Source: Lolium rigidum (taxonomy: Eukaryota > Streptophyta > Magnoliopsida > Poales > Poaceae). From it: DNA of 64,000 nt. The notes below the pieces were generated by a model, which was given only the letters and a program-made list of their open reading frames with translations, made no database searches and was not told the DNA's origin. Position 1 is the first letter of the stretch; each line of letters opens with the position of its first letter. This document shows, piece after piece, positions 1 to 64,000 of the stretch. The stretch lies in NCBI RefSeq assembly GCF_022539505.1, contig NC_061510.1:95558292-95622291 (forward strand). Direction: 5' to 3'. A program made the translations under genes and the position numbers.

Positions 1-649
1 CCACCATTGCTCCACGTAGGGAGGTGCGACCTCGAGGCCGGCGGCTGCTGGTTCTTTACAGGAGGCAGTGTGGTGTGTGGTCGGGAGTCTAATCCGCTGG
101 ATCTGGCTCCGTACTCTGCATCTCAGTCTTACTAATTCATTTGGTTGGTCGTGTTGTAATTTTGCTTGTTCTCTGAACCGAAGTGTCTTTCTAATTATTT
201 TCTGTTAATTCATGATAAGTACGTACTAGTATATGGTCGTGTTGTAATTTGTTTAATTGCAGATATTATTTGCTTAATTGCACATATTAATTGCTTAATT
301 CTATTAATTTGTTGCCTTACTCAATTACGTCACTTATTAAGAGTTGCTCAATTATGTTAATTTGTTGCCTAAAAATTATCCCAATAATGTATTTTTAGGC
401 TATTGAGAAAACCCCTATTCCCTCGGCGAATTGCGAAGTCGATAAACGACATTGAGAGAAGCAACTTTAGTAACAGCTAAGCAACTTGTACCTACAAATG
501 GATATATGAGCGGAAAGAAACGGTGAAGACCGGCAAGAGGAAGTCGTGACGGGGTGGAGTTGGCGCCGGTGCCAACGGTCGGGGCTTCGGCGCATATAGG
601 CGGCAAGGGCGATGGAGGAGAACGACTGCTGCGGTAGCGTTTCCTACCA
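1..649. other. Intergenic, no gene recognised
   Basis: The first ~130 bases are GC-balanced. Bases 240-370 are AT-rich, with a short word of the type ATTTGCTTAATTGCA repeated about four times with variation. Bases 520-640 are GC-rich. I see no conserved protein in any frame and no clear transposon end. The open frame here on the minus strand is short and has no recognisable motif. Confidence 0.5.
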
Positions 650-1560
650 TTACAGTAAAGTTGCATACAAAGCTGATATAAATTTGCCTACTACTAACAT
701 GTAGTTTCCTATTTTTAGGATAAAATTGTCTACTACTGTGCTAAAGTTGTCTAATGTTGCGGTAAAGTTGTCTACCGTAAATATGAACTTTCCTACTACT
801 AAACTAAAGTTTCCTACCTTTGCGGAAAAATTTTCTACAGCTGATATGAAGTTCTTTACTACTGCAATGAGGTTGCATCGTGTTGATGTTAAGTTGCCTA
901 CCATTGCAATAGAAATACACTGTGGATGGTGGCCAGGGTGGCGTTGTGGGGTGGTGGATGAGGACGTCGCTATGAGGTGGCGGCCGGGGCGACGCGATGA
1001 GGACCGTAGGAGTGCTTCGGTGGAGACAATTCTGGAGGCAACATAGAAACAGTCTAAAGCAACTAATACATCAAAGTTGTGAGGCAGACCTAGTCGGCGT
1101 GGGTGCATCATGGTTGACCTACCGACGTGTTGATGATTTTGGAAGGTAGCGCCCAAATATGGTGGCAGCGGTGGACATAAGATGTGACGTTGCCCAGGGT
1201 TTTGTGAAGTTCCAACCGATATTGTAATGTTCTGAAGTTGCCTACCGACGCGGTGAAGTTGCCTTCCACTGCAGCGAATTTGCTTACTACTGCAACAAAG
1301 TTGCCTGCCACTGCAGTGAATGTTGTGAAGTTGCTTACTACTGAAACAAAGTTGCATGCCACTGTAGTGAAGTTGCTTACTACTGAAACAAAGTTGCCTG
1401 CCACTGCAGTGAAGTTGTCTACCGACGCGGTGAAGTTGCCTGCCACCGTAGTGAATGTTGTGAAGTTGCCTATCGCTGCAACAAAGTTTCCTAATGCTGC
1501 AACAAAGTTGCCTAATGTCGTTGTCACATGTCAATAAGATGCCTACAGCTATGCCAAAGT
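650..1560. repeat. Degenerate minisatellite, ~21-bp unit
   Basis: A unit close to AAGTTGCCTACCACTGCAGTG recurs with many substitutions and small indels, densest at 1230-1540. Because the period is about 21 (a multiple of three) and the unit lacks stops in several frames, open frames of 100-290 codons appear on both strands. They translate to low-complexity repeats and I do not regard them as genes. A non-repetitive stretch with GC-rich words sits at 915-1200. Confidence 0.75.
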
Positions 1561-1782
1561 GACCTACTGTGAATTTTGCCTTTCTATGTTTTAAAGTTGC
1601 CTTCCCATGTCCAATAGTTGTGTATAGCTACACCGTTGCTGTGAATTTGCCTATCTATGTTTTAAAAATTATTTTAGGGACTAAGATGGAAAAAAATTGG
1701 TGTCTTTTGCCCCCTCCAAACATTCGTCTTTTCTATTTTGCCCCCCCCCCCCCCAATGGATCTTGGGCAAGCTCCGCCACTG
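1561..1782 (+). other. Possible right end of a TE, with C-tract
   Basis: A run of about 14 C at 1741-1754 is followed by CAAGCTCCGCCACTG (1768-1782). The complement, CAGTGGCGGAGC, is a terminal motif I associate with several grass DNA transposons. An identical 15-mer in the same orientation occurs at 5917-5931. No matching left terminus was found, so this is only a candidate element end. Confidence 0.3.
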
Positions 1783-2345
1783 CCCGACGGAGCAACTTTG
1801 CTGCTTGACAGAGCAACTTCGGAACCCCGATGGAGCAACTTTGGTGCTTGCGACAGATTCTTGGTGTCCGACGGAGCAACTTTGGTGTCTTACGGTGCAA
1901 CACGAGTGCTCGACAATGCCTAACATGGTGTCCGACGACACAATTTTGGTGCAACGGAAGTGCCCGACTAAGCAAGTATTTATTTAAAAGTTATAACTAT
2001 GCAATATACTTCGTGTCTGATGGACAAACTTCGGTACCCTACGAAGCAACTTTGGAACCCGAGGGAGAACTTTCCTTCCTAACAAAGCAACTTTGGTGCT
2101 TGTAGCGCATTCTCGATGTGTGATAGGGCAACTTTGGAATCTTACTGCATAACTTAGTGTTCGACAATGCTTAAAATGATGATTTTGTTATCCGATGACA
2201 CAACTTTGGAGCCCGAATGCGCAACTTTGGTGTCCGATAACGCAAATCCCGAAAGCGCAAATTTGATGCCCGACAAAGCAAATTTGGTGCCCGATAGCAC
2301 AATTTCAGTGCTTGACCTAGCAAGTTTTTATTTAAAATTTACAAC
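1783..2345. repeat. Degenerate minisatellite, ~24-bp unit
   Basis: A unit resembling GAGCAACTTTGGTGCCCGAC recurs about twenty times with drift. A higher-order repeat is visible: the block with TTTATTTAAAAGTTATAAC and ATGCAATATA at about 1975-2012 recurs at about 2325-2357, roughly 345 bp apart. This is a second repeat family, distinct from the one at 650-1560. No protein is inferred. Confidence 0.7.
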
Positions 2346-3852
2346 TATGCAATATATTGATAGACAAGAAACTAGCAATTTTGAACAAATGTTATGTGGG
2401 CCCACATCTCTCATCTCTCTTTCACGATTTCTTCTTCCTCCCAAAATGAAGCCCATAACTCTGTACTGTACTTTCTTCTCAACTAGGCACGAACTACCAG
2501 CAATGAACAAAACCAGAAACCGCCCCGTTTCTGAGCAACTAGTAAGTGATTTTAGGCAACAAATTAGCATTACAAGGCAAGTACCATCACGTTAGACCCA
2601 CGGCTCACTTTCCTCCCTCCCTATTTTTCACCGGTTCCCCATTATCCCCTTTTTCCTCCCAGCATCTCTCTCTGAAGAAGAAGTGAGTACTCTCTCAGCC
2701 GACGATTCAGGTCGCCGTCGGCCACCAGCCCCGCCGTCCTCCCCTCGCTCAGTTCTCCACCGGCGAGTCGCTGTTCCACGGCTTGTGTCGTTGCTTCACC
2801 CGCTGCCCCACTGCTGCTCCCGGACGAGGCGCGGTCGCCGTTGAGGAAAAGAAGGGTGCGTGGTCGCGGGAGGAACCCGGCGGCGGGGATCCGGCGTGGA
2901 CCTCTCGGAGGTGCGAGACGGGAACCCGGCCAGCCGGCTGGGGCGCACGTCTAGAGAGGGTAGCCGGCGGCCGGCAGCGAGCGTGGTGGCCGGGGTTACG
3001 TGCTTGGCCAGTCGCGCTCATGGCAGGAGCGGTGGCAAGGCGGCGCGCGTCATTGATTTCGGCCGCGAGCTGCCCGCTGATGGAGAAATTGGGGATCGAG
3101 AAACAATGCCAGAGATTTTTTCCTTTCCTTTTTTTTTGTCGGGGGCGACACGAACTTTCCTAATCAGAGGGTGCGCCAGAAACTACGTACCGGTAGACTC
3201 GTCCCTTTCCTTTTTCGGTTGACCGCTCAGATGAACCAACGAGCATGCGGCCGCCCGCTAGACGCCTCCAATTTTTATCTACCGGTGGCAACTCGAGTTT
3301 GTCATGTGCTTCTTACTTGACGTCGGAAAGTTCGCGGTAGAAAGAGCTCCCTGTTTTTGTTTTGTTTAAAGCACATCTCTAGATCTCGTTAATAAACATC
3401 CCGTTTTCAGTTTTTCTCGGAAAATCGAAGCAGATCAAATCCCGTAAACTCACGCGACCCGTACATATTATTAGGAGGATCTCAGAAAATCCTAACCCGA
3501 CATGTACATACACGAGCCGAGGAGCCAAACCGAGTGCAGTTTGTACTCCTCCACCAGTTTTGGCCGGGTGAAAGTTTCAGCTCGGAACAGTGCCATTTTG
3601 CCGCCAAGTCCATTGGTCCCGCGAAAATTAGCTCCATTCGCTGGCCAACACGGGGCCCGTTCGCCGGGCGCGCCATGCTAGTGCCCATTCCCGTCGAGGG
3701 AACCAAGGGAGGTGAGGTGGGCATCGCGAGCTAGGCCGATATGCTCGGGAGAGGTCGCCACTGCGAGCCAGGTGCGAGCGGAGCAGGGCTCCCGGGGCAT
3801 AGCCTATTTGAGACCGTAAAATATGTTGTGATTAAGTTCTCAGATCTGTGGG
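2346..3852. other. Intergenic; GC-rich segment, nothing identified
   Basis: The stretch 2600-2700 is pyrimidine-rich and 2690-3070 is GC-rich with short overlapping open frames on both strands. None shows a recognisable domain. 3250-3540 is AT-richer and 3540-3800 again GC-rich. It could be the 5' leader of the LINE-like fragment that follows, but no terminus proves that. Confidence 0.35.
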
Positions 3853-4298
3853 GTGCTGAAGAAGGGAAGAAATCGTGCGGGAGGGGGGCCGTGGTGCTGG
3901 CAGATTTGGTGGCGCTGGGGGTGGCCGTGGTGCTGGTGGCAGTCGTGCTCCACCAGGGGCAGCTGCAGCTACTTCGGCGGGCTTCGTGCGGCCCCTGATC
4001 CAGTTGTCAAGTCTGAGTTTCCCCAACCAATGATGCAACAGATGGGGTCTGGTCAAGGTATGTTCCCGATGTTACAACCAAATATGTGGAACATGCCGAT
4101 GAGTCAGTGGTCGCAATTCTTCGGCAACCAGCAGATTCCCCCTGGTTTCAATCCTTTGATGATGCTACCTCAGGGGATCCCTTCTAGCCTTCCTCAATCC
4201 AACAATCAAGGCAGTAGTGCTAGCATGATTCCTTCACAGCAACAGCAGGTTTCTTGTGCTGGGAAGAACAAGAAGAAAAATCAAAAAGGGTATGTTGC
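3853..4298 (+). pseudogene. LINE/gag-like ORF1 N-terminal fragment, interrupted
   Basis: One frame across about 3870-3990 encodes a Gly/Arg/Ala-rich stretch (GGRGAGRFGGAGGGRGAGG). After a frame change near 4000 a second frame gives a Met/Gln/Pro/Asn-rich segment (for example PMMQQMGSGQGMFPM and MWNMPMSQW) ending in a lysine-rich run, KNKKKNQKG. In Triticeae non-LTR elements I know, such a Met/Gln-rich region leads into CCHC zinc knuckles. Here the frame is cut at 4298 by the start of an inverted LTR, just where the knuckles would be expected. Seen: composition, frame change and truncation. Inferred: LINE or gag origin. A host RNA-binding protein is a less likely alternative. Confidence 0.45.
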
Positions 4299-4955
4299 TG
4301 ATAACCCACAAGTATAGGGGATCGCGGCAGTCTTCGAGGGAAGTAAAACCCAAATTTATTGATTCGACACAAGGGGAGGTAAAGAATACTTATAAGCCTT
4401 AACAACTGAGTTGTCAATTCAGCCGCACCTGGAAAAACACTAGCAACAGGGGTGATGTGAAAGTAGCAGATAATATGAGAGCAGATGAGTAACAAGTAAC
4501 ACAGCAGCAGTAATAGCAATATGAGAGCAATGGCACCAGAAAATAGTTGACACTACTTCCAATGTCATGTAGAACGAGTATATAATGATGAGAGATGGAC
4601 CGGGGTTCCCAGCGATCTACACTAGTGGTAACTCTCCAATAACAAGTAACAAGTGTTGGGTGAACAAATTACAGTTGGGCAATTGATAGGAATCAAAGCA
4701 TTAAGACAGAACATCAAGATCATTAATCATGTAGGCATGTTTCCCATATATAGTCATACGTGCTCGCAATGAGAAACTTGTACAACATCTTTTGTCCTAC
4801 CAGCCGGTGGCAGCCGGGCCTCTAGGGAATCTACTGGAAATTAAGGCACTCCTTTTAATAGAGCACCGGAGCAAAGCATTAACACTCCGTGAAAACATGT
4901 GATCCTCATATCTAAGCCTTCCCCTCCGTTGTCCCAATTTCTGTCACTTTGGGAC
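4299..4955 (-). mobile_element. Gypsy-type LTR, 3' portion, runs into gap
   Basis: From TGATAACCCACAAGTATAGG at 4299 this is the reverse complement of the last ~650 bp of the LTR present at 49801-51340 and 55423-56939. Colinear blocks include the words for GGTGCAGCTGAATTGACAAC and the closing GGGTTATCA. It stops at the N block, so the rest of the LTR, any internal region and the far target-site duplication are missing. The left flank GTTGC (4294-4298) would be the target-site copy. Confidence 0.85.
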
Positions 4956-5055
4956 NNNNNNNNNNNNNNNNNNNNNNNNNNNNNNNNNNNNNNNNNNNNN
5001 NNNNNNNNNNNNNNNNNNNNNNNNNNNNNNNNNNNNNNNNNNNNNNNNNNNNNNN
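4956..5055. other. Assembly gap, 100 N
   Basis: Exactly 100 N, a conventional placeholder for a gap of unknown size. The left flank is a truncated LTR and the right flank is unrelated sequence, so the join is not evidence of adjacency. Open frames drawn across it are artefacts. Confidence 0.98.
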
Positions 5056-5785
5056 TAATGAGGGCCAGGGAGGAGGCGGCCACCCCAAGCACCACAAGAT
5101 TAAGCCCGCCACTAGATGGCGAGCGCCCCCTCCCCAGAGCCCTAGCCGCCCCCTCTCCTCTATGGTTCCGCCGCCGCGAAGCTCGCGCCGGACTTCTCCA
5201 CCACCACAGACACCACGCGTGGGGCATGCCATTCGGTTCAAGAGGAGCTACTACTTCTTCTTATTTGGAACGGGGAGGTGGACGTCGTCTTCATCAACAG
5301 CCGAGGAACGTGTGACCCAGTACGGAGGAGTCTTGCCCGTTCGTGGCGCCGAGGCGATCGTGATCAAGATCTTCTACGCGCTTTTTGCAAGCGGCAAGCT
5401 TAGCGAAGCTCCGCCGGACTTCTCCACCACCACCGACACCACGCCGTCGTGCTCGTCGGATTCAAGAGGAGCTACTACTTCCGCTGCCCGCCGGAACGGG
5501 GAGGTGGACGTCGTCTTCATCAACAACCGAACGTGTGACCGAGTACGGAGGTGCTGCCCGTTCGTGGCGCCGGAAGCGATCGTGATCAAGATCTTCTACG
5601 CGCTTTTGCAAGCGGCAAGTGAACGTCTACCGCAGCAACAAGAGCCTCATCTTGTAGGCTTTGGAATCTCTTCAAGGGTGAGACTCGATACCCCCTCGTT
5701 GCTACCGTCTTCTAGATTGCATCTTGGCTTGGATTGCGTGTTCGCGGTAGGAAATTTTTTGTTTTCTATGCAACGTTATCCTACA
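5056..5785 (+). mobile_element. LTR-like fragment with ~215-bp internal duplication
   Basis: The segment ends TTTTCTATGCAACGTTATCC then TACA (about 5765-5785), a decayed form of a CAACGTTCCCCAACA-type LTR end common in Triticeae. Within it, about 5185-5399 and 5410-5619 are tandem near-copies. Both carry TTCTCCACCACCAC, GGGGAGGTGGACGTCGTC and GATCAAGATCTTCTACGCGC. The open frame spanning the N block and this segment is not a gene. The 5' part is lost in the gap and the family is not assigned. Confidence 0.5.
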
Positions 5786-6440
5786 TATACGTATAATTTT
5801 ATTTATTTATCCAAATTCTTAGCTATTTGATAGTTTTCATACTATTTTCCCCCAAAATTCTTAGGTAGTAAAAAAAAATGTGATCTCTTTTAGTTGGCTC
5901 GCTCAACTATTTCTTTCAAGCTCCGCCACTGAAGGCAGGGTACAAAAATATAAGAGTCAATCTGTCCGTGCTTATGAACAGGGTTACATGCATTACCCTC
6001 AAAATAAAAAGGTTACATGCAGTAATATCCGAAATCGTTAAAAAAAGGCCGACATTCGCGAAGGGAAGAGAACGTGCTCCGCATGCGACAAGTGGCGCGA
6101 TGTGGCGCCAGAAAATCTCTGTGAAGTAGTATCCCTGCTCGCCATGTGTTGCAAGGGGAAGCAAGGTGGGGATGAAGGAGGAGAGAGAAGAGCTGGGTTG
6201 CGTCAGTTTTCCCTTTTTTCATAGATTTATTTTTTCAAAATGAAATATCTCGAGAATCGTAAGTTCAAATGACGAACCGTTTCCACTTGAGATCCTCTCG
6301 TCGAGATCTTTAAAACTAGATCCCATGTTGATAGGTTTCGAGATACTTTTTTTTCGTACTTCCTATACTATTATGTTTGTACTCGTGTTGTGTATCTAAC
6401 TGTACCCGTGCATGAACCGATAAGTACTTCTCTTTTGAAT
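5786..6440. other. Intergenic; candidate TE terminus only
   Basis: Contains the 15-mer CAAGCTCCGCCACTG at 5917-5931 (same as 1768-1782), a mixed segment 5940-6230 with no recognisable protein, and an AT-rich segment 6220-6400 that leads into the minisatellite. No gene is supported. Confidence 0.4.
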
Positions 6441-6910
6441 ATTTTTGGTGCATTTTTCCCTTTACTCGTCTGAGCAATTGTATCTGTACTCGTTCGTGTG
6501 CGCGACTATACCTGTCTTATGTGGACGACTGTACATGTACTCGTTCGTGTCCGCGACTATACCCGTCTCGTGTGCGCAACTGTACTTACTCGTGTGCGAC
6601 TGTACCTACCAGTGTACGCGACTGTACCTACCCGTGTGGGCGACTGCACTTGTACTAGTTTGTGTGCGCCATTGTACTTACTTACTCGTGTGCGCGACTG
6701 CCCGTGTGCGCGATTGTACTTGTACTCGTTCGTGTGCGCCACTGTACTTACACGTGTGCGCGACTGTACCTGCCCGTGTGCACGACTGTACCTACCCGTG
6801 TACGCGACTGTGCCTACCCGTATGCGCGACTGTACTTGTACTCGTTCGTGTGCGCCACTGTACTTACTCGTGTGTGCACGACTGTACCTACCCGTTGGTA
6901 GAACTGAACC
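6441..6910. repeat. Degenerate minisatellite, ~22-bp unit
   Basis: Imperfect copies of a unit near GTGTGCGCGACTGTACCTAC, with a variant containing GTACTCGTTCGTG. The array keeps frames open on both strands for 80-160 codons, giving Cys/Tyr/Leu/Val repeats. These look like by-products of the repeat rather than genes. Single-base drift between units is high. Confidence 0.75.
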
Positions 6911-7144
6911 AGTGTAGATGCATGCATAGTTGGTAGAACTGAACCAGTACACGGGGCGGCCAGCCATACTTCGTTTTTGTTTGATTCTCGTGCATGCGTG
7001 TACACGAGACGTACATCGCGGGAAGGCATTCGGTGGCTACGGAGGGAATCGTTGAGGCACTCACGGGACCGCGCAGCAGATGCCACGTGTCAAATGAATG
7101 TGAGCCGACTTTCCTCTGGGAAGGTCGGTCTCTACGTAACGATA
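6911..7144. other. Short intergenic stretch, nothing identified
   Basis: Mixed-composition sequence between the minisatellite and the duplicated gene block. It has no motif, repeat or open frame that I can support. Confidence 0.5.
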
Positions 7145-7730
7145 CCCAGTAATATTGCTTTTGTGTTTATCATCACAATTCATCATCTGGTCTATGGGCT
7201 GGGCCGCTGGGGCTCTCGCTCCATCCAGTATAAAAATAATGTACGGCTATAATGTATCCATATTTGTAATAATACTCCTTGCTTCAAAAAAAAATTGTAA
7301 TAATACTGGAGAATGACATAATCATGAACTAGTGTAGAAATGTTTTCTTATCATCATGCATTTAAGACTGATCGAAAAATATACAGTCCAACAATATATC
7401 TTCCGTGATAAACCGTTGCTTCACATTCATATCTAAAAGAACTTCGAGTCCTTGACCAATTTGTCAAACATTATATCTTTGTGATAAAGGAATGTTAATG
7501 TCATCAAATTGTAGTTACGAATCATATATAAGCTTTGAATGGTCAAAATTCAATTTTCAAGACCAGATCAACCAGCAGTCCAGAACGAAACTCCTTTGTG
7601 GTTATTAGAAGCTGGCATGAAAAGAATAGGCAACCAGTTACACCGACGTACTCTACATCAGTTTTCACAAGTAATGCATTCAAGTTTAGAAGGGTATATA
7701 ATGGCATATACAGGTACGTTAACTGTCTGT

Positions 7731-10461
7731 TTATCTGTACTCCTCTCGAAGGCAAATGTAACTGCTGCCTTTGGTCCTATCCACTTTGGCAATTTTCTTC
7801 AAAATTTCAGTAAAATGTTGCTTCTCCTGCAGTACATGGATAACAAGACATCAAAATCCTGTTCATGCATAGGGCAGATATAACAATATACAGCAGGGCG
7901 GATGCACTGAAAGACATACAAGTCGGCAATAAGATGAATCCAAGGTATGAAGCCAGTATGCTTTACCTCTGGAGTTCTGAATCTAGGCCTAAATCTGGAG
8001 ACAAGATCTCGCGGTGCCACAGGAGCAATCGCAATAAGTACTCTCATGATTTCCTCCTCTGTTATTGTAGATTTGTTAGTGTCACTTCCTGCCAAAGCAA
8101 ATGCCTCTCGAAGGCAAATGTAACTGATGCCTTTGGTCTTATCCAGTTTGGCAAATTTCTTCACAATTTTAAAAAAATGTTGCTTGTCCTGCAGTACATG
8201 GATAACAAAACAAGACATCAAAATCATGTGCATGCATAGGGCACATACGGCAGGGTGCATGCACTGAAAGAGATACAAGTCGGTAATAAGATGAATCCAA
8301 GGTGTGAAGTAGTATGAAAAGCAAAAGACCATGCAGTTATTAAGAACGCAATATTTCAGAGCAAAACGCATCACAAAGCCAGTATGATTTACCTCTGGAG
8401 TTCTGAGTCTAGGCCTAAATCTGGAGGCAAAATCATGTATTGCCACAGGAGCAGTCGCAATAAGTACTCTCCTGACTTCCTCCTCTGTTACTGTAGATGT
8501 GTTGGTCACACTTCCTGCTGAAGCAAATGCTTTTGAAATAGGTTGCAATGAAGAGAGTGGCTCCTCCTTGACACCCAATGCCTTTGTTTCCTGTACCACA
8601 TTTAGGACGATCAGAGAAAGAATTTCATGCAATGTCACAATTATATGATTAAATACTAAATTTCACATGACATACAAGTTCTTTCTTTGGCTTCTTCAGC
8701 GCTGGGCTATTAGATGTTTTTGAATCATCACCCCCTGATCTTCTTTTCTGATTGGAGCTAGGTACATGTGGAGTGCAAATAGCAAGTCCAGTTGCTGTTA
8801 GTTTAGCAGGGTTGTTTTCCTGTGGTTCACATTTGCATTCATCTTTCAGTTTTGGAGCAAGTACTGGAGATGGTGACTCATCTTCCTGCTGAATAAGAGT
8901 AGACATGAAAGCAAGTCAACAAAACTGCTTGTGCACCTGCAACTCGTGAACTTTAAATCATACACAAGTTTAAGAGGAATGGTGATCATTACATCAGTAT
9001 CTTCTTGGTCATCGTCATCGGATTCACTTTGTCCATCCGCAGGACGGAGCAGCTTTTTTAGTTCCTTACCGGACTTGCTCAGGCTACCCACTCCTTGTTC
9101 ATCCTCATCATCATCCTACAGAGCATTGCAATCAGAAATGTATTTATAAACAATTCTGGTGAAGGCAGTACTGTCTGTAGATTTAGTAAATAGTATACTT
9201 GCAGCATTTTGGCAAATTTCTTCACATTTTTTAAAAAATGTTGCTTGTCCTGCAGTACATGGATAACAAAACAAGACATCAAAATCATGTGCATGCATAG
9301 GGCACATACGGCAGGGTGCATGCACTGAAAGAGATACAAGTCGGTAATAAGATGAATCCAAGGTGTGAAGTAGTATGAAAAGCAAAAGACCATGCAGTTA
9401 TTAAGAACACAATATTTCAGAGCAAAACGCATCACAAAGCCAGTATGCTTTACCTCTGGAGTTCTGAGTCTAGGCCTAAATCTGGAGACAAAATCATGTA
9501 TTGCCACAGGAGCAGTCTCAATAAGTACTCTCCTGATTTCCTCCTCTGTTACTGTGGATGTGTTAGTGTCACTTCCTGCCGAAGCAAATGCCTCTCGACG
9601 GCAAATATAACTGCTGCCTTTGATCTTATCCACTTTGGCAATTTTCTTCACAATTTCAGAAAAATGTTGCCTGTCCTGCAGTACATGGATAACAAGACAT
9701 CAAAATCCTGTGCATGCACTGAAAGACATACAAGTCTGGTAATAAGATGAATCCAAAGGTATGTAGTATGAAAAGAAAAAAAAATGCAGTCATTAAGAAC
9801 ACGATATCTCAGAGCAAAACGAACCATAAAGCTAGTATGCTTTACCTCTGGAGTTCTGAGTCTGAGATTAAATCTGGAGGCAAAATCTTGCGGTGCCACA
9901 GGAGCAATCGCAAAAAGTACTCTCCTGATTTCCTCCTCTGTTACTGTAGATGTGTTTGTGTCACTTCCTGCTGTAGCAAATGCCTCTCGAAGGTAAATGT
10001 AGCTGCTGCCATTGGTCTTACCCACTCTTGTTATTTTCGTCACGATTTCAGAAAAATGTTTCTTGTCCTGCAGTACGAGGATAACAAGATATCAAAATTC
10101 TGTGCATGCATTGACAGGGCACATATAACAATATGTCGGCAAAGTGCATGCACTGAAAGACATACAAGTCGGTACTAAGATGACTCCATACTATGAACTA
10201 GTATGAAAAGCAAAAAAAAATACAGTTATTAAGAACACAATATTTCAGAGCAAAACGCATTGCAAAGCCACTATGCTTTACCTCTGGAGTTCTGAGTCTA
10301 GGCCTAAATCTGGAGACAAAATCTTGCATTGCCACAGGAGCAAACGCAATAAGTACTCTTGTGATTTCCTCCTCTGTTACTGTAGATGTGTTTGTGTCAA
10401 ATCCATCTAGAGGAAATATGTTTAAAACAGGCTGCTCCTTGATACCCAATGTCTTAGATTC
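7731..10461 (-). repeat. Tandem array of RAP74 winged-helix exons
   Basis: The normal gene builds its C-terminal winged helix from two exons: one ending TVTEEEVRRVL...RLRTPE and a last exon with KKITKVDKTKGSSYIYLREEY. Here three hybrid exons of exactly 222 nt (10067-9846, 9675-9454, 8188-7967) each encode the second half of one winged helix followed by the first half of the next. A fourth, truncated copy starts at 9249. Exon spacing is about 360-430 bp and the introns between copies are near-identical (words such as ACATACAAGTCGGTA and GATGAATCCAAGG), pointing to unequal exchange. Every module is phase 0/0, so copy number can change without frameshift. The terminal exon 7826-7731 keeps the normal stop. 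Confidence 0.85.
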
Positions 10462-13145
10462 CTGTACCACATATAGAAAATCCGAGAAAGAATTTAATGT
10501 GATGATACAGTTATAGGATTATAAACCTTAAACTTCACATGTTCAGCATGAAAATAGAAGAGAAGACATACAGGTTCAATCTTTGGCTTCTTCAGCGCTG
10601 CACCATTAGATGTTTTTGAATCATCACCCACTGATCCCCTTTTCCGATTGGAGCTAGGTGCATCTGGAGTGTAAATAGCAAGTCCAGTTGTTGTTAGTTT
10701 AGCAGGGTTGTTTTCCTGTGGTTCACATTTGCATTCATCTTTCAGTTTTGGAGCAAGTACTGGAGATGGCGACTCATCTTCCTGCTGAATAACAGTAAAC
10801 ATGAAAGCAAATCAACGAAACTGCTTGTGCACCTGCAACTCATGAACTTTAAATCACACACAAGTTTTAAGAGGAGTGGTGTTCACTACATTAGTGTCTT
10901 CTTGGTCATCGTCATCAGATTCACTTTGTCCATCAGCACGACGGAGAAGTTTTATAAGTTCCTTACCGGACTTGCTCAGGCCACCCACTCCTTGTTCATC
11001 CTCGTCATCATCCTACAGAGCAGAGCATTGCAATCAAAGATGTATTTATCAACAATTCTGATGAAGGCAACACCACCTGTAGATTTAGTAAGTATACTTG
11101 CAGCATTTTGCAGCAGGCCTAGCATATTAACTGATAATGTGAGCACAAGCATGTGCACTTCTTTCTACCTGCTTAATTTCTTGTGGAGCAGGGTTTTCAG
11201 TATCAGATAAATCAGGTCTTACCTCTGGGTCAACATAAGGATTCTCATCATCATCACTGAAGGCCTCTTCATGCTCCCAATCATCACCTGCTAAAGAGCA
11301 GGTTCCAGCAAAGACTATTGAGGACTGTGCATATGTATAAGCAAGTATATTTCTTTGCCCTGATTAACTAGGAATGAGAACGGAAAGTATGTGCAACTTG
11401 TTGACACTGCATTCCATGTTCAAAAATCACTTTACGAATCCTATAGCATTTTTGAAAGTATCATGCACATGATATACCACGACTTTTATATTCATGAATA
11501 CTTTCACATTTTTTTGGAGCTTGGAAATTGGTTTCCGAATAACAGGGTGCACTGGTAACCAGTTGGTCACAATCCGCTGTGGGATGAATGAACAGCTTTC
11601 GAATACCAAGAATAATAATCAGCATGTCCTATATTTAAGAATTCTCAAAATGTTAACAGGTATCGATAGTATTTGATGAGCATACCTATCTCAATTTCAG
11701 CATCAAAATCAAAGTCTTCTATCTCATCTTCCTCCTCATCATCATCCACGCCCTTAGTAGAAAGCCCATGGGCATTTCTCCTTGGAGCTCTGGCTTCTTC
11801 GTCCTCCTCCCCTTTGTCAGGGTGATACCCATCCTTGTTCGTATTTTCTTTCTTGGATCGGACCTTGTCATTTGCTTCATCAAGGTTTTTGAACTCGGAA
11901 CCAAAGGCACCAGGTCCATGTGTAGCCAACTTCATCATCCATGGTCCATACCCAGTTGTGCTGCTTCTCCTTCTTTTCATCTTCTCTTCAGCTTCTTCCA
12001 AAGTCAGCTGTTTGTATTGTGCGATTTTACTGAAGTTATACCTGAGAAGACAAAAGAGACTGTAACTAAGATAACACTTTCTTGATGCCTTCAAGCACAT
12101 AATTACTAACAGGGAAATACCTCTTGAAGCTTATCTCTTGCAGGTATCTATGTTTTCGTGGTGATTATTGTTGATATGAAATGGGGAAAATAAGGAGAGA
12201 AGCAAACTTTTGAGTACCAGGAACCAACAGGAACAGCATGGAACTCCTTGCCGTGCATCATCAGCAAATAATATGTAGGGGTAGCAGACTGTGATGCCTC
12301 GAGTTGGCTTTGGTACCGATGTTCCCCTGTTCCATCTTCCAATATCCATGGCTTTCTGCTGTAGTATTTCTCCTGCTTTGTTGAACATGTGTGACGGACG
12401 ATTAACAGGATTACTCGAACAGAACATTTGTAGCAAAATTATCAGGGCTAAAGTAACAATCAACGGCAGAAGGCTCTCCTTGCAGTTACATTTGCCATCA
12501 GATGAGCAAAATAAACTCCACTTGTAGCAAGTATTGCAGAAATTTCGACACGGATTCCTTATTGCGTGTTGGATTAGCACCGAAAATTTCGACAGCATAT
12601 CTGGTTGGACCATAAACAGTAACGATGATCACATCCATGATTTGGAGCCAGTACCCGCATAGTGGCAGTAAGCTGTCGTCCTTCGGGGCCATCCTTACGA
12701 AGAGACCAGTGGTTCCCCGCAATCTTCTTCTCCGAGAAGGGCGGTAAACTGGTGGCGAACTTGCCTATCCAGACGGCCTTCTCCGCGGTGGTATCCACCC
12801 GCACATTGTACTCCTGCGCGTGCCGTCGGAACAGCAAATCAGTCACGGGCACCGAAACCCAAAACCGCCGAGCGCGCTGGCTGCGGCGGCGGCGGCGGCG
12901 GCGGCAACGGCATTGGTCGCGGAACTGAAAACCTAGGGGGCCGTCGCGGGAGGGGCAGGCTGTACCCGGATGAGGTTGGTGACGGGGGCGGCGCAGACGG
13001 CGCAGCGCGTGCGGGCTTGCGCCATGGCCTTGCCGCAGGAGCTGCAGACGGTGGCGTGGCGGCAGGCCGTGCCGTAGAGGTCGGAGGCCTTGCCGCAGGC
13101 GTCGCACGCCGGCTTCAGCACCAGGCTAGCGGTGCCGGGGGCCAT
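7731..13145 (-). CDS. TFIIF alpha subunit (RAP74) paralog with expanded winged-helix array
   Basis: Large subunit of the RNA polymerase II initiation and elongation factor TFIIF, nuclear. Proposed exons (minus strand): 13145-12966, 12813-12655, 12372-12218, 12041-11686, 11287-11169, 11012-10890, 10784-10572, 10461-10282, 10067-9846, 9675-9454, 9249-9199 (doubtful), 9115-8993, 8888-8676, 8590-8393, 8188-7967, 7826-7731. All have GT-AG borders and join in frame to 943 aa (926 without the doubtful exon). The plant RAP74 family is about 540 aa. Residues 1-60 hold the plant-type Cys-rich N-terminus (C14, C17, C28, C34, C37, C48, C51). Exons 2-4 hold the RAP30-binding region (WSLRKDGPEGR, KPWILEDGTG, YYLLMMHGKEFHAVP, QYKQLTLEEAEEKM). 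Exons 4-7 are acidic or charged (LSKSGKELIKLL). Then come repeated winged-helix exons and a second set of exons 6-8. The start is chosen from the MAPGTASLVLKPACDACG homology and a good ATG context. Exon borders are inferred from splice consensus and from the intact paralog. Whether every repeated exon is spliced in is unknown, and the long form may be untranslated. Confidence 0.8.
8993..9115 (-). other. Second copy of RAP74 exon 6 (123 nt)
   Basis: Encodes 41 residues including DDDEDEQGVGSLSKSGKELK and ESDDDDQEDTD, nearly identical to exon 6 at 11012-10890 and to 17366-17244 of the paralog. Acceptor TGTAG and donor GTAATG are kept. With copies of exon 7 (8888-8676, 71 codons) and exon 8 (8590-8393, 66 codons) it forms an internal second 3' half of the gene. 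These copies resemble the intact paralog's exons closely (exon 8 copy 66 codons, as in the paralog, against 60 in the upstream exon 10461-10282). Confidence 0.8.
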
Positions 13146-13260
13146 GGTTGCGCCGCTGCTCGCTACGTAGGGTTTGATTTGGGGCGGTTCGGAGGGGAGG
13201 AGGGCTGAGCGCGGGCGTGTCGGCTCAAAAGCCAGAACTCGTTGTTCCAGGCTCCGAGGA

Positions 13261-13579
13261 GGGGCAGAGCAGCCGTCTGTGGTCCCTCCGATTTGAGTTC
13301 AGTAATGGCCGTTCCGCACTTTTGTGATGTTTTCGGGCTAAGAGTATCTTCAGCCGCGTTTTCTAAATCGTGTCCAACTTGAACGTTTAAAGGATGTCTC
13401 ACATTCGTGTCACGTTTGAGGGTGTTCCTCTCTAGCCGCGTCCTCCAAACTTAACACCGGCTAATTTTCTATTTAAAATTAACAATTTTTAGGGTATTTA
13501 TAATTTTGGAAGAAAACATTGAAACGAACGATGAAGAACATTCAGAAACCTTGGAAAACACCAAGGTAGGATATAAAAC
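13261..13579. other. Upstream intergenic of TFIIF-alpha copy 1
   Basis: Runs from the conserved 5' flank of the duplicated gene to the B3 pseudogene. AT-rich around 13460-13540. No TATA box is obvious in the GC-rich first 100 bases upstream of the gene start. No other feature seen. Confidence 0.4.
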
Positions 13580-14043
13580 CTAGACTAGAGGGTGGTACCA
13601 GTCTTCTTCTTCGCCATCGTCGTCGCTATCATCGCCTGATGAGTCGCCGTGGTAGTGGATACAACAAAACTCTTTGTCAAACACCTTGACGCTCATCTTG
13701 TCATCGTCTTCTTAGAAGAAGTTCACCATGCAGCCGACCTCGATGTCATGGCCGCGGGCGAATTTCTTCCAGCCGGTGTAGAGGTAGATCTTGCCTTCCC
13801 GTCGAACAAGGCCTCCACCGTCCACCGGCAGAAGTTGCAGCCTCCTTCCCGCAGGTTCACCGAGGCCGGCTCCCGGCCGTTGAGAAATTCGGCGAACGCG
13901 TCCCGGAGCTTCTTCTTGCCAAAAGGGTCGTCGTTGATGAAGAGAACGAACACGAAGTATTTGTTGCAGGAGAAGTCCTCTTCTTCAGGCGACGACAAGT
14001 GGTGTCCTCGACCGCGGCCGCAGCCAGTTGAAGAACCCGCCAT
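13580..14043 (-). pseudogene. B3 DNA-binding-domain protein, broken
   Basis: The minus-strand frame from the ATG at 14043 reads CNKYFVFVLFINDDPFGKKK, then LRDAFAEFLNGREPASVNLR and CNFCRWTVEALFDGK. After a one-base deletion near 13795 the next frame continues KIYLYTGWKKFARGHDIEVG and MVNFF, then an in-frame TAA (13712-13714), then MSVKVFD and an acidic tail (SSGDDSDDDGEEED) to a stop at 13580. The GW-x-x-FA-x-x-H-D-(I/L)-E pattern is the plant B3 fold core, and this variant is expanded in Triticeae. B3 proteins bind DNA as transcription regulators. Two lesions argue for a pseudogene, although a truncated product from the first frame cannot be excluded. A TATA box lies 74 bp upstream of the ATG. 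Confidence 0.7.
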
Positions 14044-14116
14044 GGAGCACGTGTAGAGAAAGTAGGATGGCGGCTAGGGTTGTGGATGTGTGGTAGCGAC
14101 GGCGAGCGGGGGCGGC

Positions 14117-14124
14117 CTTTTATA
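14117..14124 (-). promoter_or_regulatory. TATA box upstream of the B3 pseudogene
   Basis: Read on the minus strand this is TATAAAAG in the context ATTGGCTATAAAAGGCC, about 74 bp before the ATG at 14043, with an ATTGG (inverted CCAAT) immediately 5'. The spacing is normal for a plant promoter with a short leader, so the promoter may still work although the reading frame is broken. Confidence 0.55.
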
Positions 14125-14594
14125 GCCAATGGCGGCGCGGGAAGAGATGGGGAGAAAGCGCGGGAAGCGGTGGAGAAGGCGCGCGAACAAGCGCAGGAAT
14201 GCGAATGGAGGCGATGCGTGGAGATGGCACAGCGTCGAAGGGACGTCTCGCCTGCACCGCTTTGGAAACCGTTGTCGCCATTATGGCAAAGCTGCAGCGC
14301 TGCATGCCTCTGCATCGCTGACGAATTAGGCCTGCCACTCGCGGCACGGGTTTTCCTTCTGCCCGGCGTCCCCGCACTGTTCCTTGTGTAGCGAGGACGG
14401 ACTCAGGGCGCCGGACATCGTATTAGACCGCGCCAGACAGAAAAAGACTTTGGGGCACGCGGCTGGGGGAGGTCAAACGTCTGGTGCGTTCCAAATTCCT
14501 TTGGAAGACGGTTCCAGGAATGCGATTCAAGATGCTCTAACTGACATTGTTTTGTAGTTTCGACAAGATGACATTGGAGAGTGACATTTTGGCT
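14125..14594. other. GC-rich intergenic, nothing identified
   Basis: GC-rich sequence 5' of the B3 pseudogene with overlapping short open frames on both strands. None has a recognisable domain. No transposon end seen. Confidence 0.45.
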
Positions 14595-14918
14595 CTTGGG
14601 TCCCTTTATTTTGTAATACGTGTTTTTGATATATTTTAAAATATTAAAAAATCAAACAAAAAATTCACATCTACATCTTTACATGCTACATGGGTAAGTA
14701 CAAAGTCTTTCTATTCAAAAAGACAAAATTTGGTGGTAAGAATAAGACTTTTTTGAAACATTTTTTATCCGTTTTACATCGAGCATAAAAAATAGCTGTT
14801 TCCTTGAAACCGTATGATTGTCGAGATGTACATGCCAAATTTTTCTTATAATTTTATAACAATTAGATTTCTTTTTTTTTATGGAGGGAGCATATGCACT
14901 AGGGAGCCGAATTCAATT
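14595..14918 (+). repeat. Unclassified ~330-bp dispersed repeat, copy 1
   Basis: Shares colinear words with 41118-41461: AAAAATTCACA near the left side, GACAAAATTTGGTGGTAAGA against GATAAAATTTGGTGCTAAAA, AATAAGACTTTT against AATAAGTCTTTT, and the right end GGGAGCCGAATT. AT-rich, no coding potential, same orientation in both places. Probably a MITE-like element, but terminal inverted repeats and target duplications are not clear. Confidence 0.55.
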
Positions 14919-15263
14919 TTCGATGACATTCTTCCTACTATGTCTACTTCGCACATCTAGTTCCGTAATCAAATGAGGTAGGCTCACTTCTTATCTCTTG
15001 TGAGGTTAGAAAACAAGAAAAAGGTGCAGCCGAAGCTCACCGAAAATGAAAAGCCCACAAGGCACTACCCCTGGTCTCCATGGTCATATGTGCATGAAAG
15101 AGCCCTCTGATCGATCTCGCCTTTGATGAGGATCTCTGTATGTCGTCTATGTCAGCGTAGGCACTAGGACTAGGAGGTCGCAGTCTACATGGACTAAATC
15201 CCTCACACGCGTGGTGAAGGAACAATCATGGCAAACATGGTGTTACCGTCTTGGGGTGGGATC
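14919..15263. other. Intergenic, nothing identified
   Basis: Mixed-composition sequence between the 330-bp repeat and the TIR element. A short minus-strand open frame (15037-15225) shows no motif. Confidence 0.4.
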
Positions 15264-15561
15264 GAGATCCAGTGCCTTGACTCTATCAAGTCACCAATGA
15301 ACAGTTATGTGCCTTGACATATTAATCGTTGGATTGCAAATGTACAGCCACGATTGAGTACTGTGGCATATGTACTGTAGATGGGCCCTGCAGCATATTA
15401 CTGTAGACGAATACCTGTAGCTGATGTTCTGTAGACGTGTTCTGTCGCAGAGAACTGTTGATGCACATCTAACCGTCCATTCTCAATCTAACAGTCGGAA
15501 AAGGGGGTCAAAGCATAGTACTGTTCATCAGTGCCTTCACACAAGCAAGGCACTGGATCTC
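15264..15561. mobile_element. MITE-like element with GAGATCCAGTGCCTTG termini
   Basis: The left end GAGATCCAGTGCCTTG (from 15264) is repeated in inverted orientation at the right end, finishing at 15561. Imperfect pairing continues inward (ATGAACAGT on both sides). The centre holds repeated ACTGTAGA words (15370-15460). At 298 bp and without an ORF it fits a MITE. No convincing target-site duplication was found. It lies between the two TFIIF-alpha copies and is absent from the equivalent place upstream of copy 2. Confidence 0.55.
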
Positions 15562-15689
15562 AAGGGGTGGATATGGCAAAGCTTGCAAATAGAGTCATGC
15601 GGCCATACCCGAAGAGCAAGATTGGCCAACATGCGGATCTTGCAACGTGCGACAAGCCAAGCAAAGAATTTGCATTTTGGTTCACCATG

Positions 15690-18600
15690 AGTTCTCCAAA
15701 TATCGCCTTTGCGTTTAAATCACAAATTCATCATCTATCCTAAGAGCTCTTTCCATCGGTTCATTATTCTGACCCAGGGGCACTCGCTCAATCCAGTATA
15801 AAAAATGATGTACAACAATAATATATCGATATTTGTAATAATACTGGAGAAAAACATGATCATGAACTATATCTTGTATGCTACCACTATCCAATGCAGG
15901 ACTGTAGAAGTAACTCTTTTCTTATCGCCATGCATTCAGACTGATCGACCAATATATAGTCCAGCAATATATCTTTCATGATAAATCGTGGCTGCACATT
16001 CATATCTAATAGAACTTCAAGATTTAACAGTATCCTCCTTGGACAATTCGTCAAATATTATACATCTCGTAATAAAAGGAATGCTACTATCATCACAAAA
16101 TTGTAGTTACAAACCATATGTAAGCTATGAATGGTCAAAATTGAATTTTCAAGACCAAGTCAACCAGCACGGATCTCTTTTGGGGTTACAAGCTGGGCAT
16201 CAAAAGAATAAGCAGGCAAGCAAGGGCAACCAGTTACTTACACCGAGCGTATTCTACATCAGTTTTCACAAGTAACGCATGCAATGCTAGAAGGGTATAA
16301 TGGCATATACAGGTGTGTTAACTGTCTGTTTATTTGTACTCCTCCCGGAGGTAAATGTAGCTGCTGCCTTTGGTCTTATCCACTTTGGTAATTTTCTTCA
16401 CAATTTCAAAAAAATGCTTCTTGTCCTGCAATACAAGGATAACAAGACATTAAGATAACGTGCATGCATTGATAGGGCACATATAACAATATATCCTCAA
16501 AGTGCTATGCACTGAAAGACATACAAGTCGGTACTAAGATGAATCCATGGTATGAAGTACTAGTATGAAAAGCAAAAAACCATACAGTTATTAAGAACAC
16601 AATATTTCAGAGGAAAATGCATCACAAAGCCAGCATGCTTTACCTCTGGAGTTCTGAGTCTAGGCTTAAATCTGGAGGCAAAATCTTGTAGTGCCACAGG
16701 AGCAGTCGCAATAAGTACTCTCCTGACTTCCTCCTCTGTTACTGTAGATGTGTTGGTCACACTTCCTGCTGAAGCAAATGCTTTTGAAATAGGTTGCAAT
16801 GAAGAGAGTGGCTCCTCCTTGACACCCAATGTCTTAGTTTCCTGTAGCACATTTAGGACGATCAGAGAAAGAATTTCATGCAATGTTACAATTATATGAT
16901 TAAATATTAACTTCACATGACATACAAGTTCTTTCTTTGGCTTCTTCAGCGCTGGGCCATTAGATGTTTTTGAATCATCACCCCCTGATCTCCTTTTCTG
17001 ATTGGAGCTAGGTGCATGTGGAGTGGAAATAGCAAGTCCAGTTGCTGTTAGTTTAGCAGGGTTGTTTTCCTGTGGTTCACATTTGCATTCATCTTTCAGT
17101 TTTGGAGCAAGTACTGGAGATGGTGGCTCATCTTCCTGCTGAATAAGAGTAAACATGAAAGCAAGTCAACAAAACTGCTTGTGCACCTGCAACTCATGAA
17201 CTTTAAATCATACACAAGTTTTAAGAGGAGTGGTGATCATTACATCAGTATCTTCTTGGTCATCGTCATCGGATTCACTTTGTCCATCCGCACGACGGAG
17301 CAGCTTTTTTAGTTCCTTACCGGACTTGCTCAGGCTACCCACTCCTTGTTCATCCTCGTCATCATCCTACAGAGCATTGCAATCAGAAATGTATTTATCA
17401 CCAATTCTGGTGAAGGCAGTACCGTCTGTAGATTTAGTAAATAGTATACTTGCAGCATTTTGCAGCAGGCATAGCATATTAACTGATAATGTGAGCACAA
17501 GCATGTGCACTTCTTTCTACCTGCTTAATTTCTGGTGGAGCAGGGTTTTCAGTATCGGCTAAATCAGGTCTTTCCTCTGGGTCAACATAAGGAGTCTCAT
17601 CATCATCACTGAAGGCCTCTTCATGCTCCCAATCATCACCTGATAAAGAGCAGGTTCCAGCAAAGACTATTGAGGACTGTGCATATGTATAAGTAAGTAT
17701 ATTTCTTTGCCGCGTTTAACTATGAATGAGCACGGAAAGTATGTGCAACTTGTTGACGCTGCACTCCATGTTCAAAAAGAACTTTATGAATTCGGTAACA
17801 TCTTTAAAAGTATCATGCACATGATATACCATGACTTTTACATCCATGAATGCTTTCACATTTTTTTGGAGCTTGGAAATTGGTTTTGGAATAACAGGGT
17901 GCTGTGGTAACTAGTTGGACACAATCCGCTGTGGGGTGAATGAACAGCTCTTTCGATACCAATAATAATCAGCATGTCCTATATTATTGCATAAAGGGGG
18001 GCAAATTTAAGAATTGTCAAATGTTAGCGGATATCGATAGTATTTGATCAGCATACCTATCTCAATTTCAGCATCAAAATCAAAGTCTTCTATTCCACCT
18101 TCCTCATCATCATCATCCACGCCCTTAGTGGTAAGCCCGTGGGCATTTCTCCTTGGAGCTCTCTCTTCTCTCTCCTCCTCGTCTTTAACAGGGTGATTCC
18201 CATCCTTGTTCTTATTTTCTTTCTTGGATTCGACCTTGTCATTTGCTTCATCAAGGTTCTTGAAATCGGAACCAAAGGCAGCAGGTCCATGTGTAGCTGA
18301 CTTCATCATCCATCGTTCATACCCAGTTGCGCTGCTTCTTCTTTTTTTCATCTTTTCTTCAGCTTCTTCCAAAGTCAGCTGTTTGTACTGTGCGATTTTA
18401 CTGAAGTTATACCTGAGAAGACACAGGAGATTGTAACAAAGAGATCAGTTTCTATTGGAGGCCTTGAAGCACATAATTATTAATACTGAATTTTGAAACT
18501 TGCAAGCGGTATCCCTTGGTAGGGAAAAACCTCTTACTCTTGCAGGTAACTACGTTTTTGTGGTGATTATTGTAGATATGAAACAGGGAAAAAGAAGGAG

Positions 18601-19790
18601 AGGAGCAAACTGTGAGTACCAGGAACCAGCAGGAACAGCATGGAACTCCTTGCCGTGCATCATGAGCAAATAGTATGTAGAGGTTGCAGACTGTGATGCC
18701 TCGAGCTGGCTTTGGTACTGGTGTTCCCCTGTTTCATCTTCCAATATCCATGGCTTTCTGTTGTTGTATTTCTCCTGTTTTGTCAAACATGTGCGACACA
18801 CAGGTTAACAGGATTACAGGAACACGAACAAGATGATAGCCACGCAAGTTATCCGGATCGAAGGAAGGGTATCTCTAGCAGGTACATTTGCCATTAGATG
18901 AAGAAAATAAACTCCACTTGTTTCATATAGGTATTTACTAGTAGCACGCTGCAAATTTATGATCAGTTGGTTGCCAACAAGTACAGTTATATTGGGGAAG
19001 TTTGCTCACAACAGAGTATTCCAGAAATTTCGACACAGCTCCCTTGTTGCGTGTTGGATTAGCACCAAACAAAAGGGTTTTACATCGTGGCAGCATATGA
19101 GGTTGGACCGTAGAAAGTAATGATTGATCAGGCATCCATGGTGAGGAACTAGTACCCGCATAGTGGCAGTAAGGTGTCGTCCTTCAGGGCCGTCCTTACG
19201 AAGAGACCAGTGGTTCCCCGCAATCTTCTTCTTGGAGAAAGGCGGCAAGCCGGTGGTGAACTTGCCTATCGAGAGGGCCTTCTCCGAGGTGGTATCCACC
19301 CGAACATTGTACTCCTGCGCGTGCCGCCGAAACAAGAAATCAATCACGGGAACGAACCGAAAACCGCTAAACGAGGTGGCGGCGGCGGCGGCGGCATTGG
19401 TCACGGAACTAAGAAACTAGGGGGGGCGCGCCGCGGGAGGGGCAGGCTGTACCCGGATGAGGTTGGTGACGGGGGCGGCGCAGACGGCGCAGCGCGTGCG
19501 GGCCTGCGCCATGGCCTTGCCGCAGGAGCTGCAGACGGTGGCGTGGCGGCAGGCCGTGCCGTAGAGGTCGGAGGCCTTGCCGCAGGCGTCGCACGCCGGC
19601 TTCAGCACCAGGTTGGCGGTGCCGGGCGCCATTGCTGCGCCGCTGCTTGCTCCGTAGGGTTTGATTTGGGGTCGGTTGGGAGGGGCGAGCGGGGGCGTGT
19701 CGGCTCAAAAGCAGGGCAGGGCAGGGAGAGCTGACAAGGGTTCTTCCGGCTTCAACTCCTTCTTCCAGGCTCCTATCACACATGCTTTCG
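15690..19790 (-). repeat. Segmental duplication block B (TFIIF-alpha locus)
   Basis: Counterpart of 7145-13260, containing the unexpanded gene copy with its 3' flank (15690-16329) and 5' flank (19633-19790). Same transcriptional orientation as block A, so the arrangement is a head-to-tail tandem duplication. Confidence 0.85.
16330..19632 (-). CDS. Transcription initiation factor IIF alpha subunit (RAP74)
   Basis: Encodes TFIIF-alpha, which with TFIIF-beta stabilises RNA polymerase II in the preinitiation complex and acts in elongation; nuclear. Nine exons on the minus strand: 19632-19453, 19314-19156, 18774-18620, 18412-18057, 17639-17521, 17366-17244, 17138-16926, 16841-16644, 16425-16330. 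All are GT-AG and total 532 codons plus stop, close to the usual plant length. Residues 1-60: Cys-rich start (CDAC, CSSC, CAVC). 61-170: TFIIF-beta-binding region (EYNVRVDTT, WSLRKDGPEGR, KPWILEDETGEHQYQ, YYLLMMHGKEFHAVPAGSW). 170-440: acidic and lysine-rich linker (EIEIGDDWEHEEAF, LSKSGKELKKLL). About 466-532: winged helix (TSTVTEEEVRRVL, LQDFASRFKPRLRTPE, KKITKVDKTKGSSYIYLREE). Exon 7 has a CAGCAG tandem acceptor that may add or drop one Gln. No lesion seen; this is probably the functional copy. Confidence 0.9.
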
Positions 19791-20129
19791 TTTATGGGCC
19801 GCTCTAAATTGTAGCCCAATAACATGTACAGTTTTTTTGAACAATTTTCGAATTTGAATAATTTTTAAAGGCCAGTAATTTTCGAATTTGAACAGTTTTT
19901 AATAGGAACAATTTGGAATTCGAAAAAAATTCAAATCAGAAAAAATCAAATCTGAACAAATTTTGAAACTGGGAAAAACAATTTTCTAGTTTTTAATATT
20001 GACTTATCTGAGAGATCGTGGCTGTTTGGGATTTTAGAGATCATGTTTCAAATATCAAGGATTAGAAAGACAAAGTGCAACTTGTACTTCATCCATGAAG
20101 TCAAGATTTAAAACATGATGGTCATATAT
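19791..20129. other. AT-rich low-complexity intergenic
   Basis: Drifting words such as TTTTCGAATTTGAA and AATTTTTAAAGG repeat at 19840-19990. Such sequence is common in Triticeae intergenic DNA. No gene or clear transposon end. Confidence 0.5.
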
Positions 20130-21020
20130 TATTTTTTCTGATAATGTGAAGCTTTATTGAAGTTATCTTCAAGACGATACGAGCCACAAGAGTTTGCACC
20201 CAAAATTTGCATAGCTAGGATCACATAGCTGCATAACAGGAAGAAAGCAAAAAAATTGCAGCACGATGCAAGTACATAAACTTGTAGAACACCTAAGGCA
20301 CTTGGCTATGTTGCCATCTACGTGAAATAAAAATATCCCTCGATCGCCACCTTCTCCATTAGTGTACAGACCTTTGTAAAATAGGTCTTGGTCCTCCAAA
20401 TGCTTTAGAGATGACCACAATCTGAGCAACTGGATACACCGGAAGTGGCCTGCAAATGGCAAAAGTTCATACCATTAAAGACGAAATCATTTTTACATAG
20501 CCATTGCGATCATATTACAAAAACCGCACCTACCCTAATCAGAATTTTACACTTGTGATCTGGCGCAGCTAGTTGGAAAATATGTTTGCAACTCTACATG
20601 GTAGGTACAATGTAGAAGCCACTTTGCTGATTGGCCATATGAGTCCCGTCACAATGAGAAAAAAAACAATAAGTCTCCATGCCAGTTGCGATTCGCAAGG
20701 TTAGCCTTGGTAAGGATGACACATTTGCAAAGGTACCATGCATTACTTTATTTTAATTTTGTGTTGTTATCAAGTGGCACCTCTAAATGTACAAGTGCTA
20801 TATACATGGGATCCACCGAGAACTTTTACATACATGAATATTCCAGCGGAATTCATCCTTCCCTTGCGTCAATTGGACCATTGCAAACAATCTAGAAGAA
20901 GTCCATGTTGCAACCCAAAATCCGAGTAAATCTGGCCTGAAAGCCACATTTGGTGGAAAGGTTTTGAACCGTAGTGATCGATCATATCACTCTTGTGGCG
21001 GGTAATATTATACTTAGTCG
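20130..21020 (-). mobile_element. Decayed LINE 3' fragment
   Basis: On the minus strand, broken frames match the C-terminal part of grass non-LTR ORF2. From high to low coordinates these are a FRWNIH segment near 20860, a zf-RVT-like stretch reading CKCVILTKANLANRNWHG after frame changes (about 20680-20740), WLCKNDFVFNGMNF near 20480, and LRLWSSLKHLEDQDLFYKGL near 20390. It ends in CAGAAAAAATAAT (poly-T at 20131-20136 on the plus strand), the expected 3' tail. Many stops and frameshifts make it inactive. Confidence 0.55.
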
Positions 21021-21992
21021 AATATTGTGCTCGTTAGGTGGTTCTCGAAGAGCGGTATTGCCTCGCCATTTATCCTCGCATCACCTAATTATCGAGTCGC
21101 CGTTGATAGTAAATGATCCAAAGAAGAAGAAATACTTTTTTTTTCATAAGATCAACCCCAATGTGTGAGTCCTCTGGTTACCAATTAAACAAGGGATAAT
21201 GCATTCTAGTCCTCTGGTTGACCTGCTATACGCTAATGGCAAGGTTTTATGGCGTTGAACACCCCTCCTCCTCCTCCTCCTCCTAAGGTCTACTTAGTGT
21301 ATTTGGGGGGATCGGAGTGGATGATCCTGAATCCTGGAAAATTCCCAGTTGTTTGCTTCTCCCAGTTTGGTCAGGATAATCTCGAGATATCTCCACAAAT
21401 TTCCTCTTTTTTCCTAAATTAAAATCTCCACCTCATATTAGTGTATTTTTGAGGAAGAAAATTTGAGGGGCTGTTAAGGGAAAGTTGAACATCAAATCCC
21501 CTCTCATCCCTGAATTTTCTGAGAGTGAAAATACGAGAGAAATAAACAAGCCATATATGAGTTCAGCCTTAAGGGCCATGACCTGAGGTATAAATATCTG
21601 TTTTGCTCGAGAAAACGCAAAGTTGTTCCAACGTGGAGTTAGGTGGGTTATATATAGTCAAATTCAACGCCGTCAACCAGAAGAGTAAAATCATTAAAAT
21701 TTCGGAGATGATTTTTTCCGGCGCTTTTAACTAGAATCGGTTTGGGTATTGCCGCTTCTCAGGAAGACTGCGAGGCTGCGTCACGCATTCTGAGTCGGAG
21801 GCAAACCGTGTCCGACTCCGGTCGAGAATCTTTGAAAGCGGCACGGGGTTTAGTCCTAACAAGCCCCCATAAAATCGAAGACACGGCCTACTCGTACTCG
21901 ATCAATCACCGACGCACAGGAAACCTAGCTAGAACCAAATTGTAACCACAAAGTTAATTAGCATCTCTAGATCGATCGCCTGGGCGGAAGCG
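21021..21992. other. Intergenic; CCT microsatellite and TATA-like site
   Basis: Holds a (CCT)n tract at about 21266-21284. A TTATATATAG site at about 21647 could serve the small gene starting at 21993, though 340 bp is long for a leader without an intron. An open frame at 21742-21945 has no recognisable motif. Confidence 0.35.
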
Positions 21993-22349
21993 ATGGATCA
22001 GGCAATGGGGACGACGATAAGCTACGAGCGGGACGAGGAGGAGCGCCACATGCTGTTTGAGCACCCTGCCAACTCGTGGGAGCTGCAGCGCGTGAGATTT
22101 CTCGCCCAGATAGCCGCTCTCGACAACGAAGGCTACCGGGAGCACCCCGGCAACGTGTGGGAGCTGCAGCGGCTGCGACGTCTCGCCGAGTTAGCCGCTA
22201 ATGAGAAAGACTACTGGGAGCACCCCGCCAGCGATTGGGAGCTGCAGCGCCTGAGACGTCTCGCCCAGATAGCCGGTCGCGAGGAAGACTACCAGCGCTC
22301 CAAGGAGCAGATGCATGCCCGCTCGGCATGCAGCCCATGCGGCATCTGA
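21993..22349 (+). CDS. Small protein with three HPxxxWELQRLRRLA repeats, function unknown
   Basis: 118 codons from ATG to TGA without introns. After a short acidic start (residues 1-22) the protein has three tandem units with EHP at residues 23, 50 and 76. Each unit reads approximately EHPxNxWELQRLRRLAQIAA followed by an acidic or polar linker, a period of 26-27 residues. The repeats are also clear at DNA level (GAGCACCC...TGGGAGCTGCAGCG). The tail contains Ser, Cys and Arg and ends CSPCGI. Each unit could form an amphipathic helix with a heptad-like Leu/Arg pattern. I do not recognise the family. There is no signal peptide or membrane segment. Strong codon-level conservation between units supports recent repeat growth, and expression is unproven. 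Confidence 0.5.
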   Translation: MDQAMGTTISYERDEEERHMLFEHPANSWELQRVRFLAQIAALDNEGYREHPGNVWELQRLRRLAELAANEKDYWEHPASDWELQRLRRLAQIAGREEDYQRSKEQMHARSACSPCGI

Positions 22350-23846
22350 AGACCTATGATTTTGTAGCCCATCGATCATCCAATACTCCATGACGAAGTT
22401 TATCTTCTTTTAAACATGGTTCAGTAATGTGTTGGAATTATTGTTCCTTTGTTAATTATCTCGTTGAGCAAAAAACATCTTTTGCTACAAGGAACCGAAT
22501 CGATTCTAGAAGTTCATAAGAAGGAAATATTGCCCCAAACATAACAAAATATTATATCAACGTCCTTGGATCGCCCAACGATCACTATCACCCTGGAACG
22601 AGCCTTCGACTCGGCTCCGATACCTAAGCCGACATGGCGTTGTTTATGGCAGCCGGAAAGTCTTTGTGCACATGCCCTAAGGATCAATGCCCCAAAGCCA
22701 TAGTCATTGCAATTGAACGCTTTAATTGATCTTAATCTCTTCACACCAAGCATGTGAGACACGTACACTAAACAAGATCTACCACTCAAGTTCCCCGCCC
22801 TCCTCAATGCCACCGATAAGATCGCCGCCAGCGAGGTGAACGAGGAGGACGTGGGAACACTTTATTCTTGTCCCACACAGCACAATGATGTCGTTACTGA
22901 CCAAACTCTAACATTAAGGGCCTTACTATAACATTGAGCACAAGTTCGAGATCCACACCCCTCTTGCAGCCGGAGCGACACACAGAGGAGGGAGGGGACC
23001 CGCGTGTGGATTCTGAGAGAACCCTAGATCACCACCTTCTTCTTAGTCGCGGGAGGAAAACATTTCCTTCTCTATTGTCAAGTAATAATTAATGTGCTTC
23101 TGTACTACATCGGTCACCTATATGTCGTTATAATTCGTGGCTATCTGCCATCTAGTTGGACAATGTTTGTAGAAAATCTAGTTGCACCAGATTTACCGGT
23201 AGTTCTGATATGTGAAAATGTAGCCATGTAGCTTGTTTTCTGCAAGATTTGATAATTAAATTTAAAGTTTTTTTGAAAACTTGAAAATCGAATTTAAAGT
23301 AGCTCTTGGAGTTTCTAGGACAGTAGTCCACGCAATGCAGATCACCCGCGGCTTCAGGATGTTCAAATAAAACATAACGGAAAATATTAATCTCGATCAC
23401 AATGGATATGCATATTTATCTTGTTTTCTACAACATAGATAACAACTAGAAAAGAATATGGTCTAAAAATAGTACCAAAAACATATCACATTGAGATATT
23501 GATTAGGGCTAGCACTTGTAAGTTTTCATAAAATAATAATGTGGTTTTCTCAAGAAGTTAGGCTTTATTTTTAAAAAGGGACGTGTTTCAAGATTTTTCT
23601 CTCGAGAACTTCATTAATGCTCTTAGAAGATCCGATCTGGGCTATCTGCCTACTGCAGATCAATATTCAGCGCACACAGACCCCGACATTGTTGTATGTA
23701 GCGTATGATCATCTTTATCTCAATCAAATGAAATACTTCAAAATTCACATCACTTCCAATAATTTGTTAGAACTTTGCACCTATACTATTGAATACTGTA
23801 TGGTTGTGATGCGTCCAAGCACGAGGAGTTGGCATTCTGCCATGTT
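22350..23846. other. Intergenic, nothing identified
   Basis: Mixed AT-rich sequence. A short open frame on the minus strand at 22514-22813 and others at 23150-23400 show no motif. The segment just left of 23847 is probably the target interrupted by the CACTA element and may continue at 31301. Confidence 0.4.
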
Positions 23847-24110
23847 CACTGGTGGAAAAAGGGTCTTTGGTCGCGGTTCGCAACTGCCATTAGTCGCGGT
23901 TGCGCAACCGCGACCAAAGTAGCGCGACTAAAGGCCCCCCCTTTAGTCGCGGTCGCTTACGAACCGCGACTAAAGGCCCGTCCACGTGGGCGCCAGGCAA
24001 CCGTCGGGGCGGAGGACCTTTAGTCACGGTTGGCCAGGAGAACCGCGACTAAAGGCCTCCGCAGGTTTAGGGTTTTAGCCCCCCCCCCTAAACCTGCCCC
24101 CCTAAACCTG
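23847..24110. repeat. CACTA subterminal repeats, element 3' side
   Basis: Several copies of TTTAGTCGCGGTT and its complement AACCGCGACTAAAGG, spaced 30-60 bp, between 23865 and 24060. In En/Spm-type elements such arrays bind the element-encoded protein. Confidence 0.8.
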
Positions 24111-24407
24111 TTTTCTCGTTTAATTTGTATTGTTTTATTTCTTTTGTGCTTTATTGTAATTTTGAAGGAGTTTCACATATTCTACGGTACTACATACATG
24201 CATGCATATGAATGTACAATTTCAAACAAATTTGAAATTAGAACCAAAAAGAATTCAAGAGGAATATACAATATATATTCAATATCATCGGATGACCATA
24301 TACAAGTTTGAACAAGTTTCCATACATAATTTAATGCATGTATAGTTCTACGTCCTCTACGTAGTGTTGTCCTGTAGGATCGATGACTTCCCTCGCGAAC
24401 CATCCAG

Positions 24408-27400
24408 CTAGTTCCTCCTGAAGTGGTCGGAAGCGAGCTTCGGACTAAGCGTCTTCCGGAGGTTATTCCTCTTGATGTTGATCTCATCCGACTGGTCCCG
24501 CTCATTGGTGTATCTCCGGATTCTCTCACAAACATAGTATCCACATAGATTGGTCCCCGGTGGCTGAATATCCCCAGTCGTCCGCACTATCCTTTTAAAA
24601 TTTAGCTCTTTTTTGAATTCACCGACCTTTTCATCTACGAACCGTCTCCAAACCCTACGAGGCAAAGAAAATTAAATGAACAATAGAGTTATTAATTAGT
24701 TACTTGATATTAGGAAATGATGAACGAAATAGGCCGATCGATATAGAGCGCAAATGAATGAAAACAATTACTTTTGCATCATTTTTCTCATGTCGGCCCA
24801 AAGCGCCGCATCCATATTCGTAGAGTCGTGGACGAGAACTGTGGAGGTGTGAATTTGAATTACCATCGGAATCCAGTGGAACCCGCGGACACGATACATG
24901 CACAGTCATGCATATATAACTCATCGATTAGCCACATACCATGCATGGAGAGTAAACAAAAGAGAATGTGCTCAAGACAGAAACACTCACCCAAAATGGT
25001 AAGGAAATAGAATATCACTTTTGAGTTGCTGTTTTCTAAGAAACCGAAACAGGTCTTCCTCCACGTCGGCGGGGTGGTGTTCTAACAAATATGAATTAAC
25101 GATGTGTGGGTCAATGAACCCAACATCATTGATGTTCCTTATTTGCATTTCCCGCTTCTTCATTCCGCATAATAGCGTAGACAACAAGATAGTTAGGACA
25201 ATATATAGTGCGGGCAATGAACGAGATGGGGTAGAAATTAATAAATCACTTACGTAACGTAGCAACCGATGATAGATTTGTCGAGGTCGCGCAGATTGAA
25301 CAGCTGGAACAATTCACTCCGATGAATTGTTATATAGTAATGTTTGAAGTGATGCTCAACTCTAACTTCCGCATAAATATAGTCTTTGGCGTTTTTAAGT
25401 TTTATGTAACTCTTGTACCAATTTAGCGAGACCTTTCATTTGTCGAGGTAGATCCTCTTCCTGCGCAGGCTCGACGAGAGGGCCATTCTTCACATATGTA
25501 AAAACTACGTCCTTCATTGGCACCTCATCAAGGCCTAACAGTGCACGAAGAGTGATACCTAAGTCGGCCGCTTGTTCTCTGGCACTCGTTACAGTCAATC
25601 CATGTGCTGCCGCAGCTGCTATGATATCGAGGGCATCCGGACCGGCGGCTTGCACTATGAGCGGGGCGATCGATTGTTTACTTTGTTCCCCGAGCTGGGC
25701 AACTTCTTTCCCCTTTCTAATTTTTCTCGGCCTCCTCCAAGGCTTTCTTCTCCTGCTTCTCCGCCAAATCTTGGTTCCTCTTGAACGCGAGTGCTTGCCT
25801 ACGAAGTTCACGTGCATAGTCGTCGAGCGATTCTTTGCGGCTTGGGACGGTGTGTTCAAAAATGACTTAGCCCACTTCTTTTGCTCATCAGAAAATACTG
25901 GCTTGGGCTCGCCCTCTATTTTCTTCTTGCAGCTCGCCTTCCATTTCTCTAAATCAGCAGCCGCGCCCGCCTCGACTTTCTCGGCACTATGTTCCCAAGG
26001 CCTCGTGGGGAGAGGCTTCAGTGATGGCTCCGGTACCTTTGTTTTCATAGGTACGTAAGGGTCCGGGTTAATAATCCAGGACTGCTGCTTCTGCTTCTTC
26101 GCCGGAGGTGGATTGGGGGCGGCGTACGCTACCCGCCCGGGGCGGACTAGGGGCGGCGGCTGCTTACCCGCCGGAGGTGAATTGGGGGGCGGCGTCGGCC
26201 CTCGTGAAGGAGGTGTAGGTGAAGCACCACCACCACCACCGCCACCGCCGCCACCACCACCACCGTAGGGGGTGGACTTGTTGGCGCTTCGCCCGGAAAC
26301 TTGATAAACTTCTTCCGCCATAGAATGAACTGGCGCTTGACATCTCCAAGTCTTGTCGCCCCTTCGGGTGTAGCAATGTCAATGTCCGGGTCCTCAAACT
26401 CTTAGACTATGTCCTCCACCGTGACACGAGCATAGCCATCTTGAATGGGGTTGTTGTGGTGGAGTGCTCCGAGTGGTAAAGCATCGCCGATGGCTACCTT
26501 CATGGACATGTTCCCGATAGGATAATACGGATGACATGCTTTCATCTCCTTTATATCGTCCACGGGGTAGCGAGGAGGCTCCGGTGCAGTAATTTCGACC
26601 ACCGGAGGCTCCGGTGCAGTAATTTCGATCGTCGGTGCACCAGCCGATGGGGCCTCCGTGGAAGCCACGCTCGCTTCTCCGCGGCTGGCTTCCGAGATCC
26701 AATGGATGATCTTCATGCTGCGCCCGAGCTGCATCTCTTTCGGCTACTAGTACACTCACGGTTTTCTTCATCACATCCATTTCCGATACCAACTGCGCCA
26801 CAACATCTGCTTCCCGATCCATCTTTCTCTTACGGCTTCGTAACCGTACGGGTCATCGTTCCGGGGAACCCTATTTTCCACGGAATGTGCCCCATGCCTC
26901 GTACACGTCCTCCGTGTTCAGGATTCCCGAGGGCTTTTGTCAGGGCGTCGTTCTCTCTGTTGAACTTGATCCTCCCCTCTTGAGCATCCCCCATTGCCTC
27001 AATAAGCTTTTGGGTGGGTGTAATTATTTTGCCTTGGTAAACACACTCCCATGTCTCCGGGTTCAGCGATCCCCCATGCCCGTACCACCAGCTTTTGGCC
27101 CTTGGGTCCCATCCCTCCGTACCTGGACCGGATTCCTCGCGCCCTCAGCTCGTTCTCCATCTTCTCCCACCTAGGCTGCCAAAAGCGATACCCTCTTGGC
27201 CCCATTTTATGATTGTACTCCTTCTTGGCCGCATTTTCCTTATTTTTTTTGATAGTTCAAGGAACTGCTCCGATTTCTTTTGCTTCACAAAATCTGGCCA
27301 ATCATGTTGCAGTTTCTCATATTGTCCTTTGAAATCCGGAGTCTTGCCCGGGTTGACAAAGTCATGGGCTAGATTTTGCTTGTATTTCCGGAATGCGTTG

Positions 27401-27770
27401 GCCATCCTAGAAAGAGCGAACTGTTTGACTAGCTTGCACCTCTTCTTGTTTTCCGCAATCTTGTTACCCTCCTCATCGTATTTGCGGTATTCCGGAGGTA
27501 GAACGAAATGTTCCATAAGCTTGTTGAAGCAATCTTTTTTTGTTCTCTTATCGACAAAAGTGAAACCAACACGTGCCTTCTTTGGCTCATTCCACTCCTG
27601 GAGGGTGATCGAGACGTTGTCTCTAACAACGGCTCCGCATTAGCCGACAAACTTGGTGGCGTTCTTGCTCGGGCTCCGGCGGCTCGCCGGCTGCTTCGTC
27701 GACAACATCGATGGTGCATGTTTCTCCTGCTTTCATCGTCTTGGTTGCGCCACGCTTTGACGACGACGTA
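24408..27770 (-). pseudogene. CACTA second gene: Ptta/En-Spm domain plus Ulp1-like peptidase, damaged
   Basis: Reading down the minus strand: around 27500-27150 a Ptta/En/Spm-type segment (EHFVLPPEYRKYDEEGN, AFRKYKQNLAHDFVNPGKTP, WPDFVKQKKSEQFLELSKK). At 26321-25395 a 308-codon open part begins with poly-Gly and Pro-rich sequence, then IINPDPYVPMKTKVPEPSLK and GLDEVPMKDVVFTYVKNGP. A frame change near 25400 leads to NAKDYIYAEVRVEHHFKHYY. Then come NINDVGFIDPHIVNSYLLEH (about 25150), FHWIPMVIQIHTSTVLVHDS (about 24830-24880) and PPGTNLCGYYVCERIR (about 24550). The last two carry the His, Asp and Cys of a C48 (Ulp1/SENP-like) peptidase. Introns are probable. At least one frameshift suggests decay. 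The proteolytic role in transposition is unknown. Confidence 0.7.
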
Positions 27771-27879
27771 CTCGATTGTTTCGACGATCCGGCCGAGGGC
27801 TAAAATAAGAAAGAGAGGCGCGCGCGTTAGTACACACATATTTATTCAAATCGGTGAGTTTGTATCACCAGAGGCTCAA

Positions 27880-30703
27880 TGTATATATATATACCTCGGC
27901 GCCGGAGGTGGTTGCTACTTCCAACTGAAGATTATCGTCGTTTATCGACGTTCCTTCGGCACCATCTTGCTGACCATGCCCTTCATCTTCACCCTCAAAG
28001 TTCCGATAAGAATCGATATCATCTTCTTCTTGTCCGGTCGGCACATATAGAACATCGCCTTTTATGATGCCGAAGATTTGTTCTTCAGCGTCCGGATCAT
28101 AGTTGTCCATAATCGGGTCAGCTCTATCGTCCGCCATATGTCGATCCCGAAAACATGTAGTCAAAACCGTGTGGTGTGCTTCGGTCGGAGAATGGCCGTC
28201 CATACATATCATTGATTTCCTTCCGATCGTGCCTTTTCCACTTAGTCTCCCCTCGTGCCGCGATTGAGGAAGACCAATCGGCTTAAGGTCAGGAACAAAG
28301 TCAACACAAAACTCAATTACCTCCTCATTTCCATAGCCCTTGGCGATGCTTCCTTCTGGCCTAGCACGGTTACGAACATATTTCTTTAATACTCCCATGA
28401 ACCTCTCGAAGGAGAACATATTGTGTAGAAATACAGGACCGAGAATGGAAATCTCATCGACTAGGTGAACCAGGAGGTGCGTCATAATATTGAAGAAGGA
28501 TGGCGGGAACACCAACTCGAAATCGACAAGACATTGGATCACATCGTTCCGTAACCGTGGTAGAACTTCCGGATTGATTACCTTCGAGAGATTGCATTGA
28601 GGAATGCACATATCTTCACAATGGCTACTCGAACATTTTCCGGCAGAGAGCCCCTCAAAGCAATCGGAAGCAATTGCGTCATAATCACGTGGCGGTCGTG
28701 AGACTTCAGGTTTTGGAACTTTTTCTCCGCCATGTTTATTATTCCCTTTATATTGGACGAGAATCCTGACGGGACCTTCATACTCGCTCAGCATTCAAAA
28801 AAGATGACCTTCTCTTCTTTGGTCGGAGCGTAGCCGGCACGACCTTGAAACCGTTCCGGATGCCGGTCATCGTGGTCTTTCAAACTTTGTTGGTCCTGCC
28901 GTGCTTCCTTTGTATCATTTGACTTCCCATACACGCCCAAGAAGCTTAGGATGTTCACGCAAATATTCTTCGTAACGTGCATCACGTCGATTGCAGAGCG
29001 GACTTCTAGGACTTTCCAATATTCTAGTTCTCAGAATATAGATTTCTTCTTCCACATGGCTACGTGCCCGTCAGCTCCCTTCGGAACTGATTGTCCGCCA
29101 GGACCCTTTCCAAAGATGACTTTCAAATCCTTGACCATATCAAATACCTCAGCACCAGGTAGTGTTCCGCAGGCTTCGGCCGGTGATCTGCCTTGCCGTT
29201 GTAATGCTTGCCTTTCTTTCTATCTGGATGACCTTTCGGAAGAAATCGACGATGCCCAAGGTACACGTTCTTCTTACAATTTGGCAAATGTACACTTTCG
29301 GCCTCATGTAAGCAGTGCGTGCATGCATTGTATCCCTTATTTGACGGTCCCGAAAGGTTACTAAGAGCAGGCCAATCGTTGATGGTTACGAAAAGCAACG
29401 CTCGTAGGTCAAATTCCTCTTCTTTGTGCTCATCCCACACACGGACACCAGGTCTGCCCCACAGCCTGTAAAAGCTCATCAACTAATGGCCTTAGGTACA
29501 CATCGATGTCGTTGCCGGGTTGCTTCGGACCTTGGATGAGCACTCGGCATCATAATGAACTTCCGCTTCATGCACAACCAAGGAGGAAGGTTGTAGATGC
29601 ATAGAGTCACGGGCCAGGTGCTATGGCTGGAGCTCGCTCGCCAAAAGGATTCATGCCATCTCGTACTTAGACCAAATCTTATGTTCCTTGCGTCGCCTGC
29701 AAAATCTTTGAACTCTCTCGTCGATCTTTCTCCATTGCGTTCCATCTCGCGGGGTGTCTCAACTCCCCGTCCGACTTACGGTCCTCTTTGTGTCATCGCA
29801 ACAACTTGGCATGCTATTTGTTCCCGAACAGACGTTTCAACCGTGGTATTATAGGAGCATACCACATCACCTTGGCGGGAACCCTCTTCCCGGGTTTCTC
29901 GGCCCTCAACATCGTCACCAGGGTCATCGCCTCCGATCTTATAACACAATGCGAGTGCATACCGGGCATTCATTCAAATTCTCGTATTCACCGCGGTAGA
30001 GGATGCGGCCGTTGATGCATGCATGCATCTTCGTAACCTCTAAACCTAGAGGGCAGACAACCTTCTTTGCTTCGTACGTACCGGCGGGCAACCGGTTATT
30101 CTTTGGAAACATATTCTTCAACATTTTCAGCAAGTTTTCAAATGCTGAGTCAGCTACACCTGCCCGTGCCTTCCATTTCAAGCAAATCCAGTGGTGCAGC
30201 CCAGCTTTTTCAGACCATCATCGCATCCGGGGTACAGCCGCCTTCCCGTGATCCTCTAACATGCGATCCAAATTCTCCCTCTCCTTTTCAGTTTCGCAGC
30301 GTCTCCGTGCATCAGCAATGGTCCGACCAAGATCATCAACGGGATCCTCTTCTTCACCTTCCCCTTCACCTTCCCCTTCACCTTCAAAGATCCTCCATGA
30401 AAGTATCACCGAAATGAGAAAGATAGCTTTCATCGATGAAATCATCCCCTTCTTCATCTTCTTCCATTATAACCCCTCTTTCTCCATGCTTGGTCCAACA
30501 ATTATAGCTTGGCATGAAACCGTGCCGAGCAGGTGCCTGTGACCATCTCTTGAGGAAGAGTAACCCTTCCGATTCTTACACTTAACACATGGACAGATAA
30601 CAAAACCCCCCTGCTTGTTCGCATTAGCCACTACGAGGAAATCTTTCAAACCCGTACTGAACTCGCCGGAGAGTCGGTTACCGTACATCCATTGCCGATT
30701 CAT
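27880..30703 (-). pseudogene. CACTA TNP2-type transposase, decayed
   Basis: N-terminal transposase-associated domain at 30703-30467 (MNRQWMYGNRLSGEF, CPCVKCKNRKGYSS). Next are DPVVDDLG-type acidic sequence (about 30330), KMLKNMFPKNNRLPAGTYEA with CPLGLEVTKMHAC (about 30150-30000), HSTWPVTLCIYNLPPWLCMK (about 29620-29580) and a TNP2 core GVRVWDEHKEEEFDLRALLF with NDWPALSNLSG (29440-29340). Then VTKNICVNILSFLGVYGKSN (about 28970), KVPSGFSSNIKGIINMAEKK (28780) and a DUF4218-type end FPPSFFNIMTHLLVHLVDEI with KYVRNRARPEGSIAKGYG (28530-28330). Correct frames change at several points (near 29650, 28790 and 28585), and the usual long C-terminal part after the RHEGRLSGKG block is missing or rearranged. 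It is therefore a pseudogene. Confidence 0.85.
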
Positions 30704-31039
30704 CTCGCATTATTATAATATAAAATATATAATTAACCATCATGCATTTGTTAAACTAACTAGCTACAAACAATATAAATTAAACAATGAACTACACACA
30801 CATGCATATTGTATCAATGACGACACATCAAAGGTTCAAGTTGCTAACCGCGATCGAGGAGGAAAAAATAAATGAGAAAGCTCAAGTGTGGCTTCATATC
30901 ATGTTTGTTTCATGCTCTTGGGGCATTTCATCAAACACCTTATGTGCATAAGAGGAACCAAAAGCAAACCTAACACTCACTTGTGAAGTTTGTGAAGAGA
31001 ATGGCTCCAAATGGCTAAGTGTTGGCTCCAAATGGCCGG

Positions 31040-31300
31040 ATGAGTATATATAGGGGAGGGGCTTTAGTCCCGGTTGGCCCGGCCAACCGCGACTAAAGGC
31101 CTTCGGCACTTTTAGTCGCGGTTGGCCTCAGCCAACCGCGACTAAAGCCCCCCACGTGCACCAGCTGGCCACCGTGCGCCCTGGGTCCAGGCCTTTGGTC
31201 GCGGTTCGCCACACGAACCGCGACTAAAGACCCCATTAGTCGCGGTTCCTTTACCTTCGCGACTTATGGGGCTTCCCGGAAGCCTGTTTTTCTACCAGTG
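31040..31300. repeat. CACTA subterminal repeats, element 5' side
   Basis: Paired inverted units such as GGTTGGCCCGGCCAACC and TTTAGTCGCGGTTGG, with their complements, lie between 31060 and 31260, next to the terminal CTACCAGTG. Confidence 0.8.
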
Positions 31301-32106
31301 GTTGCGGAAGGAATTTTTCTGTTGGAGGTATTGTTTTAAGAAGAGCGGACTTGCTGTACGGTGAAAATTTAAGGTCTAGTCTTAACGGTTGTATCTGGCA
31401 AAGACCTTATAGAGGACATTGTTTTGTGAGCGCTGATTATGGGTGATGTCCTGGCGGTGATTCGTTTGCAGCTACAAGTTTTTTTTTATCGATTTTTCCC
31501 TTCGCTTTCTTCTTGTTTTTGTAGTAGGCTTGTGTGTACCATAATATTTTAGGACATTTAGTTGTTGGAGAGACTATATGTAATTAATAATTTTCGTGAT
31601 ATCAATGATTCTTATTATCGAAAAACGGTGGGAAAGAGAGAATCATGGCACCGGAGTGGATATTCGCTGTGGCGATCTGCCGCTGGCACCACGGATCTCA
31701 TCAATCAGACAACGTGCGTGAGTGTGAAGCTCGAGCGATGAAGTTTCGTGCGGTATGATTCGCACATGGAACGGATGCAGCAGAGCCATGTTTGCCGTCA
31801 TTTTGATAATAGTACTGAGTGCCCACTCCAATAGGCAATAGTGGCCTACACTACACGGACATAATCAGCAGTACAGGCTAGACAAATGACACGTGAGCAT
31901 ACAATCGATGCTGAATTAGGGCATGATCGTCCCCCTGTGCATATTCGGCTCATCGTCCATACGTACCTCACTGAATATTACTTTCGTGCAAGCTGGCTGT
32001 GTCTACTAGCTGTAAACCCTACTAAGATTCCCTCAGCGACACTTAATTTTACTTATAGTGGGAGTAATATAGCTAGTAAAATTAGACATCCTAATAAATT
32101 TTGGTA
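31301..32106 (+). other. Intergenic; possible LINE 3' tail at 31304-31626
   Basis: After the CACTA target duplication, a T-rich segment ends TCTTATTATCGAAAAA (31626), reminiscent of the 3' UTR and short A-tail of grass LINEs. The CACTA would then sit inside this LINE tail. 31630-32100 shows no feature. The last bases (TTTGGTA, 32100-32106) match those just after the LINE at 38700. Confidence 0.3.
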
Positions 32107-32249
32107 GAAGTTGCATGAGCGTGAGCGAGTGAGCGTGAGCGAGTGAGCGTGAGTGAGGAGCGCAGGGCGCCCCTCCGCGCGGCCGTCGTGCGCCGCCCGG
32201 CGCCGGCGGTTTTCCTTCCCTTCTTGTCCTCCCCTTTGAGTTCTCCGTC

Positions 32250-34922
32250 ATGGCCAGCAGGGTCATCCTCTCCGACTCCGACCGGAGCGACGACTCCGTG
32301 TCCTCCCGTGCCCCCCCGCCGCCTCCCCTTCGCTCTCTGGTCGTCGCTCCGGCGAGCCACCAGCTGGGGTCGAGGGGCTGGGACGCGGGAGCTGGGTCGA
32401 GCCGTCCCAGGACGTCGCCGGTTGCTGCGCGTTCGGAAGCTGCGGAAGACGGTGGGCGCCCCTGGCGCTTGCAGGAGTCGCGCCGTGCGCGGTTTTCGCG
32501 TCGCGCTCAGGCCCGCCCTGCTTCTGACCGCCGTATCCTCCCCGCATCCAGACCGCCTGGCGTCAACGCCTCCAGGATCCCGTCTGCGCTGCACGGCCGC
32601 TGCTACAACTGCGGCGAGGACGGCCACATCTCCGCGCAGTGCCACAACGACACCCTGTGCGTGCGCTGCGGTGGCTCGGCGCACACGTCCAAGGACTGCA
32701 AGCGGCCCCGCAGCCCTCCGGAGGCCTCTCCTCCGTTGCAGGCGCCGCCGCCTCTTCGTCCGGTCGTGGCAGCCGCTGGTGGCTCCGCCCGGCGCGCCCC
32801 GGCCCTGCCAGGTGCTGCGCCTGTCCGTTCTTGGCGCGACGTGGTGTCCTCTGGGGAGGACGGCGCTGCAGGGGACGCCTCCGCCTCCGATGCGGTCGGC
32901 TTCTCTGCACCCTTTGCGCCGCCCTCTCCTTCGTCCTCTGCCACGGCTGGTGCGCCGCGCGTCGTTGCCCCTGACAGGCCGGATGTTTGCTACGTCCAGC
33001 CGTCTCTGAGCATGGTGCAGCTCGAAGCGGATCTGGATCGTGCAGTCATGGTGTCGGTGGTGGGAGCTCGGATCCAGATGACCCCCGAGATCGCGGCGGC
33101 GGAGATCCGTGCCTACCTGAACCTGCCGGCGAGCGCCTTCTCCATCAGGCCGTTCGAACCGGCAGATTTTCTGCTGCTTTGCGCCTCTGTGGAGGTGAGA
33201 GATGCCATCGTCCATCAACAATCTGTGGGAACATCGCAGTTCACGCTCCACTTGGAGCCGTGGACGAGGCAGGTTGGCGCAGCACTGCGGGAAGCTCCGT
33301 TCCTCGCCGAGCTCGAGATCACCGGCATCCCTGGGCATGCGTGGGCTGAATCCACGGCGAGCAAGCTCCTGGAGGGTGCTGGGGTTATCGACGAGGTCGA
33401 TCCTGCGACGGCGTCGCGCAGCGACATGTCTTGCTTCCGCCTCTCCGTCTGGACGCATGATATTGCGGCCATTCCGGCGCTGCGCTGGCTGGCCGTGCCG
33501 GAGCCGGGCTCGGGCCTAAGGCTGCAGGTGGCCACTGGCCGCCGCAGGCCACGATCGGAATCGCCCCGTATGCTTTGGTACAGGGTGCGTTTCTGGGTCG
33601 CTCGCTGGCTTGTGGGTGGGCCACCGTCGTCTGGAAGTGATGGTGGAGACCAGCGTGGAGGTGCTACGGGCGCCTCGGGCTCGGGCGGTGGCGGCGCACC
33701 ACCTGGTGAGCCTGCCCGACGTCGACGACGACGGCGTGCGCCCAGGCGTCGGCGGGGGCGTCGCGCGTCTGGCCCTGAGGATGCAGTGCTCACCGTCGCT
33801 TCGCCTTTGGAGGAGCTTGGACGGCGCCAAGCGGTGGAGCCTGCGTCCCTTGGCAGGTGGCGGCCGGAGTCTTCGCCTGCGGCAACGGTGACCGGCGGAG
33901 GACCTAGGGCTGACGTCAGTGCTGTAGCAACACGGTCTGACCGCGTGGGCCCGGGCAGTAGGAGAGAGGGCACGCCTCACGGGCCGCAGCACGAGGCTCG
34001 TGACCTGCACAGCGCGTGCTCCTCTACACGCGAGATCCCGCAGCAAACCGTGCTGGCTCCCGCGGCGAGAGCTGACCCGTGTTTGGAGGCTTCCCCCACA
34101 ACTTGCTGCTCGGACTCCTGTAGCGCAAGTGCGGTGGGTTCCCCTGGTTGTCTGCAAGGAGACAGAGACGCCCTAGTTGCCGCCGCAGCGTTCCTGTCGG
34201 GCCGCAGGGCCAGCCCCGAGGTGGATGCGGCTTCTCCGGCCTTCCTCTCCGGGCGCTCACGAGGGAGCAGCGTGGACCGCGCAGCCACGTCGCACTGGTC
34301 TCCGCTCCAGTCCCCGATGTCAGGCCCGCAGGCCGCTGTGTCCGGCGCCAACGGCCATGCATGCGGACCCGCCTCCCATGCGTTTCCCAATGGCCATGCA
34401 AGCGGACCCACCTCCCCTGCTACGCTTACGCGTGTGGTGGCCTCACATGGGGTGGCCTCTGCGAACAGCGCTTCCCCACCGTTGGATGGCCATGCAGCGG
34501 GTCACGCAGCGCCTGCAGCTGCAGCAACCGAGGAGGCCGACGTGCACACGCTCACTGAACTTTTGCGCCAATTCAAACAGCGTTTGGAGGATCCGCTCCT
34601 AGCCCTGCCGGACCCCAAGCTTGTCCGGCGCCGCTTGTTCCCGCTTGTCCATCAGTCCACGCGCCGCAGCAGCCGTCTCGCGGCCAAAGGAAAGGGAACG
34701 TCCATGTCCACCATCAAGCATGCTCAGCGAGTGCTCATGCAAAAGCTTGGTGTCTGCGGGGAGGAAGAAAAGTTGACGCCAACGCAGCTGAAGGAATACG
34801 CTGAGATTTTCGCGTCACCTCTTGGTCCGGAGCAGCTCGCCGCCATCGCTGCGCTCTTCGGCTTGGGCTCTATGGACGGTGCCAACATTGACGACGCGGT
34901 GGTCGCGGCAAGCGCCTGTTAG
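32250..34922 (+). CDS. LINE ORF1 protein, gag-like with two CCHC knuckles
   Basis: 890 aa. A Pro/Ser/Arg-rich N-terminus (1-115) precedes two zinc knuckles, CYNCGEDGHISAQC and CVRCGGSAHTSKDC (about 119-153). A Pro/Ala-rich linker follows, then a DUF4283-like folded region at about 250-420 (PDVCYVQPSLSMVQLEADLD, ASAFSIRPFEPADFLLLCAS, WTRQVGAALREAPFLAELEI, ITGIPGHAWAESTASKLLEG). After a second low-complexity region with an Arg-rich stretch, the C-terminus (about 770-890) has LLRQFKQRLEDPLL and a predicted helical part. ORF1 proteins bind element RNA. The start is the first ATG of the long frame. Several long antisense open frames across it arise from GC-rich codon use and are not genes. Confidence 0.85.
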   Translation: MASRVILSDSDRSDDSVSSRAPPPPPLRSLVVAPASHQLGSRGWDAGAGSSRPRTSPVAARSEAAEDGGRPWRLQESRRARFSRRAQARPASDRRILPASRPPGVNASRIPSALHGRCYNCGEDGHISAQCHNDTLCVRCGGSAHTSKDCKRPRSPPEASPPLQAPPPLRPVVAAAGGSARRAPALPGAAPVRSWRDVVSSGEDGAAGDASASDAVGFSAPFAPPSPSSSATAGAPRVVAPDRPDVCYVQPSLSMVQLEADLDRAVMVSVVGARIQMTPEIAAAEIRAYLNLPASAFSIRPFEPADFLLLCASVEVRDAIVHQQSVGTSQFTLHLEPWTRQVGAALREAPFLAELEITGIPGHAWAESTASKLLEGAGVIDEVDPATASRSDMSCFRLSVWTHDIAAIPALRWLAVPEPGSGLRLQVATGRRRPRSESPRMLWYRVRFWVARWLVGGPPSSGSDGGDQRGGATGASGSGGGGAPPGEPARRRRRRRAPRRRRGRRASGPEDAVLTVASPLEELGRRQAVEPASLGRWRPESSPAATVTGGGPRADVSAVATRSDRVGPGSRREGTPHGPQHEARDLHSACSSTREIPQQTVLAPAARADPCLEASPTTCCSDSCSASAVGSPGCLQGDRDALVAAAAFLSGRRASPEVDAASPAFLSGRSRGSSVDRAATSHWSPLQSPMSGPQAAVSGANGHACGPASHAFPNGHASGPTSPATLTRVVASHGVASANSASPPLDGHAAGHAAPAAAATEEADVHTLTELLRQFKQRLEDPLLALPDPKLVRRRLFPLVHQSTRRSSRLAAKGKGTSMSTIKHAQRVLMQKLGVCGEEEKLTPTQLKEYAEIFASPLGPEQLAAIAALFGLGSMDGANIDDAVVAASAC

Positions 34923-34957
34923 CGCCTGTCCTTGGTGGTCCTTGTGGGTTGTCCTCA

Positions 34958-37900
34958 ATGGATGTGCAAAATTTACGCCTTGCCATTTGGAACGCGAGGG
35001 GCCTCAACAACCCTGCGCGTCGCACTGCGGTGCGTGTAGCGGTAGCTGATGCGATGGCATCCGTGGTGTGTGTATCGGAGTCAAAACTCCACCATGTATC
35101 CGCCTTTGATATAGTGGAATGCTTTGGGCCCCGCTTCGACGGGTTCGCGTACTTGCCTGCGTTGGGTACCGCCGGAGGTGTGATCGTTGCATGGGCGTCG
35201 CAAGACGTGACCGTGCTACGCAGACGGGTAGATTCTTTTTCTGTCTCCGTTGAGATCTCACAGGCCAATGGGCCGGCCTGGTGGCTTACGGCGGTGTATG
35301 GACCAACCATCGCCAACTTGCGGCCTCTCTTCCTCGATGAGATGAGAGCCATTCGTGCGGCATGCGCCGGTCCGTGGGCGATCGCCGGAGACTTTAACAT
35401 GATTGTCTCGGCCGCGGACAAGAGCACTCCCGTCCTTGATCGTCGTGCGATGGGGCAATTTCGCCGCTGCCTCAATGAGTTGGAGCTCAAGGAATCCACG
35501 CTCATCGGGCGCAAGTACACATGGAGTAACGAGCGCTCATCTCCGACGCTTGTCAAGCTGGATAGATGGTTCGCCTCGGTTGACTGGGATGAGGCTTTCC
35601 CAGACGCGTCCCTCACGGCGATGTCCTCCTCCCTCTCGGACCATTGTCCCATCCTCATGACCACGGCAGACGAGTTGGCAGTGGGAAAGCGCTTCCGCTT
35701 CGAAAGGTTCTGGTTGTCGCTCGACGGCTTCCAGGAAGAGGTTCAAACCTTGTGGAACTGCAACGCAGCGGGGGGAGTGCCAACTGATCCTTTGCGGAGG
35801 CTTGGGTTTAAGTTGCTACGTGTTAGCCACGGCTTGTTAAGGTGGAGCCAGCGCCGCGTAGGTTCGGTTCGCGATAGCATCCTCCTTGCCAATGAGGTGA
35901 TATTGCGCTTGGACGTGGCGCAAGATAGCCGGCAGCTCTCCCCTGCCGAGCATTGGTTGCGGCGTAGCCTCAAACTCAAGGTCCTTGGCCTTGCATTCCT
36001 ACAACGCACCATCGCGAGGCAGAGGGCGAGGGTGGCTGGTTTGAAGGAAGGGGACGCCTCTTCGCAATTCTTCCGTATCCTCGCAACGTCCCGCAAGCAG
36101 CATCGCTCATCCATTGCCTTGCGGCACGGCGATCGCATGGCTGCTGACCTCGATGGAAAGGTCTCTCTGGCCACAGATTACTATATGGACTTGCTGGGGA
36201 AGCCGCAGCCTCGGGAGCATGATATCTCCCTCGAGGCGGCTGGCCTGTCGCCGGTGGATCTCTCCGCGCTCGAGGGCCGTTTTACTGAGGACGAGGTTTG
36301 GGAGGCAATCCGTGCCATGCCGCCGAACAAGTCACCTGGCCCAGACGGCTTCACTTCTGAGTTCTACCGCCATTGCTGGCCCATTATCAAGGTGGATGTG
36401 ATGGCAGCTGTGCATGCCCTCTGGCTTGGCAGGGACCAGTTCTTTGGTGATCTTAATGGGGCTCTCATCACCCTGCTCCCTAAGAAGGACGGCGCAGTGG
36501 ACCTACAGGATTTTCGGCCCATTAGTCTTGTCCACAGTTTCGCGCGTCTCTTCACCAAGGTTTTGGCACGGAGGCTCGCACCGCGGATGGCTGAGCTTGT
36601 AGATACAAACCAAACGGCTTTCATCCGTGGCAGATGCATACAGGACAACTACCTCTTAGTCAAGGAGTCTGCGCGGTTGCTCCACCGTAAGAAGATTCCC
36701 TCGCTGCTGCTCAAGATCGACATCGCCAAGGCGTTTGACAGCATTTCCTGGCCTTTCCTCATCAGCGTCCTTCGGCAGCGAGGCTTTGGCCATAGGTGGA
36801 TCGGCTGGATTACCCTACTGCTGCGATCGGCGACCACGAGGGTGCTGGTCAACGGCTTCGCCGGTAGCGCGTTCAGCCATGGCCGTGGATTGCGGCAAGG
36901 GGACCCAATATCCCCTTTGCTGTTCGTCATCGCCATGGATGTCCTCTCCTCCATGTTTCGAGCTGCAGAGCAGGCTGGGGCCCTGACGGATCTCTCCTCT
37001 GTTGGGCTGCGCCACCGCCTATCTCTTTACGCCGATGATGTCGTCATCTTCGCTAGGCCGTGCACGGTTGAGTTGGCAGCAATATGGGCCGTGCTGGAGT
37101 GTTTTGGTGGTGCATCCGGGCTGAGAGCCAATAACACCAAGAGCACGGCAGCTCCCATCAGGTGCCCTCCGGAAGTCTTGGATGAGATTGAGCCGGCCTT
37201 GCCTTGCCCTTTGACAGAACTACCGTGCCGGTATCTAGGCCTACCTCTCTCCATCGGCAAGCCCAGGAAAGCAGAGCTCCACGCCGCCATCGACAAACTC
37301 GCAGATCAGCTCCCCTTTTGGAAGGCACGGTTGCTCTCCCGTGAAGGTCGCCTCGTCTACGTCCAAGCGGTCTTGGGGGCGTCTGTCGTCTATCAGCTAC
37401 TCGCTCTTGACCTTGATCCATGGTTCTTCAAGGCGGTGGACAAAATCCGTCGGGGTTTTCTTTGGGACGGCTCCGATGACGCAAAAGGGGGGTGTTGCCC
37501 GGTGGCTTGGAGATTAGTTTGCCAGCCCAAGGGCCTTGGAGGGTTGGGGCTGCACGACCTGCGTCGCATGAACACAGCGTTGCGCACGAGGTGGCTGTGG
37601 TTCAACAAAATTGGCGCCCCGAAACCTTGGGCGGGCCTTGATGTCAACGTCGGCAAGGACTGCGTTGCGCTTTTCAACGCCTCCGTGCGTATTCAGCTGG
37701 GGAACGGGGAGTCCAGCCTCTTTTGGCAGGACCCCTGGATCGGAGGGCTTACGGCGGAGGCAATAGCACCTGACCTCCTTCCCCTCGTGAGGCCGGCTGT
37801 GCGTCGCCGGCGTTCGGTTCGGGACGGCCTCCTCGACAACTTTTGGGCCACTGATATCTCAGGAGCTCTATCGATGCCGGTGGTGGTCCAATACTTGCGA

Positions 37901-38524
37901 TTGTGGGCTGCTGTGGCGGCCGTACCGTTCCAGGGGCATGGCGATGCGGGCGTGGACAAGGTCTCTTGGAAGTGGCGAGGCGATGGCCAATTCTCCTCCA
38001 AAACAGCATACCGCATGTTGTTTCATGGCACCGTCGGCCTCACCGGAGCCAATTTGGTTTGGAACTCCTTTGGTCCTCTCAAATTCAAGATGCACGCTTG
38101 GCTCGCTTTGCGGAGGCGATGTTGGACGGCTGATCGGCGTCTCCGGAGGGGGCTGCCGTCCCATACACTTTGCCCGCTATGCGGTGCCGCGGACGAGACC
38201 CTAGATCACCTCTCCTTGCAATGCCATTTCGCTCGAGAGGTCTGGTCTGGCCTCATCGCCCGGTTGGGTCTCCCTGACATCCTGCCATGGCACGGCGCCA
38301 CCATCAACGACTGGTGGTCTAGCGCTTCTGGCCTTTTCCTCCGAGCTGACCGCAGGAAAGCCAACTCCATCATCATGCTAACTCTTCGGTACCTCTGGTT
38401 GGAGCGCAATGCTAGGGTTTTTGAGGGACACCGATCTACCGCCGCCGCGACCTTGAGCTTGATCATGGATGAGTGGCGGGCTTGGTTAGATTGTAGAGGT
38501 GGGGTTGCGAGAGTAGTGCAATAG
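34958..38524 (+). CDS. LINE ORF2: APE endonuclease, reverse transcriptase, zf-RVT
   Basis: 1,188 aa from the ATG at 34958 (MDVQNLRLAIWNARGLNN). The endonuclease (about 1-235) shows WNARGLN, SESKL, AIAGDFNMI (about 141-149), KLDRWFAS and SDHCPI (about 227-232). The reverse transcriptase (about 430-720) shows NKSPGPDGFTSEFY, LLPKKDGAVDLQDFRPISLV, NQTAFIRGRCIQDN, KIDIAKAFDSISW, GLRQGDPISPLLF and the catalytic SLYADDV, with Tyr at residue 691 (37028). A C-terminal zf-RVT region (about 1030-1100) shows WNSFGPLKFKMHAWLALRRR and HTLCPLCGAADETLDHLSLQC. All catalytic signatures are intact and there is no internal stop. Nicking and target-primed reverse transcription are the family's known activities. 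Confidence 0.93.
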   Translation: MDVQNLRLAIWNARGLNNPARRTAVRVAVADAMASVVCVSESKLHHVSAFDIVECFGPRFDGFAYLPALGTAGGVIVAWASQDVTVLRRRVDSFSVSVEISQANGPAWWLTAVYGPTIANLRPLFLDEMRAIRAACAGPWAIAGDFNMIVSAADKSTPVLDRRAMGQFRRCLNELELKESTLIGRKYTWSNERSSPTLVKLDRWFASVDWDEAFPDASLTAMSSSLSDHCPILMTTADELAVGKRFRFERFWLSLDGFQEEVQTLWNCNAAGGVPTDPLRRLGFKLLRVSHGLLRWSQRRVGSVRDSILLANEVILRLDVAQDSRQLSPAEHWLRRSLKLKVLGLAFLQRTIARQRARVAGLKEGDASSQFFRILATSRKQHRSSIALRHGDRMAADLDGKVSLATDYYMDLLGKPQPREHDISLEAAGLSPVDLSALEGRFTEDEVWEAIRAMPPNKSPGPDGFTSEFYRHCWPIIKVDVMAAVHALWLGRDQFFGDLNGALITLLPKKDGAVDLQDFRPISLVHSFARLFTKVLARRLAPRMAELVDTNQTAFIRGRCIQDNYLLVKESARLLHRKKIPSLLLKIDIAKAFDSISWPFLISVLRQRGFGHRWIGWITLLLRSATTRVLVNGFAGSAFSHGRGLRQGDPISPLLFVIAMDVLSSMFRAAEQAGALTDLSSVGLRHRLSLYADDVVIFARPCTVELAAIWAVLECFGGASGLRANNTKSTAAPIRCPPEVLDEIEPALPCPLTELPCRYLGLPLSIGKPRKAELHAAIDKLADQLPFWKARLLSREGRLVYVQAVLGASVVYQLLALDLDPWFFKAVDKIRRGFLWDGSDDAKGGCCPVAWRLVCQPKGLGGLGLHDLRRMNTALRTRWLWFNKIGAPKPWAGLDVNVGKDCVALFNASVRIQLGNGESSLFWQDPWIGGLTAEAIAPDLLPLVRPAVRRRRSVRDGLLDNFWATDISGALSMPVVVQYLRLWAAVAAVPFQGHGDAGVDKVSWKWRGDGQFSSKTAYRMLFHGTVGLTGANLVWNSFGPLKFKMHAWLALRRRCWTADRRLRRGLPSHTLCPLCGAADETLDHLSLQCHFAREVWSGLIARLGLPDILPWHGATINDWWSSASGLFLRADRRKANSIIMLTLRYLWLERNARVFEGHRSTAAATLSLIMDEWRAWLDCRGGVARVVQ

Positions 38525-38700
38525 TATGTTCTTCGGCCTTTGGCCGTTCTCAGTCGCCCAAAGTGGCGGCCGAGCTGGTGGTGCTAAGTAGGGCTCGCCC
38601 TCTTAGTTGTAAGGGTGTTGTATGGGACTTTTCTTTCGTCCGTCTTCTCAAGCTTAATACAATAGCGCGCAGATCTCCTGCGGGTTCTCGAAAAAAAAAA

Positions 38701-38928
38701 TTTGGTAACATGGCATGACAATAAATGAAAAAACAGATGTGATAATTAGCTATGTTACCATCACAACACATTTCAAGACAAGATGGATCTGTAACCTAAT
38801 AAATATAACTTTAGTGAATGTTACTACTCTATGTTACTCCCCACTATGACTAGTCTAAGTAACCTAATTGTGTTAACTTAAAGATAAATCTCATGGTAAA
38901 AGATCTATAAAACCACTACTCTCTTCTT
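38701..38928. other. AT-rich segment with MITE-like words
   Basis: Contains GGTAACATGGCATGAC, CTATGTTACCATC and CTATGTTACTCCCCACTATG, resembling remnants of a small Triticeae inverted-repeat element, but no complete inverted ends were found. The LINE appears to be inserted at its left side. Confidence 0.3.
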
Positions 38929-39156
38929 TTACAAATAAGTGTATATGTTAAGGTTATGTTCTAAGTCAAAATTTATTAAGTTTGGCCAACTTTATGAAAA
39001 ACTTCAGCAGTATGTATCACATGATGAAATGCATCTAGTGATATTAATTTGGTGTTGCAAATATTGCTACTTTTCTATGATGTTAGTTAGACTTAAAATG
39101 CTTGACTCAAGACAAAACCTAAAGACATACTATTTGTAGACGGAAAGGGACTAGTT
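38929..39156. mobile_element. Degenerate Stowaway-like MITE
   Basis: The internal word GTCAAAATTTATTAAGTTTG with CCAACTTTATGAAAAAC, the late block CAAGACAAAACCTAAAGACA and the end GTAGACGGAAAGGGAC resemble grass Stowaway elements, whose ends normally read like GACGGAGGGAGTA. The ends here are mutated and the TA target duplication is not clear. About 225 bp, non-coding. Confidence 0.4.
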
Positions 39157-39699
39157 TTTTTTTTGTAGAGAGTGCCACAGCTCTTCATTAACACCGACTT
39201 TGATATGATTGTCATGGACCTGAGATATGTACCTAATGGTACTATTGTAGTACTGTTGATCGATGCAATGATGCTTCCATTACCCGAGCTAATGTGACAG
39301 TTTGGTGCCATAGTTTATTAGCCTGTGACTCGTGATAAACGAACAGGGATGACCCATGACCGGATGTACAAATATTGACCCAAGACTTCAACCATTTCCT
39401 TGTAGTCTTGTAGAATAACCATATGGAGGATTGAGAGGATATTGATAAGTCAATTGGGAGGAATACTTGCCACGTGGAGGCTTACTGTATCGAATTTTCA
39501 TTTTATGTACTGTTCATACCAGTTCAAAAACATACATCGTGCATTTCCACCAATTTTTATGGTACTAAAGAGTACAGATCAATCTCCACGAAGCTAGTAT
39601 ATAAGTACATGTTTCAAGGCTCCAGGCTACACAACGGTGCAGCTAGGCTGTAAGGAAAGCTCAAAACTCATGAGCCTCGAGATCGACTCGTTTCACCGG
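39157..39699. other. Intergenic, nothing identified
   Basis: Mixed AT-rich sequence with short open frames only. No repeat terminus or conserved protein was recognised. Confidence 0.4.
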
Positions 39700-40970
39700 C
39701 GCGGCGCATTTCGGACGCCTAAATTATCCGCGGGCGTCCGTTTGCGTCGCCAGGCGGACGCCAAAATGACCGCGAGGGACGAAATGTCGTTTGCGTCGGG
39801 GGCTATCTCCAGCGGTCCGACGCATTTTGGATATGCAAGTGTTTTTTTGGGTGCTATTTCTTTTCATTTTTGTTGAATGAGCAAGTTTAAACGCGAAAAA
39901 GTAGTACTCAATGATGTCATATTGCTCCAATCGAATAGATTATAGCCTAAATAATTCACCGAATACTTCAATCGAATAGGTTCAAACATATTAAACATAT
40001 AAAGAAGAACAAATTTAAAAACATATAAACTAAAACTAATTTTTGGCCTTCCTGTTAGAAGGCCCTGCCTCGTCGTCCAAACTCCTGCGCCTCTTGCTTG
40101 TCACCTCCTCGTCGGAAGAGGAACTGGAGGACGACGCGCCCGTCGAGGAGTTGAAACTGGAAGAAATGTCGTATTCACCGACGAAGACGACGACACGCCG
40201 CCCGCGCCAACGCCCTTGCCCGGGCCCTGGACTTCTTCCTTGCTGCCGCCTTGTCGCCCGCCGCCTCCTACGCCTCCAACCGGGCGAACTTGGTGTCGGA
40301 GTCCTCCTCTTCCTCCTGCCCCTCCTCCTCGTCCTCGGCGTCGCTACCAGCGCCGCCTCCGTCCTCCTCCTGGCCTTCGCTGGCATTGCCGCCTTCGTCC
40401 TCCTCCTCCTCACTCGGCGTGGAGGTAGGGTCGCTGGGCGTGGAGCCCAGATCGCTTGGCGTCGCAGGGGATTCCCACCAATGCAGAAATCCGGGCGACT
40501 TTCCCTCGCTCTCCGAGTCCGACGGCAGCGTGTAGTCGCTCATGGCGTGCCGGTGTTGGACTTGAATTACCGTAGACGCAGGGGTTATAATCTGCGGGGA
40601 TTAACGGCGGCGCGTATAACGAAGAGGCCGGAGGTTGCTCTTCCGCGGCGGTTCAGCGCTCCATTGAGGCGGTTGGCGGGTTGATCGACGTGGTTGCCAC
40701 ACCGACGGTTGACATTCGCGCGCTTGCTTTAAATTCGAGGCCGATCGAACCTAGGTCGCTACCATGAGGACCCGTGGGGAAGCGAGCGGACGCTAGCCGC
40801 GACCGCGTAGCGTCCGCGGAGACGCAAACCTGACGCATATTTGCGCCGCGCCCCAGATACGATGCGTCGCCCCGCTGGAGGTGGTGCCAGACGCATTTCC
40901 GATCCACGCGGACACAAACGGTTGCTCAGCGTCCGTTTGCGTCACGCCGCTGGAGATACACTAACATCAA
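39700..40970 (-). mobile_element. Unclassified element with GACGCAAACGGACGC words
   Basis: GC-rich outer segments at both sides carry GCGTCCGTTTGCGTC (about 39734 and 40929) and CTATCTCCAGCGG / CCGCTGGAGATA (about 39803 and 40950, the latter inverted relative to the former), enclosing an acidic ORF. The inverted CTCCAGCGG pair suggests element ends near 39800 and 40965. The class is not settled; it may be a non-autonomous DNA element. Confidence 0.35.
40036..40543 (-). pseudogene. Acidic, low-complexity ORF, frameshifted
   Basis: From MSDYTLPSDSESEGKSPGF at 40543 the frame is Asp/Glu/Ser-rich (SEEEEDEGGNASEGQEEDGG, SDAEDEEEGQEEEEDSDTKF) and stops at 40268. The natural continuation is in another frame, ending SSSSSDEEVTSKRRRSLDDE, AGPSNRKAKN and a stop at 40036, which implies a one-base indel around 40260-40290. 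The acidic body with a basic Lys/Arg tail recalls nuclear proteins carried by some Triticeae transposons. No fold or function is assigned. Confidence 0.4.
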
Positions 40971-41117
40971 CTCGAAAACAAATGTGCCGATCGAACATAA
41001 GTGTCTGATATAGCTCGGTTGGACATGAGTTGATATTTATCCAACACTAGCTCGCTTGATTTAGCTCGACAGAAACAACATAATTGTCTATAATAAGTAG
41101 GAGTGTTGTTTCGGCTC

Positions 41118-41461
41118 ATGGGAGCATATGCTCCCTTAATTTGAAATGCATCTTAAATATATTTTTAAAAAATGAAACGAAAAATTCACACGTACATCTT
41201 TAAGTGCTAAGCGTCAATAAAGTTGTTTCATGAAAAATCGACTTGTCGTGTGGCATGTGCAAAAAAAGATAAAATTTGGTGCTAAAATAAGTCTTTTGAC
41301 AAGACAAATTTTCTCTTTTTCACCGTATACCAAAAAAAATCGTTTTTTCGTGAAACTTGATGAAGACACATGTATTATGGAGATGTAGATGTAGAAATTT
41401 TTGTCAAGAAAATTTGACATTTCAAAATATGTTTTTGTGGTAGAGGGAGCCGGGAGCCGAA
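41118..41461 (+). repeat. Unclassified ~330-bp dispersed repeat, copy 2
   Basis: Colinear with 14595-14918 (AAAAATTCACA, GATAAAATTTGGTGCTAAAA, AATAAGTCTTTT, GGGAGCCGAATT). Its left end holds GGAGCATATGCTCC, a perfect 14-bp palindrome; copy 1 has a related GGGAGCATATGCAC near its right end. Non-coding. Confidence 0.55.
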
Positions 41462-41880
41462 TTAAATATAGAAAGTTACTACCTTATATGTTATTGATGA
41501 GATTTATTCCTTCTAATTTAGATGAGATTTGGTTAAGTGATATGGAAGGTTAATTTATTCCTTCTATGTAATGTGGATGATATTTTTGTTCTTTCCTATG
41601 CAAGCAAAATTATAAAAAATACTTCTTTTGGTTTGCTCAAAACTAGCTGGAGATCAATTTGATATCACTACAAGTTAAGTATGAACCAACTTTTATAGCT
41701 TGATGTTTAACTCGACTAATTATGAGCTCCCTCAAATATTTGTATGAGCTGGACTTAGCCAAATGTAACTCGCTCGAATTCGATTTGTTTGCAGCCTAGG
41801 TGTAGCCATGTAAAAACATCTCTAGCAGATCCCGTAAAAATTAGACCCTTAAAACATGTACAAAGGGCGTTGTAAACATC
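41462..41880. other. Intergenic, nothing identified
   Basis: AT-rich, no gene. Its right edge (GTTGTAAACATC, to 41880) is the insertion flank of the minus-strand LINE. Confidence 0.4.
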
Positions 41881-43129
41881 TTTTTTTAGAGAAGCAGGGG
41901 CACCACCCCCGGTTCCAATTATACTGAAACCAGCATCCACACTACATCATTCAGGGTTTTTCGCATTTTAAGCATTACAAACCATTATCCTCCAGACACA
42001 CACACAGGTAAAGATAACCAAGTTTAAACTACAAATCCTCAAACCTACTAGAGGAAGAAAAGCGACAGGGCAAAACAGCAGACGACATAGTGAGACCAGC
42101 CTTGAAACTCCCAAACCCACAACACCTCCCAGTTATCGGCGGTTCAGAACTTGGAAATCTGCTCCATCGCTCACCAGGATCAGGTCGTTGGCTTGTAGAG
42201 TCCTTGACAGGTCCTCAACTGTGATCAGCATCGGGCCAAAGCCCCTCGTGCTGTTCATGTCGCAGACTTCCAACGTAGATCTTGCCTTTTTCTGGGGAGT
42301 CAGCCAGGTTCCGGCCACAATAGCAACAATATCGTCAGCCCCTCTCTTTCTTCTTCCTGCTAAACGTCTTCACATTCCCTGCATGCCAATCCATTGAGCA
42401 CGATTGAAAACATGGTCATTTCTTGTAATCCAGATAGTTCTCAAAACAGTAGCAAAAATCATATTGCATTTCTTATTTTTCTTCCTATCATTCCACATAT
42501 ATGTAATGTCATGCATGTTCGTAATCTCCAGATTAATATCCAGAGATGCAACAAGCTCTTTCCATATTTTAGCAGCAGCCACACAATCAAAAAACAGGTG
42601 TTGACAAGATTCAACTTCATTGCAGAAAACATAAATTAAATCATCAACACTTTGCCTTTTGACCAAATTATCTCTAGTGAGGAGTTTATTATGGAAAAGT
42701 AACCAAAGGAAGAAATGAATTTTTGGGGGTACTTTGATTTTCCACACACAATGAATATCAACAGGTTTAATCCCTCCAAAATTGACTACAACATACAAGG
42801 ATTTTACACTATACAAACCATTTGCTTCCCATTTCCAAATCAAACAATCCTGATTGTTACTCAGCTGGATAGTTTGAGCAATTTGCTGAATTTCCAACCA
42901 TTGCAACATCAGTCTATGATCAAAACATCTCCTAAAGGTCATTTTAAAGAAGACCCATCCCATAGATCAGAAATGGTCTTACTTTGTTCATTCACTAGGA
43001 AATATACTCGCCAATACTGAATAGCTAGGGAACAGGAACCAAACCAATGATCTTCCCAGAACTTAATGTTCCTACCATTCCCAACTTGCCACATATATCC
43101 CATCTTAGCCGCTTTAGGAGAGTGCATTC

Positions 43130-43473
43130 GCTACCCGCATGGGTAGCTACACACCCATGCAGTATACCAATATGCAAGCCATATTAACTTGTTTTAGCTC
43201 GGTTTCCTAGTAGAACGTGGAATTCTAGTGTACAAAAGTGGTTTCCGAATTTTGATATGAATTTTTTTTTATCAAAGTCAACTCAGCAACGTATTTTGCA
43301 TTGAATTTTTGAATATTGAGTTGACTTTGACAAAAAAAAAGTTTGAATCAAAATTCGGAAACCACTTTTATACACTAGAATTCCACGTTCTACTAGGAAA
43401 CCGAGCTAAAACAAGTTAATATGGCTTGCATATTGGTATAATGCATGGGTGTGTAGCTACCCATGCGGGTAGC
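43130..43473. mobile_element. Foldback MITE with ~130-bp arms
   Basis: The left arm starts GCTACCCGCATGGGTAGC (43130) and continues for about 130 bp. The right arm (about 43340-43473) is its near-perfect reverse complement, with only two or three differences in the outer 120 bp. The outermost 18 bp are themselves palindromic. A short AT-rich loop contains A/T runs. Length 344 bp, non-coding. It lies in the LINE ORF2 between VDSKYNVG and KMGYMWQVGNG. A clean target duplication is not evident. Confidence 0.85.
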
Positions 43474-43766
43474 AAGCTTCATCCCTACCCACATTATACT
43501 TATTGTCCACTATCTGCTTCCATAATTTGTTCTCATTTAGATGATATCTCTTAATCCAAGAGGCTAAGAGGCACATGTTTATTTCTGATAAATCAGGAAT
43601 ACCCAGACCACCCTATTTCTTTTTCCTAGTGACCAAACCCCAATTAGCTAGATGGTATTTATGATGACCATCATAATTATCCCAGAGGCAGTGATCCATC
43701 TGAGAGTTAATGAGAGTAATGGCCCATTTAGGAAATTTGATCACACTAAGTAAATAGATGGGAATA

Positions 43767-45283
43767 TGATACGTCTCCAACGTATCTATAATTTTTTATG
43801 TTCCATGCTAGTTTTATGACAATACCTACATGTTTTATATGCATTATATATCATTATTATACATTTTATGGGACTAACCTATTAACAAGTGTTTTCTGCT
43901 GTTTTTGGTTCCAGGAAAGCTGTTTGGGCAATATTCTCGGAATTCGACGAAACAAAAGCCAAACCTCCTATTTTTCCGAGGGACACACGGAGCCAGAAGG
44001 GCAAGCCCGGGGGAGGCCCATGGCCTCCTCCCCATAGGGCGGCGCGGCCGGGCCCTCGGCGCGCCGAGGTGTGGGAGCCCACCTCGGGACTCCACCGACA
44101 TCGCCCCTTTGCCTATTTATTCCCCCACGACGCGAAAACCCGAGATATATCTATCATACCCGTGAAAGACTCCCGGAGCGCCGCCGCCATCGCGAAACCT
44201 AGTTTCGGGGGTCGGAAGTTCCCGTTCTCGGCACCCGCCGGGACGGGGATCAACCCCCGGAGCCTTCTCCATCGACGCCACCGCCTCCATCATGCTCCGT
44301 GAGTAGTTCCCCCATGGACTACGGGTTCTAGCGAGAGCTAGTTGGTACTCTCTCTCCCATGTACTTCAATACAATGATCTCATGAGCTGCCTTACATGAT
44401 TGAGATCCATCTGATGTAATCGGTGTTGTGTTTGTTGGGATCCGATGAATTGTTACATTATGATCAGTCTATCTATAAAGTTTATGAAGTTATTGTTGCT
44501 ACAATCTTGTTGTGTTTAATGCTTGTCACTACTGCACGAGTGGCATGATCTTAGATTTAAGCTCTATAATTATTGCTTAGATTGTATCTACAAGTTGTTT
44601 GCACATGTCTATGTCCGGAACCCGAGGCCCCGTAGTGACAAAGAATCGGGATAACCGGAGGGGATGGCTTAGATATGAGGATCACATGTTTTCACCAAGT
44701 CTTAATGCTTTGCTCCGGTGCTCTATTAAAAGGAGTACCTTAATTACCGATAGATTCCCTTGAGGCCCGGCTGCCACCTAGTGGTAGGACAAAAGATGTT
44801 ATGTAAGTTTCTCATTGCGAGCACGTATGACTATATATGGAAAACATGCCTACATGATTAATAAACTGGATGTTCCTGTCTTAATGCTATAATAATTATG
44901 TCAATTGCCCAACTCGTAATTTGTTCACCCAACACTTGTTATTGGAGAGTTACCACTAGTGTAGATAGCTGGGAACCCCGGTCCATCTTTCATCATCAAA
45001 TACTCACTCGGTCCTATATGCCATTAGAAGTAGTATCAACTATTTTATGGTGCCATTGCCTCTGTGTTACTGCTACTGCTGATGTGTTACTGTTACTATT
45101 GCTCTCATATTATTGTTGCTTTCACATCACCCCTGTTACTAGTGCTTTTCCAGGTGCAGCTGAATTGACAACTCAGTTGTTAAGGCTTATAAGTATTCTT
45201 TGTCTCCCCTTGTGTCGAATCAATAAATTTGGGTTTTACTTCCATCGAAGACTGTTGCGATCCCCTATACTTGTGGGTTATCA
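43767..45283 (+). mobile_element. Solo LTR, Gypsy-type, TSD GAATA
   Basis: Begins TGATACGTCTCCAACGTATC and ends CTTGTGGGTTATCA, flanked by GAATA at 43762-43766 and 45284-45288. At 1,517 bp it is of the same family as, but clearly diverged from, the LTRs at 49801 and 55423. A TATTTATT promoter-like site is at about 44115. There is no internal region, so it arose by LTR-LTR recombination. Confidence 0.93.
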
Positions 45284-47158
45284 GAATACTGGCCAAGACA
45301 CTCCTACAGCTCTAATTTAGCAAAGATGCATGGTTAAGGAGCTTTCCTCTCCACCCAGCAGCTCTCTTGAGGATTTTATCAACAACGGGTTGTATATCCA
45401 CTTTTTCAGCTTACTATGATGAAGAGGGACCCCAAGATACTGTAGAGGGAAATCTCACATCTTACAGCTCAAAGATTGTGCAAAAACTTGTGCATCACTC
45501 TCCACCACATTAACAGGACTAGATCACATTTATGAAAATTAATACTCATCCCAGACATGTGTTCAAAACAAGCCATGATCCATTTTAGATTGATGGTAGA
45601 AGCTAATCTATTTTCTAGGAAGAGTAGAGTATCATCAGCATATTGCATAGTAATGATCCCTCCCCTCCCTAGTTCTTGCATGAGTCCAGCTATCTGTCCT
45701 CCACAAGCAGCTTTGGACAAGATTTTAGTAAAGACATCAGCCATAAAATTGAAAAGAATGGGGGAAATAGGATCCCCCTGTCTTACCCCTCTACTGGTAA
45801 GGAAGAACTGACTATTGCAGTCATTAATCCTAACCCCAACAGAACCATTATGCAAGAGACCCTCAATAATAGACATCCATTTAGGGCTAAAACCCCTCAT
45901 TTTCATCATTCTCAACAGGAAATCTCTATCCACCCTATCATAGGCTTTTTCATAATCAAGTTTAAAAATAAAAACAGACTGTCCCTTATGGACAACATCA
46001 TGAATAAGCTCATGAGCAGATACCACACTTTCAAGTATATATCTCCCCTTAATAAAAGTTTTTTGGTTAGGAGAAATAAGTTTTTCACTAACCACACCCA
46101 GCCTATTAGTGGCACATTTAGAAAAAATCTTAAAGCTGCAATTGGTCAAGGCAATAGGCCTGAACTTCTGTATAGTCACAGCATCAGCTTCCTTTGGAAT
46201 CAAAGTCAAAAGAGAAAAAATTCAATCTGAAGAAATCAAGTTTCCCCTCATTCCAATCTTTAACCATAGCCATGAAATCAGCTCTAATGAGCTCCCAAAA
46301 ATGTTGGTAAAAGAGGAAAGAAAAACCATCAGTTCCAGGGGCACCCTCCGCATAAGAGCCAAAGATAGCATCCCTAACCTCTTTTTCAGAAAAAGCAGCA
46401 TCAAGCATCTCATTGTGATCCTAGGATACCATATCCTCAGGATCCCAGAAATCATCTAACAAATCAATGTCAAGACAGGGTTCTTTACCAAAAAGGTTTT
46501 TATAGTAATTAACAGCAATGTCTAGTATACCTTTGTTGTCTTCTACAAGCCCTTCCTCACCTTGCAATTGGTAAATCTGTTTCTTCCTCCTCCTCTGATT
46601 GGCTATAGAATGAAAATAAGCAGTATTACGATCTCCTTCTAAAATGTATCTCTCTCTAGATCTTTGTCTGGCATTTATTTCTTCATTAATCCAGATTTTA
46701 GTAAGTTCAACTGAAATATTTTTCATTCTAGCTTTAGAGACAGGAGACAAGCTTTGTGTTTCAGATAAAATGTCAAGCAAGTCATACTGCAACCAAGCCC
46801 TGCTTAAGTTTCCTTTGAGCAGACTCAATGTTGGCTAACCAACTTTTTAAGACCTTCCTAGTATTCCTTATTTTAAATTGCCACCTATCCAGTGAGTTTT
46901 GGAGATGACAAGGGGCCTGCCAGAACTTGGCAACCACTTGATCAAAACCTTATACTTTAAGCCACCATTTTTCAAATCTAAATTGTTTATCATGAGGAAT
47001 TTTCAGAGCCCCAGTGTCAACAATAAGTGGGGTGTGATCACTGCCCACCCTAGGCTTAGAAGCTAGACTACTAGCAGGGAAAAGAGAATGCCAACAAGTA
47101 GAGACAAGGACTCTATCTAGTAAAGCCATAACCAGATTATCTTGGTTATTAGCCCAAG

Positions 47159-47521
47159 CTCTAGTGGAAAAAGCGCTAGGCGTACGCGAGGCGATTGACA
47201 TTCGCCTAGTGCCTAGACGATGGTTAAGCGGTCTAGGCGCAACCTAGGCGGGCATAGTTTATACCAACAAGTATGTATATGGGTTATTATATGTGAATAA
47301 GCATTAATTTAGAACATGTAAATGTGTAAATTTATAATAAATACCTTGAAAATAATGCCCATCTAACTCGATCATGAAGTATTGCATGATTTTTTATTGT
47401 GGAAAATAATTTCTTGGTTACACTGCCTAGACTTCCGCTTATGCCCTAGGCGAGGCGTTTTTCCATCGCTTAGTGCCTAAGCGTGCTTAAGCGGTGCCTA
47501 AGCGTCGCCTTGTCAACACAG
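47159..47521. mobile_element. hAT-like non-autonomous element, 8-bp TSD
   Basis: A 363-bp insertion flanked by AGCCCAAG (47151-47158 and 47522-47529). The ends CTCTAGTGGAAAAAGCGC and, inverted, CTGTGTTGACAAGGCG match imperfectly. Both subterminal regions are rich in CTAGGCG / CGCCTAG words. An 8-bp duplication with short imperfect termini fits hAT. It disrupts the LINE endonuclease between QFSW and WANNQDN. Confidence 0.7.
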
Positions 47522-48052
47522 AGCCCAAGAGAATTGTCTGCTAGGGTTTTTAAGCTCCATCAGATTGAATTTATTAATCCTATCATTAAAAAGATTGGCC
47601 CAATGTTGGTTAATGTTCCCAGTATTCTTCTCACATCTCTCTCTAATGAGATTGAAATCCCCACCAATCAGTGTAGGACCATTCCAACATGCCATGATAT
47701 TATGCAGCTCATTAATAAAGTCTAATTTATGTTCTTCATAGGCAGAGCCATAGACAGCAATAACCCTCCAAAGAACATTCTCTTTTTTTGCTTTAATTTG
47801 CACAGAGACACAATAAGAAAGAATATCCCATTTAACTATATCAAACATTTCAATACTAATGCCAACAAGAATACCTCCAGCAGTTTTCACAGCTGGCAAC
47901 CAGTTCCAAGAGAACCTCCCCTGGATCTAGTTGCAGCAACTCTAAGCTAGAGAAATCCTCTTTTTTTTGATTCAGAGAAACAAATAATATCAGGGCATGT
48001 CTCTCTAATGAGGTCATGCACTCTAGTGAGCTTATCAGGCCTGTTAAGACCT

Positions 48053-49800
48053 CTAGAGTTCCAAATTAGAGCTACTACCATGTTTAAAGATCAATTTCCT
48101 TCTCCCTTTTTTCCTACTATGGACTAGCGTCCAAGGCTCATCATCATCAGGTACATCACTAATGTGATCCTCCTGATCAGATAGAACCTCATTCCTAACC
48201 TCCATGCCTACTCTCAATTCTTCCATAGATAGACTAATGTCACTAGGAAGAAAACTAGCAGGGTTGGACTTATGAAAATCAACAAGCCTTTTTATTTCAG
48301 CTTCTTTAATTTTATCAATAACAGAGTTAGCATTCATGTTTTTATGCCCCAAGCTAATGCCAGCATTTCTTGCATTATCAAATAAAGTAGGATTATCAAG
48401 GGCATCAAAAGAATTTGAGAAGCCATGGATCTTATTACCTTTAGGTACTTCCAGGTTTTTTGTCTTCTTAAGCTCTTGAGCTTTCTCAATAACAGTCTTA
48501 CCATCCCTTGTAATTCTGGAACTCATCCTGGTAGCTTGCACAGGCCCCCACTGTTTCTTCTCCTTCCATGCCATGGAAGGCATGACAGTAGCAGGCTTGC
48601 TGGACAATAGCTCAACATCCCTCTGTGCAAAATCTTTAGCTTCATCCTCACTTTCAGCATCAAAATGTTGCAGGAGATTCTTTCCAATATTCTCTTCATC
48701 ATTCCTTAAGACTAGAGCATTGTTAACATGGACACATGGCTCCTTGCCAAACGCCCTTTCCTGGACACTTGTCTCTAGATTCTGGTGAGCAGCAGACTTA
48801 GAACCACTTCTTCCACCAAGAGGGATGGAAGGATCTGTCTCCATTTTACTGTTGTTCCCACCAGATTTGTCCTTGTCCAAGGTCTTGAAGTCCTCTCCAA
48901 TCTCACTGTCATCATCAATAGCATCTCCTTCATTGCCTTGACCAGGATCCTCATCATCATCTTCATCTACATCAATGGCTTCACCTTCATTTTCCACAAG
49001 GAAGTCAATGAGGAAGAAACATTGTTCCATTTCAAAGAACTTATTTGATGAGATCTTTGATTTATCCCTCACAGCCACTTTAACCCTAACTTCCTTGTAG
49101 AAACTCCTGAAAATGCATTGCCAGTCAATGTTGACAAGCACACCAAGGGTAGTTGAGACTTGGCAGATAGTCTTCCAAGTTAACCACTTGACAGGAATAC
49201 CAAGGATTTTGACCCAAACTTCCTGGAATTCCTCAAAAGGCTCTGCCTCACCCTCCCAGTTCACAAAGTAGATGACCACTCCATCCATTTTAGATTAATG
49301 GAGGGGTACTCCACTAACTCTTTGATTCTTTTGCTAGGAGGGAACCTTACTAAGAACTTTTTTGGGGCAATCTGTCGGATCTGCCAGAACCAATTCACTT
49401 TCCACATGTCATTGAAGTACTTCTCAAGCTCTTCAGCAGAGATCTCTCCTTCTTTTACCACCACTACACCTACATTGTCCATATTCAACCATTGCACTGC
49501 CTATGGCCCCTCCACCTCTACAGGAAAGAACCCTAGACCAGGGTTGGCACTCCCCCAGTATTGGGCAGTTGGTAGGAGAGAATCCCACATAAGGCAATTA
49601 TCCATATGGTGACCAGTTTTGCAGCAAATGAAACACCTCTTGATCCTAGTGCAGAGACCAACATAGTGACCCAACTCTCCACAATTGTAGCAGGTCACAT
49701 TCCTGAATTTGGGATCCAGAACAGGTCCAGGCCCACTAGCCACTGATAGTTGCAGATTAGCTCCAACCCTATCACCACTATTCTTTGACACATCAACAAC
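48053..49800 (-). pseudogene. LINE ORF1 remnant, zinc knuckles then DUF4283-like region
   Basis: Reading down from 49800: GPGPVLDPKFRNVTCYNCGE, then GHYVGLCTRIKRC and CCKTGHHMDNC (two CCHC-type knuckles, 49690-49590). An in-frame TAG after EVEGP (49501) is followed by GEISAEELEKYFNDMW and KKFLVRFPPSKRIKELVE (49450-49320). A one-base loss near 49287 precedes MDGVVIYFVNWEGEAEPFEE, WVKILGIPVKWLTWKTICQV (DUF4283-like), an acidic region DVDEDDDEDPGQGNEGD and a C-terminal EPWTLVHSRKKGRRKL to a stop at 48053. The N-terminus is lost at the LTR insertion point. Confidence 0.85.
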
Positions 49801-51340
49801 TGATACGTCTCCAACGTATCCATAATTTCTGATGTTCCATGCTTGTTTTATGACAATACTTACATGTTTTGCTTGCACTTTATAATGTTTTTATGCATTT
49901 TCCGGAACTAACCTATTAACAAGATGCCACGAGCGCAGTTCTCGTTTTCTCGTTGTTTTTGGTTCCGGAAAGGCTGTTTGGGCAATATTCTCGGAATTGG
50001 ACGAAATCAATGCCAAACATCCTATTTTTCCCGGAAGCATCCGGAACACCGAAGGAGAGTCGGAGGAGAGCCGGGGGCCACCACACGGGTGGGCCGCGCG
50101 GCCTACACCCCGGCCGCGCCGGCCTGGTGTGGGGCCACCCCGTCGCCCTCTCTGCGCCGCCTCTTCGCCTATTTAAGCCCTTTCGACCTAAAAACGCAGT
50201 ACCAATTGACGAAACTCCGGAAAGACTCCGGGGCGCCGCCGCCATCGCGAAACTCCAATTCGGGGGACGAAGTCTCGTTCCGGCACCCTGCCGGGATGGG
50301 GAAGTGCCCCCGGAAGCCATCTCCATCGACGCCATCGCCTCCATCATGCTTCGTGAGTAGTTCCCCCATGGACTACAGGTTCTAGCTGTAGCTAGTTGGT
50401 ACTCTCTATCCCATGTACTTCAATACAATGATCTCATGAGGTGCCTTACATGATTGAGATCCATCTGATGTAATCGGTGTTGTGTTTGTTGGGATCCGAT
50501 GGATGATACATTATGATTAGTCTATTTATAAAGTTTGTGAAGTTATTGTTGCTGCAATCTTGTTATGCTTAATGCTTGTCACTAGGGCCCGAGTGGCATG
50601 ATCTTAGATTTAAGCTCTATACTTATTGCTTAGATTGTATCTACAAGTTGTATGCACATGTCTATGTCCGGAACCAAAGGCCCCAAAGTGACGAAATTGG
50701 GACAACCGGAGGGGAAGGCTTAGATATGAGGATCACATGTTTTCACGGAGTGTTAATGCTTTGCTCCGGTGCTCTATTAAAAGGAGTGCCTTAATTTCCG
50801 AGTAGATTCCCTAGAGGCCCTGGCTGCCACCATGCTGGTAGGACAAAAGATGTTGTACAAGTTTCTCATTGCGAGCACGTATGACTATATATGGGAAACA
50901 TGCCTACATGATTAATGATCTTGATGTTCTGTCTTAATGCTTTGATTCCTATCAATTGCCCAACCGTAATTTGTTCACCCAACACTTGTTACTTGTTATT
51001 GGAGAGTTACCACTAGTGTAGATCGCCGGGAACCCCGGTCCATCTCTCATCATTATATACTCGTTCTACATGACATTGGAAGTAGTGTCAACTATTTTCT
51101 CGGTGCCATTACTCTCATATTGCTATTACTCGCTACTCGTGTTACACGTTACTACTGCTCTCATATTACTCGCTACTTTCACATCACCCCTGTTGCTAGT
51201 GTTTTTCCAGGTGCAGCTGAATTGACAACTTAGTTGTTAAGGCTTATAAGTATTCTTTACCTCCCCTTGTGTCGAATCAATAAATTTGGGTTTTACTTCC
51301 CTCGAAGACTGCCGCGATCCCCTATACTTGTGGGTTATCA
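49801..51340 (+). repeat. 5' LTR
   Basis: 1,540 bp, from TGATACGTCTCCAACGTATC to GTGGGTTATCA. The first 19 bp form an imperfect palindrome (GATACGT...ACGTATC). Homologous to 55423-56939, 43767-45283 and, inverted, 4299-4955. Confidence 0.93.
50170..50177 (+). promoter_or_regulatory. LTR TATA-like box
   Basis: TATTTAAG following a GC-rich stretch, conserved at the same LTR position in the 3' LTR (55789-55796) and as TATTTATT in the solo LTR. It probably defines the U3/R border about 30 bp downstream. Confidence 0.5.
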
Positions 51341-51352
51341 AGATCTGTTTTC

Positions 51353-51370
51353 CGGCGCCGTTGCCGGGGA
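51353..51370 (+). other. Primer-binding site, tRNA-Asp type
   Basis: CGGCGCCGTTGCCGGGGA lies 12 bp after the 5' LTR. It matches the complement of the plant tRNA-Asp 3' end (TGGCGCCGTTGCCGGGGA) except for the first base, the usual primer for many Gypsy elements. Confidence 0.8.
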
Positions 51371-51614
51371 GGCATAGCTCTACTCATAAGTTCACCCGGG
51401 GAGTACACTCTACCTCTATCTCTCGTTCTTATTTTATTTTATTTTGTTTTGCTTAGTTTACTTTTGTCTAGTTTATTTGTGCTTAGTTTATTTCTGTCTT
51501 GTTTTATTTTTCTTAGTTTACTTTTGTCTAGTTTCTTTTTGTCTTGTTTTACTTTTCTCATATACCCAAAAATCCATAAAAATTTGAAAAACCTAAAAAT
51601 TAAAAACTGCTGCT

Positions 51615-51905
51615 ATGGGAGAACCCATAACCTACTTGGAGCTTATAGAATATTATAATAATTATAGAGAATCAAGAGCGGGAAAAGTTATGAGTGCTGT
51701 GATAGAAAAATTGAATACAATTGCTAAAATCTTGCTTAAACGCCATGATATAAACTGTTGCTCTCAACAGGACACTAAACATCTTAAATTTCAATGTGGC
51801 TTTAGTGAGGAATTTTTAATTAAGAACTATAATCGGAATAGCTATATTCATTTTGGGTTTGAAGAGGTAGAACAATTTGTCATATTTATGGGAGCCTCGA
51901 GATAG
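51615..51905 (+). CDS. LTR retrotransposon internal ORF, first part
   Basis: 96 codons starting MGEPITYLELIEYYNNYRES, with EKLNTIAKILLKRHDINCC and FGFEEVEQFVIFMGASR, ending in TAG eight bases before the next frame's ATG. A plausible N-terminal piece of one element protein split from 51914-52993 by a stop, or a separate small protein. No gag, protease or zinc-knuckle motif is visible. Confidence 0.5.
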   Translation: MGEPITYLELIEYYNNYRESRAGKVMSAVIEKLNTIAKILLKRHDINCCSQQDTKHLKFQCGFSEEFLIKNYNRNSYIHFGFEEVEQFVIFMGASR

Positions 51906-51913
51906 AATCCTTC

Positions 51914-52993
51914 ATGGTTAAAAATTATGAAACTTGTGTTGTTTGTAAGGACCTTAAAGATTATGTCTCTTCTATCCTTAATTTTTGCAATGAAAGTTAC
52001 ACCGATAATCCTTATATCATTGATTATAAAGAGAGACTCATTAATGCACAAGAATGCACTCACAATTTGCGGGGACCCGCGGAAGAAGAAATTGATGAAC
52101 CCGAAAGCTCATTGGATCAAAAAGAGGAGGAAATTGATGAACCCGAAAGCTCATTGGATGAAAAAGAAGAGGAGAGTGATGAACAAAAGGAGGAAGAATG
52201 GATTAGCTACCCATGCCAATCTTCTAATGAGAGTAACTCTTTATCTCTTACACTATTTGATTGTCCTCCATGCTTACCAAAGAAGGACGAATGTTATGTT
52301 CCTGTGGATTCTCTTGAAATATTCCCTATGAGTAAAACTTGTGAGAATAATTATGCTCCTGTTATCTATGATAATCCATGCTATTTTGATAAATCTTATG
52401 ATAATGCTTTGTTTGTTCCGGATGTCGATATGCATGGTACTAAAGAGTTTTGCTTGGCAAATGTTTATGATAAATCTCTTGATGATGGTCCTATGTTACT
52501 TGATAATATTAATTGTACTACCAATGAAAATGGGATTGGAGAGGTATTGACATTATCTATGAGTCCCATATCTCTTGAGATTGATCAACCATCTTGTTAT
52601 ATTATTGATAAAAGTGTGTTTGAAAGTTTTAATCGCACTATTTTTGAGCTTGATAAAAATTATGTGTTTATGGATCATGAGAAGCATGCTTCATGTGATA
52701 GTTATGTTGTTGAGTTTGTTCATGAAGCTACTGAAAATTATTATGAGAGAGGAAAATATGGTTGTAGAAATTTGCATGGTACTAAAACACCTCTCTATAT
52801 GCTTAAAATTTTGAAGTTACTCTTGTTTTATCTTCTTATGCTTGTCACTTTGTTCTTCATGAATTCATTTGTGTACAAGATTCCTTTTCATAGGAAGCAT
52901 GTTAGGCTTAATTTTTTTTTTTTGAATTTGCCTCTTGATGCTCTTTTTTGCTTCAACTCTTATTTCTTGCGAGTGCATCATCAAAATTGCTGA
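51914..52993 (+). CDS. LTR retrotransposon internal protein, acidic repeats and hydrophobic segment
   Basis: 359 codons. Residues 1-55 contain ETCVVCKDLKDYVSSI. About 56-95 are acidic tandem repeats (EEIDEPESSLDQKEE, EIDEPESSLDEKEEESDEQ). The centre is rich in Asp, Asn, Tyr and Cys (for example NNYAPVIYDNPCYFDKSYDN). Near 300-318 lies a hydrophobic run, LLLFYLLMLVTLFFMNSFV, then a Lys/Arg/His patch. The protein has no RT or integrase signature and I do not recognise a gag fold. Similar unexplained proteins are typical of abundant non-autonomous Triticeae Gypsy relatives. Expression and role in packaging are unknown. Confidence 0.6.
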   Translation: MVKNYETCVVCKDLKDYVSSILNFCNESYTDNPYIIDYKERLINAQECTHNLRGPAEEEIDEPESSLDQKEEEIDEPESSLDEKEEESDEQKEEEWISYPCQSSNESNSLSLTLFDCPPCLPKKDECYVPVDSLEIFPMSKTCENNYAPVIYDNPCYFDKSYDNALFVPDVDMHGTKEFCLANVYDKSLDDGPMLLDNINCTTNENGIGEVLTLSMSPISLEIDQPSCYIIDKSVFESFNRTIFELDKNYVFMDHEKHASCDSYVVEFVHEATENYYERGKYGCRNLHGTKTPLYMLKILKLLLFYLLMLVTLFFMNSFVYKIPFHRKHVRLNFFFLNLPLDALFCFNSYFLRVHHQNC

Positions 52994-53600
52994 GCCCATC
53001 TTAATGGTTATAAAGAAAGCACTTCTTGGGAGATAACCCATGTGTTTATTTTGATACTGTTTTGTTGTGTTTTGGAAGTTGTTACTACTGTAGCAACCTC
53101 TCCTTATCTTTATTTTATTGCAATGTTGTGCCAAGTGAAGCCTCTAATCGAAGGTTGATACTAGATTTGGATTTCTGCGCAGAAACAGATTTCTATCTGT
53201 CACGAATCTGGGCTGTTTTCTCTGTAGGTAACTCAGAAAAATATTCCAATTTACGTGCGTGTTCCTCAGATATGTACGCAACTTTCATTTGTTTTGAGTT
53301 TTCTGATTTGAGCAACGGAAGTACCTGTTTAAAATTCGTCTTTACTGGCTGTTCTGTTTTGGCAGATTCTGTCTCTGTTTTTTGCATTGTCTCTTGTGGA
53401 CTTTAAGCAAGGCTTTCTAGACGTGGAGAGCTGTAGCTAATGTTTTATTGAGTTCTTGCAATGTGTCACTACAGGACCAAGGTGGATTCAAGTTTTTTGA
53501 GTACTAACCCCTCTAATGAAGTTTATGAGAAGTTTGGTGTGAAGGAAGTTTTCAAGGGTCAAGAGAGGAGGATGATATATGATCAAGAAGAGTGAAAAGT

Positions 53601-53687
53601 CTAAGCCTGGGGATGCCCCCGTGGTTCATCCCTGCATATTTCAAGAAGACTCAAGCGTCTAAGCTTGGGGATGCCCAAGGCATCCCC
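53601..53687 (+). repeat. Internal copies of the PPT-like CTAAGCTTGGGGATGC motif
   Basis: CTAAGCCTGGGGATGC (53601-53616) and CTAAGCTTGGGGATGC (53659-53674) match the sequence directly before the 3' LTR (55407-55422). The second is part of a hairpin, GGGGATGCC-CAA-GGCATCCCC (53667-53687). Confidence 0.7.
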
Positions 53688-54568
53688 TTCTTCATCAACT
53701 TATCAGGTTTCTTCTATTGAAACTATATTTTTATTCGGTCACATCATATGTGCTTTACTTGGAGCGTCTGTGTGCTTTTATTTTTGTTTTTGTTTGAATA
53801 AGATCGGATCCTAGCAATCCTTGTTTGGGAGAGAGACACGCTCCACTTTTTCATATGAACACTTGTTCTTCGTTTTACTTTTAATGTTCAATGATAAAAG
53901 TTGGAAGCTACATCACTTATGGTTATTTGGTTGGAAACAGAAAATGCCTCATATTGTCTTGAATAATTTGACACTTGGCAATTGTTTTGAGCTCTCAAGT
54001 AGATCATGATTAAGTTTTTTTCATGTAGTTTAAACCTATTAGTGGAGAACTACTGTAGAGCTTGTTGAAATTGGTTTGCATGATTGGTCTCTCTTATGGT
54101 CTAGATATTTTCTGGTAAAAGTGTTTGAGCAACAAGGAAGATAGTGTAGAGTATTATAATGCTTGCAATATGTTCTTATGTAAGTTTTGCTGTACCGGTT
54201 CATACTTGTGTTTGTTTCAAACAACCTTGCTAGCCCAAAGCCTTGTACTGAGAGGGAATGCTTCTCGTGCATCCAAAACCTTGAGCCAACCACTATGCCA
54301 TTTGTGTCCACCATACCTACCTACTACATGGTATTTCTCCGCCATTCCAAAGTAAATTGCTTGAGTGCTACCTTTAAACAATTCAAAATTTATCACCTCT
54401 CGATTTGTGTCAATGTTTTATAGCTCATGAGGAAGTATGTGGTGTTTATCTTTCATTCTTGTTGGGCAACTTTCACCCATGGACTAGTGGCTTCATCCGC
54501 TTATCCAATAATTTTGCAAAAAGAGCTGGCAATGGGATTCCCAGTCCCAAATTAATTAACCAAAATAG

Positions 54569-54770
54569 ACACTCCTCCATGGTATGTGATTGTTGGATGG
54601 CACCCGAAGGATTCGGTTAGCCATGGCTTGAGAAAGCAAAGGTGGGGAGGAGTGTCATCATAATAAAATTAAAATAAAAAGGCACTCCTTCATGGTATGA
54701 GATTGTTGGCGAGCACCCGAGGATTCGGTTAGCCATGGTTTGTGAAAGAAAGGTTGGAAGGAGTGCCACA
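54569..54770 (+). repeat. Tandem ~115-bp repeat with hairpin ends inside the retrotransposon
   Basis: Two units (about 54569-54655 and 54684-54766) share CACTCCT, CATGGTATG, GATTGTTGG, GGATTCGGTTAGCCATGG and GGAGTG. Each begins with CACTCCT and closes with AGGAGTG, so each can fold into a stem. Non-coding. Confidence 0.6.
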
Positions 54771-55406
54771 CAAAAATAAAAATAAAATGGGAGCCGCTCT
54801 TTGAAGGTTTGTCTGGCAAGGGGGTTAGAGTGCCCACTACCATTCATTGACAACAACAAACACCTCTCAAAACTTTACTTTTATGCTCTCTTTATGTTTT
54901 CAAAACCAAAGCTCTAGCACAAATATAGCAATCAATTCTTCCCTCTGCGAAGGGGCATTCTTTTACTTTATGTTGAGTCAGTTTACCTACTTCCTTCCAT
55001 CTTAGAAGCAAACACTTGTGTCAACTATGCATTGATTCTTACATACTTGCTTATTTGCATTCATCATATTACTTTATGTTGACAATTATCCATGAGATAT
55101 GCATGTTGAAAGTTGAAGGCAACTGCTGAAACTTATATCTTCCTTTGTGTTGCTTCGATGCCTTTACTTTGAATCTATTGCTTTATGAGTTAACTCTTGT
55201 GCAAGGCTTTTGATGCTTGTCTTGAAAGTACTCTTCATGAAAAGTTTTGCTATATGTTATCTATTTGTTAGCAACTATAGATCATTGCCTTGAGTCACTT
55301 CATTCATCTCATATGCTTTGTAATAGTATGATCAAGGTTATGTAAGTAGCATGTCACTACGAAATTATTCTTTTTAGCGTTTACCTACTCGAGGACGAGT
55401 AGGAAC

Positions 55407-55422
55407 TAAGCTTGGGGATGCT
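55407..55422 (+). other. Polypurine-tract region before the 3' LTR
   Basis: CTAAGCTTGGGGATGC immediately precedes the 3' LTR start (TGATACG at 55423). The purine run GGGGA is the likely plus-strand priming site. Confidence 0.6.
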
Positions 55423-56939
55423 GATACGTCTCCAACGTATCCATAATTTCTGATGTTCCATGCTTGTTTTATGACAATACTTACATGTTTTGCTTGCACT
55501 TTATAATGTTTTTATGCGTTTTCCGGAACTAACCTATTAACAAGATGCCACAAGTGCGTCTCTCGTTTTCTGTTGTTTTTGGTTCCGTAAAGGCTGTTCG
55601 GGCAATATTCTCGGAATTGGACGAAATCAACGCCAAACATCCTATTTTTCCCGGAAGCATCCGAACACCGAAGGAGAGTCGGAGGAGAGCCAGGGGCCAC
55701 CACACAGGTGGGCCGCGCGGCCTACACCCCGGCCGCGCCGGCCCGGTGTGGGGCCACCCTGTCGCCCTCCCCGCGCCGCCTCTTCGCCTATTTAAGCCCT
55801 TTCGACCTAAAAACGCAGTACCAATTGACGAAACTCCAGAAAGACTCTAGGGGCGCCGCCGCCATCGCGAAACTCTAATTCGGGGGACAGAAGTCTCTGT
55901 TTCGGCACCCTGCCGGGACGGGGAAGTGCCCCCGGAAGCCATCTCCATCGACGCCATCGCCTCCATCATGCTTCGTGAGTAGTTCCCCCATGGACTACGG
56001 GTTCTAGCTGTAGCTAGTTGGTACTCTCTATCCCATGTACTTCAATACAATGATCTCATGAGCTGCCTTACATGATTGAGATCCATCCGATGTAATCGGT
56101 GTTGTGTTTGTTGGGATCCGATGGATGATACATTATGATTAGTCTATCTATAAAGTTTGTGAAGTTATTGTTGCTGCAATCTTATTATGCTTAATGCTTG
56201 TCACTAGGGCCCGAGTGGCATGATCTTAGATTTAAGCTCTATACTTATTGCTTAGATTGTATCTACAAGTTGTATGCACATGTCTATGTCTGGAACCAAA
56301 GGTCCCAAAGTGACGTAAATTGGGACAACTGGAGGGAAAGGCTTAGATATGAGGATCACATGTTTTCACCGAGTGTTAATGCTTTGCTCCGGTGCTCTAT
56401 TAAAAGAAGTGCCTTAATTTCAAGTAGATTCCCTAGAGGCCCGGCTGCCACCGGCTGGTAGGACAAAAGATGTTGTACAAGTTTCTCATTGCGAGCACGT
56501 ATGACTATATATGGGAAACATGCCTACATGATTAATGATCTTGATGTTCTGTCTTAATGCTTTGATTCCTATCAATTGCCCAACCGTAATTTGTTCACCC
56601 AACACTTGTTACTTGTTATTGGAGAGTTACCACTAGTGTAGATCGCCGGGAACCCCGGTCCATCTCTCATCATTATATACTCGTTCTACATGACATTGGA
56701 AGTAGTGTCAACTATTTTCCGGTGCCATTGCTCTCATATTGCTATTACCGCTCGCTGTGTTATCGTTACCACTCGCTCTCATATTATCTGCTACTTTCAC
56801 ATCACCCCCGTTGCTAGTGTTTTTCCAGTGCAGCTGAATTGACAACTCAGCTTGTTAAGGCTTATAAGTATTCTTTACCTCCCCTTGTGTCGAATCAATA
56901 AATTTGGGTTTTACTTCCTCGAAGACCGCCGCGATCCCC
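55423..56939 (+). repeat. 3' LTR, truncated by gap
   Basis: Colinear with the 5' LTR through GCGATCCCC at 56939, where the N block begins. The TATA-like box is conserved at 55789-55796. Confidence 0.92.
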
Positions 56940-57039
56940 NNNNNNNNNNNNNNNNNNNNNNNNNNNNNNNNNNNNNNNNNNNNNNNNNNNNNNNNNNNNN
57001 NNNNNNNNNNNNNNNNNNNNNNNNNNNNNNNNNNNNNNN
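56940..57039. other. Assembly gap, 100 N
   Basis: Placeholder gap. The left flank is the unfinished 3' LTR and the right flank is inside a CACTA-type element whose left terminus is missing. The same LTR family borders the other gap, which suggests assembly collapse at this repeat. Confidence 0.98.
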
Positions 57040-57290
57040 GGCGCCCGTAAACCCTTACGCCGGCGTTTTGCATTCGCCGGCGACCACCTCGCCGGTGGTA
57101 ATGCCTCATCGCCGGCGCCTTCCAATTCGCCGGTGGTAAGAGCCTTTATCGGCGGCGTTTTACCATATTCGCCGGGGGTAAGTCTTACCGCCGGCGTCTT
57201 CCCATTTCGCGGGGTATCGAGTCGTAGTGCTTGGCGATTTGGAAAACGCCGGGGATACATGAAAATTTCGCCGGTGGTAATATTAACGGG
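57040..57290. repeat. Subterminal GCCGGCG repeats, left side
   Basis: About eight units alternating CGCCGGCG and TTCGCCGGTGGTAA in 250 bp, equivalent to those at 63670-63780. Confidence 0.75.
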
Positions 57291-57581
57291 AGAAAAAATA
57301 AAAAAACTCGAATTTCACGAGTATATACACCGGAATTCATAGCATATACATAGAATATACAGGCAATTACCAGAATGACAGTAAAATAGACATCATTAGC
57401 AAGATACACATCATTAGCAAGATACACATCATTAGCAAGATACACATCATTAGAAAGTCCCGAAATGTCCATAACATGCATGCATGCATCAATAACACAA
57501 GTGTCGACCATATGGTTCAACCATCACGACTCGAAGTAGCACATATTACACAAATACATACAAGTCCGGTCGACGACCTAG

Positions 57582-57818
57582 CTAAACAACAATGACATAG
57601 TAAACTAGAGAGGCGGTAGCGGCAAGCATCATCACGATGAAAGGGGTCCTCCACATCTCCCTCCTCTGTCCCGCTCGAAAGTTGGCGTATCGAGTTTCCG
57701 CCTCCTCCAAAGTGGTGTACCCCTTGTAGGCTGTTGCCGGCCTGAAACGGTGGACCTGCCTCCTACCGATCTTCCCAGTCCTCGTAGACTCCGGGAACCC
57801 TGCCGTGGTAGACGACAT
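57582..57818 (-). CDS. Small ORF with RNase H1 N-domain-like motif and C-terminal hydrophobic helix
   Basis: 78 codons. Residues 25-50 read RPATAYKGYTTLEEAETRYANF, resembling the short N-terminal RNase H1/caulimovirus-type motif (YKGF-T-EEA) often attached to CACTA second-gene products. The C-terminus is hydrophobic (TPFIVMMLAATASLVYYVIV), a possible membrane segment. It may be the last exon of the upstream element gene rather than a separate protein. Function unknown. Confidence 0.35.
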   Translation of the reverse strand: MSSTTAGFPESTRTGKIGRRQVHRFRPATAYKGYTTLEEAETRYANFRAGQRREMWRTPFIVMMLAATASLVYYVIVV

Positions 57819-57974
57819 AGTACGTCATCTATGCAAACACACAACAAAGAAATGTAAGTTGTTAGTACATCCATAGAGAGATATAACATATAGGTGTGCA
57901 AAAGAACAAACATAAAAAATACTTATGTAATTTATGACTAACATTTGCGGGACACAAAAGTTTTTGACTCAAGT

Positions 57975-60900
57975 CTACTTCGGCGGGAAGGGACGGATGC
58001 CCTCGAGCGTGTTGAATGTTGCGTCGTCACATCCATCTTCTAATCGGCCTTCTATCTCGGAATTAGAAAGTGCGGAGGCATAGTTGAACAAGCCACCATT
58101 CATGATGACATCCCTCCGAGTATTGTGCAAATGGTCCAGCTGGATGGCACGGAAGTCGGCTCTCACGTTTTCATCGGTGGTGTCCGCCATGTTCCACGAA
58201 CTTCCCGCAGAGCGAGATGGCAACAAGAGATCGTTACGAGACCTTACAACCGCCCTCATGCGTAGGATGGCAAACCATGCCTCCATCCCATTGTCATCCG
58301 CCGATTGCTTTAGGCGGGGGAACTTGGTTATGTGGTTGCACACATGGCAACCCTTAACTTTCTTCTCATGCACTGAGTTTGTTGACGCCAACCTCAGCTA
58401 TGAAGCCGGCGAGGGCTTTATCAAGTGTAGACTTAAGGTCGGTGAAGTCTTTCTCCTTATCAAGCCCGGAGTCGAGATAAGTGACATCGGAATGATACGG
58501 GTAAAAGAGGAGGAGGGTGCAATACTTGAAACTGCAGCAAAATGGAAATAAACCATCATACTCAGCTATTAAGGAAATTCATGAAAGAATGTAATATAGG
58601 GTACTTTAGTAACCAAATACTTACTCGCGGAAATATGGTATGACAAAGCAACTCTTATCCTTGTTTAACACCAAGAAATTCTTGATATAGTTGGCGAGAA
58701 ACGCTTGTTCGGTACGGCGGCGAGTTGGAGTCATGTAGTAGGGGTCCATGATAGCGATGTGCGTTGTGTTCTCCATGGCGATATCGTGCGCCATGCTGAG
58801 CGATATGAGGCGGACCAAGCTTCGGTCTAGCTGTTGCATGTGCAAGAGCACTGAAGATGTCTTCGTACCGAATGAATATCAAGTCCGCAGGGTATGTGTT
58901 GACAAAGCCAAAGCCGGTGGGCACCTTGGCGATCAAAATCGGGTGCAGAGGATTTCTATCTTTAAGAAGTAGCTTCTCCTTTGTTAGAATAGCATCATGC
59001 ACGCTCCTCATATCCGGCGTCAACTTGTTGACATAGTGTGCCGGCAGCATCGGCTCGCCTAAGTGATGCAACTTCCTCCACGGGGTCGGCAACTTGTCAT
59101 TAACCACTATCTTGCTTGCCGCAACATCTCCCGACTTCTTCCGCTTCCTGCCCTTCTTCTTACGCAGGCGCCGGAGCGGCGTTTTGTTTCATACCTTCCG
59201 TGGTCGCACCAAGGAGTGTCCTCGGGGTAAGCCCAACTACGGGCGGAGCGGTGAAGGCGGTAGTGTCCTCCTGCTCGGGCGTTTCTTGTGAAAGGAACAA
59301 CTTCTTCTTTAGGATATGACCGGCGGGTGGCTTGTAAGGAGAAACCGCGTCGGCGTCGAGCTCGGCGATGAACGTATCAATGGGAGCTTGATCGATGTCC
59401 AACGCCTTGTCGTGCGACTCTCGTGCGGACTATCGGGCTGACTATCGGGCTCAAATTGATCATAAGCCGGTGGAGCAACGGCCCTGCCTTTGCTCGCCGT
59501 CAAAGCGATCGTTGGAGCTGGGACCTTGGCTTGGCTCGGGGCATCCGTTGCATCTGAGGAGTGACCATGCCATAGCTTGCCTCCGAACTCGAGGCGGTGT
59601 TCGGCCGAATTAGGGCTTTCGGCCATAGAAGGATGTGATTCTTGAGGTCCCCGAGAGTGAGCGGGGTTTCCGTTTCCGGGGGTTGATAAGGAGGATGGAG
59701 GTCTTGGCATCCCGGTAACGACCGGTTCACGCGAACCCGGCTCAAGCTATCATCCATCCTGACGCAGTGGAAAATCCGTTGTGTTGGCAGGATGACACTG
59801 CCGCTCGCTACTGACCTTCAACTTGTTGTCCACATTCGGTAGCAAGGTGCAAGGAGTCGCGTTCGCCTGTGAAAACATGTGTATGTCGAGAGAGGGCGAC
59901 GACAAAGTAACTAATTTGTAGAGCTTGAGATACTAAATTAATTACCGTGAGGGCGTCGAGCTCGGCTCGCGTTGAAGGACCGAGGCCAGGCGTGCGGGTG
60001 AGCGAGGGGCTAGTACTGGGCCCCCCGAGTCCGGCGAATCCTCTCTAGCGCCGACATTGCCGGCGGGTGGAGTCACCAAGTTGGGTGTGCATTGAGCGTG
60101 TCTAGTTGGAGGCCGGTTGTCCGAGTTGCTTGGCGCCTAGGGCTGATAACCGGCATCGGTCCCTTACCGCCGGCGTCGAAGTAATTCTTCATCGACGGCA
60201 CAAGATCGGGGATGATTTCATTGACCCGTTGGCCGGCGCGTCATCGACCACTGGTAGCAACCTCGGCAGCGACGCGTTGCTTGAACCTCGGCACCGACTC
60301 GTTCGTCTGAACCTCGGCACCGACGCGTTGCTCCATGGTTGTTTCCGGGTCGGCCACCTTTTTCGGAAGAGCCTCGTGCTCCCTGTCCTTCGCGCCTGCC
60401 GCGACTCCCTAGTGCTTGAGGGCACGTCCAAGCCATAGTCGGCAAGCTTGCGACCTCCTCCGCGCCGGGGACACGGTGGGGCTTGTCCAAAGCGGCCGCG
60501 CCTTCCACGGTGTTCGAGACCCCGATAAAAGGCGTGTCCCACGGGACTTTGCCGGTCGACGTCCGGGACGAGGAGCCGGCTGATTCGGCGGCTGCTTGTT
60601 CGCCAAGCTGCCGAAGTAACATGAACAATTTTAGAATGTAATGGACTTGGTGAGCGAGTATCAAATTAATAAGCTGGTAAATTGCTTACCACTTGCTTTC
60701 TCTGGTGCCATCACCTTCGCGTCGGCGACCAACTCAACTCCCACCACCACATCGGGTTTCGTGACACGTTTCCCAGCCAATTCTCGATGGTATCGGGACC
60801 TGAGATATGCCCTGAAGAGTGGGTCTTTGTACTTGGCAAAAGGGGCTCGAGGCCGGCATTTATGTAGGCCTGGTCCTCCTTGTCCCATATCGGCCGCTTG

Positions 60901-61690
60901 CCTTCGAAGCCACGGCAACCGAGATTGTGGTGACCGATGTTCTTATCCGCCGGCTCCTTCCCCCAGGTCGATTGTCTTTTGGTGTACTCGAGCTCCTCGT
61001 TTTCCAAGAATTTATTATACTTGCTCCGGCGTCATCCGCGGGAAGTGACGGCTGGATCTCTTCCCAAGTCTCATTGTCACCAAGCATCCCCTCGGCATGG
61101 TTTTATAACCGCTGAGGTTCTTGGAGAACTTAGAGAGGGCTCGTCTGTTCACGATGTTATCCTTGGTATCCTCGTTCCTGTATTCCACAGGGAACTCATA
61201 CCGTGCGTGCGGCCGCGCAAGGAGTTGGGCCTGCAGATGCTGCTTCTTCTTGGTTCGGAGTTTCGTCTCGTTGACGTCGACGACGTCCCGAAGGATTGCT
61301 CCCAGTTGGAGGCCGTACCCCTTCGCCACGTGCTTGGGCTCAGTAGGAATCCCGGTCTTGGCGTCCACCGCGGTGATTATGTCGCGAGTGGTGCCGACCC
61401 TGTTTGGGCGCCGCTGCTTCCGTTTCCTCTTGGCCTCGGTAGTAGTATCCGAGCTACCCCCGGCAACGCCACGCTGTCGGTGGTCTCGTCGGCAGCCCCC
61501 TCTCATCCTCACCATCGTTGTCCATCTCAGCATCCTCCTCCTCCGAGGACTCGTCATCGCTGCCCGGAAGTTCCTCCAGCTGATCCGAGACCATGAGCTC
61601 GTAGTGCTCATCCAACTTCCGCCGAGAAGACCCGTCAACGTCTTCGTTGGGGTCCGCGAAGACGACATCGCTAGCTACGTGCTTCTGCCA
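57975..61690 (-). pseudogene. CACTA second gene (Ptta/En-Spm region, Ulp1-like peptidase), damaged
   Basis: From high to low coordinates: DPNEDVDGSSRRKLDEHYEL and an acidic run (about 61650-61540), SKFSKNLSGYKTMPRGC (about 61120), then an En/Spm-type block, EELEYTKRQSTWGKEPADKN with IWDKEDQAYINAGLEPL continuing FAKYKDPLFRAYLRSRYHRE (61000-60780, frame change). After Pro/Gly/Arg-rich linkers come PMLPAHYVNKLTPDMRSVHD and VPTGFGFVNTYPADLIFIRY (59060-58860), LDRSLVRLISLSMAHDIAME with HIAIMDPYYM (58820-58740), NKDKSCFVIPYF (58650), YCTLLLFYPYHSDVTYLDSG (58530-58470) and KGCHVCNHITKFPRL (58360-58320). The last parts parallel a C48 peptidase core with Asp and Cys present; where HW is expected the best frame reads KY. 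Frames change several times. Introns are likely but decay is probable too. Confidence 0.6.
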
Positions 61691-61699
61691 TGTATTTAG

Positions 61700-63669
61700 A
61701 ACTACTATTAGTCAAAGAAAGAAAACAGGTAGTGTTTTAGGAACATGCTAACAAAGGTAGATGTGACAGACATTAGGCAGCATACACATGCGAGATGAAG
61801 CGGTATCTTATTAAACTATACCAACAAAAAATTCGGCATGACCTTTGCTAAAAAATGGTCATGCCGGAGTGCCAGAAATTCGCCGGAACGGAAGTTAATC
61901 GACATCCCGGCGAAACATTGGCACTCAATGTACCTGCGAGACACATTTCACACAACTTTTCCTTCCGGACATATCAATATAGCAATGACTCGAGCCTCCG
62001 GCATATGCTCATGTGTATCTTTACGAGTAAAATAACAAGATTATAGAAGAGCAGACAACTCGGTTCACCGACATAATCTATAGAAGAGCAGCAACTCGGT
62101 TCAACGACATAACAAGATTATAGTGCTGCCAAACATGCTACCAATACATGCTCACATCAAAGAAATCAAATACTTGGAGGTGTTTGTGGCCTTAAAAACA
62201 CACGGAATAATTAATCATCTCGGCTTGTGGCCTTAAAAACACACAGAAATCAAAGAAATCAAATATCGGAGGTGTTCACAGCCACAACTAGTATGTCCAA
62301 AAAACCCTTAACTAACAACATACATATGTAAAAAAGGAGCTTCGCTAGAAACTAAGCATAAACAAAAAAGGTGCTTGACGAGAGAAGCATCAAGTAATTT
62401 AGTATATGAAGCAACTATGTCCATATCAAGCTTATATATTGATGTAAAGCGTTAATAAACGAGTAGATAGTTAATTGAACAAATATAGATACATATGGTG
62501 CTGAATCAAGTTTTGGCATCTAAAAAAAATCAGCAAGAAGCTGACTCATTTTGATGCTACTTGTATCTCGAATTTCGGTGGAACAATTTAGGCACAAGCT
62601 ACAAGCACTCGCCATGAGAATTGATATGACCTGTGAATGGTTTTCTATCCTTTTCACCAAACATCGCTTAGCTCCTTTACAAATTAGATTAGCTTACGCA
62701 TATACCTACTTTATAGTTTGGATTTTAGAATCAGATAAGATAGTACTCCTTTATGATGCATTGGAATACATTGGATCATTGTGTTCTTGCAGTTGAAGGA
62801 TGCTAGAATAAATTGCCAGGCAATCACCAAATAATGTCTTACTGATTTTGTTCTTAAAGTTGTGATCCATTTACAATACTTATTATGGCTGAAAACAATC
62901 TACCATGAAACACATATTTTGATTTGAGCATCACATCAAAGAAATGTTGAAGATAGTAAATAAGTACCAGGAAATTGCAATCACACTTTGTTCAGCCAGT
63001 TTTACCTAACATAGGGTGTTTCCGTAGTTGTCTTCTCTTAATCAAAACACAAACAACATCACCTTCTTTACCAAACTGTGTTTTTACACATTGTTTTTAG
63101 TTCAGCTTCACAAGATAAGAACATATAAGCTTGGGTGCCCATATAACTGAGGTAATGACATCTAAATTAAACTAGCAAGTGCAGCAATGCAGTAAAGAGG
63201 TTTATTATTCATCAAGAAAACAAGGAACGGTACAGGAGAGGGGGCAGAGGAGAGGACGCGCACTCGTGGAGAGGCAGCGACGGCGGCGGCGACGAGCTTG
63301 AGCGGCTGGAGGTGCGGGAGAGGCGACGGATCGAGGAAGACGGCGACGGATCGACGGTGGATCAATGGCGGATCGATAGCGGCAGGGGTCCTCGGGGTCA
63401 ACGTCGGGCGACGGGACGAGGTTCTGCTTTCCAGGCGACGGGGGACCTAGCTACTGCGACGGATCGACGGAGGCCAACGGTGAGGAACAAGGAGAGGGGA
63501 ACAGCGGCAAGGGAGAGGAGAGGGGGCGCACCTGCGGTGGGGACAGCAGCGACGGAGGCCAGCGGTGAGGAACGAGGAGAGGGGAACGGCGGCAGGCGGC
63601 GACGGCGGATCGACGGCGGTCGATTTAGGGGAACGACAGACGCGCGGCCACCAAAACGACTAAGTCGTG
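61700..63669. other. CACTA-type element 5' region, no transposase seen
   Basis: 61700-63190 is AT-rich without long open frames. 63220-63640 is GC-rich with repeated GACGGATCGACGG words and a direct duplication of period 85 bp (GACGGAGGCC at 63466 and 63551, with GTGAGGAAC and GGAGAGGGGAAC after it). This is where a TNP2 gene would be expected in an autonomous element; none is detectable. Confidence 0.45.
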
Positions 63670-63785
63670 GACGCTTTACCCCCGGCGTTTTGCTGTAAAC
63701 GCCGGCGGTAATGTTTGAGCCACTAACGAGTGGGCCCAAGTGCATTTACCGCCGGCGAAATCGACCAATTCGCCGGGGATAACAG
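63670..63785. repeat. Subterminal GCCGGCG repeats, right side
   Basis: CCCCGGCGTTTTGCTGTAAA, CGCCGGCGGTAATG, TTTACCGCCGGCGAAAT and AATTCGCCGGGGATAAC, matching the left side of the element. Confidence 0.75.
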
Positions 63786-63836
63786 GTGACACTATTAATT
63801 CCGTAAACCCTCGTAGTTACACAGGAATCGATTCGA

Positions 63837-63905
63837 TAGCGCGGTGGTTGGGCCGGTCGCTTCAGTCGCACAGCCGAAGCCCCGGGTTCGAATCCTGTGG
63901 GTGCC
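63837..63905 (+). other. tRNA-like sequence with pol III box A/box B
   Basis: TAGCGCGGTGG (63837-63847) resembles box A and GGTTCGAATCC (63885-63895) is a perfect box B. A tRNA-like GTGGGTGCCA follows. The acceptor stem does not pair (the 5' side is not complementary to GGGTGCC) and no standard anticodon arm forms, so it is not an intact tRNA. It is more likely a tRNA pseudogene or SINE-like head. Confidence 0.4.
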
Positions 63906-64000
63906 AAAAAGGCACCATTTTTTGCACTTTTCTTAAGACTTTTTTTATTGTTTCTAGTTATTTAGATAAATTGTAAAGTCCTTTGGCAACTTTTTTTTTC

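Follow-up and report, generated by a model that had tools for sequence, protein, structure and literature searches.

The minus strand of the ryegrass (Lolium rigidum) window, the whole stretch of 64,000 nucleotides that was analysed, carries two tandem TFIIF-alpha genes, P1 at 19632-16330 and P2 at 13145-7731. RAP74 normally has one C-terminal winged helix, which contacts FCP1 and TFIIB. P1, which served as comparison gene, is normal in this respect, with 9 exons, 531 aa and one winged helix. P2, the downstream member of the pair, has the same first seven exons as P1 followed by a multiplied 3' part and is, judged from its sequence, a variant TFIIF-alpha gene that departs in the copy number of the winged helix. 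Its frame is open over 941 aa if a relic micro-exon is included and over 924 aa if it is left out, in both cases with no internal stops, and it encodes four complete winged helices of the RAP74 type (A, B, D and E) and a truncated one (C). An earlier note on this DNA had proposed a product with about four such domains, and the assembled P2 indeed holds four complete ones in a single open frame. The disabled frame or splice sites by which a pseudogene is recognised were not found in the P2 of the window (no stops, no frameshifts). We consider that P2 is probably a coding-competent duplicate under relaxed constraint, in which the number of winged helices is in flux.

All exons of P2 lie on the minus strand. 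Exon e1 (12966-13145), which contains the start codon and a zinc-ribbon-like N terminus and is 97.8% identical to e1 of P1, is followed by e2 (12655-12813), e3 (12218-12372, within the N-terminal region matched by the Pfam family PF05793), e4 (11686-12041), e5 (11169-11287) and, in block 1, by the acidic exon a1 (10890-11012) and by a2 (10572-10781). After these seven shared exons, the order is whA, hybrid 1, hybrid 2, relic, a1b, a2b, whb, hybrid 3 and last exon. The exon whA (10282-10461) codes for the first half of winged helix A and is 18 nt shorter than the corresponding exon of P1, with the frame kept. Each of the three hybrid exons is 222 nt long and joins the second half of one winged helix, through a short linker, to the first half of the next one: hybrid 1 (9846-10067) connects A with B, hybrid 2 (9454-9675) connects B with the truncated C, and hybrid 3 (7967-8188) connects D with E. 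The linker between neighbouring winged helices inside a block is 12 residues long. The last exon (7731-7826) provides the second half of E and the stop codon. The exons of the array have GT-AG borders, and every exon from a1 onward is in phase 0.

The three 222-nt exons, with phase 0/0 and GT-AG borders, and the normal last exon had been predicted by the earlier note at these positions, and they were recovered there exactly. In two respects its picture had to be widened. The locus had been given as 7731..10461, where the array does lie, but P2 actually begins at 13145, beyond that range. Likewise, the array is real, but it is larger than described, as it also contains a second acidic copy and a relic exon. 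The second copy comprises the acidic exons a1 and a2 and the winged-helix first-half exon and interrupts the hybrid array at 9115-8393. Its exons a1b (8993-9115; 98.4% identical to a1 of P1 and 91.1% to a1 of P2) and a2b (8676-8885; 97.6% to a2 of P1 and 92.9% to a2 of P2) are P1-derived, and whb (8393-8590), coding for the first half of winged helix D, is mostly P1-like and has some bases in common with hybrid 2. The relic of a second-half exon (9199-9249), which passes into intron sequence at a breakpoint near 9205, keeps the frame whether it is used as a 51-nt micro-exon or skipped; read-through into the next intron leads to a stop.

Since every exon from a1 onward is in phase 0, the frame survives the gain, loss or skipping of copies. 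Splicing could, to judge from these phases, leave out any P2 exon from a1 on in frame, and this may be a reason why the array is tolerated. When whA is spliced straight to the last exon, the frame is open over 525 aa, which is the normal length. Repeats inside the P2 array match each other over 387-1547 aligned bases with 79-97% identity, far above chance. The copies of the exon halves differ mutually by 4-19%, and introns i3 and i4 at only 2 of 204 positions. Directly 3' of P2, degenerate direct repeats of the GTGTGCGCGACTGTAC type are present at 6479-6881. The window also contains LINE-like ORFs at 32157-38524 (+) and 45472-46221 (-), with matches to reverse transcriptase, zinc-knuckle and endonuclease, as well as an ORF with a DUF4218 match at 27868-28794 (-), which we take to be probably transposon-derived.

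The assignment of P2 to TFIIF-alpha was assessed with PF05793 (TFIIF-alpha/RAP74), for which the curated cut-off is 27.1 bits. The whole P2 protein scored 423.2 bits in 5 stretches, compared to 299.2 bits for P1. Four of the five winged-helix units exceeded the cut-off (A 29.5, B 28.8, D 29.3 and E 33.3 bits, versus 37.2 bits for the domain of P1), and the truncated C, with 24.5 bits, remained below it. The four complete domains are 72-81% identical to that of P1 and stand together in frame, in place of the single winged helix of TFIIF-alpha. The N-terminal region, assigned by sequence to dimerisation with TFIIF-beta, reached 120.7 bits in P2 (residues 50-205) and 134.1 bits in P1; the N-terminal 207 residues of P2 are 13 bits below P1. 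P1 also matches the alpha chain of a solved TFIIF (1f3u_B, E 1.5e-6). A search of PDB sequences with one winged helix gave no match at E up to 10. The 4 matches obtained there with a six-unit profile, the best with E 0.19, were taken as chance, as was a weak Pfam match to DUF7740 (20.2 bits versus a cut-off of 28).

The window is part of a 413-Mb scaffold in an assembly of 2.44 Gb and 1764 contigs; the assembly statement in PMC9664059 gives 2.44 Gb and 1,764 scaffolds for the published Lolium rigidum genome. A protein search of this genome for TFIIF-alpha, in which 109 of 109 candidates were scored, returned 13 matches, 7 from the window pair, 4 from a second P1-P2 pair, and one each from a canonical gene on C4 and from its near-copy on C797, an unplaced 22-kb contig. 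The canonical protein has 533 aa and one winged helix, in which 39 of 64 residues are identical to those of P1. The C4 and C797 copies, which differ by 1.27% (100 mismatches in 7869 aligned bases, in blocks over 500 bp), are probably two haplotypes, with C797 being a haplotig.

The second P1-P2 pair is located on the same scaffold (C3:94221545-94233771), on the opposite strand and 1.34 Mb away from the window. Homology between the two loci is inverted, patchy and partly rearranged, and extends over about 36 kb of the window. The P1 gene of the second locus, P1K, is intact (531 aa). Between the loci, P1 introns differ by 4.2% (70/1676) and P1 exons by 1.1% (17/1596), so that the second pair is either a haplotype that has diverged strongly or a duplicate that dates further back. 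With an exon rate roughly one quarter that of the introns, P1 has the appearance of a gene under constraint. The second gene of this locus, P2K, has one hybrid exon (223 nt) with the same hybrid join, and two winged-helix units. Its frame is broken by five lesions, three frameshifts and two stops. Exon e3 has gained 5 nt, e4 contains two stop codons, e5 has lost 4 nt and the hybrid exon has gained 1 nt. This single-nucleotide gain falls within a stretch of A residues and might be due to a sequencing error, which is less likely for the other lesions. In-frame insertions of 3 nt in e1 and e2, and a change of one base at the acceptor of e5 that keeps the AG, were not counted as lesions.

The 3' units of P2K and of the window P2 are nearly identical. 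Introns Ki4 and i3 show no differences (0/204), and neither do the second-half part of the last exon (0/84) and the second-half part of the hybrid exon (0/84 aligned bases). Given this near-identity, the hybrid exon is very probably older than the split of the two loci, and its copy number has been altered since. The earlier note had suggested that the number of copies can vary, and such variability was found within this one genome, where the window locus has three hybrid exons and the second locus has one. This is what unequal exchange in phase-0 units would give, and the second locus supports, at the level of sequence, a reading in which copy number is in flux.

As to the origin of the hybrid exon, the winged helix of P1 is split by one phase-0 intron, and all three hybrids of P2 show the identical join CGAGAG/GCATTTGCT. 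On one side of it lies the last exon up to CGAGAG, right before the protein-ending codons, and on the other side GCATTTGCT, which comes from the central part of the exon before it. The joined points correspond to 16781 and 16342 in P1 and are about 440 bp apart, so that one tandem duplication of such size would explain the first hybrid exon. We propose that an illegitimate duplication of about 440 bp linked the last exon, at a point just ahead of its terminal codons, with the interior of the winged-helix exon that precedes it. The resulting 222-nt hybrid exon would bring one winged helix per copy, with phase 0 on both sides, and each further repeat would add one winged helix in phase 0. Later unequal exchange among the copies, together with the transfer of a P1 segment, would have led to A, B, the truncated C, the second acidic linker, D and E; we infer this order of events. 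Since joins that are in frame and free of stops result from 4876 of the 15120 possible breakpoints in the two exons (about one third), the in-frame founding is no evidence of selection.

Block 2 as a copy of block 1 was rejected, because its exons are nearer to P1. The acidic exons of block 2 show about 98% identity to P1 and 91-93% to block 1, and dS for its a1 and a2 taken together is 0.028 to P1 versus 0.156 to block 1. The stretch from whb to the start of hybrid 3 differs from the one that runs from hybrid 2 up to the relic at 13 of 387 positions. From the P1-like block 2 and the near-identity of these two stretches, it appears very probable that P1, P2 and the repeat units have exchanged sequence. 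A P1-derived segment of about 0.8 kb is found inside P2 at 8393-9204, which indicates that the tandem paralogues exchanged sequence recently.

An expressed P2 would be predicted to join TFIIF-beta through its N-terminal half, since this region matches the family profile, and the protein would carry four candidate winged-helix docking sites on short linkers, for FCP1-type CTD phosphatases such as CPL3/4 and for TFIIB. The C-terminal domain of RAP74 binds two FCP1 motifs independently, as stated in a passage of PMC9674830, and a passage of PMC8774115 groups Arabidopsis CPL3/4 as Fcp1 orthologues and describes the Fcp1 group with a RAP74-interacting C-terminal region. By analogy with RAP74, a four-domain TFIIF-alpha could hold or titrate CTD phosphatases, and multivalent docking by P2 would be possible.

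Our preferred reading overlaps with another one, in which P2 is a dying duplicate with little or no transcription that by luck has not been hit, and the array is neutral debris of unequal exchange; this second reading alone denies P2 any remaining function, and we give it somewhat less than an even chance. P1, P1K and the canonical C4 gene make P2 redundant, and its counterpart P2K is broken. The winged helices also evolve with a dN/dS of about 1, the omega values being 1.12 for five units including that of P1 and 1.50 for the four units of P2; an omega of 1 fits about equally (lnL -546.20 versus -546.11) and an omega of 0.3 is worse by about 10 units, in fits that assume one tree, an assumption violated by exchange among units. 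With respect to the canonical residue, 21 amino-acid changes are found in P2 only and 8 in P1 only (P 0.024). In the 5' part, polarised with the canonical gene, nonsynonymous to synonymous changes are 24:10 in P2 and 9:8 in P1, with 15 changes left unpolarised. On the most recent branch, the ratio of 7:3 in P2 versus 6:9 in P1 plus P1K is not significant (P 0.23), and it becomes 19:4 versus 6:9 (P 0.013), again in the direction of decay, when P2K is pooled into P2. Against a dying P2, exons e1 to a2 of P1 and P2 differ by 0 indels in 1302 bp versus 20 in the 7 matching introns. In the same exons, dN/dS is 0.40, and the intron rate would predict about 3.6 stops on the P2 branch, where 0 are observed. 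Since the split of P2 and P2K, five disabling lesions have accumulated in P2K and none in P2, which has a probability of 1/32 under equal rates and also speaks against a dying P2, in a comparison biased by the choice of P2 for its open frame and by the lack of constraint on lesions after the first. After the founding of the array, 9 indels occurred in its introns and 0 in the winged-helix halves and linkers (counted by eye over 728 bases of intron and 780 of exon, after removal of i4 and of two pieces of exon as copies; binomial P 0.0014), a count that leaves aside the exon damage represented by the truncated relic exon and the in-frame 18-nt loss in whA. The array being without stops was rejected as proof of constraint (1.49 expected, P 0.23). 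A fair reading of these sequence comparisons is that P2 is under weak or relaxed constraint.

It is unlikely, in our opinion, that P2 is a selected multivalent TFIIF-alpha, in which additional winged helices bind CTD phosphatases with higher avidity or draw them away from normal TFIIF by titration, while positive selection diversifies the units. The retention of the frame while amino acids diverge, the omega point estimate of 1.50 among the four P2 units, four domains over the PF05793 cut-off, and the FCP1 and CPL3/4 statements cited above (PMC9674830, PMC8774115) are in line with such a function, but omega is indistinguishable from 1, the second copy P2K is broken, and amino acids change faster in P2 than in P1. 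This relaxed evolution and the broken P2K argue against a strong role for multivalency in P2. Likewise unlikely is a broader version, in which TFIIF-alpha enlarges and reduces its docking region by whole domains, with segregating or paralogous copies of 1, 2 and 4 winged helices. The extra domains would then create a multivalent TFIIF that sequesters CTD phosphatases, by capture or titration, and that diversifies through selection. Finally, the array might be an assembly artefact or a haplotype chimera in a heterozygous grass. The 100-N gaps at 4956-5055 and 56940-57039 delimit a separate contig of about 52 kb that carries the P1-P2 locus, and a related inverted locus with patchy homology over some 36 kb is found 1.34 Mb away. 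However, the copies of the exon halves are 4-19% apart, and the second locus, inside 78 kb without gaps, has the hybrid join too, as well as the shortening of intron i5, so we regard an artefact as highly improbable. The reading of P2 as a coding-competent duplicate with winged-helix copy number in flux is the one that we retain.

A series of 1, 2 and 4 winged helices in one genome would allow the number of docking sites of TFIIF, and its effect on CTD dephosphorylation, to be tested. Since the two-copy gene P2K is broken, it is usable as a copy-number record only. P2 also illustrates neatly how a domain becomes a self-contained unit, open to in-frame gain and loss, once the two exons that flank a phase-0 intron have each been broken internally. 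Should P2 be no more than a decaying duplicate, this example of an exon unit stands, and the test series of docking sites falls. A TFIIF-alpha with more than one winged helix was not found in searches of open-licence papers that covered the opening lines of abstracts, and to our knowledge no TFIIF-alpha with such an architecture has been described.

Compared to known systems, P2 has in common with plant TFIIF-alpha/RAP74, represented here by the canonical C4 gene and P1, the first exons, the N-terminal region, the acidic linker and the C-terminal winged helix. It differs from P1 (531 aa) and the canonical protein (533 aa) in its length of 924 or 941 aa, in its four complete and one truncated winged helices, and in the doubling of the acidic linker. 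Serial winged helices exist in other TFIIF-like or initiation factors, such as Pol I A49 and TFIIE-beta, where they form old two-domain units. In contrast, the four complete domains of P2 are copies with 72-81% identity to the domain of P1, on 12-residue linkers within blocks. Internal tandem duplication of domains through symmetric-phase exons is also known, with phase-0 units being gained or lost without frameshift. In P2, however, the unit is a hybrid exon that arose from breakpoints inside two exons, and the borders of domains and exons are offset by half a domain.
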